From contig NC_045142.1 of assembly GCF_008831285.2 (NCBI RefSeq), positions 25,991,876-26,055,875 on the forward strand: a stretch of 64,000 nucleotides of DNA. The letters run 5' to 3'. The notes beneath the pieces were generated by a model that saw only the letters and a list, made by a program, of their open reading frames with translations, made no database searches and was not told the origin of the DNA. The stretch comes from Nymphaea colorata (taxonomy: Eukaryota; Streptophyta; Magnoliopsida; Nymphaeales; Nymphaeaceae). The translations under genes were made by a program, and so were the position numbers. This document shows positions 1 through 64,000 of the stretch, in pieces. Within the stretch, counting starts at the first letter, position 1; the number at the start of each line of letters is the position of its first letter.

Positions 1-1800
1 CTTGTCAAAACATTTGGCGGGTTGGTGTTGATCATGCAGGTCTACTGAACCATGAGGTGTAGAAGTCCACGGTTACTTAGAATACAAGTAGGAGGAAGCC
101 ATGCATCGTATTTCCCAGTTCTGGTAGGTGTCAATATCCATCCATCATTATCAGGATCTTCCAATTAATTCTAGAAATCAGCCAATCTTCCTAGTGGCTG
201 TTTCAAGTCATGGATTTTTCTTTAAAAAAGAAGAAGAAGAAGTCCTAGGCATTGAAAGGTTCTGGCCATGCAATGTGGTGGACGGAAATTTCCGGCTAAC
301 TTCCAATTGAATGCCATCTTGGATTACCGAGCACGTTTTTGTTTGAATTCGGGATTGAATTTTTTATGTGGAAAATGTGATCTCGTGGGGAAAGTAGGAC
401 CAGAAATTGAAAGTTTGGTGGAGCAGCTTGTGACGTGTTTGTGTCTCAAATGATCAAAATACCATTAAGAAGAAGAAGAGTAGCTGCTTACAAGGGGTCG
501 GAACCCAAAACCCCCATTTGCGGCACTTGCCCAAAAAACTTGTCATTTTCCCTTGAGAAAACAAATGTGGCCTAGGAATTTTAAGCACAAGAAGACTCTA
601 GTTTAACACAATGTTTGGATGGAAGGAAAATGAATGAAAGGGAATGAAAAGGAATGAGAAAGGAATCAAATGTAAAGGAAAGAGGTCATTATAAAGCTTG
701 TTTGGATAGAAAGAAAAAAAATGATAAAAATTTTAATATAAGAGCCCGACTCCGACGTCATGTGTACATCAATATCATCTTACCTCGTCCAACTCAAATC
801 CAAACCCAGATCCAATTTGAAAGGTAAGAGCCCGACTCCGACCTTCTTTCACGAGAGGATGACGCCGGTGACGGACCGATACTGTTTGCTAAATCGGAAT
901 TCTTCATCGAATTCTTTTGAAAACGTTCCAGGTGATTGACTCAGCCCTTCCGTTCTGTGTTGGGCGGCAATGCTCACGTCAAGGAGTTGTCGTTTATTGG
1001 CACGTCAAGTAGTTGTCGGCCCTCGCACGGCCACAAATGAATTCTAAATAATAAAGTCAAGTCATTCCAAATATATGCCTTTCTCTAGAATATTAAATTC
1101 ATAATTGGATTAGTCAAACTGCTAATCTCCTTATCCTTTTCGCTAGAATATTAATTTCATTGAATTCTTTCAATCTCTCTCTCTCTCTCTCTCTCTCTTA
1201 TCTGACATGAAATATTGAATACATCAATGTCGTATATGTGCATAATGTCCAAATGCATATTACTAAAGAATTAATGGTAGCAGGATGTCTAATGAATTAG
1301 ATTTTATAAGCGGAAAATTAAAGTCTTAAGATTGAAACTGCTGCACCATTTGTTCCACAAATCTCACTTTCATAATTTCTTGTTCTGAATGCAATCGTTC
1401 TTGTCATAATTCCACGCCTATTCACGGGTTCCGTTTGAGAAGAACGAGCACAAAGGTTTTCCCGTTTGCTGCATGTCATGAACAGTATATAACATAACAC
1501 AAGCAAATGTGTGCACATGACGTGCTTAACTATATGTTAGGTTCATCTGAAAAATAATATTCGCAGAGGCGAGGATGAAAAGCGAAATCTCACCGACATC
1601 ACAGCTCACGTCAGTGAAAGGTGGCGCCCGCTTTCTGCCCTTTAACGGCGGTCCCTTGGTTGGTGAATAAAACGAACACCTTTTTAAATCCTTATTGTCA
1701 AAAAATGTCAGTAAATCACGAACCTGGTTGGCATAATTGACATGGTAATCCCAAATTGAATCATTGAACAGTGGACAAAATGTTGTAGTCAATGAATCAA
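1..1800. repeat. Array spacer block S (copy 1)
   Basis: This is noncoding spacer sequence. It begins with the motif tttggcgggttggtg, then a stretch ending in catcgtatttcccagttctgg, a middle part with ttcccttgagaaaacaaa, a CT microsatellite near 1172-1200 and a distal part with ctgcaccatttg and gttcatctgaaaa. The same ordered motifs recur at 4080-5500, 10330-12460, 25970-28560, 34500-36060 and 48950-49790, so S is part of the tandemly duplicated pectin methylesterase unit. No gene is visible in it; the short open frames at 128-453 differ between copies. Confidence 0.75.
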
Positions 1801-1995
1801 AATGGAACACATTTTTCTCTTAAAAGGACGTCCTTGCTTTTTGTCTTTGGGGGTATTATTGTTATTTCTGAACTTTTTTTTTCAAGAGGTACATCCTGTC
1901 TTTTAGCTCCGGTTTGATGCATAAAAAGTTTTTTGCATGGAAAAATGTTCAAAAAAGAAATTCTAGAAAAGTGTACGGAAGAAAAAAAATTGTCT

Positions 1996-2117
1996 AAAAA
2001 AGTCGCACTTAAAGAAGTCTGACTTTTTTGTATAGGAAATTTTTCCAAATTCAATGAAAAAAGTCGCACTTAAAGAAGTCTGACTTTTTTGTGTAGGAAT
2101 TTTTTCCAAATTCAATG
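1996..2117. repeat. 61-bp tandem duplication, two copies
   Basis: Two adjacent 61-bp copies (1996-2056 and 2057-2117) differ at only a few positions. Each begins with A6-GTC and carries GAC-T6 about 20 bases later, so each copy can fold into a short hairpin. The stretch 1801-2519 around it is AT-rich, ends in a (TA)n run at about 2464-2516, and has no recognisable gene. Confidence 0.9.
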
Positions 2118-2463
2118 AAAAATGCATGGTAAAATTTCTTGTATTTAATGCTATACAAACTTGAAAAAAATCTAAGTTACACAATATTTAGGGTCCTTAG
2201 CCTAGTGACAAGCGCAGTAGAAAGAGAGAGGTAATATAAAAAATGATAATAACATGCCAAGAAATTAAAGGAAACAGCGAGCAATATAAAGAAACAAAAA
2301 ATACAAATCTCCCATGTCCGTAGAATCTATTGCCAATGTTGTTAATACCGCTTGAGACTTTCAAATTTCTACATGTAGTAATAGGTAGTCCTTTAATTTG
2401 AAAACATCGATAAAATTACGATAACACAAATAATGTTATAGTTTTAATTCTTAGCCATCACAT

Positions 2464-2464
2464 A

Positions 2465-2516
<52 letters not shown>
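2464..2516. repeat. (TA)n microsatellite
   Basis: This is an uninterrupted TA run. Comparable TA or TA/GA runs lie at about 3590-3636, 7382-7416, 9521-9562, 15690-15722, 33640-33715, 36180-36206, 47900-47980 and 51983-52009. Most sit at junctions between spacer blocks. Confidence 0.95.
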
Positions 2517-2517
<1 letters not shown>

Positions 2518-2519
2518 AT

Positions 2520-3310
2520 GAGCATGTCAGCTTTCTTGTAGAAGAAGGTTTAGTTAGTGGATAGGAAGGATATGATACCAAACCAAATATTTATTCCCTC
2601 TTTCTTTTTGGTCGCAACAGCGGTCTTGCGCAACCACACAGATGAAGTCCCCAGATTCTTATATTTCCTGCGTAGAGTAATTCCCATCGAATCGTTCTCC
2701 CTCTGTCAAAAGTCTTCCAACTCTGATTCTGTCTGGACTCAATGCCATGGACTCATGATTTTAGAAGTTGATTTTGAATTTCCTTTTCTCTTAAGACCTA
2801 CCAACAAGTAGAAAAAAAAAATGAAGGGTATGTGACGAAGAGCAAGTGATATTTTTGAACTCGTTCTCTATACACATATATTATAAGGAATGAGTAAAAC
2901 CAATGTTGGGGAATCGGATTTTTCAGGGCGCTTTTCTTTTCGGTCTTCTACTTGCTAGCTTTAGGTTTTGTCCATCTGCTGGCTTCCAAAGGGCTGCCAT
3001 GATCTGTCTCTTGAGGCATCAATTTTGACTCGATGGACTTTGGCATGCAGGTTTGATACTCTGCCGCAGTCCATGGACATAGGCAATCTTAGACGTACAA
3101 GTTACCTCCACCCAACGAACACATTCAAAGAGCCCACTCTTGCACTGCCCCGTTTGTATTCTCTCACCATTCTGTGTGTAGATCTTCTCAAACTCGTTTT
3201 CACCCATGGTGGTGAAGCTTGCATGTCCTATCTACTTTACTTCAGACCTTCCTGTTCGGCCGCGAACATATATAAAAGCTGTGCGGGTCTTGCTTGTTTC
3301 AAGTTTTCGT
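2520..3310. repeat. Array spacer block V (copy 1)
   Basis: The block starts near catgtcagctttcttg, carries gaacccaaagaagg-like and agacgtacaagttacctcc motifs, and ends at a cttcctgttcgg sequence followed by acatatataaa. Fuller copies are at 16190-17180 and 43200-44100, and shorter ones at 28795-29100 and 36200-36540. In the other four places a PME 3' end, or the remnant of one, follows V on the plus strand. The 114-codon open frame at 2968-3312 is not kept intact in the other copies, so I treat it as chance. Confidence 0.7.
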
Positions 3311-3588
3311 AGTCTGAATTTAAGTAGTATGAAAAAATTGGAGTTGAATGTCCCGATTATTTAAAATTTTTTTGTTGTAATTGAAGCTCAACTGGAGGGT
3401 CACGAGAAACAGAGGGTCTTTACCGACGTTTCTACCTAGGCAATTCAGCTTCAATAACAACAAAAAATTTTCCACGAGAAACAAACGCGTGCTGATAAGA
3501 TACAAATTAATTTAACCAAATTACTAAAGTAAAAAATTGTTCCACCTCGTCTTTCTCTTTCTCTCTCCTCTGTCGGGGAGCCTCTTCA

Positions 3589-3639
<51 letters not shown>
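3311..3639. other. Junction sequence where a PME 3' end would be expected
   Basis: The left part (to about 3440) matches the sequence that follows block V upstream of copy G's 3' end (about 44090-44210). It then passes into unrelated AT-rich and CT-rich sequence and a (TA)n run, and block X follows. No PME coding sequence remains. I see no gene here. Confidence 0.4.
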
Positions 3640-3642
<3 letters not shown>

Positions 3643-3830
3643 TCATCATAGGCATGTTACTGTAATGTGACACATATTGACTTGCACGCCGCCGTATCCA
3701 CCGTCCGTTCTCTTCCGCCGGATTATGTGCTATGACTTTTCACATGACGCGCAAATGATACGTCGCTTCTTTTTAAAAAATTTTCTCAAACGTACGATAT
3801 GTCCATTATGTCCCCAGGGTTCAGCCTGAA
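3640..3830. repeat. Array spacer block X (copy 1)
   Basis: The block is marked by atgttcat, ggcatgttactg and gacttttcacatgacgcgcaaatg. Related sequence occurs at about 9590-9740, 21425-21560, 25215-25400, 34325-34500 and 48475-48640. In the intact units X lies upstream (5') of a minus-strand PME gene and before block S. It is noncoding. Confidence 0.6.
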
Positions 3831-4079
3831 TTTTCATCTATTAATTCGAAACTAATCAGCATGCATCAAAGGTCTAAATAAATCTACTCAAGTATCGTTT
3901 GCAGTCAAATATCGTTATTTGGATTTAGTTTTGGATCTGTATACTCTTTTCGGGTGCAATTAAGAATCGAATGTGGACTTCTTTAACAGGTCCAGCTAAA
4001 TAGAACAAAGTTGGATCTATAATCGGGGTATATCTTATCCATATACAACCCAACATAAGATCAAAATATATAAACTCAA

Positions 4080-4471
4080 ACATGGTTTATAAGGGATGCT
4101 TGATCAAAGTAGATCGGAGACAAGCATGTTTGGCGGGTGGGTGGCAGATGAAGATCTGTGTAGAAGTCCATGGCGACTTGCATGTTGCTGTAGGAGGAAG
4201 CAATGCATCATATTTCCCAGTTCTGGTACATGTCAATATCGTTCCATCCAAGTCACGGATTTTTCTTTGGAAAAAATAAAAGAAGAAGAAGGCCTGGGCG
4301 TTGGAAGGTCCCTTGTCATCCAACGTCGGGGGAGACTGAAATTTCTGGACAAGTGCGAAATGAAAGCCATCTCGCACTGCCGACTCCACGTTTGTTTTAA
4401 CGCGGGAATGAATTTTTATGTGGAAAATGTGATCACATGAACATAGGACCCAGAGATGGGAAGGATGTTGG

Positions 4472-4515
<44 letters not shown>

Positions 4516-5500
4516 TGTATGACATAAAATTTTGCATTCATCAATGGCATATAGGTGCATAAATAGTGAAACTCCTGCACCATTTGATTCACAAATCTCA
4601 CTTTTATAACTTGTTTGAATTCAATAGTTCTTGACATAATTCTAAACCAACTTACGGGTTGCGTTTGTGAAGAACGACTTGAAAGTTGTTCCAAAGACTG
4701 ACTACCAGCCATTTTATGTCTAGATGAAGTGCAAGGAATGTTGCAGTAGTGGTTATTGAAAATGCTCAAGCATGGACTTTAGTTGGTCTTCTAAGCGGAC
4801 AGTTATCAGTCTTTTAGACGAGCAAGAAACCTACTGTAACATTGATTGCCCAATTTTGAACTATTGTCAAAGTTTTGGTCGTAACACTAAAGTCTGTCAC
4901 TTTGCTACAAGTCATGAACAGTGTAGCGTGTAACACAATATTGTTAGTTAATGGTTCCACACTTTTTAAGTATCTTTGATAGCAGTAAGATCAATTATAT
5001 TCATCGAATAAAATGCGCGTCCGATTAAAAGATCTTGCAGATAAAATTATGCACCCAAAATGACTTTAGATGACTGGAAAAGCCGGGTGACACCAATGGA
5101 AACAAAGTTTTAAAGAACATTCTAAGAAATTATGTGCACATATGACGTGTTTAACTGTATGTTAAGTTCATCTGAAAAGAATATTCACAAGTGCAAGGAT
5201 GAAAAGAACACCAATGAAGGTTGAAGATGACGCAGGGGAAAGGTCGCCGATTATTACTTCAGTGAAGTAATCCGGTACCGTCCTTCTTCACTGAAGCATG
5301 CGTAGCGGACAATACCTCTTTTTATGTCAACAACTCGTGTCAGTGGAAGACGACGGCCGCCTCTTCTCTTTAGCGGCGGTTTCTTAACGCAACTGAACAT
5401 TAGTTTGATTAATAAACCGGACTCCTCTTTAAGTCATTATGTTAAAATATGTCAGTAAATCACAAACAGTGGAATGCTGGTTGACAAAAGGGAAACGTTG
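4080..5500. repeat. Array spacer block S (copy 2)
   Basis: This repeats the ordered motifs of 1-1800. It includes a (CT)n run at about 4471-4512 that produces low-complexity open frames on both strands. No credible gene is present. The next 500 bases (5501-6010) are AT-rich and show nothing I can identify. Confidence 0.7.
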
Positions 5501-6009
5501 TTGTTATGCTTTAAGGAACCAAGGAAAAAAAATAAAACTTATGCATGCTTTCATTATTCCATCAAATTAAACATGCATGGTTCTGTTTCTTAAAAATTTA
5601 CCTTTTATATACTTTTAAATATATTCCCATTGAGATATAGGAAAATTAATCTAAAATTTTTATGGATAAGGGTTTGAAAATCAAGGGCATTACTGATTAT
5701 ATAGCTTTGGGATCAGTACAAAGATATCAATTACATACATATATAAATTTAAAAATCAATTAAGTTTCTTTAGGCATTTTAGTCTATATGTTTATGTGTG
5801 TCTAAAAAATTATATAAGGACATGTTCGTTTCTGTGGGCAGCTTGTTCATGACATGGTAGTCAGGTGGACCTCCTTTTCACTATTTATTTCATCAAATTA
5901 GCATTATGAGAAATGTGGATCACTACTAGTTTACCTATCTTTGATTTTACCGTTTTGTGCTAAATGAAAAATTGGCGCATCTAAACTATATACTTTAAGT
6001 TTGATGTTA

Positions 6010-6245
6010 AGGGACATAACACAGTGGTCTTACCAACACAGCTGGTTAGACCCGTGATGTGGAAATCTCAAGTCGCCAGTTCTATATTGTCATGAATGTT
6101 AATGTGATGGGCCACAATCAAGTGGGGCGCGACATCAAGCTAAAGATGCTCTTACTTCACCCTAGTTCCCAATGCAACTCTTAACCCTGGATACAAGGAA
6201 AAGAGCGGGGTGCCTTCAGGCACTTTTTGATGGTTATAGTCTTCT
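6010..6245 (+). mobile_element. Possible tRNA-derived SINE remnant
   Basis: The segment begins near cacagtggtctt and has an A-box-like cagctggttaga followed about 35 bases later by a weak B-box-like gccagttctatatt, the spacing expected of a tRNA-type internal promoter. No clear poly-A tail or target-site duplication is visible. An unrelated repeat is an equally reasonable reading. Confidence 0.3.
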
Positions 6246-6412
6246 CCATTGTCACCTGAAAAATGAAAAATTGTAGCATTTCTTAAGTAAACCCTTTAGG
6301 AATGTATATAACATATGTGTATGATGTTGTTTTCTTTTTCCCCTGCCTTATTTTCATAAAGAACATCCAAATGCTCACTACCATAAAAAAATCCACTCGA
6401 GGGAAAGATTTG

Positions 6413-6418
6413 TTTATT
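6413..6418 (-). terminator. Possible poly(A) signal of PME copy A
   Basis: TTTATT on the plus strand reads AATAAA on the minus strand, about 125 bases downstream of the copy A stop codon. The match is to the plain consensus only; there is no other support. Confidence 0.35.
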
Positions 6419-6541
6419 TAAACGTGTGCAAACAATTCCATCTTCAAATCCAACTTGCAAATATCTTTGCCCCTTCTTCTAACTCACACCTACATCAACA
6501 ATCAAACGAATGAAAGACAAGCAAGCAGGATTTCTACTGAT

Positions 6542-7380
6542 CTAAAGCAGCCCAGCTGTGAATGGCACAATCGTTCTAGGCAACCAAGCACCACCCTGCA
6601 CAAAACTAGACACAGTGAAACGTTTGGCATCATTGGCAGCCATCACATGGAATCCGGGCCACTTAACCCTTCCAGCAGTGGCGGAACCAGGGCCTCGGTT
6701 GTCGTACTCCCCATAATACAACGTATCGAGCGCAAAATTTCCGGTCCAAGCAGACCAACCAGCTGGATCAATCAAGCTACCAAGGTTAGACTTCATGAAC
6801 ACTACTCTTGAGTACTGCCTCCATGGCCGGCCAAGAAAAGTTATGACGGATTTCCCGGATAATTCAGGAGCAGCCAGGACATTGCAGTTGATGAAGGAGG
6901 TGCCGGTGTTCTGATTGGGGTCGGACCTCCCTTGAGCCGTGACGGTATTGACATTTCCGTTAGGGAGTCGGGCGTAGAGGTTGCAGTTCTGGAAGACGGC
7001 TGCCGCGTTGCCGAAGATGAAGTCTACGGTGCCGTAGACGTCGCAGTCTCTGTAGAACTGACGGAGGGAAAGGGCGTAGAGAGTATCTTGGTAGCCCTCG
7101 AAGCTGCAGCGGTAGAAAGCGGAGAGGTCGCCACCATTTCGAACAGCAACCGCTTGGCCCTTGGTTCGCCCCGCCGTGTTCCTGACGGTGATACCGATCG
7201 CTACGAAGCCTTGGCCCAGCACAGCTGCAACAATGGTGGCTACATAAGAAATCGCTTTTCTACGTCGTCAAACTGACTATGGCAATATTTCTTAAATGGA
7301 CTGGCTACAAGCTTCACCACGCAAGCTTTGACCTGAGCGTACGCGTAGATGGAGTCAATGATAAATTCTAAGGTCCTAAC

Positions 7381-7419
<39 letters not shown>

Positions 7420-9121
7420 GTTAGTAAATTTAATTTCATACCATACTTCCAACTGTATGTGCAGCTTACTTTAGATTCTTAATATTATCATGCCTTTGAG
7501 CATTTGGTAAAGATGTTTCTTTTGTTCTGGCACGCACTTTAACGGTTGACAAATGTGTGTTTTTATGATATACAGGAAGTTTTCCATAAACCAGATCACA
7601 TTCGTCCAAACTTCATGTCTCGAAGTCTTGGGAATTGTATATAAAAACAATGATTTTTTGGCACGGATAACCAGAATTCTATCATCTGAAAAAAGTTCCT
7701 CGTCGAACTGGATTTCTATGCAACGAGAAATTTTTGGGTGTACATTCACATTTTAAATCCATATAAAACATCAGGATTCTGAGGGTTTCTGACCTGGAAA
7801 CTGATCTATGTGCTTACTTTTATTAAGAAACGGTCTTCTATCTTTTTATGCTTCATTATCGAACATCCATTTGTTTATTCATATTCAAAATATTTCTTAA
7901 GTTAGGAGTAGCATTGTTAATTCAGCAGTACAATTGGCACTTTTTGATGCTCATGTTACTCCCAATGGTGTGGGATTTGAAGGATTCCTTATCAAAGAAT
8001 ATAAAAAAATAAAGGTTATCAGAATCAACAAAATATATTTGAAGAAACTGAGGAAAATTAATTTTGTAACGGGGTATACGGTGAGAACTTCATCGATAAA
8101 CCTATAAAATATGCACCAAGCAGCAGGGACATGAAACCTCACCGAGAGTTGCAGAGTTGAAAGTGGTAGATCCGTCGACGACGTTACGGTTGCCAGTGAT
8201 GATGGTCTTGCCGATTCCGTCACCAACGATCATTATGTACTTCATAGTCGTGGGTATGGTGACGTATTCCCGGTACACTCCTGCCTTCACGTTGATCACA
8301 TAGTAACCCTTGCTCCCGTCGTTGGCCGGAGCAGCAGCAATCGCTTCACTAATGGTGCGGTAATTGCCGCTGCCATCCTGAGCCACCACCACGCTGCCCA
8401 CCGTCTGCAGCGCCATCCTCCTTCCGGCGGCGAAATGAAAGATGTTCCGGTTCACCCAATGAGGAGCGCCATCGCTGCCTACTCTCAGGTCGTCCAGCAA
8501 CTTCCTGCCAGGGTCGACTGCCTTCTTGTGCTTGAAGGGCCAGGAGTTGGTGAGCATGGCGAGCGACACACTGTAGAGCTGAGAGCCATTCATCAACGGA
8601 GCATACAACTTATGACCGCGCTGCAAGAAGGACGCCTGGGTGAGGGCATCCAAGCAAGTGCGCTGGTTGGTGATGATGCCACTCATGAGGGTATGGACCA
8701 GGTCTGCCTGGTCCTCGGCCAGGGTGGTGGAGTCGCAGGAGTCGAGGGTGGAGAGGGAGTTAACCAAGAAATCGGTGGTGAGTTCGGAGAGCAGCAGGCA
8801 ATCCTCGAGAGCCGCTGCCGCTCGTGGGGTGAGGGCAGCCTTATCTCTTATGGTCTCGTTTATGAGGGAAGAGAAGGTGGCTGACTGCTGTAAGGACTTG
8901 TTGATAAGGTACTGGGCATAGCCATAGAAGTTGGAGAGGGACTGACTGGGCAAGAGGGACTGACAGAAGGAAGGATCGGTAGTGAAGTTGCAAGCGTGGT
9001 CTGGACTGACGGGGGCAGGAGCACTGAAGTTTTGAGAGATGGAAGAAGGGAAGAGGAGGGTGAGGGTGAGGAAGATGAGAGGGATGAAACTCATGGTAAA
9101 GGTCGTTGCAGAAGCCACCAT
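6542..9121 (-). CDS. PME: Pectin methylesterase with inhibitor pro-domain, copy A (chimeric)
   Basis: The enzyme removes methyl esters from homogalacturonan in the cell wall. Exon 1 is 8143-9121 and exon 2 is 6542-7224, joined in phase 1 across a 918-bp GT-AG intron, giving 553 aa. Residues 11-30 look like a signal peptide. The inhibitor-like pro-domain spans about 44-190 (Cys 44, 53, 108, 156), followed by RKLL at 206-209, the usual subtilase processing motif. The catalytic motifs are complete: GVYRE, Q350, YQD at 371-373, GTVDFIFG with the nucleophile Asp394, and LGRPW. Exon 2 differs clearly from the six other copies (for example [11 protein letters not shown], a different loop before LGRPW, and C-terminal AGLL), while exon 1 is almost the same as copy E. 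The start is the ATG at 9121; a longer in-frame start at 9199 lies upstream of the TATA box. The leader is unusually short. Confidence 0.88.
7225..8142 (-). other. Enlarged intron of PME copy A
   Basis: The donor GT is at 8142-8141 and the acceptor AG at 7226-7225. At 918 bp it is seven to eight times longer than the introns of copies B-G. It is AT-rich and contains a (TA)n run at 7382-7416. The open frames inside it (7471-7749 minus, 7553-7756 plus) overlap each other and resemble nothing I know. Confidence 0.8.
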
Positions 9122-9159
9122 CTTGGTTGGTGTTTCATTGGATGGCGAGAAGGCAGCTC

Positions 9160-9167
9160 TATTTATA
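9160..9167 (-). promoter_or_regulatory. TATA box of PME copy A
   Basis: TATAAATA on the minus strand, only 39 bases before the ATG. In the other copies this distance is 77-90 bases. About 40 bases of leader present in copies D and G are absent here. Confidence 0.7.
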
Positions 9168-9516
9168 AACGATCTGCATGGCGTGCGGACGTCGGCCACT
9201 CGGCGGGCACCACAATAATTCGGTAGTCAAAATCCCTATTTTGAATAAGCGGCCAGCCCTTCTCTCTAGATTCAAAGTGTGAAGAGCGGGCAAGGCTCCT
9301 CCGTTGTCCTTGCCCTCAGTCCGCGCACGGAACCCGGAAGGGTTGGCTCCTTCTAAAAAACTAAACATAAAAATAAAAAATACATTCAAATTAAAAAATT
9401 TACTTGTTTTATATAAAAATAAACTGTTGAAACTCTATTTAAAGAAGAGAATTAATCTGACTCATTTGATTTTAATGTCTATTAATGTTATAATAAATTA
9501 AATATCACTATTCAGC

Positions 9517-9566
<50 letters not shown>

Positions 9567-10160
9567 CAGATTGGGTTTTTGTCCTTTAATCAAAGATGGC
9601 TGCTGGACCGTTATGTTGGATGGGTGCAATGTTCACAACTGGCATGTTACTGTGCTTTGGTCCACATGGGCTTTTCTTACAGGCAGCAATATCGATCCCT
9701 TTTTATATTGTGCGCGACGTTGCGCATGCAACTTATGTGCGCCTTAAGAGCGGATGGGATATTTTGGTATTTTTTAAAGAAAAATGTTTTTATTAGTCTT
9801 TTTACTTTTTTTATTTCTATTTTTATTTGTACAAAAAGTTTTCTTTCCAGTATGAATTAGAGGTAATTAACCGAATTAACACACAAAATTTCATGCACTA
9901 ATATGATAAATATAACCTGAATTCAAACAGAAACTTTTATGTACGAATTTAAAACTACATTGTCATGCCCTTAAACTGCATGCTCGTAGATTCTCGGACA
10001 AGTCCTCGACCTAATACGCTGGACCTGTAATGTCCACCGAACTTCATTCCTTTTTTTTTTTCTTTACTTTTTATTTCTTTTAAAAATCAGACGGATTTGA
10101 TGGACGGGTATATCTTATCCATGTATAACCAAACATAAGATGAAAGATCTAAAATCAAAC
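9168..10160. other. Spacer upstream of copy A
   Basis: The first 100 bases are the promoter-proximal sequence shared by the array (aacgatctgcatgg). An AT-rich stretch and a (TA)n run at 9521-9562 follow, then an X block (about 9590-9740), then a T-rich part. No gene is visible. Confidence 0.6.
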
Positions 10161-10164
10161 TTAG

Positions 10165-10285
10165 TAGATAAGCAGGGGTGGAGTCAGGTTTTTTTTTTTC
10201 AGGGATGGGCCAAATGGTCCACGGGTCGGGCCAAGAGGAGCGAAAGGTCGGTCCAAGAAGAGCGGCGGGTCGGGCCAAACTAAAA
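10165..10285. mobile_element. Short GC-rich repeat, possibly hAT-related
   Basis: This short insert begins at agcaggggtggagtcagg and contains repeated ggtcgggcc words, unlike the AT-rich spacer around it. Similar words occur at about 42560-42590, 43985-44010 and 52180-52220. I cannot define both ends, so the family is a guess. Confidence 0.3.
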
Positions 10286-10329
10286 AAATTTGATTTTTTC
10301 AATATAATTTTTTTTTCCTGCGCTCTGAG

Positions 10330-12460
10330 TTGGTGTTGGTGTTCAGAGAGAAGCTTGTCAAAACATTTGGCGGATTGGTGATCTAGTTGCATGCGGTTGG
10401 TGTTGATCTTGTAGGTCTAAACCATGAGGTGTAGAAGTCCATGGTTAAGCAACGCATCGTATATTTCCCAGTTCTGGTAAGTGTCAATATCGATCCATCA
10501 TTATCTTGACCAGCTTGCAATTACTTGTAGAATCAGCTATGTAATTTCTTAGTCGTTGTTTCAGGTCACTGATTTTTCTTTAAACAAAAAAAAAAAAGGG
10601 AGAGGAAGAACATGACCTGCGCATCGAAAGGTTCCTGTACATTCAATGGGGACTGGGTTGTGTTCGTCGCTTGGTGCACCAGAAAAAAAATGAAGGTATT
10701 TTAGAAAGTAATTGAAAAAAGATATATCCTTTTCAGTCTTTTTATTTTTTGACATTCTATTTATTTTGTCCTTACAAAAAGTATTTTTTCAATATCAACC
10801 AGGAGCATGATTTCCATTATTAACCATACTGATGCACGGAAATTTCATGCATGTACATAACCTGCTCCCATATCAAAAAAGTCATCTCGACTCACGATTA
10901 TGGTAAACACTAATGACATTTTTTGGTATAGTGAATACTAATGACATACAATTTTTGTTAAAATTAGTACTAATGGCATACAATTGCAATTAGTCCTCAC
11001 CTTTCAGGAAAGTCCTGCAGCGCAGCGAATTATGAGAAGTCTGGACACAAAAGGCGTGTGTTTGACCCCGAACACGCGCCACCCTCCCTGACCCAGAAAA
11101 CTTATCATTTTCCCATGAGAAAACAAACAAGGCCTAAAAATTTCAAGTAGAAGAAGACAAAAATTTAAGTGAATGTCAATATCATCTTAACTCGTACCAC
11201 TCAAATCTAGGCCCTGATCCAAATTTTGAAGTTTCAGCCCGAGTCCAACCTTCCTCTACGTAAGGATGATGCCTGAGACGGACCGATACAGTTTTCCAAA
11301 TCGGGCTTGTGCATCCAATTGGTTTTCAAAACAATTAAGACGATTGGCGAATTGAATCGGACTGGGAAATTTTGAACCGGATCAATCGTATTATTTGTTA
11401 AAAACGGGACACAAAATCCGAGTCGTGACGTCTGCACTCAGACCTCCGTTTCTGTGTTTGGTTGCCATCTCCTCGGCAAAGTCAAGTTGTTCTCGCCCTC
11501 CCCACGGCCACACATAAATTTTAAACAAGAAAGTCAAGTCATCCAAATATATCCCTTTTCGCTAAGAATATTAACTTCATAATTGGATTAGTCAAACGCT
11601 AATCTCTTTATCCTTTTCACTAGAATATTAATTTTATTGAATTTTTCCAAGCTTCTACTCTCCCTCTCTATCTCTCCCTTATATGGCATGAAAAATTGCA
11701 TCCAGCAATGGCATATATGTGCATAATGTCCAAAAGCATATTGCTAATGAATTAATGGTAGCAGGATGTCTAGTGAATTAGATTCTATAAGCCGAAAATT
11801 AAATGCTTAGTGTTGGAACTCCTGCACCATTTGATCCACAAATCTCATTTTCACAATTTTTTGTTCAAGAATACAATAGGTCTTGGCATAATTCTGCGCC
11901 TATTCACGGGTTCCGTTTATGAAGAACAACTTGAACAGACTGGCTAGCAACCATTTTATGCCTAGATGATGTGTAAGGAATGCATTTTATGTCATAAGTT
12001 GGTGGTCTACTGTAACATTGATTGACAAGTTTGAACTATTGTCGATGTTGATCATAACACTTTTAGTCATTCAGTTTGCTGCATGTGATGAACTGTATAG
12101 GTCATCGCACAAGCATTCTCAGTTATTGGTTCCATAATCTAAGTACTTGCGATATCAGGAAGATCGACTAACTCAATCTTGATCGAATAAAAAGCGGATC
12201 GGATTAAACGAACTTGCAGATGAAATTTTCCACCAAACAACTTCAGATGGATGGAAAAGCCGGGTGATTATTTGTATATATGTTAAGTTCATCTGAAAAG
12301 AATATTCACAGGCGCAACGATGAGAAGAACACCGATGATTATTACTTCAGTGATGTAATCCGGACGCACCCTTGCATGATTACCAACGCGATGTGCGCAA
12401 ATTTTCATGTCTGAACTGTTTTCACTTCGAAGACCGTCCCTCTTCTCTAATGACCGGCGA
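10330..12460. repeat. Array spacer block S (copy 3)
   Basis: This is a long copy of the S block, running from tttggcggattggtg through catcgtatatttcccag to gttcatctgaaaagaatattcaca near 12290. It keeps the sequence around cgctaatctctttatccttttcac (about 11598) that serves as the empty site for the SINE at 35.5 kb. No gene is visible. Confidence 0.7.
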
Positions 12461-12816
12461 GCAAAATGAAGAGACAGAAAATTCAAATTTCAAAAAACAA
12501 ATCGGAATATAACTGTACAAGGAAAAGAACTAACAAAACAATGAGAATCATTAGATTCTGTATACTTTTCCGAATCCAGCATATGGAATAGACAACTTGG
12601 GAGCACATAGTTTATGTACTTTGGGTAAAGAACAAATTACAAATAGGAAGTCCTACTACATACCCTTAGGTACGAATTAAATAATAAACGAATGAAGAAC
12701 ATGGCCTACTGCGAAAACCCTACAAAGAAAAGACTAATAAAGATCACTGAAAGAATATACTTTAGTAGTCCTATATATAAGACTTGCATATTTTCTGTGG
12801 TTAAAAAAAAAATGAA

Positions 12817-14587
12817 TCACGCTGTGAACGGCACGCCCGTCTTCGGCAGCCAACTGCCTCCTTGTACAAAATTGGACACGGTGAAGCGACTCGCATCGCT
12901 TGCGCTCATCAGATGGAAGCCGGCCCACTTCACCCTGCCACTGGTGGCCGCGCCCGGGCCACTATTGCTGTACTCGCCGTAGTATAGTGTGCTGAGAGCA
13001 AAAGTGCCGGACCAAGGAGCCCAACCAGCAGGGTCTATCAGGCTGCCAAGGTTAGATTGCATCACCACGGTCCTCGAGTACTGCCTCCATGGCCTGCCCA
13101 GATAAGTCTTCGCACCTCCAAGGGCGGATGCAGCCAAAATGTTGCAGTTGATGATGGAAGTGCCTGTGTTTTCGTTGGGGTCGCTTCTCCCTTGAGCAGT
13201 GACAGTGTTGAACTGCCCTGAAGCCGGCTGCCTCACGTACATGTTGCAGCTTTGAAAGACGACGGCAGCGTCACCGAAGATGAAGTCTACAGTCCCATAG
13301 ATGTCGCAGTTTCTGAAGAACTGACGCATGGAGTAGGTATACAAAGTGTCCTGGTACCCTTCGAAGCTACATTGGTAGAAAGTGGAGAGGTCGGAGCCGC
13401 TTCTCATGGCGACTGCCTGGTGCTTGACAGCCCCCGCCGTGTTCCTAACCGTGATTCCGGTTGCCACGAAGCCATCACCAAGTACAGCTGCGATAATAGC
13501 AATATTTGGTCATATCAAAACACTGCTCATTATAAGTCATCCAAATTAATCAAGGTGCAAAGTACTTTGTAGTCTATATTTAGTTGGTTCAGATATAAAA
13601 ATTCTTACCTAGGGTAGCAGAATTGAAGGTGGTATACCCATCGACGACGTTACGGTTGCCGGTGATGATGGTCTTGCCAATTCCATCACCGACCATCATT
13701 ATGTACTTCTTAGTCTTGGGTATTGTGACGTATTCCTGGTACACTCCTGCCTTCACGTTGATCACGTAGTACCCCTTGCTTCCATCGTTGGCTGGAGCTG
13801 CGGCAATGGCTTCACTGATGGTGCGGTAATTGCCGCTACCATCCTGAGCTACCACAACGCTGCCCACTGTCTGCAGCGCCATCCTCCTTCCGGCAGCGAA
13901 ATGGAAGATGTTCCGATTCACCCAATGAGGAGCACCATCGCTACCCACTCTCAGGTCGTCCAGCAGCTTCCTGGCAGGGACGACTGCCTTCCTGTGCTTG
14001 AATGCCCAGGAGTTGGTGAGCATGGCGAGAGACACACTGTAGAGCTGAGACCCATTCATCAGCGGAGCATACAGCTTGTGACCGCGTTGCAAGAAGGACG
14101 CCTGGGTGAGGGCGTCCAAGCAAGTGCGTTGATTGGTGACGATGCCACTCATGAGGGTATGGACCAGGTCTGCCTGATCTTCGGCCAGGGTGGTGGAGTC
14201 GCAGGAGTCGAGGGTGGAGAGGGAGTTAACCAAGAAATCGGTGGTGAGTTCGGAGAGCAGCAGGCAATCTTCGAGAGCCGCTGCCGCTCGTGGGGTGAGG
14301 ACTGCCTTATCTCTTATGGTCTCGTTTATGAGGGAAGAGAAGGTGGCTGATTGCTGTAAGGACTTCTTGATAAGGTACTGGCCGTAGCCATAAAAGTTGG
14401 AGAGGGACTCACGCGGCAAAAGGGACTGACAGAAGGAAGGGTCGGTAGTGAAGGTGCAGGCGTGGCCTGGAGTGACGGGGACTGGAGCACCAAAGCTTTG
14501 AGAGATGGAGGACGGGAAGAAGAGCGTGAGGGTGAGGAAGAGGAGGGGGATGAAATTCATGGTCGAGGTCGTTGCAGGGGGCACCAT
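12817..14587 (-). CDS. PME: Pectin methylesterase with inhibitor pro-domain, copy B
   Basis: Exons are 13609-14587 and 12817-13487 with a 121-bp intron, 549 aa. The signal peptide is about residues 10-30. The pro-domain has Cys 44, 53, 108 and 156, plus an extra Cys129. The processing motif RKLL is at 206-209, in the context VVPARKLL where the other six copies have VDPGRKLL. The catalytic domain carries GVYQE (281-285), Gln350, Gln372-Asp373, Asp394 within GTVDFIFG, and Arg458 and Trp460 in LGRPW. N-glycosylation sequons lie at Asn88 and Asn178. The start fits the TATA box 83 bases upstream. The leader class is MVPP, shared with C and F; the 3' flank class is shared with D and E. Nothing looks broken. 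Confidence 0.95.
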
Positions 14588-14669
14588 CTTCGTTGGTGTT
14601 TTAGCTTGTGACGCCTTTAGCTATGCAATGCTTTTGTATTGGTGAGAAGGGATGGTGAGAAGGTACCTC

Positions 14670-14679
14670 TATATATATA
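14670..14679 (-). promoter_or_regulatory. TATA box of PME copy B
   Basis: TATATATATA on the minus strand, 83 bases before the ATG, next to the array-wide aacgatctgcatgg element. Confidence 0.7.
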
Positions 14680-14759
14680 AACGATCTGCATGGCGGGCGG
14701 GCGTTGGCATACGCGTAGATTCTGTAGCAGTCCACAATAACTCAGTAGTCAAAACCCCT

Positions 14760-15690
14760 AGTTTGAATAATCAGTCAAAAGATCCTCTCGCTCCCCCTCT
14801 CCCCTTTTGGTTTCGATAGCTCGTCGTAATCCAAGTGCATGAAGGCACCAGGAAAGTAGGGCTTTTGAACGTGAATCAGTTCTCACGGAAAGAGTTGGAG
14901 AGGAAATTTCCCCAAACAACCACTTTCTACGACCATGCTGGAAATCTGACTTGCTATTGATAGTCAACCATCCAAATCTGATTCTTAGTTCGAGTCGTTA
15001 ATGTGGTGCTGCAGATGCGATTTGGAGAGTTATGGATCAGATAATCGGCCTGCCGACTCCCGAGGTTATGCCTCCTTTTATTAAGGAAAAAATCAATGAA
15101 CAAAGAATGAAGGTAGAAAATTATATATTGGGAGAGATATCGACATTAGTGGGTTGTTTGTGCTGGTTCATTTGATCCCTCCAATTATATAGATACTGCT
15201 CTTCAAGATCAATTGAAATTTTGTTAACTATATATTTAACGTCCCATAAACAAAAATTTTTAGCTCAACTCCTGGCGTTATCTTTAATAGCATAATATGA
15301 ACAAAAGTTTGATATAAGGCATTACGTAAACAAGCATTTATGTGTACTTGAAGTGCTTCTTTAAAATAAGTTGCATTTATATTTTGGCACCGGATAACAC
15401 TTTTCTTGACTAGCTAGAGTTCTTTTCTTCATCTTGCTTTCTTGTTGGTAACCAAGCCACACTTTGGGTAGTTGCCATTTAGTAAAGGAATCAAATTCTT
15501 GGACCACGCTTGATCGAATATGACTGTCAACATGAATTATTTATCAGGTGCCTCAGTACCCATAATTGAATTCTTATGTCAACAGACTCTGTTTTGAACC
15601 TTTTTTCCACTTATATCCTGTCACAGGGAAAAAGAATTGAATTCTCTCTCTTTCTCTCTCTCTCTCACACACTCTCTCTCTCTCTCTCTC

Positions 15691-15724
<34 letters not shown>

Positions 15725-16190
15725 CACATGACGTCCAAAACTATGTGAGAGAACGAATAGTATTCTCATGCATGGCTAAACTAGATTTATGAGGACGAAA
15801 ATTAAGTTGGTCACATGTTGCGACTAGCAAGATAAAGTGGGCGGAATGCGATTGGGATTAGATGTTGAAAATTTTCAATCATCGATCGAAGTAGTTGGTC
15901 ACCTAAAAGGGTTAGTTACCAGTATCTTAGACGTGCAAGTAACCTGCCCAGACATTGATCGCCTTGGTTGAACTGTTGCCGACGTTGATCATAGAACTTC
16001 AGACTTTCTGTTTTCTACACATAACGACTGATAGTCTTTACCGAGACATACAATAAAATTGCGACGTAGTTTTAATTTTTAATCATTCAGCAACATCTAG
16101 CTTATGTGGCAGATTTTAAGTATCCTATATGTATATAACCGCGATTAAAATCAGTCGGTACATTAACATCTCTTTCATATGTACACATGT
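14760..16190. other. Spacer upstream of copy B
   Basis: The promoter-distal sequence shared by the array reaches to about 15600 and includes gggtagttgccattt. It is followed by CT and TA microsatellites (about 15640-15722) and a segment, 15720-16100, that is repeated at 42740-43100. The S block is absent from this spacer. No gene is visible. Confidence 0.6.
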
Positions 16191-17180
16191 CAGCTTTCTT
16201 GCATAGGACAGTTTAGTTAATGGATAGGAGGGGATGAATAATAAGATTAGTGAGTCCAAACCAGATGTTGTTTTCCCGTCCCTTTTTGGCCGCAAATCTG
16301 AGCTTTAGCAGCGGTCTTGAGCAACCACTAATGGAACACAGATGAAGTCGCCTGATTCTTATCCTGCCGAGAGTAGTTCCTCTCCAATCCTTCTCCCTCT
16401 GTCAAGTCTTCCAACTCTGATTCTGCCAAGAGTCAATCTCAAGAATTTAGGACTTGATTTTGAATTCTCTTTTTCCCTTTAAGATCAACCAACAAGAAGA
16501 AAGAACGGAATAAAGAAATGAAGGGTATTGAGTAAAAGTGCAAGTAATATTTTTAACTCAATTCTCTATATACATATATAACAAGGAATGAGTAAAACCA
16601 ATTTTGGTGGATCAGATTTTCGAGGTGCTCGTCTTTTCAGCCTTCTACTTACTAGCACTGGGTTCAGTCCATCTTCAGGCACCAATTTGGACCCAATGGA
16701 CTTTGGCATGCCGGGTTTGAATACTCTGCCGCCGTTTGGATTGAACCCAAAGAAGGCCATAGGCAATCCCAGACGTACAAGTTACCTCCACCCAAGTCAC
16801 ACATTGAAGAATCCACTTTTGAACTGCTTCAAATTAAGATGTTCACATAGTGACACTATTCAGTCACGCATTCCTGCATGCATAGCGACGATTATGTTCC
16901 TACTTACCGCACTACTATTCAGTCGCACATTCCTGCATGCATAACGACGGTTATGTTCCTACTCGAGACGTAGCAATGCCACTGGATTACGGCACCACAC
17001 GGGTTACATCTATATTCATAAGCCTTAGACGCTCTGGTGTTTAGATCTTTTCAAACTTTTTTTACATTACATTGTGGTGAGGCTTTCATATAATATGTAC
17101 TTTACTTTACTACTGACCTTCCTGTTCGGCTCCGAACATATATAAAGCTTTAAGGGATCAATTCATGCATGCCACTGGTG
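16190..17180. repeat. Array spacer block V (copy 2)
   Basis: This is similar over most of its length to 43200-44100. It contains a local direct repeat around cagtcgcacattcctgcatgcat (about 16860 and 16920). The 118-codon open frame at 16588-16944 is not kept in the other copies. From about 17540 to 18005 the sequence closely matches 44455-44918, the 3' flank of copy G. Confidence 0.7.
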
Positions 17181-18005
17181 TGCATATTTTGAATTTAACT
17201 TGTATGAATTTTTTTATTAGATTGTACAAATTAATTTTTTACACAATTGTTGAGTTGAAACTCAATTGGAGATCTCACATAGAGAAAGGGTCTTTAATGA
17301 TGTTTCTATTGATGCAAGCTGGAACGGCAGAGAAAAGGATGTCACTGATGCTATTTTCATGTTGAAATGTCACGGAAGGTAGTGGGGGAATATTCTAATC
17401 TGCATTTTTATACATGCGATCAATTAGAAATTGAATCTGAAAGGCAAGAATGTGACATGTTACATACGTGCCTGGTGAAGTACACATATTCATGATGTTT
17501 CTGTCTGAGTCAATTAAAATAAAAAAAAATCCAACAAAACGGCTGTTTGTGACGGGTATCCACTTGGAGCTCAAGGTAAGTGCACGTCCCTTTCAATTTG
17601 GTGGAGAAAAATGTCGCTTACATTATTCGCTACCATCCAAAGAATGACAATAAAGTGCCAACAAACGAAAATAAGGAAACGGAAATACAAATTTTAATAT
17701 ATTCAAGCAGGAATTAGACAAACTAAGAAAATAAGAACCAGAACTTTCTTATATACTTTGTGAAGATCCAGAATGTGTAGTACAATATTTAGAAGCACAT
17801 CGCTTATGTAATTATTTACCATGCGGAAAGAACAAGCTACCTAACTTTAGGAAGGCTGACTGCCTCTTAGATACAGATGAATAAATAAATGAAGAGTATA
17901 ATGGCTTAATGCAAAATCCTAAAATGAAAACAACTGAAGATGTTGACACTCTAACTAACTAAACACTCCTTTCCCTGTAAATCTCAGGCTCAAACAAAAA
18001 AATAA

Positions 18006-19773
18006 TCACGCTGTGAATGGCACGCCTGTCTTCGGAAGCCAATTGCCTCCTTGTACGAAATTGGAAACAGTGAAGCGGCTAGCATCGCTTGCGCTCATCA
18101 GATGGAAGCCGGCCCAGTTCACCCTGCCGCTGGTGGCCGCACCCGGACCGCTGTTGCTGTACTCACCGTAGTACAGAGTGCTGAGAGCGAAAGTGCCGGA
18201 CCATGGAGCCCAACCAGCAGGGTCTATCAGGCTGCCAAGGTTAGATTGCATCACCACAGTCCTCGAGTACTGCCTCCATGGCCTGCCCAGATAAGTCTTA
18301 GCACCGCCCAGTGCAGATGCAGCCAAGATGTTACAGTTGATGATGGAGGTGCCGGTGTTCTCGTTGGGGTCACTCCTCCCTTGAGCCGTGACCGTGTTGA
18401 ACTGCCCTGAAGACGGCTGCCTGACGTACATGTTGCAGCTTTGGAAGACCACGGCTGCATCGCCGAAGATGAAGTCCACGGTGCCATAGATGTCGCAGTT
18501 TCTGAAGAACTGACGCATGGAGTATGTGTAGAGAGTGTCTTGATACCCTTCAAAGCTGCACTGGTAGAAAGTGGAGAGGTCGGCGCCGCTTCTCATGGCA
18601 ACCGCCTGCTGTTTGGCTGCCCCCGCCGTGTTCCTAACCGTGATTCCCGTTGCAACGAAACCATCACCAAGTACAGCTGCGACAATAGCAAGTCATCGTC
18701 ATGTCAAAATATTGTTTATTGTAAATCAGCCAAATTAATCAGGTTCAAAGCACTTTGTAGCCTATTTTAGTTGGTTCAGGACAAAAAATCTCACCTAGAG
18801 TTGCGGAATTGAAGGTGGTATATCCATCGACGACGTTACGGTTGCCGGTGATGATTGTCTTGCCCATTCCGTCGCCGACCATCATTATGTACTTCTTGGT
18901 CTTGGGTATGGTGACGTATTCCTGGTACACTCCTGCCTTGACATTGATCACGTAGTAACCCTTGCTTCCATCGTTGGCTGGAGCAGCGGCAATGGCCTCA
19001 CTGATGGTGCGGTAATTGCCGCTGCCATCCTGAGCCACCACCACGCTGCCCACTGTCTGCAGAGCCATCCTCCTTTCGGCGGCGAAATGGAAGATGTTTC
19101 GGTTCACCCAATGAGGAGCACCATCGCTACCTACCCTCAGGTCATCCAGCAGCTTCCTCCCAGGGTCGACGGCCTTCCTGTGCTTGAATGCCCATGAGTT
19201 GGTGAGCATGGCAAGCGACACACTGTAGAGCTGAGACCCATTCATCAGCGGAGCATACAGCTTATGGCCATGCTGCAAGAAGGACGCCTGGGTTAGGGCA
19301 TCCAAGCAGGTGCGCTGGTTGGTGACGATGCCGCTCATGAGGGTATGGACCAGGTCTGCCTGGTCTTGGGCGAGGCTGGTGGAGTCGCAGGAGTCGAGGG
19401 TGGAGAGGGAGTTAACCAAGAAATCGGTAGTGAGTTCGGAGAGCAGCAGGCAATCTTCGAGAGCCGCTGCCGCTTGTGGGGTGAGGGCTGCCTTATCTCC
19501 TATGGTCTCGTTTATGAGGGAAGAGAAGGTGGCTGATTGCTGTAAGGACTTCTTGATAAGGTACTGGCCGTAGCCATAAAAGTTGGAGAGGGACTCACGC
19601 GGCAAAAGGGACTGACAGAAGGAAGGGTCGGTAGTGAAGGTGCAGGCGTGGTCTGGAGTGACGGGGACTGGAGCACCAAAGCTTTGAGAGATGGAGGACG
19701 GGAAGAAGAGCGTGAGGGTGAGGAAGAGGAGGGAGATGAAATTCATGGTCGAGGTCGTTGCAGGGGGCACCAT
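18006..19773 (-). CDS. PME: Pectin methylesterase with inhibitor pro-domain, copy C
   Basis: Exons are 18795-19773 and 18006-18676 with a 118-bp intron, 549 aa and the same residue numbering as copy B. All catalytic residues and the RKLL site are present. Differences include Ser instead of Pro at residue 14 in the signal peptide, Glu233 in place of Gly, and QQAVA around Gln350. An in-frame ATG at 19887 is not used here because it lies upstream of the TATA box (19863-19870). Exon 2 is open back to the acceptor: the codon before the ATVR-like stretch is GTT, so automatic ORF calling shortens it, but the frame is continuous. The 3' flank matches F and G, and the leader matches B and F. Confidence 0.95.
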
Positions 19774-19862
19774 CTTCGTTGGTGTTTTAGCTTGTGACGC
19801 CCTTAGCAATCCAACGCTCTTGTATTGGTGATATGGAATGGTGAGAACTGAGAAGGCGCCCC

Positions 19863-19870
19863 TATATATA
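19863..19870 (-). promoter_or_regulatory. TATA box of PME copy C
   Basis: TATATATA on the minus strand, 90 bases before the ATG at 19773. The same arrangement is found in copy F. Confidence 0.7.
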
Positions 19871-19879
19871 AACGATCTG

Positions 19880-20730
19880 CATGGCATGGCAGGCGGACGT
19901 TGGCGCTGCCAACTTGAAGATTATAGTCTGACCAGTCGCAGTCGACAAGAATTCTTCAGTAGTCAAAATCCCAATTTTGAATAATCAGTCAAAAGATCCT
20001 CTCTCTTTCTCTTTTCTTCCCTTTTCGGATTCGATAGCTGGCGTCGTAATCCAAGTGCATGAAAGTGCTTACGGTAAACGGCCATGCAGGCACCAGGAAA
20101 GTATGGGTTTTGAAGTTGAGTCAGTTCCCACGGAAAGAGATAGAGAATAAATTTTCCCCAAACACCCACTTTCTACGACCATGCTAGAAAGATGACTTAC
20201 TATTGATAGTCAACCATCCAAATCTGATTATTAGTTCGAGTCGTTAATGTGGTGCTGCATACGCGACTGGGAGAGATGTCGTTCGCCGCCGGCCGGTTCG
20301 TTTGATTCCTCCAATATAGAGGGGGTTTGCCTGTGCAAAACCGAAACATTATCTAGCATTCACATGAAAAATATATGAAAGCCTTATATGAACAAAAGTT
20401 TGATGCAAAGCCTTCCATAAACAATTCTTTTTGTGTATGTGAAGTGTTTGTTGCCTTTTGGGTAGTTGCCATTTGGAAAGGAATCAAATTCTTGGGCCAC
20501 GCTTGATCGAACGTGACTGTTAATTAAGCTTCAACATAAATTAATTGATCAGGTGCCTCGGTACCCAAAATTCTTATATAAACACATTCTGTTTTGAACT
20601 TTTTTTCACTTATATCGTGGCACAGGGACAATTAGGAATTGAATTATATCTCTCTCACTCACTTATTAGCAGGAGGGTTCAACTCTTAAATTAATTTAAT
20701 TGAGTATATATTTTAGAAGAAAAATCACAT
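19880..20730. other. Spacer upstream of copy C
   Basis: This is the promoter-distal sequence common to the array, with cagtcaaaagatcc near 19985-20000 and gggtagttgcc near 20460. It is AT-rich and noncoding. Confidence 0.6.
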
Positions 20731-20734
20731 GAAT

Positions 20735-20998
20735 ACTTTTGTTACCTTCAGATGCCAAACACACGTGAAATTTACACGTATGCAGCCAACAGCCAGCGTC
20801 TTCATAAAATCATTAAAGATATCCAATGATCTAATGGAAGTTGAATTTAAAGTCAAGTTTCCTTTGCTGAATAAAATGACGTTATAATGGTCATGAACGA
20901 ATATGACTGGATAGCGTTTTGTGAAGTCGCAGATTTTGTTGCTCCGGTCATCACCGGGCAAGACTCGAGTAGATTGGGACTTGGGTCCATCTAGGAGG
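20735..20998. promoter_or_regulatory. Conserved noncoding block T (copy 1)
   Basis: About 260 bases recur at 32805-33050 and 47392-47636, each roughly 0.85-1.0 kb upstream of a PME gene (C, E and G). Shared words include cagatgccaaacacacgt, aaaatgacgttataatgg, tcatgaacga and ttttgttgctccggtc. TGACG-type words (the core bound by some plant bZIP factors) occur in it. A regulatory role is inference; it could simply be retained spacer or a small nonautonomous element. Confidence 0.4.
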
Positions 20999-21424
20999 CC
21001 ATGTCAGGACATGGTTCAAATTCATAGGGAAAAAGCTAGCTAATTAATTTGGAACTCATTTTATGGTATAGAAATTGAGTTTTTCACTCGCTTCGCTTCT
21101 TAGTTTCTCATTAATTTAGCCTTTGTTGGTTTTTTATTATTGGAAATTAATTTATTAATAGCAAAAAAACTCGATGCCGGGCTTATGATATGAAGTCTCT
21201 CTTGATCTGAGGTAGAACTTACTGGTCCATTTTTGTCCCTGGAAATTAATTCTTTTTTTTTCACTAGCAACAATTTGTTTCCTCGTATGCCTTCTAGTCT
21301 TTATGGCAACAATAGACCAGTTCATATCTTTCTCCAATCAAAATCTTGGGCACGCTTGATCAAATTTGACTATCATTTAAAATTCAACAGGAATTATTGA
21401 TGGAGTTTTGTCCGTTAGTAAGAG

Positions 21425-22567
21425 ATGACTGGGACCTTAGATTGGATGGGCTCAATGTATAATTGCCATGTTGCTGTCTACTGTGATGTGGTCCGTATTG
21501 TCCAGGACGAGGTGTTCTGGTGCACTAGTTCCACGACCAGAGACAGATCCATAAGTAGGGACCGCATGAAAAGTAGAGGTGGCCCCACTTATTCTCTGTG
21601 TCCCTTGTTGGATGTGAGGTGTGTGGGCAACTATCACCACCTCATGATGTTCGAAAATATTCCATTAGTTCGTTTGATTGGAGAAAGATATGAACTGGTC
21701 TATTAGTTTACGTAGTATACAAAGGCACAAGTGTATACTTCTAGAATTTGAAAGTTGAAACTATATCCAAATTTTCTACAAAATCGACCTGGGATGACAA
21801 ATTCAGAACTTGGTTTAAAAACAGAAAACCATCTGAAATAAAGGACAATTTCTTTTTAATTATCCAAATGATGAATAACGTCAAGCCTAGTGTAAATAAG
21901 AAAGAATATCAGAAATCGAAACATGACTTGTAGAGTCCATCGAATGCAGTTCTTCTTTTTCTCTCTTTTACTGACGGATTTGATGGACGTTGATTTTAGA
22001 GGTTCCAATTCACGAATCATCTGATTCCAGTGCAAAAGGTACCAACTCAAAATTCCTCGTAAATGCTTAAATCTCAAAAATATTTATTTCAGTCTATATA
22101 TGACGGATAAGCCATTTATAAGACTTGTCAAAATTTGATCCAGAAGGACCATATCCAACTGGAGGGAACATATGCGCCCTGGAGGAGCCCTTTTTTAAAG
22201 ACAAAATTGAAAAGGGGAATACAGTACTAGAAGGAAGAAAAACTGAAACTAACCCTAACAGTACTAGAAGGAAGAGAAACTGACAAAACAATGAGAATCA
22301 AAATATTCTGTATATTTTCCAAATCCTGCAAATGGAATACATTTCTTAAAAGTACATAGTTTATGTACTTTGGGTAGAGGACAAACTAATCAAAAGAAGT
22401 CCTACATCCCCTTTCCATTAGATTCTGATAAATAAATAAACGAATGAAGAGCAGGGCCTATAAGAAAACCCTACAAAGAAATGACTAAAGATGTTCACTC
22501 TACGGCTATAGCTTAGTAGTCCCACATATATAATACATGCATATTTTACGAGGTCCAAACAGATTGA
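21425..22567. other. X block and 3' flank of copy D
   Basis: An X-type block (about 21425-21560) is followed by AT-rich sequence. A segment at 22050-22200 (gataagcc, agacttgtc, gatccagaagg) is related to 25590-25720. From about 22260 the sequence is the 3' flank type shared by copies B, D and E (aaacaatgagaatca, tttatgtactttgggta). The small open frames here are not supported. Confidence 0.55.
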
Positions 22568-24329
22568 TCAGGCTGTGAACGGCACGCCCGTCTTGGGCAG
22601 CCAATTGCCTCCTTGCACGAAATTGGACACAGTGAAGCGGCTGGCATCGCTTGCGCTCATCACATGGAAGCCAGCCCAATTCACCCTGCCGCCGGTGGCC
22701 GCCCCCGGGCCGCTGTTGCTGTACTCGCCATAGTATAGAGTGCTGAGAGCGAAAGTGCCGGACCAAGGTGCCCAGCCAGCAGGGTCTATCAGGCTGCCAA
22801 GGTTAGATTGCATCACCACGGTCCTCGAGTACTGCCTCCATGGCCTGCCCAGATAAGTCTTCGCACCGCCGAGGCCGGATGCGGCCAAGATGTTGCAGTT
22901 GATGATGGAAGTGCCCGTGTTCTCGTTGGGGTCGCTTCTCCCTTGAGCCGTGACAGTGTTGAACTGCCCTGAAGCAGGCTGCCTCACGTACATGTTGCAG
23001 CTTTGGAAGACGACGGCGGCGTCGCCGAAGATAAAGTCCACGGTACCATAGATGTTGCAGTTTCTGAAGAACTGACGCATTGAGTATGTGTAGAGAGTGT
23101 CCTGGTACCCTTCGAAGCTGCACTGGTAGAAAGTGGAGAAGTCAGCGCCGCTTCTCATGGCAACCGCCTGTTGCTTGGCTGCACCAGCCGTGTTCCTGAC
23201 CGTGATTCCCGTTGCCACAAAGCCATCACCAAGTACAGCTGCGTCAAAGCAAAGATTTGGACATATCAAAACACTGCAATAAGCGTACCAAATTAAAGAA
23301 GGTGGAAAGTACTTTGTAGCCTATATTTAGTCGATAAAAAAAATTCTTACCTAGGGTAGCAGAATTGAAGGTGGTAGATCCATCGACCACATTACGGTTG
23401 CCTGTGATGATGGTCTTGCCCATTCCATCACCGACCATCATTATGTACTTCTTAGTCTTGGGTATTGTGACGTATTCTTGGTACACTCCTGCCTTCACGT
23501 TGATCACGTAGTAACCGTTGCTTCCATCGTTGGCTGGAGCAGCGGCAATGGCCTCGCTGATGGTGCGGTAATTGCCGCTGCCATCCTGAGCTACCACCAC
23601 GCTGCCCACTGTCTGCAGAGCCATCCTCCTTCCGGCCGCGAAATGGAAGATGTTCCGGTTCACCCAATGAGGAGCACCATCGCTACCTACTCTCAGGTCA
23701 TCCAGCAGCTTCCTCCCAGGGTCGACGGCTTTCCTGTGCTTGAATGCCCAGGAGTTGGTGAGCATGGCGAGCGATACACTGTACAGCTGAGACCCATTCA
23801 TCAGCGGAGCATACAGCTTGTGACCGCGTTGCAAGAAGGACGCCTGGGTGAGGGCGTCCAAGCAAGTGCGTTGGTTGGTGACGATGCCACTCATGAGGGT
23901 ATGGACAAGGTCTGCCTGATCTTCGGCCAGGCTGGTGGAGTCACAGGAGTCGAGGGTGGAGAGAGAGTTAACCAAGAAATCGGTGGTGAGTTCGGAGAGT
24001 AGCAGGCAATCTTCGAGAGCCGCTGCTGCTCGTGGGCTGAGGGCTGCCTTATCTTTTATGGTCTCGTTTATGAGAGAAGAGAAGGTGGCTGACTGCTGTA
24101 GGGACTTCTTGATAAGGTACTGACCGTAGCCATAGAAGTTGGATAGGGATTCACTCGGCAAGAGGGACTGACAGAAGGAAGGATCGGTAGTAAAGGAGCA
24201 GGCATGATCAGGAGTGACGGGGCCTGGTGCGCTGAAGTTTTGAGAAATGGAGGAAGGAAAGAGGAGGGTGAGGGTGAAGAAGATGAGAGGGATGAATTTC
24301 ATGGTAAAGGTTGTAGCAGAGGCCACCAT
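22568..24329 (-). CDS. PME: Pectin methylesterase with inhibitor pro-domain, copy D
   Basis: Exons are 23351-24329 and 22568-23238 with a 112-bp intron, the shortest in the array; 549 aa. The N-terminus is MVASATT, the class shared with A and G, with a hydrophobic signal segment at about 11-30. Pro-domain cysteines, RKLL (206-209) and every catalytic motif are intact. Exon 2 shares QQAVA with C and G, GRVNW with C only, and QPASG with B only. Leader type (A, D, G) and 3' flank type (B, D, E) therefore point to different relatives. The start is the ATG at 24329, 77 bases below a TATA box. Confidence 0.95.
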
Positions 24330-24405
24330 TTTGGTTGGTGTTTTAGCTTGTATTAGCTATCCAACGCTCTTGTATTGGTGAGATGGAATGGTGAGAAGGC
24401 ACCTC

Positions 24406-24415
24406 TATTTATATA
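24406..24415 (-). promoter_or_regulatory. TATA box of PME copy D
   Basis: TATATAAATA on the minus strand, 77 bases before the ATG. The same form is seen in copy G. Confidence 0.7.
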
Positions 24416-24419
24416 AACG

Positions 24420-25960
24420 ATTTGCATGGCGGGCGGACGCTGGCGCTGCCAACTTGAAGATTATAGACTTACCAGTTGCAGTCCACAACTATTCAGTGGT
24501 CAAATTCTCAATTTTGAATAATCAGTCAAAAAAACCTCTCTCTCTCTTTCTCCCCTTTTCAGATTCGATAGCTCAGGTCGTCATCCAAGTGCATGAAAGT
24601 TCTTAAGCTAAACGGCCATGGAGCAACCTGGAAATTATGGGTTTGAGCTTTAATCGGTTCCCACGGAAAGAGTTAGAGAGGAACTTGTTCCCAAACACCC
24701 ACTTTCCACGACCATTCTGGAAAGAGGACATATTGATAGTCGACCAGCCAAATCTGATTCTAAGTTCGTGTCGTTATTGTGGTGCCGTTTCATTTGATTC
24801 CCCCAATTTAGAGGGAGTCTGTGTAGATGTTTATATGCAGTGTATGTTGATCTGAAGTTAAAATTTATTGGCATATTTTGGCACCGGATAACACTTTTCT
24901 TGACTAGCTAGGATTCGTTCCTTCGCCATGCTTTCTAGGTCGTAATCGAACTGCCTTTTGGGTAGTTACCATTTACAAATTGAATCAAAATCCTTGGCTA
25001 CGCTTGACAGAATATGACTGTCAATTAAGTTTCATTGTATATTATTGATCAGGTGCTTCTATAATTGAATTTTTATATCAACCGTCTCTGTTCTGAATTT
25101 TTGTTCACTTATACCGTTTCACGGTGTTGAATTCTCTCTCTCTCTCTCTTGTATATATATATATATGCTGACCCACGTAGAAGGCAGGGCAGGTTGGATT
25201 TTTGCCATTTAATAAGAGATGGCTGGTGGACCCTTAGATTAGATGGGTGCAATGTTCATCATTGGCATGTTACAGTTATGTGGTCTATATTGGCTCCCGG
25301 TACACGCAGCAATATCCACCCTTTCTGTTCGTCGGTTCTCACCCGGCGCGTTCTGTGGGATGACTTTTCACAGGACGCGCAAAAGCACATTCCGGCCGCC
25401 GGAATCGAAACTGGATTCTTATGTATTAAGTTAAGACTACCTTCACACTTACGCAATTCTAGGGTCAAGTCTTTGACCTGATACCCACTACTTCTGTGCC
25501 CCAGAATCCAGACTGAATTTTATATATCAATTTAAGACTACCTTTACATGCACGCCATCTGCTTCCACGTAGATTCTTCATAAATGCTTAAAGCTCAAAA
25601 GCATGCATTTGAGTCTATATATAGCAGATAAGCCTTCTAGAAGACTTGTCATGTTTGATCCAGAAGAACCTTATCTAACTGCAGTGCACATGTGCTCCTT
25701 TTTTCTATCATTTGGCAACAACGAATTCAATAAAACTGCAAGCAGCAGAGGTCTCCGGTGAACTATCGGCCCCAGTCGGATATCCAACTCATATTTGGAT
25801 CTGTATACTCTTTTTGTGTGCAATTAGCAATCGAATCTGAATTTCCTTATCAAGTCCAGCTAAACAGATCGAAGTTGAATCCGTATAGAACCGGGTATAT
25901 CTTATCCATGAAGAAACCCAGCATAAATTCAAGGAACGTAAAATCAAACTTAGTGGATAA
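24420..25960. other. Spacer upstream of copy D
   Basis: Promoter-distal array sequence is followed by an X block at about 25215-25400 and AT-rich sequence with aggtgcttc and gataagcc motifs. Short open frames here are low-quality and not conserved between units. Confidence 0.55.
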
Positions 25961-25969
25961 GGGATGCTT

Positions 25970-28560
25970 GATTAAAGCGAAGCTCGTCAAAAGATTTGGC
26001 GGGTTGGTTATCGTACTACTGCTTGCAGTTGGTGTTGATCGGGAGGTCTAAACCATGAGGTGTAGAAGTCCATGGTGACTTGCAATACAAGTAAGAGGAA
26101 GCAAGGCATCAATATCTATCCGTTCTTATCAGGATCTTGCAATTAATTTCTCGCTAGTTTTCTTAATTGCTGTTTCAAGTCACGGCATGTATTTGCATTA
26201 AAAAGAGAAAAGAAGAAGAAGAAGAATTAGACGTGGGTATTGAAAGGTTCCCGGCCATCCAATGGGGGAGACAGAAATTCCTGGTCCAGCGCCCAACGAA
26301 TGCCATATCCGATTACCGACTCTGCGTTTGTCTTAATACCGGATTGAATTTTTCTGTGGAAAACGGGATCTTATGGGGAAAGTAGGACCCAGAAATTGGA
26401 AGCATGTTTGTGCTGCGGCTATGCTTAATGACCAAAATACCCTTAATAAAAAAAGTAAGCCCAACTAAGAAAGAAGACATGGAAGTCTTTTCAATGCACA
26501 AAAATGTCTTCACAAAGTCTTGTGGCCGCTTGCAACGTGTGTTTGACCTTCAATTCCGTTTAGTTTAATTTATATGTAAATTTTAAAACATTTTACTTGT
26601 TTTATATAAAAATTTTATAAAATGATATTTTGGCCGTAATCAAAATTTAAAAACTTTAATGAAAAATTTTTGTAGCCGCTCCCTCATCCAGCACTCAATG
26701 AATGCCATCTCGGATTACGGACTCCACATTGGATTTTTCTCTAGAAAAAATAGGACCCAGAAATTGGAAGCATGTTTGTGCTGCTGGTTATGTGTTTCAA
26801 TACCTAATGACCAAAATACCCTTAAGTAAAAAAAGCACGTGCCAGTTAATAAGGGGACATGGAAGTCTTTTCAAAGGACAAAAATGTCCTTACAAAGTCT
26901 TGTGGCTGCTTGCAAAGGCCCAAAAAAGTTGTCATTTTCCCATGAGGACACAAACAAGGCATAGGAATTTGGAAGAGAAGAAGACAATAAGTTTAAGTGA
27001 ATGTCAATGTCATCTTAACTTGTCCAATTCATTCAAATCTGAATCCTGATCCAATTTGAAGATACTGCCCGGGTTGGACCTTCTAGGATGATGCCAGTGA
27101 CGGACCCACACTGTTTTCTAAATCGGGATTGTGTATCGAATCGGTTATCAAAATCGATTCATAGGATTGGCCGAATTGAATCCGATCGGGGAAATTTTGA
27201 ACCGGATCAAATTATATTATTGGTTAAAACCCGAAGAAAAAAATCCAGGTCGTGAAGTCTGTACTAAGGTCAGCCCTCCCTTCCTGTGTTTGGTGGCCAT
27301 CTCCACGTCAAAATCAAGTTGTTAGTTGTTCTCGCCCTCCCCACGGCCACAAATAAATTCTAAACAGTAAAGTCAAGTCATCCCAAGCATATCCCTTTCT
27401 CTAGAATATTAATTTTAGTCAAAACTGCAAATCTCTTTATCCTTTTCTCTAGAATATTGATTTTATTCAATTTTGTCAAGCTTCTCTCTCTCGCTCTCTC
27501 TCTTGACATAAAATGTTGCATTCAACAATGGCATCTAGGTGCATAATCTTCCAAACGCGTATGACTAATGAATTAATGGCAGCAGAAAGTTTAACTGATT
27601 AGATGCTTTAAGCTGAAAATTAAAGGCATAATATTGAATTTCCTGCACCATTTGATCCCAAAGTCTCACTTTCATAATTTGTTGTTTTGAATTGAATAGT
27701 TGTTGACATAATTGTACGCCTACTAATGGGTGGCGTTTGTGAAGAACAACTTGAAAGTTGTTGAAAATGCTGACTAACAGCCATTTTATCCCAAGATGAA
27801 GTGTAAGGAATCCATTTGTGGTTGTTGATCAATCGTTTCAAGCCGTGACATAAGTTGGTGTTGTAGGAGGTCAGTTGGCAGTCTCTTAGGCGTGCACGGA
27901 AGCTACTGTAACATTAATTTTCCAAGTTCGAACTATTGCCCATGCTGACCATAACACTGAACTCCTTCACTTTCTCTGCACAGCATATGATCAACAGTAC
28001 GCAACACAAGAATTGTCAGTAATTTGGTTCCATTATTAAGTACTTTTGATAGCAGTCAGATCGATCAACTCAATATCCATCGAATAAAAAGCGGATCCGA
28101 TTAAACGATCTGCCAGATAGAATTTTTCCACCTATAATTCGGATCAGTACATCACTTGGTTGGATTCATGCATTCTGAAAATTATTCTTTATGTGTATAT
28201 ATGACGTGCTTTCCTACAAGTGAAGTTCTTTTGAAAAGAATATTCACAGGCGTAGAAATGATGAAAAAGAACCCCAACAAAGGTTGAACATGACGCAATG
28301 GACACGTCACTGATTATTACTTCAGTAACGTATTCCGGATGCATCCTTGTCTGAACTTCACCGATGCATGATGCATAGCGGATAAAATCTCGCTGGTGTG
28401 ACGCCCTCTTATCTTTAGCGGTGGTTTGGTCACCCTGCATTGTTTGGTGAGTAAAAGGGACAACCTTTCAACTCCTTATGTCAAAATATGTCAATAAATG
28501 ACAAACAGGGGAATGCTGGTTGACGTAATTGACATGGAAATCCGTAATGAATCGTTGGTG
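25970..28560. repeat. Array spacer block S (copy 4)
   Basis: This is the most complete S block. It contains a partial internal duplication: the sequence around accaaaatacccttaa and caaagtcttgtggc occurs at about 26430-26530 and again at about 26810-26920. The distal part (27500-28560) matches 11690-12460 and 4520-5500. No gene is visible. Confidence 0.7.
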
Positions 28561-28794
28561 GGCGTCGTCTACTAAAAAAAAAAAAGCATCATTCAAGAAC
28601 GGGATTTCTTGCTCCTACTTGTGTCGCAAAACTAAGAAGAACGACACAAAACTAAGAAGAAGAGTGGCCTTGAGAGGAACTGCACTTGGGAACTGATGCT
28701 GCCATAAAAGGCATCTTGTAGTGATGGAAGTGCACATCTCGTGTTTGCATTGAAGTTTGATCCTCTTCTCTGTTTCTCTCTCTCTCTCTCTCAT

Positions 28795-29100
28795 GAGACA
28801 TCAATTTGGACTCGATGGACACGGTTTGCTACTCTGCCGCAAATTGGTTTGAACCCAAAGAAGGCCGTAGGAGATATTAGACGTACAAGTTACCTACACC
28901 CGCATACATAGAAGAGTCCAGAATTTGCACTGCGTCCAATTAATATGGTTGATATAATAACGCTATTCAGTCACAGATTGCTGCATGCGCAGTGGCGGTT
29001 TTGTTCCTAAGCAAGATGTATCTAATCATGTTAGCTAGCAGTATTACTGGCTTGCTGCAGTAAACGGAATGGACCCATATCCATATTATCTTAGACACTC
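28795..29100. repeat. Array spacer block V (partial copy)
   Basis: This contains the tcaatttggactcgatgg, gaacccaaagaagg and agacgtacaagttacct motifs of V, and is shorter than the copies at 16.2 and 43.2 kb. It is interrupted on the right by a GC-rich insertion. Confidence 0.6.
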
Positions 29101-29154
29101 CAAACCCGTGGTATTTTTAAGTACTTAATTTTTTTCACTTTTGATTTTTTTTTC

Positions 29155-29538
29155 TCCTTTTGTATCCTTAAAAGTAGCCCGACTCCCGCCCTCGGGCGGC
29201 CTCCGGCACTTGCTCCCCTCCCTCTCCCTTCCCGTGTCCCTCTCCGCCTCCATTCCCCGCTCACTCCCCCTCTCCCTCTCTGGTTCCGTCTCCCTCTCCC
29301 TGTCCGCTCCCCCTCTCCCTTCCCGTCTCCCTCTCCGCTCTTCCTCCTCCTCTCCCCCTCTCCAGCTCTCCCTTCCCGTCTCGTCTCCCTCTCCGCGGCG
29401 TGCCGGGCCCGGTACTCGGCCCAGCAATATTATCAGGCCGGGCACGGGCTTCAGGCCTAATGGGCCGACCCAGGCCGGGTCTTAGCAGGTCGACCAGGCC
29501 GGGTCTTAGCGGGCCGGGCCGGCCGGATGCCCACCCTG
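29155..29538. mobile_element. GC-rich insertion, hAT-like right end
   Basis: A C/T-rich stretch with many ctccctctcc words leads into repeated gggccggg words. It stops at ggatgcccaccctg, which on the minus strand reads cagggtgggcatcc, like the terminal repeats of many plant hAT elements. The left end is not clear. The purine/pyrimidine skew produces long but meaningless open frames on both strands. No transposase is present, so this would be a nonautonomous copy. From 29540 to 30183 is the 3' flank of copy E. Confidence 0.45.
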
Positions 29539-30183
29539 CTTAAGAAGGGAGTGCTTGCTTTTTCTCCTCAGGAGTAATTTGTCATTTCAGTTTTCTGGGA
29601 CTGTTGCCAAGATAAGTGCCGCTGGACGATAGATACAATTAGCCAAAGGGTGGTGAACTGGCGATCATGATTCCTGCCTTGTATTTTTCGTGGGATTTTT
29701 TACTTTCTTTGGATTAAAAACTGTATTTGCATACAAAATCGAAGCTTGGCACCCGTATCCGATTTGAATAAAATAAAAGAAACGAGCACGTCCATTTCAA
29801 TTTTGTCAAGGCAAGATATCTGGTTACTTGTATTATTCCCGACCATCCTGAGAATGGTAATAACATGCCAACAAATTAAAGTGATCGGCCAGCAAAATAA
29901 AGAGACCAAGAATTTAAATGTCAAAAAAAATCACTGACAGTACAAGGAAGAAAAACTAACAAAACAATGAGAATCATGTATATTTTTCTGAATCCTGCAT
30001 ATGGAATACATTACCGCCAAGCACATGGTTTATGTACTTTGGGTAAAGAACAAACTAAATTTAACGGGTCCTACTACAAACTAAATAAATAAACGAATGA
30101 AGAACATGGCCTATTGCGAAAGGCTAAATTTAGCACTCGTATATGTAAGACTTGCATATTTTGTGTGGTTAAAAAACAATGAA

Positions 30184-31957
30184 TCACGCAGTGAACGGCA
30201 CGCCCGTCTTCGGCAGCCAATTGCTTCCTTGTACGAAATTGGACACGGTGAAGCGACTGGCATCACTTGCGCTCATCAGATGGAAGCCGGCCCACTTCAC
30301 CCTGCCACCGGTGGCTGCGCCCGGGCCGCTATTGCTGTACTCACCGTAGTACAGAGTGCTGAGAGCAAAAGTGCCGGACCAAGGAGCCCAACCAGTAGGG
30401 TCTATCAAGCTGCCAAGGTTAGATTGCATCACCACGGTCCTCGAGTACTGCCTCCATGGCCTGCCCAAATAAGTCTTTGCACCGCCGAGAGCGGATGCAG
30501 CCAAGATGTTACAGTTGATGATGGAGGTGCCCGTGTTCTCGTTGGGGTCGCTTCTCCCCTGAGCAGTGACCGTGTTGAACTGCCCTGAAGACGGCTGCCT
30601 GACGTACATGTTACAGTTTTGGAAGACGACGGCAGCGTCGCCGAAGATGAAATCCACTGTGCCGTAGATGTTGCAGTCTCTGAAGAACTGACGCATGGAG
30701 TAGGTGTAGAGAGTGTCTTGGTACCCTTCGAAGCTGCACTGGTAGAAAGTGGAGAGGTCGGCGCCGCTTCTCATGGCGACTGCCTGGTGCTTGACAGCCC
30801 CCGCCGTGTTCCTAACCGTGATTCCCGTTGCCACGAACCCATCACCAAGTACAGCTGCGATAATGGCAAGATTTAATCATATCAACACACTGCTGCTTAT
30901 CATAAGACTACCAAATTAATCAACGTGCAAAGTACTTTGCAGCTTATACGAAGTTAGTTTGAGGAAAAGAAATCTCACCTAAGGTTGCGGAATTGAAGGT
31001 GGTAGATCCGTCGACGACGTTACGGTTGCCGGTGATGACGGTCTTGCCCATTCCGTCACCAACCATCATTATGTACTTCTTGGTCTTTGGAATGGTGACG
31101 TATTCCTGGTACACTCCTGCCTTCACGTTGATGACGTAGTACCCCTTGCTTCCGTCGTTGGCTGGAGCAGCAGCAACGGCTTCACTGATGGTGCGGTAAT
31201 TGCCGCTGCCATCCTGAGCCACCACCACGCTGCCCACCGTCTGCAGCGCCATCCTCCTTCCGACGGCGAAATGAAAGATGTTCCGGTTCACCCAATGAGG
31301 AGCGCCGTCGCTGCCTACTCTCAGGTCGTCCAGCAACTTCCTGCCAGGGTCGACTGCCTTCTTGTGCTTGAATGCCCAGGAGTTGGTGAGCATGGCGAGC
31401 GACACACTGTAGAGCTGAGAGCCATTCATCAACGGAGCATACAACTTATGACCGCGCTGCAAGAAGGACGCCTGGGTGAGGGCATCCAAGCAAGTGCGCT
31501 GGTTGGTGATGATGCCACTCATGAGGGTATGGACCAGGTCTGCCTGGTCCTCGGCCAGGGTGGTGGAGTCGCAGGAGTCGAGGGTGGAGAGGGAGTTAAC
31601 CAAGAAATCGGTGGTGAGTTCGGAGAGCAGCAGGCAATCCTCGAGAGCCGCTGCCGCTCGTGGGGTGAGGGCAGCCTTATCTCTTATGGTCTCGTTTATG
31701 AGGGAAGAGAAGGTGGCCGACTGCTGTAGGGACTTCTTGATAAGGTACTGGGCGTAGCCATAGAAATTGGAGAGGGACTCACTCGGCAAGAGGAACTGAC
31801 AGAAGGAAGGATCGGTCGTGAAGTTGCAGGCGTGGTCTGGAGTGACGGGGCCAGGAGCACCGAAGCTTTGAGAGATGGAGGAAGGGAAAAGGAGGGTGAG
31901 GGTGAGGAAGATGAGAGGGACGAAAGTCATGGTAATGGTCGTTGCAGAGGGCACCAT
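30184..31957 (-). CDS. PME: Pectin methylesterase with inhibitor pro-domain, copy E
   Basis: Exons are 30979-31957 and 30184-30854 with a 124-bp intron, 549 aa. The N-terminus [10 protein letters not shown] differs from all other copies. Pro-domain, RKLL and catalytic residues are present. Particular changes are Phe instead of Ser in CQFLLP, Val232 for Ala, Val for Ile near GKTVITG, and NWLPKT preceded by QGS. In exon 1, positions 31377-31717 match copy A (8541-8881) without a mismatch that I can see. Exon 2 groups with B (KHQAVA), while QPSSG is shared with C and G. The TATA box lies 81 bases upstream. Confidence 0.95.
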
Positions 31958-32037
31958 CTTGGTTGCTGTGTTAGCTTGTATTAGCTATCCAAACCTCTTG
32001 TATTGGTGAGATGGGATGGTGAGAAGGCACATCTGTG

Positions 32038-32047
32038 TATATATATA
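32038..32047 (-). promoter_or_regulatory. TATA box of PME copy E
   Basis: TATATATATA on the minus strand, 81 bases before the ATG at 31957. Confidence 0.7.
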
Positions 32048-32049
32048 GA

Positions 32050-33635
32050 CGATCTGCATGGGGGGCGGGCGGGCGTTGGAGCCGCAAACTTGAAGATTAT
32101 AGCAGTCGACAATAATATTCAGTGGTCAAAATCCCTATTTCGAATAAGCAGTCAAAAGATCCACTTTCTCCCAATCTCTCTCCCCTATTTTGATTTGGTC
32201 GCGTCGTAATCCAAGTGCAAGAAAGTTCTTAAAGACGGACGGCCATGCAGTAACCAGGAAAGTATGGAGTTTTGAACGTTAATCAGTTCCAATGGAAATT
32301 AATGTTAGAGAGGAAGTTGTCCCTAACCACCCACTTTCCTCGACCTTGTGGAAAGATGACTTATTGATAGTCAACCAGCCAAATCTCATTATACGTTCGA
32401 GTCGTTACCGGGGTGCTGCAGATACGATTATCTAAAAGTTGCATGAAATTTTTTCAAATGTAAAAATAAAAGCGGGATTACGACCTGATTCGCATCACGA
32501 ATTAATTAAAAGTTGGATTCAAGTAGATATAATTTTCTTTCATTCATATTTGAATTCAATTATGTGAAATTTACCGTTATAGTAGAAGATAAGTCTCATT
32601 CAAACCAATCCACTGATTGCCCTCGCTAAAGCCACACTAGACCAATTGAGTTGTGTACATCAAGGTGGGAATGCTACAAGTATTCATCAAAAGCGGTGGA
32701 TGCATTTTTGAAAAGTTTTATACAGAAAGTGGACCTTTAAGACTTTTTCAAAATTTTTTTTTTTTGCATGTCTTTTAAAAAGTTACAGAATGTTCCGCCA
32801 TGTCTCCCTTCAGATGCCGAACACACGTCAAATTTATACGTATGCGGTCAATGTCGCCATAAAATCACTAAAAATGTCAAAATGATGTAACGGAAGTTGA
32901 ATTTAAAGTAGAGTTAGCAAAGAAAATGACGTTATAATGGTCATGAACGACGATGACTGGATGACGTTTTGTGAGGTCGTGGATTTTGTTGCTCCGGTCC
33001 TCACCGGGTCAACCTGGAGTAGATCCAAACTTGGGTCCAAATAGGAGGCCTGAAAGCTAGCTAATTAATTTGAAATTCTTTTTATGGTATAGAAACTGAG
33101 TTTTCACTTGCATCCCTTTTTAGTTTCTCATTGATTTAGACTTTGTTCGTCCTTTGTTATTGGAAACTAGTTTATTCACAGCTGAAAAGCAAGTGATTCT
33201 ATTTTATGGAAGCTTTACATATGTCAGGGTAGCTGGTCAAGCTGGTGTGCATGAGAAACTCACGTTCTTAATGGCCAAATTGATTCGAACCGTGATTCTG
33301 TTGTTTTCTATATATATATGATCAAATCATATATTTGGTTAAAATTTAAAAATATATATATGTAGGTGAACTCAGCCATCCCTTTCTGTGTTTGGGAGCG
33401 ATCTCCATGTAAAATCGAGTTGTTCTCGCTTTTCGTCGGCCACATCATAAATAAACTGTAAACAATAAAGTCAAGTCATCGCAGATATCCCTTTCTTTAG
33501 AGTATTAAGTTTAATTAACAAGTCAAGCATTTAATCCCCCCTCTGTCTTTCTCTCATATATGACAAAATACAGCGTTAGACACAGAGAAAAGACTAATAA
33601 AATGATGGATAAGAGAGAAATAGCAAGGGAAGAAA

Positions 33636-33719
<84 letters not shown>

Positions 33720-34320
33720 GATTTTAAGTAGGATTTTGAGTTCACAAGTGGGTTTAGTCCATCTGCTTCCAAAGAGCTGCCATGGCTCGTCTCATGGCAC
33801 CTCAATTTCGCAGTTTCCTGCACGCATAACGAAGGGTCTGTTCCTCATGGAGGAGACGTAGCCGGTCGAGCTGGCAATAGCACTGAATTAGCAGAGGAGT
33901 CAAAATTCAATTGTCAAAATACATCTCAAGTTCTCTCCCTGGTTTCCTCGAAGAACCACACGACGTTTGAACATGTAATCCTACCTAGCGTGTGCAAACT
34001 TCTCTTCCACTATCGTTAAAGCAATGTCATACTTTTCAATAAATGAACACAATAAAATATGTAGATGAAGTAGACTTTACGATTTTATATATAAATATAT
34101 GAGAAACCTTTGACTATAGCCTTCAGTCTCCTTCCATGGAAGGGAAGAAGAAGTTGCCGCATGCACAACTTGTCGAATGCGAAGAGCGAATAGTCAAATA
34201 GTATTATATACAGGCGACAGCATGAAGATTGCGGTTCCTTTCTCTTAGTCAGCAGCAACCTGGTCCTGTAATCTAACTCGATCATATACAAAGCCGGTCT
34301 ATCCATATATATATATATAT
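32050..34320. other. Spacer upstream of copy E, with conserved block T (copy 2)
   Basis: From about 32400 this matches the region upstream of copy G (47050-48470), with shared words such as gatacgattatctaaaagttgcatgaa. Block T is at 32805-33050. A (TA)n-(GA)n run occupies 33640-33715 and gives open frames of repeated Ser-Leu and Ile-Tyr that are artefacts. No gene is visible. Confidence 0.6.
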
Positions 34321-34324
34321 ATAT

Positions 34325-36060
34325 ATATACTGGTGGACCCTTTCATTGGAAGGGTCAAATGTTCCTAATTGGCATGTTACTGTTTAATGTGATCCATATT
34401 GGCTTCCGGTTCCGCCGCATTCCGTGAGATGACCTTTCACATGACGAGCAAATGATATGTTTCCATTGTAGCCGCCAGAACTCAAACTGAATTTTGTATG
34501 GTGTTCTGGTAACTTAGTGGATAAGGAATGCTTGATCAAAGAGAAGCTTGTCAAAACATTTGGCGGGTTGGTGTTGATCATGGAGGTCTAAGCCATGAGG
34601 TGTAGAAGTCCATGGTTACTTGCAATACAAGTAGGACTGTAGGAGGAAGTAATGCATCGTATTTCCCAGTTCCGGTAAGTGTCAATATCGATCCATCATT
34701 ATCCGGACCAGCTTGCAATTACTTGTAGAATCAGTTATGTAATTTCTTAGTCGTTGTTTCAAGTCGCCGATTTTTTTTTAAACAAAAAAAAGAAAAAAAA
34801 GGAGAAGAAGAAGAAGACCTGGCCACTTGGTGCCAAGTTATTGCCTTCTGGGATTGCGGATTCTACGTTTGTTTCAATACGGGGTTGAATTTTTACTTGG
34901 GAAACATTATCTCATGGAGAAAATGGAACCCAGAAATTGAAAGCATGTTGGAACTGCCTGTTATGTGTTTGAGAGCCAAATGAATAAAAAGTAAAAGGAG
35001 AACCACCTACAAAGTCCTGCGGCTGCTTCCAGGGGGTCTGGACCCAAAAGGCATCTGTTTGACGGCGAACACCAGCCACCCACTATGTCATTTGCCCATG
35101 AGGAAACAAACGATGCCTAGGAATTTCAAGTAGAAGGAGACAATAAGTTCAAGTCAATGTCAATGTCATATTGACTCGTTCAATTCAAATCTGGACCCTG
35201 ATCCAATGTGAAGATTCAGCCGGTGTCGGACCAACATTGTTTGCTAATTTTGAACGAATTGAATCCGAACAGCGAACTTTTGAACCGGATCAAATCACAT
35301 TATTGGTTAAAACCCGAAGACAAAATCCGGGTCCTGAAGTCTATCCTCAGCCCTCCCTTTCCGTGTTTGGTGGCCATCTCCACGTCAAAATCAAGTTGTT
35401 CTCGCCCTTTCCACGGCCTCAAATAAATTCTAAACAATAACGCCAAGTCATCCAAACATATCCCTTTCTCTAAAATGTTAATTTTATAATTGGATTGGCC
35501 AAACTGTTAAGCGTTTTTTTTTTTTTTTAGTGAGTGGTTCATTCCACCGTTCTTAAAAAAGGCCACTCGACCCCTTGTGCCCACTTCCCTAGCTTTACAA
35601 AGTATGTTTCGAAACTTTTTATGGTCCAGATGTAAAGCAAACTGAAACGTGATAGTGACCACTACAAGATTCGAACACGAGTCTTTATAAGATTTGAACC
35701 ACCTTGTTGCCCAATACCCTACCACTCATCAACCTCTAACCTAGAATATTTAATTCTTTTGATTTTTTTTCCAAAGCTTCTACTCTCTCTCTCTCTCTCT
35801 CTTATGTCAGTGAATGATGAACAAATGTCGCTGGCATAACGACTCGTGTTAGTGAAAGAAGACTTCCGCCTCTACTCTTTAGCAACAGTTTCTCCACGCA
35901 ACTGAAGACTGGTTTGGTGACTAAATCGGACACCTTTTTAACTCCTTATGTCAAAACATGTCACTAAATCACAAACAGTGGACTGCTGGTTGATGTAATT
36001 GACATGGTAATCCCAAATGGATCATTGAAAGGCATCGTCCAATAAAAAAAACTAATTTAC
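34325..36060. repeat. Blocks X and S (copy 5)
   Basis: Block X (34325-34500) runs directly into block S (from cttgtcaaaacatttggcgg at about 34545). The S block is interrupted by a SINE at 35510-35745. It is closely related to 48475-49790. Noncoding. Confidence 0.7.
35510..35745 (-). mobile_element. tRNA-derived SINE inserted in spacer S
   Basis: On the minus strand the element runs from about 35745. It has an A-box-like segment (gatgagtggtagggtattgg), a B-box-like gttcgaatc about 45 bases later, a non-tRNA body, and a 3' run of at least 15 A (the T run at about 35515-35530). Paralogous S blocks at about 1110-1150, 11590-11640 and 27420-27470 lack it and read across from caaac..taatctctttatcc to ctagaatatta, so they show the state before insertion. 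A short stretch of the target appears to have been lost. No clear target-site duplication was found. Confidence 0.6.
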
Positions 36061-36143
36061 TCAATGACGGGATTGTCTTGCTCCGCTAAACAGGCATTTT
36101 TTGGTGATGCTGAAGGGCACATCTCGTGTTTGCATTGAACTTT

Positions 36144-36148
<5 letters not shown>

Positions 36149-36206
<58 letters not shown>

Positions 36207-36540
36207 GGGCAAGTGGGTTTAGTCCATTCGCTTCCAGAAAATTCTGCCAATACGACTGGTCTCATGGGACGTCAATTTGGAGCCAATGGAGTCTGTCAAG
36301 CTTTGATCCTCTGCGGCTAGTTCGTTTTGAACCCAAAGAAGGTAGGCTATCTTAGACGTGCAAGTTACCTACATGGAAGAGTCCAAGTTTGAACTGCTTC
36401 GAATTAATAACGCTATTCAGTCACAGATTGCTGCAAGTATAGCGGCGGTTTTTCTCCTAACCAAGTCGAAGCCAATCCCGATAGCTAGCAGTATTGCTGG
36501 CTTGCGGCAGTATGTCTTAGACGCTCCAAACGCATGCTAT
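36149..36540. repeat. (CT)n/(TA)n run and partial block V
   Basis: A CT run (36149-36180) and a TA run (36181-36206) precede a partial V block with gaacccaaagaagg and cttagacgtgcaagttacc. As elsewhere in the array, V is followed on the plus strand by a PME 3' region, here only a remnant. Confidence 0.6.
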
Positions 36541-36689
36541 TTCTAAGTTAACTTTTTTTTTCTCTCTCTCTTTTCAAAGTTCTTTTCTTTTCTCCTTTGT
36601 CACCTTTTTCCCATAAAATTGTGTCCTTGCATTTTCTCATCAGTGCTATTTGTGTCATTTAAGTTTACGTACTTTGTGTATAAATAAAT

Positions 36690-36960
36690 AAATAAACGAA
36701 CCAAGAACTTGACCTAATCTAAAAACCCTACAAAGAAATGACTAAAGATGTCCACTCTAAGGCTATAATTTGAAAGTCCTATATTTAATTGGTTCAAACC
36801 AAAATGAATCACGCTGTCAAGGGCACCCTCATTTCACTTCTGGGTAGTTGCCTTCTAGAAAAAGAATCAAATTCTTGGCCCCAGCTTGATGGAATCTGAC
36901 TTCATTTAAAATTCAACATGAATTATTGATCGGGTGAAGCTTCAAACTGCCCCCTTTAGT
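36690..36960 (-). pseudogene. Scar of a deleted PME copy
   Basis: Bases 36690-36810 match the 3' flank of copies B and D (aaccctacaaagaaatgact, gatgtccactctaaggctat). They are followed by gaatcacgctgtcaagggcac, which is the last few codons of a PME gene (…PFTA-stop in copies B-F) on the minus strand. About 25 bases into the coding sequence it jumps to tgggtagttgcc..aatcaaattcttgg (from about 36840), which in intact units lies roughly 0.85-0.9 kb upstream of the ATG (compare 15460 and 20460). The whole gene body and promoter are missing. A single deletion or unequal crossover explains it. Confidence 0.8.
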
Positions 36961-37853
36961 CTTGTTCTTAGGGCTAAGGTTGCTTTGGGTTTTGGGTGGA
37001 GAGCGGCACTCTAGTTCACTAAAATGTCAAGTATCCACTGATTACAGCCGTGGAAATTGAACTGATCACTTAAATTTTCACGGCCCCCCATCAGTTATGC
37101 TAGTGACAATCAGTTGAATTCTCTCCCTCCCTCTCTCTTTCTATATATATATATATAAAATTGAATTCTTATGTCAATCTTGTGTTTGAACAATTTCTAC
37201 ACTTATATTTGATCACGTAATCGGATGTCTACGCTGTATGACTCAAGAGACATGGGAACGTCAGCTTTCAACTCGGTAGTTCATGCTCCAAAAAGGAATC
37301 CGGCTTTTGGGTGATCAAATGACCAGAATACCTTTAAAAAGGAGGGGAAAAAATAGACCCTTTTATCAAAATAACATTATAAAAGTAAAAGACATGCTTT
37401 TAAAAAGACAAAAATACCGCTGTCAATCCATGGGGCCACTTGTGAGATGTTCTGGACATGTGAGGCGTGTGTTTGGCCCGGCACACCCACGACCCTGGCT
37501 CCACTTGTCCCCCTTCGCCCAGAAATTAAAGATGTTATTTTCCTCTAAGGACGCAAACGCTTTCTAAATTACAATTTTTGGTACATTTTTAGACTTTTAA
37601 CCTTTTCATAGTCCTTTTTATCTTTTTTTTTTTTTTCCTACAGTAGTACTTTGGCCATTATACATACAGTTGCACAACTTTTCGTAAATAGTATCGGTGA
37701 AAGGCCATTGTAAGTGGGGATGGCTATTACTGACGCTATTTTCATGTTAAATAAACACGAAAAAAAATGTCACGCAAGACATGGAGGGGGTACCGGTATT
37801 TGCTTTTCATCAACGGAAAAAGTCGTGTAAGTAATGGCACAATGACATGTCCA
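36961..37853. other. Spacer, no gene seen
   Basis: This is AT-rich sequence with a CT/TA run near 37125-37157. The part at 37310-37440 (ataacattataaaagtaaaag) is related to 42460-42560. The 94-codon open frame at 37283-37567 is not shared with related sequence and is not supported. Confidence 0.5.
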
Positions 37854-38945
37854 TAGGCCTGGGCATCAGGTCGGCCCATCGGGCCCAAGGGTCGGGCCGA
37901 GCTAGGTACCGAGCCTGGTCGACCATGCCCGAGACCCAGACCCAGCCCGGCCCGTTTTTTTTAACTGACAGGCTAGGTCTTGCCGGGTCTGCTCGATGCC
38001 CATACGATCGTCTCTGTCTCCTCCCGTGGGCTCTCTGCCCTGCCAACGACCCCATCCGCTTCCCTCTGTTTCTAGACGGCGACCATGAGATTTTCAGTGT
38101 GGCTCTCCCGTGCAGCAACAAAGTGTGATTAATGCCATCTTCTGCCATTTCCAACCCCAAAACGCAAAACAGAAAGAAAGGACGCGAAACCCTAGCAAAA
38201 GTAATCTTCGCCAGGCACCAATATGTTTCTCATGTAAGCGATCAAGAGCGAGCGCTCGCCCCTAATGCGCCTTGCCAATTGGATATCATTCAGCATGATC
38301 GTCACCCTCTTGGCATGGATGGCGCACAGATTGGTGTCCAGAAGTGCTGCAACGGCGCAGCTCTGAAACCTTAGACCGGTCTTAAAATCCTGAGTGATCA
38401 CATGGACGAGACGGAGGAAGGGTAGCTTTCAGATGAGAAGCTCGGTACTCTTCTGGTACTTGCCGATTTACCTCAGGGCGACGGTTCCAAGCCTGAACTT
38501 GTGAGGCTTCTAGACTCCTCCGGTCGCCGGCACCGACTTTCGGGCGGCCTTGGTGGCCAATTGCTTCCTGAGGGCCTTCTTTGCTTGGTGCGAGCCATCG
38601 TAAACAGTAGAGGAAGGGCGAAGGGCTACGGAGGCAGATGGATAGAGAGACCAAGAAGAAAAAGAGAAAGAGGACAGATGGCTTTGGTGGGCTTGTTCTT
38701 CGGCGGGTTTGTTGCCGACGACGCCTTTGACGGCAGCCATGGAAAAGACCAACGCAGTTCAATGACGACGAACGGAAAAATACAAAAGGGGACGGAGGAA
38801 AGAAGGCTTAATGGGCCGGGACAGAACTAGAGAATAATAACCGGTTCGACCCGTTAAGATCTCGGGCCCGATGGAGATCACTTGAGTTGAGCCCAGTGAG
38901 GAAAATATTTGACCCGAACCCGGCCCGTGTCGGGCCGGCCGGCCT
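37854..38945. mobile_element. hAT-like element carrying a histone H3 fragment
   Basis: The left end taggcctgggcatc followed by repeated gggcc/cggcccg words, and the right end rich in cccggcccg and gggccggcc, bracket about 1.1 kb that is far more GC-rich than the spacer. The bases before the left end (catgtcca) and just after the right end (catgtcat at 38947) agree at six of eight positions, which suggests an 8-bp hAT-type target duplication. No transposase is present. Inside, on the minus strand, lie a histone H3 pseudogene and an unidentified coding-like segment starting near 38750 (MAAVKGVVGNKPAEE). Confidence 0.5.
38240..38598 (-). pseudogene. Histone H3 pseudogene
   Basis: Reading down the minus strand from ATG at 38598, MARTKQ is followed, after loss of about eight codons (TARKSTGG) and a frame change, by KALRKQLATKAARKS and PATGGV. 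After another frame change come pieces of the central helix region (QVPEEYRAS in place of KYQKSTEL, in a different frame), then [20 protein letters not shown] deletion of the QEAAEAYLVGLFE segment joins this to [15 protein letters not shown], and the copy ends at [13 protein letters not shown]. An intact plant H3 has 136 codons without these gaps. No introns are visible, and the copy sits inside a hAT-like element. It cannot encode a nucleosomal H3. Confidence 0.88.
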
Positions 38946-38954
38946 CCATGTCAT

Positions 38955-39560
38955 GGAAGATACAGCATGTCATGTGTGCTTGATTAATTGAAATATCTTC
39001 ATAAAATATGAATACTATTAATTAGAAATTTAATATGAAAGGTAACGGAAAATACAAATTTTAAAGTGCACATTTCGTGCTATTTCTTTTTAAGTCTAAC
39101 TAAAATAAAATAAATTTCCAACAAAACGGCAGATTGTCACGGGTACCTTCTTCGAGTACAAGGTGAGGGCACGTCCCTTTCGAGAAAAATCTCAGTAACA
39201 TTATTGGCAACCATCCAAATAGTGACACTAACGTCCAACAAACCACAACAACAAGAATCGGAAAAAATATAATTTAAAAAAAAAATCAATCAGAAATTAG
39301 ACAAACTAAGAAAATAAGAATCACAACTTTCTGAATATTTTTTTTCCGGATGTTGCAAGTCGAGTACAATACTTCGAAGCACATCGCTTAAGTACTATGC
39401 GAAAAGAACAAGCATTCTAAATTTACAAAGGCTAACTGCCTCTTAAATACAGATGAATGAACAAATGAAGAATACCATGACCTGACCGTAGAAGGAAAAG
39501 AATTGAAGATATCAAAACTCAAACTAAGAAAATCACAGATCTGGTTCAAACGAAAAATAA
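38955..39560. other. 3' flank of copy F
   Basis: This matches the 3' flanks of copies C and G: caaaacggc..gtcacgggtacc, agaaattagacaaactaag, and cttagatacagatgaat-like words at about 39450. Noncoding. Confidence 0.6.
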
Positions 39561-41335
39561 TCACGCTGTGAATGGGACGCCCGTCTTCGGCAGCCAATTG
39601 CCTCCTTGTACGAAATTGGACACAGTGAAGCGGCTGGCATCGCTTGCACTCATCAGATGAAAGCCGGCCCACTTCACCCTGCCACCGGTGGCCGCACCCG
39701 GGCCGCTGTTACTGTATTCGCCGTAGTACAGAGTGCTGAGAGCAAAAGTGCCAGACCAAGGAGCCCAACCAGCAGGGTCTATCAGGCTGCCAAGGTTAGA
39801 TTGCATCACTACCGTCCTCGAGTACTGCTGCCATGGCCTGCCCAGATAAGTCTTCACACCACTGAGGGCTGAAGCAGGCAAGATATTGCAGTTGATGATG
39901 GAGGTGCCCGTGTTTTCATTGGGGTCGCTTCTCCCTTGAGCTGTGACAGTGTTGAACTGTCCGGGGCCAGGCTGCCTGACGTACATATTGCAGTTTTGAA
40001 AGACGACAGCGGCGTCTCCGAAGATGAAGTCCACGGTGCCGTAGATGTTGCAATTTCTGAAGAACTGACGCATTGAGTGTGTGTAGAGAGTGTCTTGGTA
40101 CCCTTCAAAACTGCACTGGTAGAACGTGGAGAGGTCGGCGCCGCTTCTCATGGCCACTGCCTGATGCTTAGCAGCCCCCGCTGTGTTCCTAACCGTGATT
40201 CCGGTCGCCACAAAGCCATCCCCAAGTACAGCTGCGACAGTGGCAGGATTTGATCAGATGAAAACATTGTTCAATATAAATCTACCCAATTAATCAAGGT
40301 GCTATGTACTTTGCAGCTTATATGTAGTTAGTTTCAGGAAAAAAAAAAAATCTCACCTAGGGTTGCAGAATTGAAAGTGGTATATCCGTCGACGACGTTA
40401 CGGTTGCCGGTGATGATGGTTTTACCCATTCCATCACCTACCATCATTATGAACTTCTTGGTCTTGGGTATTGTGACGTACTCCTGGTACACTCCTACCT
40501 TCACATTGATCACGTAGTACCCCTTGCTTCCATCGTTGGCTGGAGCAGCGGCAATGGCTTCACTGATGGTGCGGTAATTGCCGCTGCCATCCTGAGCCAC
40601 CACCACGCTGCCCACCGTCTGCAGCGCCATCCTCCTTCCGGCGGCGAAATGAAAGATGTTTCGGTTCACCCAATGAGGAGCGCCGTCGCTGCCTACTCTC
40701 AGGTCGTCCAGCAACTTCCTGCCAGGGTCGACTGCCTTCTTGTGCTTGAATGCCCAGGAGTTGGTGAGCATGGCGAGCGACACACTGTAGAGCTGAGACC
40801 CATTCATCAACGGAGCATACAACTTATGACCGCGCTGCAAGAAGGACGCCTGGGTGAGGGCATCCAAGCAAGTGCGCTGGTTGGTGACGATGCCGCTCAC
40901 GAGGGTATGGACCAGGTCTGCCTGGTCTTGGGCGAGGCTGGTGGAGTCGCAGGAGTCGAGGGTGGAGAGGGAGTTAACCAAGAAATCGGTGGTGAGTTCG
41001 GAGAGCAGCAGGCAATCTTCGAGAGCCGCTGCCGCTCGTGGGGTGAGGGCTGCCTTATCTCTTATGGTCTCGTTTACGAGGGAAGAGAAGGTGGCTGATT
41101 GCTGTAAGGACTTCTTGATAAGGTACTGGCCGTAGCCATAAAAGTTGGAGAGGGACTCACGCGGCAAAAGGGACTGACAGAAGGAAGGGTCGGTAGTGAA
41201 GGTGCAGGCATGGTCTGGAGTGACGGGGCTTGGTGCACTGAAGCTTTGAGAGATGGAGGAAGGGAAGAAGAGTGTGAAGGTGAGGAAGATGAGAGGGATG
41301 AAATTCATCGTCATGGTCGTTGCAGGAGGCACCAT
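39561..41335 (-). CDS. PME: Pectin methylesterase with inhibitor pro-domain, copy F
   Basis: Exons are 40357-41335 and 39561-40231 with a 125-bp intron, 549 aa. The upstream leader and first codons resemble copy C (MVPPATT). The middle of exon 1 (40680-40880) carries the A/E-type variants, and Thr-Leu-Val-Ser replaces TLMS near residue 145. In exon 2 the LGRPW motif is followed by Gln461 where the other copies have Arg; this position flanks but is not one of the catalytic residues (Gln350, Gln372, Asp373, Asp394, Arg458, Trp460), which are all present. QPGPG at 414-418 is unique. An upstream in-frame ATG at 41449 lies before the TATA box and is rejected as the start. Confidence 0.95.
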
Positions 41336-41424
41336 CTCCGTTGGTGTTTTAGCTTGTGACGCCCTTAGCAATCCAAAGATCTTGTATTGGTGATATGGAA
41401 TGGTGAGAACTGAGAAGGCGCCCC

Positions 41425-41432
41425 TATATATA
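41425..41432 (-). promoter_or_regulatory. TATA box of PME copy F
   Basis: TATATATA on the minus strand, 90 bases before the ATG at 41335. The surrounding 150 bases closely match copy C. Confidence 0.7.
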
Positions 41433-41439
41433 AACGATC

Positions 41440-43199
41440 TGCATGGCATGGCAGGCCGGACGTTGGCGCTGCCAATTTGAAGAACATTATAGTCTGACCA
41501 GTAGCAGTCGACAAGAATTCAGTAGTCAAAATCCCAATTTTGAATAATCTGTCAAAAGATCCTCTCTCTTTCTCTTTTCTCCCCTTTTCGGATTCGATAG
41601 CTGGCGTCGTAATCCAAGTGCATGAAAGTTGTTACAGGTAAACGGCCATGCAGGCACCAGGAAAGTATGGGTTTTGAACTTGAGTCAGTTCCCATGGAAA
41701 GAGTTAGAGAGGAATTTGTCCCCAAACACCCACTTTCCGCGACCATGCGGGAAAGACGATTTATTGATAGTCAACCAGCCAAATTTGATTATAATTTCCA
41801 GTAGTTAATGTGGTGCTAAGGATGCGAATGGGAGAGATACCGGTCGCAAATGCATTATCTAAAATTCTTATGGAAAAATATATGAAAGCCTTCGATGAAC
41901 AAAGTTTTTTTGTAAAGCATGACGTAACCAGTTGTATATGTGTATATGGAGTGTCTCTTGATCTGAAGTTGAACAGTGGTCCATTTTGGCACCGGATAAG
42001 AGTTTTCTAGATTGAAACCGAACCGCCTTTTGGGTAGTTGCTATTTAGAAAAGGAATCAAATTCTCAGGCCACGTTTGGACGAATATGATTGTGAATTAA
42101 GTTTCTGCATCAATTATTGATCAGGTGTCTCAGAAGCCATCATTGAATTCTTATATCAAAATACTCCGTTTTGAACTTTTTTTCCACTTATATCGTGTCA
42201 CGGGGACAAGGAATTGAATTCTCTTTCTTTCTCATATATATATAGCTGAATCAACTCTAAAGTTACATTAATTTAATTGGCGTATATATTTGTAATATTA
42301 AGAGTCTGTAGTAAATTTAATTTAATTTAATTCACCCCCATCGCGTATTACTCTCTCATTAATTTATACTTTGTTCGTTATTGTTATTGGAATTCAATTT
42401 ATTGACCGTGGAAAAGCATATGATTCTTATTAATTCTTATTAGTAATGTAGAAAAATAATAACAACCCCTTTATGAAAACAAAATTTTAAAAGTAAAAGA
42501 AATACTTTTTAGAGAAAGACAGAAATGCCCATGTGAAGCCCGAGGCGACTAGTGCGGGCCCTACTTTGACTCCGCCCCTGCCCGTAACAGGCCCTACTTT
42601 GCTCAATTGGATTGAACCGTGATCCTTTTTTTTTTTCAATAGGTTCAAATTAAATCATGATATTGGTTGAAATTAAACAAAAAAATTTTCTGTGTTTGGT
42701 AGCGATCCCCACGTCAAAATCATTGGCATAATTAATAGACGCGGCATGACGTCCAAAACTATGTGAGCGAAATAACGGTATTCTCATGCATGTCTAAATC
42801 AGATTTATGAAGACGAAAATTAAGTTGGTCACATGTTGCGACTAGCTAGATAAAGTAGGCGGAATGTGTGCATGTTGAAAATTTTCAAGCATCGATCTAA
42901 GTTGGTCACCTAAAAGGTTAGCTACCAGTATCTTAGACGTGCAAGTAACCTACACAGACGTTGGTCGCCCAGGTTGAACTATTGCCAATGTTGGTATCCT
43001 ACATATATATAACAATTGATAGTCTTTCTGTAAACATGCAATAAAACTACAATGATATTAGTTTTTAATTTTTAGTCATCAAGTAACATCTGCATGTGAC
43101 AGATTTCAGTTGTTGTATATGTATATATATCTATCCAATCCTGCCAAGTGCCGATTCAGGGTGGCTAATATTTAAACAGTTTGTACTAAAAAACATTCA
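41440..43199. other. Spacer upstream of copy F
   Basis: Promoter-distal array sequence reaches to about 42260. An AT-rich stretch with a GC-rich remnant (gactccgcccctgccc, about 42568) follows. The segment 42740-43100 repeats 15720-16100. Blocks T, X and S are missing from this spacer. No gene is visible. Confidence 0.6.
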
Positions 43200-44100
43200 A
43201 TACATGAGCATCTCTTTCATATATACATATCACTGTCAGCTTTCTTGTAGAGGACTGTTTAGTTGGTGGATAGGAAGGGATAAATAATATATTTGTGAGT
43301 CCAAACCCTTTCTGGTCGCAAATTTCAGCTTTAGCAGCGGTCTTGAGCAACCACTAATGAAACACTGATGGAGTCGCCAGGTTCTTATCCTGCCAGGACT
43401 AATTCCCATCGAGTCGTTCTCCCTCTGTCAAGTCATCGAACTCTGATTTTAGGACTTGATTTTGAACTCTTTTTTCTCTTAAGATCAACCAACAGGAAGG
43501 AAAAAGATGAAGGGTGAGTGAGAGCAAGTGCTTTTCTTTTGAATCTTCTTCTTTCTAGAGTCGATTTTAGTCCATCTACTACGAAAGGGCTGCCATGACC
43601 CGTCTCTTAAGGCATCAACTTGGATTCAATGGGCTTTGGCAGCGTTTGGTACGCTGTCGCAGTTTGGTTTGAACCCAAAGAAGGCGTACAAGTTACCTCC
43701 ACTCAACCCACACATTGAAGAGCCCACTTTTGAACTGCTTCAAATTAATATGTTCACATAGTAACACTTTTGAACTTTGGCAGGGTTTGGTAATGTGTAC
43801 ACGGGTTAGATCCATATGTTCGTCTTGGAACCAGTTAAACATTTTCAGACCGTCCGGATTTGGATCGGGCATCAGTTTCTCATACCCAGTTTGTATTCTC
43901 CCTTCAGCGTGTGGATCTTCTGATCAAACTTGCTGTCACCCATCTTAGATTTAAATTCAGTTTGGCCCTACCTGGATCCAGAGGTTGGACTGTCCTGGCT
44001 CCGCCACTGCCTCAGAGCTTCCTCTTCCAAGCATATGTAAAAGTTTTGTCGGATCATGCTTGTCTCAGGTTTGCATACCTTGAATTTAAGTAGTATTAAT
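43200..44100. repeat. Array spacer block V (copy 3)
   Basis: This matches 16190-17180 and 2520-3310, from cagctttcttgtag to cttaaatt-like sequence near 44090. The sequence from 44455 to 44918 is the 3' flank of copy G and closely matches 17540-18005. Open frames here are not conserved. Confidence 0.7.
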
Positions 44101-44918
44101 TTTTTGGAATAGAATATCCTGATTATTATAAAAAAAAAATTGTTGTTATTGAGGCTCAATTGGAGAGTCGCGAGAAAAAGAGGGTCCTTACTGACGTTTC
44201 AATGATACGAGCTTGAACGTCAGAGAAAAGGATGTCACAAAAGCTTTCAAAGATGAAAAGCAAGCGTCAGTGGAGATGATACTACCGGTGCTATTACAAG
44301 AAAAACGTTAGACCGATTAAAAAATGCAGAGAAATGTCAAATTAGTTGCACTTTGTTTGATTAATTGATATATCTCATGAAATTTAATATGAAAGATCCA
44401 CATATGAGATAAATGCATGACATGTTACTTCTTGGTTTAATTGAAATTAAAACTTTCCCCACAGAACGGCTGCTTGTCACGGGTACCGACTCAGAGCTCA
44501 AGGTAAGTGCACGTCCCTTTCAATTTGGTGGAGAAAAATCTCGCTTACATTATTTCCTACCATCCGAAGAATGGCAATTAAACAAAAATAAGGGAACGGA
44601 AATACAAACTTTAATATATTCAAGCAGGAATTAGACAAACTAAAAAAATAAGAACCAGAACTTTCTTATATACTTTGTCAAGATCCAGAATGTGTAGTAC
44701 AATATTTAGAAGCCCATCGCTTATGTAGTTATGTACCATGCGGAAAGAGCAAGCTACCTAGATTTAGGAAGGCCAACTGCCTCTTAGATACAGATGAATA
44801 AATAAATGAAGAGTATCATGGCTTAATGCAAAATCCTAAAAAATGAAATAACTGAAGATGTTGACACCCTAACTAAACACTCCATTGCCTGCAAATATCA
44901 GGCTCAAACAAAAATCAA

Positions 44919-46692
44919 TCACTTTGTGAATGGCACGCCTGTCTTCGGCAGCCAATTGCCTCCTTGTACGAAATTGGAAACAGTGAAGCGGCTAGCATCA
45001 CTTGCGCTCATCAAATGGAAGCCGGCCCACTTCACCCTGCCGCCGGTGGCTGCGCCCGGACCGCTGTTGCTGTACTCCCCGTAGTACAGAGTGCTGAGAG
45101 CAAAAGTGCCGGACCAAGGCGCCCAACCAGCAGGGTCTATCAGGCTGCCAAGGTTAGATTGCATCACGACGGTCCTCGAGTACTGCCTCCATGGCCTGCC
45201 CAGATAAGTCTTAGCACCGCCGAGAGCAGAAGCAGCCAAGATGTTGCAGTTGATGATGGAGGTGCCCGTGTTCTCGTTGGGGTCACTTCTCCCTTGAGCC
45301 GTGACAGTGTTGAACTGCCCAGAAGACGGCTGCCTCACGTACATGTTGCAGCTTTGAAAGACGACGGCAGCGTCCCCGAAGATGAAGTCCACGGTGCCGT
45401 AGATGTTGCAGTTTCTGAAGAACTGACGCATGGAGTATGTGTAGAGAGTGTCTTGGTACCCTTCAAAGCTGCATTGGTAAAAAGTGGAGAGGTCGGCACC
45501 GCTTCTCATGGCGACCGCCTGCTGTTTGGCTGCCCCTGCCGTGTTCCTAACCGTGATTCCCGTGGCCACGAAACCATCACCAAGTACAGCTGTGGCAAAG
45601 AAAAGATTTGAACATATCAAAACACTGCTTATTATAATAAGCGTACCAAATTAAAGAAGGTGGAAAGGGCTCTGTAGCCTATATTTAGTCGGTTCAGATA
45701 AAAAAAATCCTACCTAGGGTTGCAGAATTGAAGGTGGTTGATCCATCGACCACGTTACGGTTGCCGGTGATGATGGTCTTGCCCATTCCATCACCGACCA
45801 TCATTATGTACTTCTTGGTCTTGGGTATGGTGACGTATTCCTGGTAGACTCCTGCCTTCACGTTGATCACATAGTAACCCTTGCTCCCGTCGTTGGCCGG
45901 AGCAGCAGCAATGGCTTCACTGATGGTGCGGTAGTTGCCGCTGCCATCCTGAGCCACCACCACGCTGCCCACTGTCTGCAGCGCCATCCTCCTTCCGGCG
46001 GCGAAATGGAAGATATTCCGGTTCACCCAATGAGGGGCACCATCGCTGCCGACTCTCAGGTCGTCCAACAACTTCCTGCCAGGGTCGACTGCCTTCTTGT
46101 GCTTGAATGCCCAGGAGTTGGTGAGCATGGCGAGCGACACACTGTAGAGCTGAGACCCATTCATCAGCGGAGCATACAACTTATGACCGCGCTGCAAGAA
46201 GGACGCCTGGGAGAGGGCATCTAAGCAAGTGCGCTGGTTGGTGACGATGCCACTCATGAGGGTATGGACCAGGTCTGCCTGGTCCTCGGCCAGGGTGGTG
46301 GAGTCGCAGGAGTCGAGGGTGGAGAGGGAGTTAACCAAGAAATCGGTGGTGAGTTCGGAGAGTAGCAGGCAATCTTCGAGAGCCGCTGCTGCTCGTGGGC
46401 TGAGGGCTGCCTTATCTCTTATGGTCTCGTTTATGAGAGAAGAGAATGTGGCTGACTGCTGTAGGGACTTCTTGATAAGGTACTGACCGTAGCCATAGAA
46501 GTTGGATAGGGATTCACTCGGCAAGAGGGACTGACAGAAGGAAGGATCGGTAGTAAAGGTGCAGGCATGATCAGGAGTGACGGGGCCTGGTGCGCTGAAG
46601 TTTTGAGAAATGGAGGAAGGAAAGAGGAGGGTGAGGGTGAAGAAGATGAGAGGGATGAAACTCATGGTAAAGGTCGTTGCAGAGGCCACCAT
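44919..46692 (-). CDS. PME: Pectin methylesterase with inhibitor pro-domain, copy G
   Basis: Exons are 45714-46692 and 44919-45589 with a 124-bp intron, 549 aa. The N-terminus is MVASATT, as in A and D. The first third of exon 1 follows D ([12 protein letters not shown]), while the part around the RKLL site follows A/E/F at the nucleotide level. In exon 2, QQAVA and QPSSG match C. The C-terminus is FTK where B-F have FTA. The donor is CTAG|GTAGGA, a weaker match than the GTAAG or GTGAG of the other copies but still usable. The start lies 77 bases below a TATA box. All catalytic residues are present. Confidence 0.94.
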
Positions 46693-46768
46693 CTTGGTTG
46701 GTGTTTTAGCTTGTATTAGCTATCCAATGCTCTTGTGTTGGTGAGATGGGATGGTGAGAAGGCACCTC

Positions 46769-46778
46769 TATTTATATA
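46769..46778 (-). promoter_or_regulatory. TATA box of PME copy G
   Basis: TATATAAATA on the minus strand, 77 bases before the ATG at 46692. Confidence 0.7.
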
Positions 46779-46789
46779 AACGATTTGCA

Positions 46790-47902
46790 TGGCGGGCGCC
46801 GCCAAGTTGAAGATTATAGTTTGACCAGTAGCAGTCGACAATAATATTCAGTGGTCAAAATCCCTATTTCGAATGAGCAGTCAAAAGATCCAAATGCAAG
46901 AAAGTTCTTGAAGATAGACAGCCATGTAGCGACCAGGAAAGTATGGGTTTTGAACGTTAATCAGTTCCAATGGAAATTAATGTTAGAAAGGACTTTCCTC
47001 GACCCTGTGGAAAGATGACTTGTTGATAATCAACCAGCCAAATCTGATTATATGTTGGAGTCATTACTTGGGTGCTGCAGATACGATTATCTAAAAGTTG
47101 CATGAAATTCAAATGTAAAAATAAAAGCGGGATTAAGACCGGATTCGTATTTTGAATTAATTAAGAGTTGAATTCAAGTACATATAATTTATTTCTTTTT
47201 TATTTGTATTTTAATTCGAATATGTGACTCCGATTCAATCGGAATTGAGTTGTGTGATGCTACAGGTATTTTTCGAAAGCGGTGCGTGCATTTTTGAAAA
47301 CTTTTATACAGAAAGTGGACGTTTGTTACCTTTTGACTTTTTTGCATTGTTTTTTCTTTCTTTGAAAAAGTTACAGAATGTTCCGCGACGTCACCCTTCA
47401 GATGCCAAACACACGTCGAACTTATACGGATGCGGTCAACGTCGCGATAAAATCATCAGAAATATCAAGATGATGTAACGGAAGTTGAATTTAAAGTAGA
47501 GTTAGCAAAGAAAATGACGTTATAATGGTCATGAACGACGATGACGGGATGACGTTTCGTGAAGTCGCGGATTTTGTTGCTCCGGTCCTCAGCGGGTCAA
47601 ACTCCAGTAGATCCAAACTTGGGTCCAAATATGAGGCCTGAAAGCTAGCTAATTAATTTGGAATTCATTTTATATGGTATAGAAATTGAGTTTTTCACTT
47701 GCATCCCTTTTTACTTTCTCGTTACTTTAGACTTTTTTGGTCCTTTGTAATTGCAAATTAATTTATTCACAGCTGAAAAGCAAGTGATTCTTTTTTGTGG
47801 AAGCTTTATGTTGTGCATGAGAAACTCACATTCTTACTGGCGAAATTGATTCGAACCGTGATTCTTTTGATTTCAATATGATCAAATCAGATATTTGATA
47901 TA

Positions 47903-47981
<79 letters not shown>

Positions 47982-48470
47982 TTGATCTTAAGCAGGATTT
48001 TGTGTTCACAAGTGGGGTTAGTCCATAAGCATGCATGGCGAAGGTTATGTTTCTCATGGAGACGTAGCCGATAGAGCTAGCAGTACCACTGAATTAGAAC
48101 AGGTACAGGAGTCGAACCACACGACGTTTGAACAAGTAATCCTACCTAGCGTGTGCAAACTTCTCTTTCACTGTCGTTAAAGCAATCTAATACTTTTCAA
48201 TAAAATGAACATAATAAAATATGCAGATCAAGTGGACTTTACGATTTTATATACAAATATATGAGATACCTTTGACTATAGGCTTCAGTCTCCTTCACCA
48301 TGGAAGAGACGAAGGAAGTTGCCGCATGCACAAGTTTCCTTGCCTGTCGAATGCGAAGCGCTAATAGTCAGACGCTGTTCCTTTCTCTTAGTCAGCAACG
48401 ACTTGGTCCTGCAATCTAAGTCGATCATATACAGAGCCGATATATCCCTTTTATATATATATATATATAC
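46790..48470. other. Spacer upstream of copy G, with conserved block T (copy 3)
   Basis: This is related throughout to 32100-34320 upstream of copy E. Block T is at 47392-47636, and a (TA)n-(GA)n run occupies about 47900-47980. No gene is visible. Confidence 0.6.
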
Positions 48471-48474
48471 ATAC

Positions 48475-49790
48475 TGTGGACCCTTTCATTAGAAGGGTCA
48501 AATGTTCCTGATTGGCATGTTACTGTTTAATGTGATCCATATTGGCTTCGGGTTCCGCCGCATTCCGTGAGATGACTTTTCACATGACGCGCAAATGATA
48601 CGTTACGACTCTAGCCGCCAGAACTCAAACTGAATTTTTTTATGGCGTTCTGGTACACTATTTCCGTGAGCAGAGACAGAGATACATAACTAGGAACGCA
48701 TGAAAAGTAAGGGCGGCCCCACTGGTTCTCTGTGTCCCTCGTTTGATGTGATACCACGTTTACATGTGCCCCATATTTGGATTTAGATTTGGTTCTGTAT
48801 GCCCTTCTTGTATGTAATCAGCAATCGAATCTGAATTTCTTCATCAGGTCCGCGCTAAGCAGATCAAAATTGGATCCATAATCGGGTATGTCTTATCCAT
48901 GTACAACCAAACATGAGATGAAAGAATCTAAAATCAAACGTAGTGGATAAGGAATGCTTGATCAAAGAGAAGCTTGTCAAAACATTTGGCGGGTTGGTGA
49001 TCTTGCAGCATGCGGTTGGTGTTGATCATGTCCACGGTTACTTGCAATAGAAGTAGGAGGAAGCAATGCATCGTATTTCCCAGTTCCGGTAGGTGTCAAT
49101 ATCGATCCATCATTATCAGCACCAGCTTGTAGAATCAGCTATGTAATTTCTTAGTCGCTGTTTCAAGTCACGGATTTTTCTTTTAAAAAAAAAAAAAAAA
49201 AAGATAGGAAGAAAGAAGACCTGGAAAACATTATCTCATGAAGAAAATAGAACCCAGAAATTGGAAGCTTGTTGGAACTGCCTGTTATGTGTTCGGGCGC
49301 CAAATGACCAAAATACACCCTACAAAGTCCTAAGCCTGTTTTCAAGGGGTTTGGATCCAAAAGACATCCGTTTGACCGCGAACACCAGCCACCCTCTCTC
49401 TCATTTTCCCATGAGGAAACAAACGATGCCTAGGAATTTCAAGTAGTTGGAGGCAATAAGTTCAAGTGAATGTCAATGTCATCTTATCTCGCCCAATTCA
49501 AATCTGGACCCAGATCCAATTTGAAGACTCAGCCCGAGTCCAAGCTTCGTTCACGTAAGGATGATGCCGGTCTCGGACCAGCACTGTTTGCTACTTTTGA
49601 ACGAACTGAATCCGAACAGGAAATTTTTGAACCGGATCAAATCATATTATTGTTTAAAACCCGAAGACATAATCCGGGTCCTGAAGGTGGTTAATCAGGG
49701 TCTCTTATGTCAGTGAATGATGACTTCCGTCTCTTCTCTTTAGCGACGGTTTCTCCATGCAACTGAAGATTGGTTTGGTGACTAAATCAG
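48475..49790. repeat. Blocks X and S (copy 6), right end of the array
   Basis: Block X (48475-48640) is followed by an incomplete S block (from about 48970), related to 34325-35480 and 35830-35940. It is the last trace of array sequence in the window, so the duplicated region ends at about 49.8 kb. Confidence 0.65.
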
Positions 49791-49799
49791 ACACCTTTT

Positions 49800-50345
49800 T
49801 AGTATTGTTGTTTCTGTTGATCAAAAGATTAGGAAAGAAAATCAAAGGTGTAACCAACAATATCTTCAAGATATTGATGCCAATCAAGATCCTAGAAATC
49901 AGGAAATGAATGACCCATGTATTCCTTTAAATGTTAATGGAACCTTTCACACAAATGATTGAGGCGTGTGAGAGAGAAACCTCTTGTTCGTGGACGTAGA
50001 CTCGATCCTGAGTCGAACCACGTTAAAACTCTCTGTGTCTTGGTGTTTTGCCTCTTTCCCTTTTATGGTATCAGAGTCAGACATGGTCATCTTCCTTTTC
50101 TGCAACCACAAGGTGTTCCAGCGAGCAATCCAGCCTACAGCAGGTTCAAAATGTGTTGATTGATGAATCAGAAGATTGCTGAGGAAATTCTGAGCAAAAC
50201 GAGCCCAAGAACGCTCGATTTGGCCCAAGAACGAGCTCGAAATCTGAATTTGAAGTTTCATCGGAATCTCTATGACCAAATAGCATGTAGCGTAGCTGGT
50301 CAAGAAAGCAACGCATATTTGAACATGTGTCTTGTTTGATTAACA
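49800..50345 (+). mobile_element. Fossil Copia-type LTR retrotransposon fragment
   Basis: A stretch resembling the end of a Copia long terminal repeat (gtcgaaccacgttaaaactc, ctctgtgtcttgg) is followed by tggtatcagagt, the usual initiator-Met tRNA primer-binding site of plant Copia elements, and then by a short piece of internal sequence. It is a broken, partial and probably old copy with no complete gene. The boundaries are approximate. Confidence 0.45.
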
Positions 50346-52680
50346 TGGATACTACTATGCGGATGGCATTGAGAATTGTGAGGAGGGGTTACAATCCCCT
50401 TCCCCTCATCTCTTTCTCTCTCTTCTCTCTCTCTCTCCCTCTCCTTTTGTACTAATTAGTCATTGTCCACAAAGAAAGGCACCAATTTCACACATATCTT
50501 GGTAGTTAAAAAACTTAGAACCCATAACTGAAATATCCTTGAACATTCTTTGAGAATTACGAGCCTAACAATTCACTCCCCCTGCTACTGATTCATATGG
50601 AAAGCCTTTTCAGTTTTCAGTATCAGTAGTTGTGGTGGAGTCAGAAAATTTTGATTGAGGGGCACTAATTTATCTCTCACTTAAGAGAATGAGTGATTGG
50701 AGGGCACTGAGTCAAGTCCGTGTAAGCACCACATGAGGCTGAACCTAAATCTAACTTAATCACAATATAAGATTTTCAGGAGCTGGTGTGGGCTCTACTT
50801 AGCAACCCAATTTGCATGAGACCATGAGAATGGGAGCAGTGGGAAAGCAAGCACGCCTTGTATTATTAATTGATTTTATTCTAAATCTTTTGAGATTCTT
50901 TATATCTTAGATATTATATATGACAGAAAGAAAGGTACGTATATGGTCCCTTCCTCGTTATCAGTAGTAGCATAATAATGTATAGGTCGGGTTTCACCAA
51001 GTGGCAAGTACTGTTGTACTCCCAAATATATAGTGTTTTCATAGGGGATGAAAGTAGTCAATACTAATTACGTAAGTTTGCTGAGTCCTTTTACTACAAA
51101 AGCAGATGCGGCAATAAGAAAATCTTAAAGTTTATCATCCTGTTCAACATTTTTTTGCCAATGTGTTGTTGCTACCTTTTTTCTTTTTGGGTAGGTTTGG
51201 ATTAAGGCAGAATCCTACCAATCAAATTGTTGGAAGTCTCTCATAACTCGGTGTCGTAGAAGAAATGAACATCATACTGCCACTTGCACATGATCAAATA
51301 TTCCCTGTTCACAAAGTCTATAGTTACGATGGCGTAGTCTTATAATTACTTGATCCTTAAGTTCGTACACCTTACCCTCTCTCTCATTTATGCAATTAGT
51401 TGGTTAGCTATTTTTAGAGACTTACATGTTTAAACTGACCTTTAATAATCGTTCTCATTACTTTTCTGATGTCAAACATGCGAGTAAATAGTTCATAGTT
51501 ATTCATTCAAGCAAAAATTGTATTTAGGGTATTTTGTGTGTGTGTGTATATATATATATACGCTTCTCGATCACCATATAGGACAGCTTTCTACTCAAGC
51601 CCTTTGGCTATCTAGAACAACTCCAGACATCTAAGAATTTGTTTCTGATCATTGTGAGGGTAAAATAAAACTGTACTAGCTAACTAGTGCATTAATTTGA
51701 AGCCTGCCCTGCTATGCGTGCGAAAATTAATATTCCACAGAATCCCCACTGTGACTAAGGCAAAAAGTGCAAGAATTGCCTAAAACGAGGATGCCAAAGC
51801 AAGTTGGCGGTCCATAGATACTCCAATATTTGTAATCAAATCCTCAAATATATGCTTTCGGCAGCAACAATCATCACACTTGGGTTTCCAAAAAAAAATG
51901 AAGATATTTTTGTGTATGGGAGACTTCATGACGAAACTTGCCAAAAAAGTTGGATTTTCCAGGTGCCAACATGTAATAGTCGTATATATATATATATATA
52001 TATATATATTGTATATGATACATGATACATGACATCCGCCTCTTGAGGGCCAGCAAACTGGAGCTCTGATATAGACCGGATTAAAAGTTCAAGTGAAGAC
52101 ATTACATTTGAAGAAGGTCAATATCTTCTAGTTTGATTGAGGATATATAAATATATGAATGGTGTATAAGAGGAACCAGGGGCAGAAGTAGCGGGGGGCG
52201 GCAGGAGCCATGGCCCCTCCCTTAAATTTTTAAGAATTCAAAATCTTATATTTAAAATTTTCATTTTAACAAATAATAAAAAAAATTGAACAATTATATT
52301 TCATTTCCTATTAAAATTTTGAAACTATAGTTTAGTTAGTGCAACAAAAAATTCCTAACTCAGGCCCAACTTTTCCATAGAAGCTACATAGCCAGCTTAG
52401 ATAGATAAACCCAAAGAGAAGCCATTATACCTTGGTCGGCTACAAATATAAAACAAGTCTTTACGGTCATGATTAGCATGTGATGAAGGCATTAATTCTA
52501 CGGTACCCAGGCCTGATGTTTCCACTGGCCACTTGAAGGCCGCTGTAGTTACCGCCTTCTTGGTCTTCATCGATCAAAAGGAAGCATTTCAAAGTCAGGT
52601 CGTCGGTTTCCATACAGTGGCCGCTGGTTTTCGAACGGAGATTGTTGGTTTTCATGCAGCGCTCGTGATCAGTAGCCATT
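50346..52680. other. Intergenic region, no gene seen
   Basis: This is AT-rich sequence with CT runs (50400-50450) and TA runs (51540-51560, 51983-52009). A segment at 52180-52350 with gccatggcccctcccttaaa resembles ends of common plant repeats but cannot be placed. A 68-codon minus-strand open frame (52473-52679, MATDHERC…) overlaps the promoter of the next gene and has no other support. Confidence 0.5.
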
Positions 52681-52690
52681 ACTTTCTCCC

Positions 52691-52698
52691 TATAAATT
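52691..52698 (+). promoter_or_regulatory. TATA box of the 52.8-kb gene
   Basis: TATAAATT on the plus strand, 135 bases before the ATG at 52826, followed by a purine-rich leader. Confidence 0.5.
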
Positions 52699-52825
52699 GA
52701 ATCACCCTTTCATCTTTCCTTGCCAATACAGCACAAGTCTTCTGACGTGTACCCATTAGAAGAACTTGCAATCTCTACAGTTCCAGTGCCGGGAGAGGGA
52801 GAGAGCAGGGAAAGAGAGAAGAAAA

Positions 52826-53128
52826 ATGTCATTTCTGTTTCCAGGCAGGAAACCCTCTCAGACCATGTGGGTTGAGGGTCCAACAGTGGACTGGGGTCAA
52901 GTGTGCAGGTTCTTGGCACCAACCCCAAGTAGCCAAACGGTCACCATAAAGACTGAGACGAGGCGCTCAGCCGTGCAGTTCAAGCAGCTTCCGGGCAGCA
53001 GCAATGGTGATTGCCAGATTCCGGCCCCTGCTAGGCCTTGCACGGACGAGTCGCCTGCGATCGACGCGTTGGAAGCCGCTTTGAGGTACCGAGGCTTCTA
53101 CATTTGCACTACCAGGAAGCGTGCTTGA
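52826..53128 (+). CDS. Small protein of unknown function (100 aa)
   Basis: I do not recognise this protein. The ATG at 52826 is preceded by an A-rich context (gaaaaatg) and a TATA box at a normal distance; the frame extends upstream without an ATG. The base composition is clearly richer in G and C than the flanks, and codon usage looks coding. The product starts MSFLFPGRKPSQTMWVEG, contains a basic segment (IKTETRRSAVQFKQLPG), a Cys-Pro-rich middle (CQIPAPARPCTDE) and a predicted helix (AIDALEAALRYRGFYIC), and ends in TTRKRA. There is no signal peptide or membrane segment. It is intronless as drawn. It could also be one exon of a longer gene, but no downstream exon is evident and the stop is followed by AT-rich sequence. 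Confidence 0.6.
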   Translation: MSFLFPGRKPSQTMWVEGPTVDWGQVCRFLAPTPSSQTVTIKTETRRSAVQFKQLPGSSNGDCQIPAPARPCTDESPAIDALEAALRYRGFYICTTRKRA

Positions 53129-54487
53129 CGGCAGCTTGCCTTCATACTGCATGCAAGGATCATGAGCTTGTGTGAGCTTATACATATGTATGGCTGCAAA
53201 ACTTATATATATATGTATATATGTGCAGTTTTTCAGGCCTACTACTTAGAAATTTAAGTATAGGTTGGTCCTGTCGGTCTGCTAAATGTAGCTTCGTGTA
53301 TGTCATAAGCCACAGGCTATAAATATGTGATGTTCTTCGGTTACAGACTTTTGTTAGAACGGAAGCCGAAGTGATGTGATTGATCATCGACGGCAGGTGC
53401 TTAGTGTCAGGATTGACATGTTTCTCTAATGGGCTCTTGGCATCATTGAGCCATTTTTCCCTGGTGAAAACAAAATGTTGTTCCGTTGCACATGGCCGAC
53501 CTTCCTGGAGATCATGCTTCTTGTCTTTTCATGATATGGAACCATACTAAAACTTGATTTATACATCTCCAACAACTTGAAGCAAATCCCATATTCTAAG
53601 GGAAAATTAGCAGAGTTTTTTTTTTTTTTTCCCTTCAATGTACAAGTTAAAATGCCTACAGGTGCCTAATAAGCGGTTCACAAGAGGTAATCCCATCCCC
53701 TTTCCTGCTCTTAGAGTCAAAAGGCGGTTTTAAGACTTGAATGGCTTATGTGATATACCTTGTTACACAATGGCTATTTGTCGTCAAACCTACATAAGAA
53801 CACGTTATCAACATGACACACAAACAAACTTACTATAAAGTTATGTATAGTTTTGATGGCGTTTAGAAATTTCTAGTGATCTTCTTTATGACGTTTAAAA
53901 GATTTCTTAGTTTTCTTGAGGGCATGTCCTTTTGTATTCATGCACAAGCCAAAGTTTCTGATATTTAATAAAAAAATAAATCATTAGATATTTAAATCAG
54001 GAGAACGCAAATATGTAATTATCTAGCTTAGGGGGCGAAAATTGTTATTTGTTATTCGAAACATGTGTCTGCGCTAGCTTAAGTCTCTAGATATCTCCCC
54101 AACAAGGGCCGGCTCATACATCCGCCTGCTCATAGATTAAACATAAAACTTTTAAATATAAGAAGTACAAAAAACGAATATTCGAGATGTCTGTATATTG
54201 GTATAATCTTTTAACTCCAATCGCTTGCATAAAAATATTTGCACATAGCTCAGCCAACGGCCACTATTTGGAATTAGTAACTGTGGAAGTATCCCTTGTT
54301 GTTTTATTGAACCCTTTCCCTACATATTCAGGATCTCCCAAAGCAAGTTCTTGATATACTCAATCTGCAATACGCCACTAGCTAGATATGTTGGCTGCAA
54401 GGATATTTTGCTTGCGTTTGCTACAGCTGATCAAGAACTCTAGGGAGTACCATTCAAAGAGATCAAGAATATATATGATATTTTATA

Positions 54488-54490
<3 letters not shown>
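53129..54490. other. Intergenic region, no gene seen
   Basis: This is AT-rich sequence that includes the likely 3' flank of the small gene (to about 53400). Several short open frames on the minus strand have no supporting features. Confidence 0.5.

Positions 54491-54534
<44 letters not shown>
54491..54534. repeat. (CT)n microsatellite
   Basis: This is an uninterrupted CT run of about 44 bases. Similar runs are at 4471-4512, 36149-36180, 63705-63722 and 63832-63851. Confidence 0.95.
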
Positions 54535-54536
<2 letters not shown>

Positions 54537-54561
54537 TGCGTGCGTTGGGCAGATCAATTCA

Positions 54562-54663
54562 GTATACGAGTATCCTACAATGATGCATGCTTAGCATAGA
54601 TCTCGTTTGATCGTATACGAGTATCCTACAATGATGCATGCTTAACATAGATCTCGTTTGATC
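54562..54663. repeat. 51-bp tandem duplication, two copies
   Basis: Copies 54562-54612 and 54613-54663 begin gtatacgagtatcctacaat and differ at one base (ttagcat versus ttaacat). The near identity points to a recent duplication. Confidence 0.92.
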
Positions 54664-57600
54664 GCTTTATGTCGTTGAGCCTACACAAATTTGCTGTTTT
54701 TTCTGCTGAAAAGATCAGTGCAAGATAAATACGGGAAATGGAGCCTTTTCTCAAAAAATGGAAGAACCGCCACCACAAAGCGGACGCCCAGGGAATAATG
54801 CCCTGAGTATGTCCAGGATTATCTATTGAACGAACCCCACAAAGTGGCTTGCCCTTTACGTCATAAGATTGTCCCCTTATGCTTAATTCAGTTAGAAAAT
54901 TGGTACCTGGTGGCTGCTAAGTGGGTTGGTGGCTGATAAATGGTCAGTCTCCAATTCAAGTATTAGCAGCATCAACCTCCTAAAGAGGTTATTAGTGTAC
55001 AAGTTACCACGCATTGAAGGTGGCACTTTAAAGCACCAAAAACAGGCCTGGAGGAAGGGTGGGGCACAATTCTCTCTATAGTAGGGCTATAGGGCTGTTA
55101 GATTACTCATCCATGACCTGATACAAAGTTGCATTCAATCCCTTCTACTAGAGAAGAAATCCAGGAAAATCCAGAGAGTTAGTCATCATCCATTTTCTCA
55201 TCCAGAAACACACAGGCAGAGCTAAGAGTGCGGCATTCAGCCATCACAGCAATATTCTAACATTTGGGGTTTGTGGAAGCAATCTGAATGCAAATTTGGT
55301 TTACCATAATAACAGTATCTTCTTTCCTTCGTGAACCATTGAATTTTCCTCCAGACTGTCGAGATGTGCCTTTCCTCACTCTTTTTGAGCGGCCGCAGTA
55401 CGTATCGCAGCAAGTTCGTTCACGAGATCAACATACTTTGCTGTTGAGGAAAAGCTGCATTTCTTGACTCCCCTGTTAGTAAACCATTGTTGGAAATCTA
55501 GCCTTCCATGTGTGTAAAAGTTTAAACATCTCTTGGAACACCAAGAGAACACCATTTTCTAAAGCTTCTAAGATACCGTACCTTTCAAATGTAGTCTCAT
55601 GCCAAACCATTGGATGACATATGTTCGCTAGCTCTTGAGTATGGCATATTCCTCCACTTAGAAAAATTAATGGCACTTGTTCACATCAACTTTTGGAGTC
55701 CATTATTAATAAGAAGACGTCCCAAGAAACTAGATCTTGAACGCATGGCTCAAGGGGAATTGAATGAGAGACCAAGGAACAAGAATACTTCTAAAGTTGC
55801 TCTCTTACAGAAAGATCACCTGAAGGAACCAACTCAGAAACCTTTGTTCCTAATGACCAATACAGAAAAGTAACACACTGCATAAAGAAAACTAAATTGC
55901 AACCAGTGGTTCAGTTCAATGGTAATGACGACCCTCTGAAACTTAAGATAGTTCATCATAGTTGCGACTTGCTCAGAGGCACAACAATCAATTGTCATGA
56001 AAGTCTTGTGATTCCTGAACCATGAATGTGCCTGAGAATCTCACAACATATAATAAACAACACACAGGGGCATTCCCTAGCATGAATCGTCACAAAGCAG
56101 AAGCAGAAGTGATGATATATATTAATAAGCAACCACAGCAAAACATAGAAAAGCTAACTGCAAGCAATGCAGCTTGATTGTTTTAAACCTCGGAAGTCCT
56201 AGCAGGAAAATGGTCACAGAAGCAGGCCCTCCGTTTTTGACAATCAGGAAAAATATAACACCATTATGTTTCACTTTCAAGGGACTCTCAAGAGCGATCT
56301 CTAAAGCAACAGTACGTCAATCCTGACAACCAGGCAGGCAAATGTTTCGACCAAGCTTCAGAAGGCCATAGTGCATAGCTGATTGCCTGCAGTATCAGCT
56401 CCTGCATCTGCCAAACTACTAAACAGCTCCCAGACCCCCAACAATTTGGACATGCAAAGCCATTGAACAAATTCGAGAATCCTCATTCTAAAACAAACAA
56501 GATATAATATTAATTTTTTGTTAAAATTCACAGCACAAATAATTTTATGGTATGGAAACATCCTCACTGACAAAATTGGGATATCAAAGTAGTAGCTGAA
56601 GAGAAAGAAAAAGAAAGGGACAGCGGCTATCAAAGAAACAATGGTAAAGGACAAAATTTCCCCCTGCAACTCTGGAGTTATTTATATATCCAGATGGGCC
56701 ACCACTTGTGGATGTTTGAGAACATATGCACACTGGATCTTTTGTTCATCACAGGTGGCATTAGGCCATTTATATCGATGAAAACCTGGAAAAGAATATC
56801 GCGTGAGTAACATAGGAAAGAAGAACGCAACAAACAACGCCAATTGAAAACATTGAGTACCACTATGTGTGTATCTAAATGTAAGTATGAATGAATAACA
56901 TGTATGTCTCCACACACAAGCATGAGTCTGTGTACTGTGTGCAGTAGTGGGAGCAAGAGAGAGAGAGAGAGACTATGCTAAATGGAAGCAGGCATCAGCA
57001 AGGATTTGAGAATTTGAGTATTTTTATGGAATTCAAAATGCGACCTACTACACAGAAGAGGACAAGAGAAGCACTAAAATGGAGGATATGTGCAACAGGG
57101 AATGGAGCAACGATCAAATAAGGCAGTTGTAGCTACATTTATAGGAACTGTACTCCATGGGTTTGTTACTAGGGGTTTTTTTTTATAGTTTTCTTTTCTC
57201 TACCTGGACGAATAAATGATTCTAGACATGAAGCCAATGGATCAAAACAAGAAAAAGAAGTGGTTCAAGAAGTTTTATCTTTTATTATCCAGAAGAAATC
57301 AACTGACATAACATATAACTCGTTCTTCTTTGTCCATTACAGAAATTAGGAACAAACTTTCTTTTCCATTGACCAGATTTGATCACCAAGGTTGACCCCA
57401 TGCATGCATCCCAGTTCCCCACTCATAAAAGTAGTAGTTAGAAAAGTTAATTGACTTCACTTTTTTTTCCAAATGACATACCTCAAAAATTATAAAGCAT
57501 ACCACAGAAATTTTTTTGGAAGAGAAAGGGATATTGGCCAGCGGTAAAGATTCTCATTTAGCCATTTGGCCGCTACTTTTGCTTGTTATAACAAACCTAT

Positions 57601-58844
57601 CATTACAGATACAATCTCTATGTCTGATCTTAAAAAGAACCACAGGTAGATCCTGCATAAGAAATAAGAGAACAAGCAGTAATGGATGCCCAAGTTGTGG
57701 AATTGCCTTAACAAGCCTAAGGAGTTCGAACCCCAAACCGCAATAACCAATCCACCATCACAATCTGCAGCAAAGTCCATCCTCAGCCATACTGGTTCCC
57801 TATCCTTCCCATCTTGACAGTTTTGTCCAATTGAATTCAACATCTTTCTCAAAATGTCAAAATAATATCTAAAATCAGATGTTACTGAAAACCTAATTTA
57901 GGGCATTTCTCCCCTCAAACCAGACCATGGGAGAAGACGATTAGTCATGCACGTTTGTGCTGACAAAATTGGTCGTACTGGTGTAATCAACATTGTTAGA
58001 AAATGCATCTTTGCTCTAATTTGAATATAAATAAATGTAAAGCAAAAATGCTAACTAGTTAATATTTTGCTTGGGTCATCCTATCTACACCATTCAAGCT
58101 TGACTGACCAGAATCCATGTGACCAACCATGTTTGAGCTCAAAAAGGCCCATGCTTAAGACTTCATTTAACCAAACCATGGAATGTGTGCAATTAGCAGC
58201 ACCACCAAAAGTGACTCCCTCAATAAGCACTAAATCAGGGTCATGCATCACATTCCCCAGAATCCCCACACATTAAGACATGCACCATCCAAATCAGGAA
58301 AAGCTACTTTAATTTATTTTCCGCTATTTACTTGTCCACCACAACAGTGGATAATGATGGACTCAGCAAGTGCATAATAAATATCAACTCATTCTTTCCA
58401 TGACTTTTGGGGCAGTCAGAATTCAACAATGCACAACCACAAAGCGTCTTCGCTTTGAAAACATGACATTGGACCGCTAAACCAGCTGAAAGCTCTAATA
58501 TACACCAACCTTTTATTCGGTTTATGTTAATAAGCAACCATGACACAACTTGCTCTTCAAAGCAACATTAAATTGTTGCGAACTACCTGAGGTCAAATTA
58601 ATTATACCTATGTCAACTCCGTGTTAAGGCAATTCATGATACAAGAACAACCATGGCAGTTAGTTCAACGCACAGCAATATCAACAACAAATCAATCAAC
58701 GTTTAACAAACTCTGACAAAACAAAATCCTTGTCACTAAAACACATAAAATTTTGAATGATAATTAACCGAACGGAACAATACCAGATTCAGCACGAGCT
58801 TTGTTACGTCAAACAAAATAATCCTCCCAGATTAAGAGGTGCTT
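54664..58844. other. Intergenic or NOG1 3' region, no gene confidently seen
   Basis: This is AT-rich sequence without a long open frame. Because a splice donor follows the NOG1 stop codon (58846), part of it is probably an intron and downstream noncoding exon of NOG1. Acceptor-like sites on the minus strand occur near 55441, 56650 and 56785. A 19-codon open end (…YVDLVNELAAIRTAAAQKE-stop) follows the one at 55441 and could be a terminal coding exon of an unidentified gene, but the rest of such a gene is not visible. Confidence 0.4.
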
Positions 58845-58850
58845 ACCTGA
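58845..58850 (-). promoter_or_regulatory. Splice donor in the NOG1 3' untranslated region
   Basis: On the minus strand the sequence reads TCAG|GTAAGC, close to the ideal plant donor. The intron would begin about 20 bases after the NOG1 stop codon (58866-58868). Confidence 0.55.
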
Positions 58851-58865
58851 TCCAAACACAACTTT

Positions 58866-60929
58866 TTATCTTCTGTCTGTCTTCCCAATTGAACGCTTTC
58901 CAGAGAACAAATGTTTGGGCTTCAAGTTCGGAATAACCCTGTCGGCCTCTCCACGTCGGGCAGCCTTATTTCTCTTCTTGGCAGAGTTCTTCGCAAGAGC
59001 GAGGGCCTTCTGCTTCTGGGCAGAATCCTTGAAGCCTTCCCCAGGGACAATTTCACCAAAAGGAGGTCTTGACCTGGATCTTGATCTATCTCGCAAACGC
59101 AACTTCTTGTTAGGTTGGTCGTCATCCACATCCATGGCATCAGCTCCACCATCGCCACCTGGCGCACCGGACCTCTCCCTCTTTCTTCCTCTCCTAGTCA
59201 CAGACCTGCTCCTTGCCCTGTTAACGGCAGCACTAGGGTCCATACCTAATTTAGATAACTCCCTACCCATTCTCCCAGCAGTGAATTTCCGATCCTTGTC
59301 AAATTTCCTCGGCACAATTGGCTTGCTTTCAGCCGTGCTCTTCTTCATCCGATGCTCCCGAATGAGCAAGCTTTTCTTCTTTCGGATCTCTGCCAACACC
59401 TTCTGTTCTTCCTCTGTCAATTCTGCTCCCTCCATCTCCTCGTCCTCGTCGCCCTCTTCTGCCTGAAGACTAAGGCCCTCCTCCCTCTCCAATTCCTCAA
59501 GCCGTGCCAATATATCAGAATCTACGAAATCGTAGACATTGTGTCCATCTAAGATCTCCGGCATTATATCCTCCTTCCATTCGTCGTCCGCAAGAATGTA
59601 ATGCTTCTTCAGATTGGCAGAATAGACACCTGCTCCGCCATTCTCGTTCTCAATATCCTTCTCAAGCTTCCTTCCCTCGGGCTTCACCTTAGCTGCCTCC
59701 TCCCCATCGCCAGTAGCAGCAGCAGCAGCAGCAGCTTCCCCTGCCCTCGCCTCAAGTATGCCCTGAGGAATGCACGGAGGCCGCTCCTTGTTGTCCCTGG
59801 GCTTCGGTATCGCGACGTGGAACCGGTTCAGGCACTCGTTCAGTTTCTTGGACTTCATTTTTACCTCCACCCTCTGGTTCAGCAGCCTCTCACAGGCGGT
59901 GTTCTTCACGTCTACGACCCCGATGTCCGTCAGCGTGCTCATGGTCAGAAGCACCTTGTCCTCCTCCCCACCTCCTCCCGCAGTGGCAGCCGTCTTGGCT
60001 GCCTCCTCCTTCATCTCCATCACCAGGAGGCGATCCTCCTCCGGGAGAGACTCCAGGGGCTGAAGGTCGATCTTGTTGCAGACGATGATGAGGGCCTTGT
60101 TGGCGAAGAGGGATTTGATGCTGTGGAAAAGGGAGGCTTGCTGCTTGACGGTATACCCACAAGAGCCGGAGACATCGAGGAAGAAGAGGATGGCAGCACG
60201 GAGGTGGGCGAGGGCGGTGATGCTGCACATTTCAATGATATTCCTGTCCTCGAACGGCCGGTCGAGGATGCCGGGGGTGTCGATTACTTGGTAGCGGAGG
60301 TACTTGTAGTCGGTGTGGCCGACGAAGAGGGACTTGGTGGTGAAGGCGTAGGGTTGGACGTCGACGTCGGCGCGAGTGATCTTGTTGATGAAGGATGATT
60401 TTCCGACGTTGGGGAAGCCGCATATGAGGATGGTGCGGGTATTGGGGTCGATGGAGGGGAGACGGGACATGTGCTGGCGGACCTGCTCGAGGTAGGCGAG
60501 GGATGGACCTATGCGCTTGACGATGGTGCACATCCGACCGAGTGCAGCGACCTTCAAGGACTTGCAGCGGTACAGGGAGTCGCCGAACTTGAGCAGGCGG
60601 ACGTAATCCTTGGCGACACGGCCGATGAGGGATCGAGCGGTGTTCACCTGAGCAAGGGCGAGCTTGTAGTGGTCCTTGTTGTAGAGCACGTGAAGGAGGT
60701 CGGAGTAGAAGGGGTGGATGTCGTCGAGGCGGGGGAAGTCGTCGATGATGGTGGAGAGCTTGTCGTGGAAGGTAGTCTGCGTGAACTTTACCTTCCGCAT
60801 GTAGAACTGCCGGAGGCGGGAAATAGCGTAGCCCTTGTGCACCACCGTAGGTGTCTGCCGTTGAGTCCGCGACAGCACAATGTCCACCAGATCCTTTCCC
60901 GACGACACGACCGTCATCTTCTTCATCAT
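58866..60929 (-). CDS. NOG1: Nucleolar GTP-binding protein 1
   Basis: NOG1 is an essential GTPase of the nucleolus that acts in assembly of the 60S ribosomal subunit. The 687-residue product covers the full family length (plant and fungal members are about 650-690). The N-terminal helical domain (1-165) includes the conserved FYMRKVKFTQ and DDIHPFYSDLLHVLY. The GTPase domain has G1 GFPNVGKS at 171-178, a G2 Thr near 197-198, G3 DTPG at 217-220, G4 NKID at 285-288 and STL near 331. The C-terminal part is charged (acidic 500-520, Arg-rich RSRSRS stretches near 630) and ends SIGKTDRR. An Ala run (about 403-408) and EEDK loop are lineage-specific. The coding sequence has no intron. The start could be Met1, Met2 or Met5 with little effect. 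It is divergent from the sucrose synthase gene. Confidence 0.97.
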   Translation of the reverse strand: MMKKMTVVSSGKDLVDIVLSRTQRQTPTVVHKGYAISRLRQFYMRKVKFTQTTFHDKLSTIIDDFPRLDDIHPFYSDLLHVLYNKDHYKLALAQVNTARSLIGRVAKDYVRLLKFGDSLYRCKSLKVAALGRMCTIVKRIGPSLAYLEQVRQHMSRLPSIDPNTRTILICGFPNVGKSSFINKITRADVDVQPYAFTTKSLFVGHTDYKYLRYQVIDTPGILDRPFEDRNIIEMCSITALAHLRAAILFFLDVSGSCGYTVKQQASLFHSIKSLFANKALIIVCNKIDLQPLESLPEEDRLLVMEMKEEAAKTAATAGGGGEEDKVLLTMSTLTDIGVVDVKNTACERLLNQRVEVKMKSKKLNECLNRFHVAIPKPRDNKERPPCIPQGILEARAGEAAAAAAATGDGEEAAKVKPEGRKLEKDIENENGGAGVYSANLKKHYILADDEWKEDIMPEILDGHNVYDFVDSDILARLEELEREEGLSLQAEEGDEDEEMEGAELTEEEQKVLAEIRKKKSLLIREHRMKKSTAESKPIVPRKFDKDRKFTAGRMGRELSKLGMDPSAAVNRARSRSVTRRGRKRERSGAPGGDGGADAMDVDDDQPNKKLRLRDRSRSRSRPPFGEIVPGEGFKDSAQKQKALALAKNSAKKRNKAARRGEADRVIPNLKPKHLFSGKRSIGKTDRR

Positions 60930-61065
60930 TTTTCTCCCCCTTCTTCTCCAACCACCGGCGGACGGCAGACCCTACCGAGAGAGAGGAAGAAAGAGTCTCC
61001 ACGCTGCGTCAGGACGAAGAGGGCTGCGACTGCGTGTGAGGAATTCGCGGCAGCAGCGGTTGCTT

Positions 61066-61138
61066 GAGGACGAAGAGGGCTGCCGACCTGCGGCTGCGTG
61101 AGGACGAGGACGAAGAGGGCTGCCGACCTGCGGCTGCG
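61066..61138. repeat. Direct repeat, 33-base units 40 bases apart
   Basis: The two units (61066-61098 and 61106-61138) appear identical. A weaker third version of the first part lies at about 61010-61030. The repeat is in the probable NOG1 leader. Confidence 0.85.
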
Positions 61139-61368
61139 GGCGAGGGGCGTGAGGACGAAGTGGCTGCGGTGGCTGAGAGAGGAACTGAGAGAGGAAGAAG
61201 AGGCGAAGAGCGTGCCCTAACTAAAAAATTTATTTTTTGGAAATATGTTTAGACGTTTTCAGTGGAAATATTATTCCGAAAAAATTTTTCCGAATCGACT
61301 CAACGGTCGAAATTTTTTTCATGTAATGTACATATTCATATTTGTTATGTACACAAAGCGACAATAGC

Positions 61369-61376
61369 TATAAAAG
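61369..61376 (+). promoter_or_regulatory. TATA box of sucrose synthase
   Basis: TATAAAAG on the plus strand, 118 bases before the ATG at 61487. This predicts a leader of roughly 85-90 bases. Confidence 0.65.
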
Positions 61377-61486
61377 TAGCATTTATTGGTCGGATCATTT
61401 TTACGACTTCGCAAGGTGCAACGTGGATTTAGCTCCAGCGTCTTCCAATCTGCGTCCCTTCGCAGAGAGAGAGAGCAGAGAACGCC

Positions 61487-64000
61487 ATGGAGAATCCAGG
61501 GCTGAAGAGAATGGTCAGCATGAGAGAGCAGATCAAGGTCTCTCTCTATTCTCACCGGAACGATCTCGCTTACCTCCTTTCCAGGTTTCTTCTTTTTCTT
61601 TTCCGTTTGGTGTACGTCGCGGTGATTTTATCGGTCGACTTGTTCTGTTAAGATTGTCCTTAAACGATTCATGTTTCCGCTTTAGTTGTCTTGATCGTTG
61701 GAGTTTCTGCTTCAAGCAAGCTTGGCGGGATTTGTACGAACTTTGTTCGAGAGAAGGTGATCCTATAAGATGGCAGATATGCTGCTTCTGGTACTGTATG
61801 AATTGTAGTTGCTTCTGCGAGATTTTGAGAAAGATGATGGCATCGTGTTGCCATCGAGGGCGAGCAATTGAGGTGTTGGCTTCTATCGCTAGGATCGATT
61901 CCGAGAGAAGAGTTTGGAAGAAGAGCTTGCTGAGGATGATAAGAGACTTGATCGTTGGAAGCAGGATAGGAGGAAGGAAATAAACATCCAGGGAAACAGG
62001 GGACTTGCTTAATTTATGCATTAAAACTGCTGCTCTGGATTTGGCTCGCGAGTGAATTGGAGTTGAGCGATGTTGGGTTGCTCTTTGTAAGAAAACTACG
62101 ACTGGAAAAATGGGGTTTTAGGAGTGTCGTCTTCAGGTTAGTGAAGTTTTACTTGCTAGGGTTGGTGCTTTGATGAAGATCATGGAGGTTACCTTTTTCA
62201 TTTTTATAATCTTTTGAAGAACAGAGTATGAATCATTGCCCAAGAATAACAACGTGTGAGATGGTCTAAAAGGGTATGTAGATCAAAGTAAGGGTATTCT
62301 ACAACCGCATCATCTGGTTGATGAGCTTGAAAGCATAATTCCTATTGATGATGGGCTAAAAAGCCTTAGTGATGGATCTTTCAAGGATGTCTTGAGTTGC
62401 ACGCAGGTGGATATAATCTCTCTCCCCCCCCCCCCCCCTCACACCTCAAAGTGATGTCCTCGTTTTTTTACTTCTTGAACATGCAAATGCGGAAGTTTCC
62501 AATGTGCTTTCCAATCTCTAAAAATAATCTGGGTTGATGTACGGGAGTTGCTGTTAGTACTGAATTTGATATGTTGCAGGAATCTATAGTTTTACCTCCA
62601 TATGTTGCGATGGCCATCCGACCAAGGCCTGGAGTTTGGGAATTTGTACTTTTTAACTTTCATGAGCTTAATGTGGAACAATTGAATATAGCGGAGTATT
62701 TGAAGTTCAAAGAACGCCTTGAGGATGAAAGGTCTGCGTTTTTCAAACCTTGAGGATCTTTGACGGTTGGCCTAAACCTTCTGTCTATGGCAGATCTATT
62801 CTCTTTTTTTCATCTTTAATGTTTCCAATAAACTATAACTTGATGTTGATGAACTTAAATTTTAGTCTTCATTTTGTGCAGCTTTGAAGACAATTACGTG
62901 CTGGAGTTGGACTTTGGACCATTTAATAGTTCATTTCCTCGTCCAAGCCAGCCATCATGGATTGGAAATGGCGTACAATTTCTTAACCGTCATCTTTCAT
63001 CAAGAATGTTTCATGATTCCACTTCCATGGAGCCTTTGTTCGATTTCCTTCAAGCACACAAGTATAAAGGACATGTAAATTGTCTTCTCCTTTTGATGCT
63101 TAAATAATGACATGTATGTCATTTTCCTTAATGTTTTCAGATTGTATGATTTATGTCAAAATCTTCTGAAGCCTACATTTTCCTTTGAGGCATTGATGGT
63201 GAATAAGCTGTATTGCTTACAAGAAGTCATATCTTTATGTATTGATATCACATTTTTTATCCTAGTTCTAAATAGGGGCGCACTAGTTTATGTTGGTGAT
63301 CTTATTCTTTTAGTGAATGGCACAGAGGTTCCAGGTGTAGATTAACCTATTCATGATGGACAGTTCAAGTCTTAGGATGTTTCTTCTTCTTTGTTGGTCT
63401 CCACCTTGATATAGTAATCCATCCATTTTACTTCTCAGTCTGTAATTTGTAGATTTGAGAAATAGAACAGGCTAAGGCTGTGTTCAAATATAGTCTGGAA
63501 GGAGTTATCTATAAAACCACATTTAGATATAGTGAATCCAGGTTAACTCGACAGTCTTCACGTGCTGTGTTTATAAGCTAGACATTTTCTATGCCCAATT
63601 AATTTTTAATGCATCAGCGTGCATGATATTTCAGCATGCTCCTGCGTAAATACTACTTTGCAACTTTTCTAATGTTTTTCTGTCACAAATCAGGATTGCA
63701 TCCCTCTCTCTCTCTCTCTCTCTTCTCTTTGGTTTGGTGGTTTTTGTTTTTCTGATTGAATTGATCAGAGCATTATAGTCCTTCCAACTTCCTGTTGGAA
63801 ATGATTATTTTTTGCAATGTTGATGAAAGCTCTCTCTCTCTCTCTCTCTCCCTCTTTCTCTGACTCTCAGTTTGTTAGTACCTTTGCTTAAAAGACAATG
63901 TCATAAACAGGTGATGGTTTACTGTGATAAATTTTGAAGGTGCTGTTGGTAACGGACAGAATAAAGACCTTGGCCAGTCTTCAGTCAGCCCTCTCGAAGG
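61487..64000 (+). CDS. SUS: Sucrose synthase, 5' part (exons 1-5, cut by window end)
   Basis: Sucrose synthase reversibly converts sucrose and UDP to UDP-glucose and fructose. Exon 1 (61487-61584) encodes [15 protein letters not shown]…HRND; Ser11 in R-M-V-S matches the N-terminal phosphorylation site of the family. Exon 2 (about 62273-62406) gives [20 protein letters not shown]. Exon 3 (62580-62731) gives [18 protein letters not shown]. Exon 4 (62882-63074) gives [12 protein letters not shown]…[13 protein letters not shown]. Exon 5 starts at 63940 ([15 protein letters not shown]) and runs off the window. Exon layout and sequence resemble the SUS2/SUS3-type plant isoforms. Exons 2-5 join in frame with GT-AG ends. 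Exon 1 to exon 2 does not: the obvious AG|GT donor and the AG at 62271-62272 leave one base too many. The catalytic glycosyltransferase domain is beyond the window. A 15-base C run (62424-62438) lies in intron 2. Confidence 0.9.

Follow-up and report, generated by a model that had tools for sequence, protein, structure and literature searches.

Copy A, a gene of a pectin methylesterase (PME) cluster on C5 of a 408-Mb plant assembly, is a recombinant that joins a 5' part of the local array with a 3' part of the lineage of another gene in the cluster, named H. The window, i.e. the whole stretch of DNA analysed here (64,000 bp, C5:25991876-26055875), contains seven type I PME genes (A-G) according to the gene models, all on the minus strand and all with open frames. 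An assembly-wide PME search yielded 138 matches and placed the cluster at approx. C5:25.948 to 26.130 Mb, past the window in both directions. The loci L001-L008, the C5 cluster outside the window and seven other loci were taken from this search, and three further stretches were added; the cluster was covered except for C5:25955000-25959999 and 124 bp adjoining the right end of the window. Ten further C5 genes were modelled, namely q1-q4 on the left and I, J, K, H, r1 and r2 on the right. The models of r1 and r2 are partial, and each has one more intron. Twenty single exon-2 stretches were not entered in the later analyses, and the trees and counts leave out the PME genes in L009, L020 and L021 as well as a partial exon 2 in L014. 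The latter (L014 5667-6203, C5:26061584-26062204) is of array type, has no full exon 1 and is probably the remnant of a pseudogene; the exon-1 match near it consists only of a 48-bp exon-1 end (C5:26062328-26062375).

Two histories in copy A

Copy A (9121-6542, minus strand) encodes 553 aa compared to 549 aa in B-G. Its exon 1 (8143-9121, 979 bp) is followed by a GT-AG intron of 918 bp (7225-8142) and by exon 2 (6542-7224). The gene models thus reproduced the coordinates of the original prediction, including its contrast between the long intron of A and the introns of 112-125 bp in B-G. An array-like exon 1 and a divergent exon 2 with indels and a different C-terminus had likewise been proposed, and both descriptions hold. 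In exon 1, the synonymous divergence (dS, NG86) of A to B-G ranges from 0.125 (E) to 0.392 (D), with 0.172-0.368 among B-G themselves. In exon 2 it amounts to 1.12-1.42, which is near saturation and should only be read as large, with 0.247-0.533 among B-G. Among B-G, too, divergence is lower in exon 1 than in exon 2 and the baseline ratio is therefore not one, yet the exon-2 excess of A far exceeds this baseline. The per-exon values thus came out as forecast for one gene with two histories; a similar divergence of both exons was not found.

The other parental lineage is represented by gene H, which was found by tblastn of the two exons of A against the sampled loci. H lies in the same cluster approx. 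94 kb from A (C5:26097513-26094530; exon 1 26097513-26096526, intron of 1310 bp, exon 2 26095215-26094530) and has an open frame of 557 aa. The two genes share 91% of their residues in exon 2 and 66% in exon 1, with nucleotide identities of 91% and 73%, respectively. Their dS rises from 0.28 in exon 2 to 0.84 in exon 1. As exon 1 of nine array copies differs from H by 0.86-1.16, exon 1 of A is nearly as distant from H as that of the array. In the whole assembly, the best match listed for exon 2 of A is H (91% nt), followed by three C7 fragments (83%), a C10 gene (76%) and other C5 copies (71-74%). For exon 1, the best match listed is copy E (30184-31957, minus strand) with 95%, while H reaches 73%. 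The matches listed for the intron are confined to H and the C7 pseudogenes, besides one short self-match. An origin of the long intron by insertion into one of the short introns of the array was considered. It was ruled out because the intron of A has no match at E 1e-3 to the six introns of B-G and aligns in blocks over 820 of its 918 bp to the 1310-bp intron of H (73-78% identity).

Separate trees of both exons were calculated for 17 genes of the C5 cluster and rooted with r1 and r2; the groups compared were named after the tblastn result, not before the data. Exon 1 of A falls inside the array clade (support 100/99.8) next to E (95/99), and a topology with A and H together was rejected (dlnL 100.6, p-AU 3e-46). 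Exon 2 of A pairs with H (100/99.9), and here the topology placing A with the array was rejected (dlnL 130.8, p-AU 4e-100). The phylogeny suggested earlier therefore separates the exons as expected. Diagnostic sites, at which the nine array copies B-G, I, J and K agree and H differs, gave the same picture. In exon 1, 166 of 170 such sites are array-like in A and four are H-like (9006, 8944, 8537 and 8156). In exon 2, 72 of 87 sites are H-like, eight array-like and seven neither. None of the nine array copies switched in a leave-one-out control, where the highest H-like counts were 5/176 in exon 1 (I) and 12/102 in exon 2 (K). The segments of A hence back relationships that reject each other, and both parental lineages exist in unrecombined form, the one in the array copies and the other in H and the pseudogene L049 described below.

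Two explanations without any recombination in the plant were weighed against these data. A could be an old member of the array whose exon 1 merely evolved far more slowly than its exon 2, and the lower dS of exon 1 within B-G (0.17-0.37 vs 0.25-0.53) is in line with such a tendency. It is nevertheless extremely improbable, as the exon 2, intron and 3' flank of A are specifically nearer to H than to any array copy, either exon rejects the topology of the other, and the share of H-like sites changes from 4/170 to 72/87 between the exons. Tandem arrays are also prone to misassembly, and since the gene was judged on the assembly itself, an artificial fusion of two loci has to be considered. This is very improbable, too. 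A diverges from its parents on both sides, with 5% from E in exon 1, 9% from H in exon 2 and approx. 25% in the intron, and the only place of full identity for each half in the assembly is A itself. The halves are thus not copies of either parental locus.

Position of the join and predicted product

The best interval for the switch is 8156-8165 (minus strand). Position 8165 is the last array-like site, and the diagnostic site that follows it, 8156, is H-like. The base at 8156, a C, also occurs in q1-q4, and strictly the switch may therefore lie anywhere from 8165 to the start of the intron (outer bound 8142). The intron begins with GTGAGGTTTCATGTCCCT in A and H alike. As it is of H type from its first bases, the switch falls within the final 22 bp of exon 1, which leaves at least 957 of its 979 bp, counted from the start, as array-type. 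A breakpoint in the intron is ruled out for the same reason, and the split at the intron that had been assumed at first has to be moved accordingly.

Exon 1 encodes an N-terminal leader, the PMEI-like pro-region, the motifs RKLL (aa 206) and RRMAL (aa 234) and approx. 83 residues that open the catalytic domain; exon 2, of H type, encodes the remainder of this domain. The protein exceeds the Pfam cut-offs for PF04043 (aa 41-189, 74.8 bits) and PF01095 (aa 244-537, 434.5 bits) and shows the domain order of a type I PME (proPME), in which the PMEI-like pro-region precedes the pectinesterase (CE8) domain. Since exon 1 reaches aa 326 and the pectinesterase match starts at aa 244, the join lies inside the catalytic domain. 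The proposed pairing of an array pro-domain with a different catalytic domain is thus not exact, as the start of the catalytic domain (aa 244-326) came along with the pro-region. All six CE8 active-site residues aligned with 1gq8 are identical in A and are encoded by exon 2, i.e. on the H-type side of the join. In carrot PME numbering we take them to be Q113, Q135, D136, D157, R225 and W227. RKLL and RRMAL are presumably processing sites between the pro-region and CE8; H carries RQLL in place of RKLL.

A has no stops, and dN/dS between A and H is approx. 0.15 in exon 2. When the changes in this exon were polarised, 11 synonymous and nine nonsynonymous changes fell on the side of A, ten and seven on the side of H, and 24 were ambiguous. 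Given these similar counts, no burst of change is visible in A. The absence of stops, the GT-AG intron, the kept catalytic residues and the low dN/dS speak for a working gene as far as can be told from sequence. Its product is likely a secreted PME zymogen with control and processing of the array type and a catalytic body of the H type. For the mature domain, a pI of 9.3 is predicted in A, compared to 9.6 in H and 8.9 in E.

Flanks, polarity and the proposed exchange

The ancestral pairing of the exons is documented outside C5. Three dispersed, broken gene copies of the H lineage with exon 1, intron and exon 2 are found on C7 (C7:6952341-6954065, 6968011-6969543 and 7884572-7886108; L049 and L050). 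A comparison of two of them gave 99.5% identity over 2073 bp, which suggests a later duplication on C7. Exon 1 of L049 is 92% identical to that of H, and its diagnostic sites are H-like in 107 of 115 cases, array-like in four and neither in four. Its intron and exon 2 match H with 79% over 515 columns and 88% over 508 columns, respectively. L049 thus pairs an H-type exon 1 with an H-type intron and exon 2, which makes A the derived hybrid.

On its 5' side, A is surrounded by array-type DNA. The proximal promoter (9137-9250, minus strand) with its TATA-like region is 70-88% identical to those of B, C, D, E and G, and farther upstream as far as the end of gene B, matches to array intergenic DNA (D, E, G and q4) follow in roughly colinear blocks. 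An H-type 5' flank was sought upstream of A as far as gene B and none was found. When 500 bp of this flank were aligned, the best identity to the array was 55%, and a part from approx. -130 to -397 had no match; J and K align poorly in this region too. Such patchy matching points to an older or patchy array lineage at the position of A.

The 3' side is more complex. Directly behind the gene, 237 bp (6305-6541, minus strand) are of H type with 80% identity over 241 aligned columns. The following 819 bp (5486-6304) match neither H nor array 3' flanks, and at 5485 the array-type 3' flank resumes (B stop+358, E stop+1660). A dispersed element was ruled out for the 819 bp, as a search that skips very common words found them at their own place in the assembly alone. 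The H-type block hence has a sharp right end (8156-8165), and a left end within or at 5486-6304 with array-type DNA farther left. Because the left end is hidden in the matchless 819 bp, a replacement in register is deduced and not directly seen. The array-type left flank beyond 5485 speaks against a simple crossover, which the 819 bp and later rearrangement could mask. A protein comparison revealed no array exon-2 remnant beside A, and a 20-base DNA match at 5344-5363 was taken as chance. Still farther left, at approx. 3434-3481, an array-type 3' flank (C stop+698 side) meets an array-type 5' flank (D ATG-922 side), which suggests that one PME gene unit was lost between q4 and A as if deleted.

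The original prediction saw A as an older, divergent PME that had received a converted exon 1. Promoter and 5' blocks are array-type, as is the flank farther left than 5485, and the direction was probably the reverse, with an H-type 3' half most likely introduced into an array gene. The opposite polarity supposes an H-type gene, H', at the position of A, in which array DNA took the place of promoter and exon 1 through conversion or through a crossover that fused H' to an array gene on its right. A deletion-type crossover would likewise yield an array 5' side, an H-type 3' side and a single join, the 819 matchless bp could be old flank of H', and the order of matches between q4 and A, with its suggested lost gene unit, implies that deletions probably occurred there. 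We regard this polarity as unlikely, since the left flank from 5485 lies in the register of an array-gene 3' flank, which H' would have to match by chance. H' would also need to have sat in register within an array slot before losing its entire 5' flank, and no H-type 5' flank was found.

A and E share a further feature in exon 1, an identical tract at 8540-8881 (minus strand; 31376-31717 in E). The exact identity noticed before was thereby corroborated, while its length is 342 bp instead of the 341 bp (8541-8881) given. The tract spans 48 of 200 polymorphic sites and is significant by permutation (p 0.0014; 5000 shuffles, corrected over 28 pairs of eight equal-length copies). The remaining 637 bases of exon 1 contain 49 differences between A and E. 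The tract is best read as a separate, later and smaller conversion and not as the event that made the chimera.

Taken together, A is probably an array gene that acquired its 3' half from an H-type donor in place of its own and later underwent an exchange with E. An ectopic exchange, most likely similar to gene conversion, would have swapped the 3' half with an H-type gene as donor, at or after the separation of A and H (dS approx. 0.28). The subsequent exchange with E would then have rendered 342 bp of exon 1 identical. In the resulting gene, an array-type promoter would express the zymogen, the array-type pro-region would hold and process it, and the H-type catalytic body would carry the catalytic residues. 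The divergence of A from H (exon 2 dS 0.28, intron 73-78% and 3' flank 80% identity) is similar to that of A from the array on the 5' side. This fits one founding event followed by the 342-bp exchange and does not by itself set the date of the event.

Recombination in the array and comparison with known systems

The swapping of halves is not confined to A, which appears as its most divergent case, since the 5'-half and 3'-half trees of the nine copies B-K (window 12817-46692, L015, L016) conflict and single-switch scans point in the same direction. B, C, F and I form a group with support of 97/94 in the 5' half, which the 3' half rejects (dlnL 165, p-AU 1e-80). C, G and J group together in the 3' half with support of 99/96, and this grouping is rejected by the 5' half (dlnL 189, p-AU 0.0018); both groups were named after flank similarities had been seen. 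For the seven single-switch scans, parents were chosen by hand after seeing the data. In C, the switch from F to G/J lies at exon 1 831-839 (fit 176/208), and at the same place when J alone is used (342/409). In agreement with these parents, the 5' flank of C is F-like (93% over 494 columns) and its 3' flank J/G-like (92-93% over 435 columns). G switches from D to J/C between intron 115 and exon 2 17 (225/272), and with E as 5' parent the switch moves to ATG-154 to -111 (194/228). A switch from G to B in E, placed at intron 13-24, fits poorly (191/317). B and I switch away from the exon boundary, at exon 2 590-599 (88/117) and at ATG-237 to -234 (164/241), respectively. The best fits of C, G and E lie between exon 1 831 and exon 2 17; that switches concentrate at the exon boundary is no more than a lead. 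Tentatively, the cluster may be regarded as a module-swapping array, in which 5' and 3' halves recombined repeatedly near the boundary of the exons and A is an extreme import. The 5' modules would possibly comprise promoter, pro-region and the start of the catalytic domain, and the 3' modules most of the catalytic domain and the 3' flank.

Within exon 2 of K_26079 (L016, C5:26079196-26078526), seven of the 12 H-like bases at 102 diagnostic sites lie in alignment columns 437-507, and nine of the 12 also occur in at least one q copy. They are probably ancestral states, or else a small H-type tract, which would make K another, partial recombinant with H.

Tandem arrays yield chimeric genes by unequal crossing-over or conversion, with Lepore-type fusions as an example. 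A resembles these in its homologous join, in the kept frame and in 5' and 3' halves derived from different paralogues. It differs from them as no reciprocal product was identified and as its flanks suggest a replacement in register over a simple crossover. PMEs set the de-esterification of pectin and hence the stiffness or softness of plant walls. In the parts of the sources considered here, most PME domains of proPMEs are described with a single intron (PMC3741192), and proPME or type I PME genes, which share the domain order of A, expanded by tandem duplication (PMC3741192, PMC7063471). The term 'gene conversion' is absent from the main texts of both papers, and the passages considered contain no chimeric PME. 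Judged by titles and the beginnings of abstracts, no paper listed in the literature searches concerns a chimeric or converted PME. Ectopic gene conversion was described for the tandem HMA4 copies of Arabidopsis halleri (PMC3749932). According to the part of this report that was considered, the likeness lies in tandem plant paralogues with recurrent exchange of coding sequence and network-like genealogies. The three HMA4 copies were homogenised (concerted evolution), whereas in A one event joined lineages with an exon 2 dS above 1 and the other parent was identified. Tandem arrays are thus already known to produce chimeras and conversion tracts, from the portion of PMC3749932 considered and in general, and A is a well-resolved new case.

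A represents a natural domain swap for which both parental lineages are alive in the cluster, the join is placed within approx. 10-20 bp and the ancestral pairing is independently attested. It offers a clean test of whether promoter and pro-region or the catalytic body determine expression, processing and activity. Whole-gene PME trees of tandem arrays, in turn, can mislead.

Two minor observations concern other frames in the window. Antisense to exon 1, six of the seven copies contain open frames of 160-249 aa (8135-8884 on the plus strand in A, with equivalents in B, D, E, F and G), which are probably a by-product of codon usage. Beside the PME array, a frame of 701 aa (stop to stop) at 58866-60971 on the minus strand matches the nucleolar GTP-binding protein NOG1, with Pfam matches to PF17835, PF06858 and PF08155.
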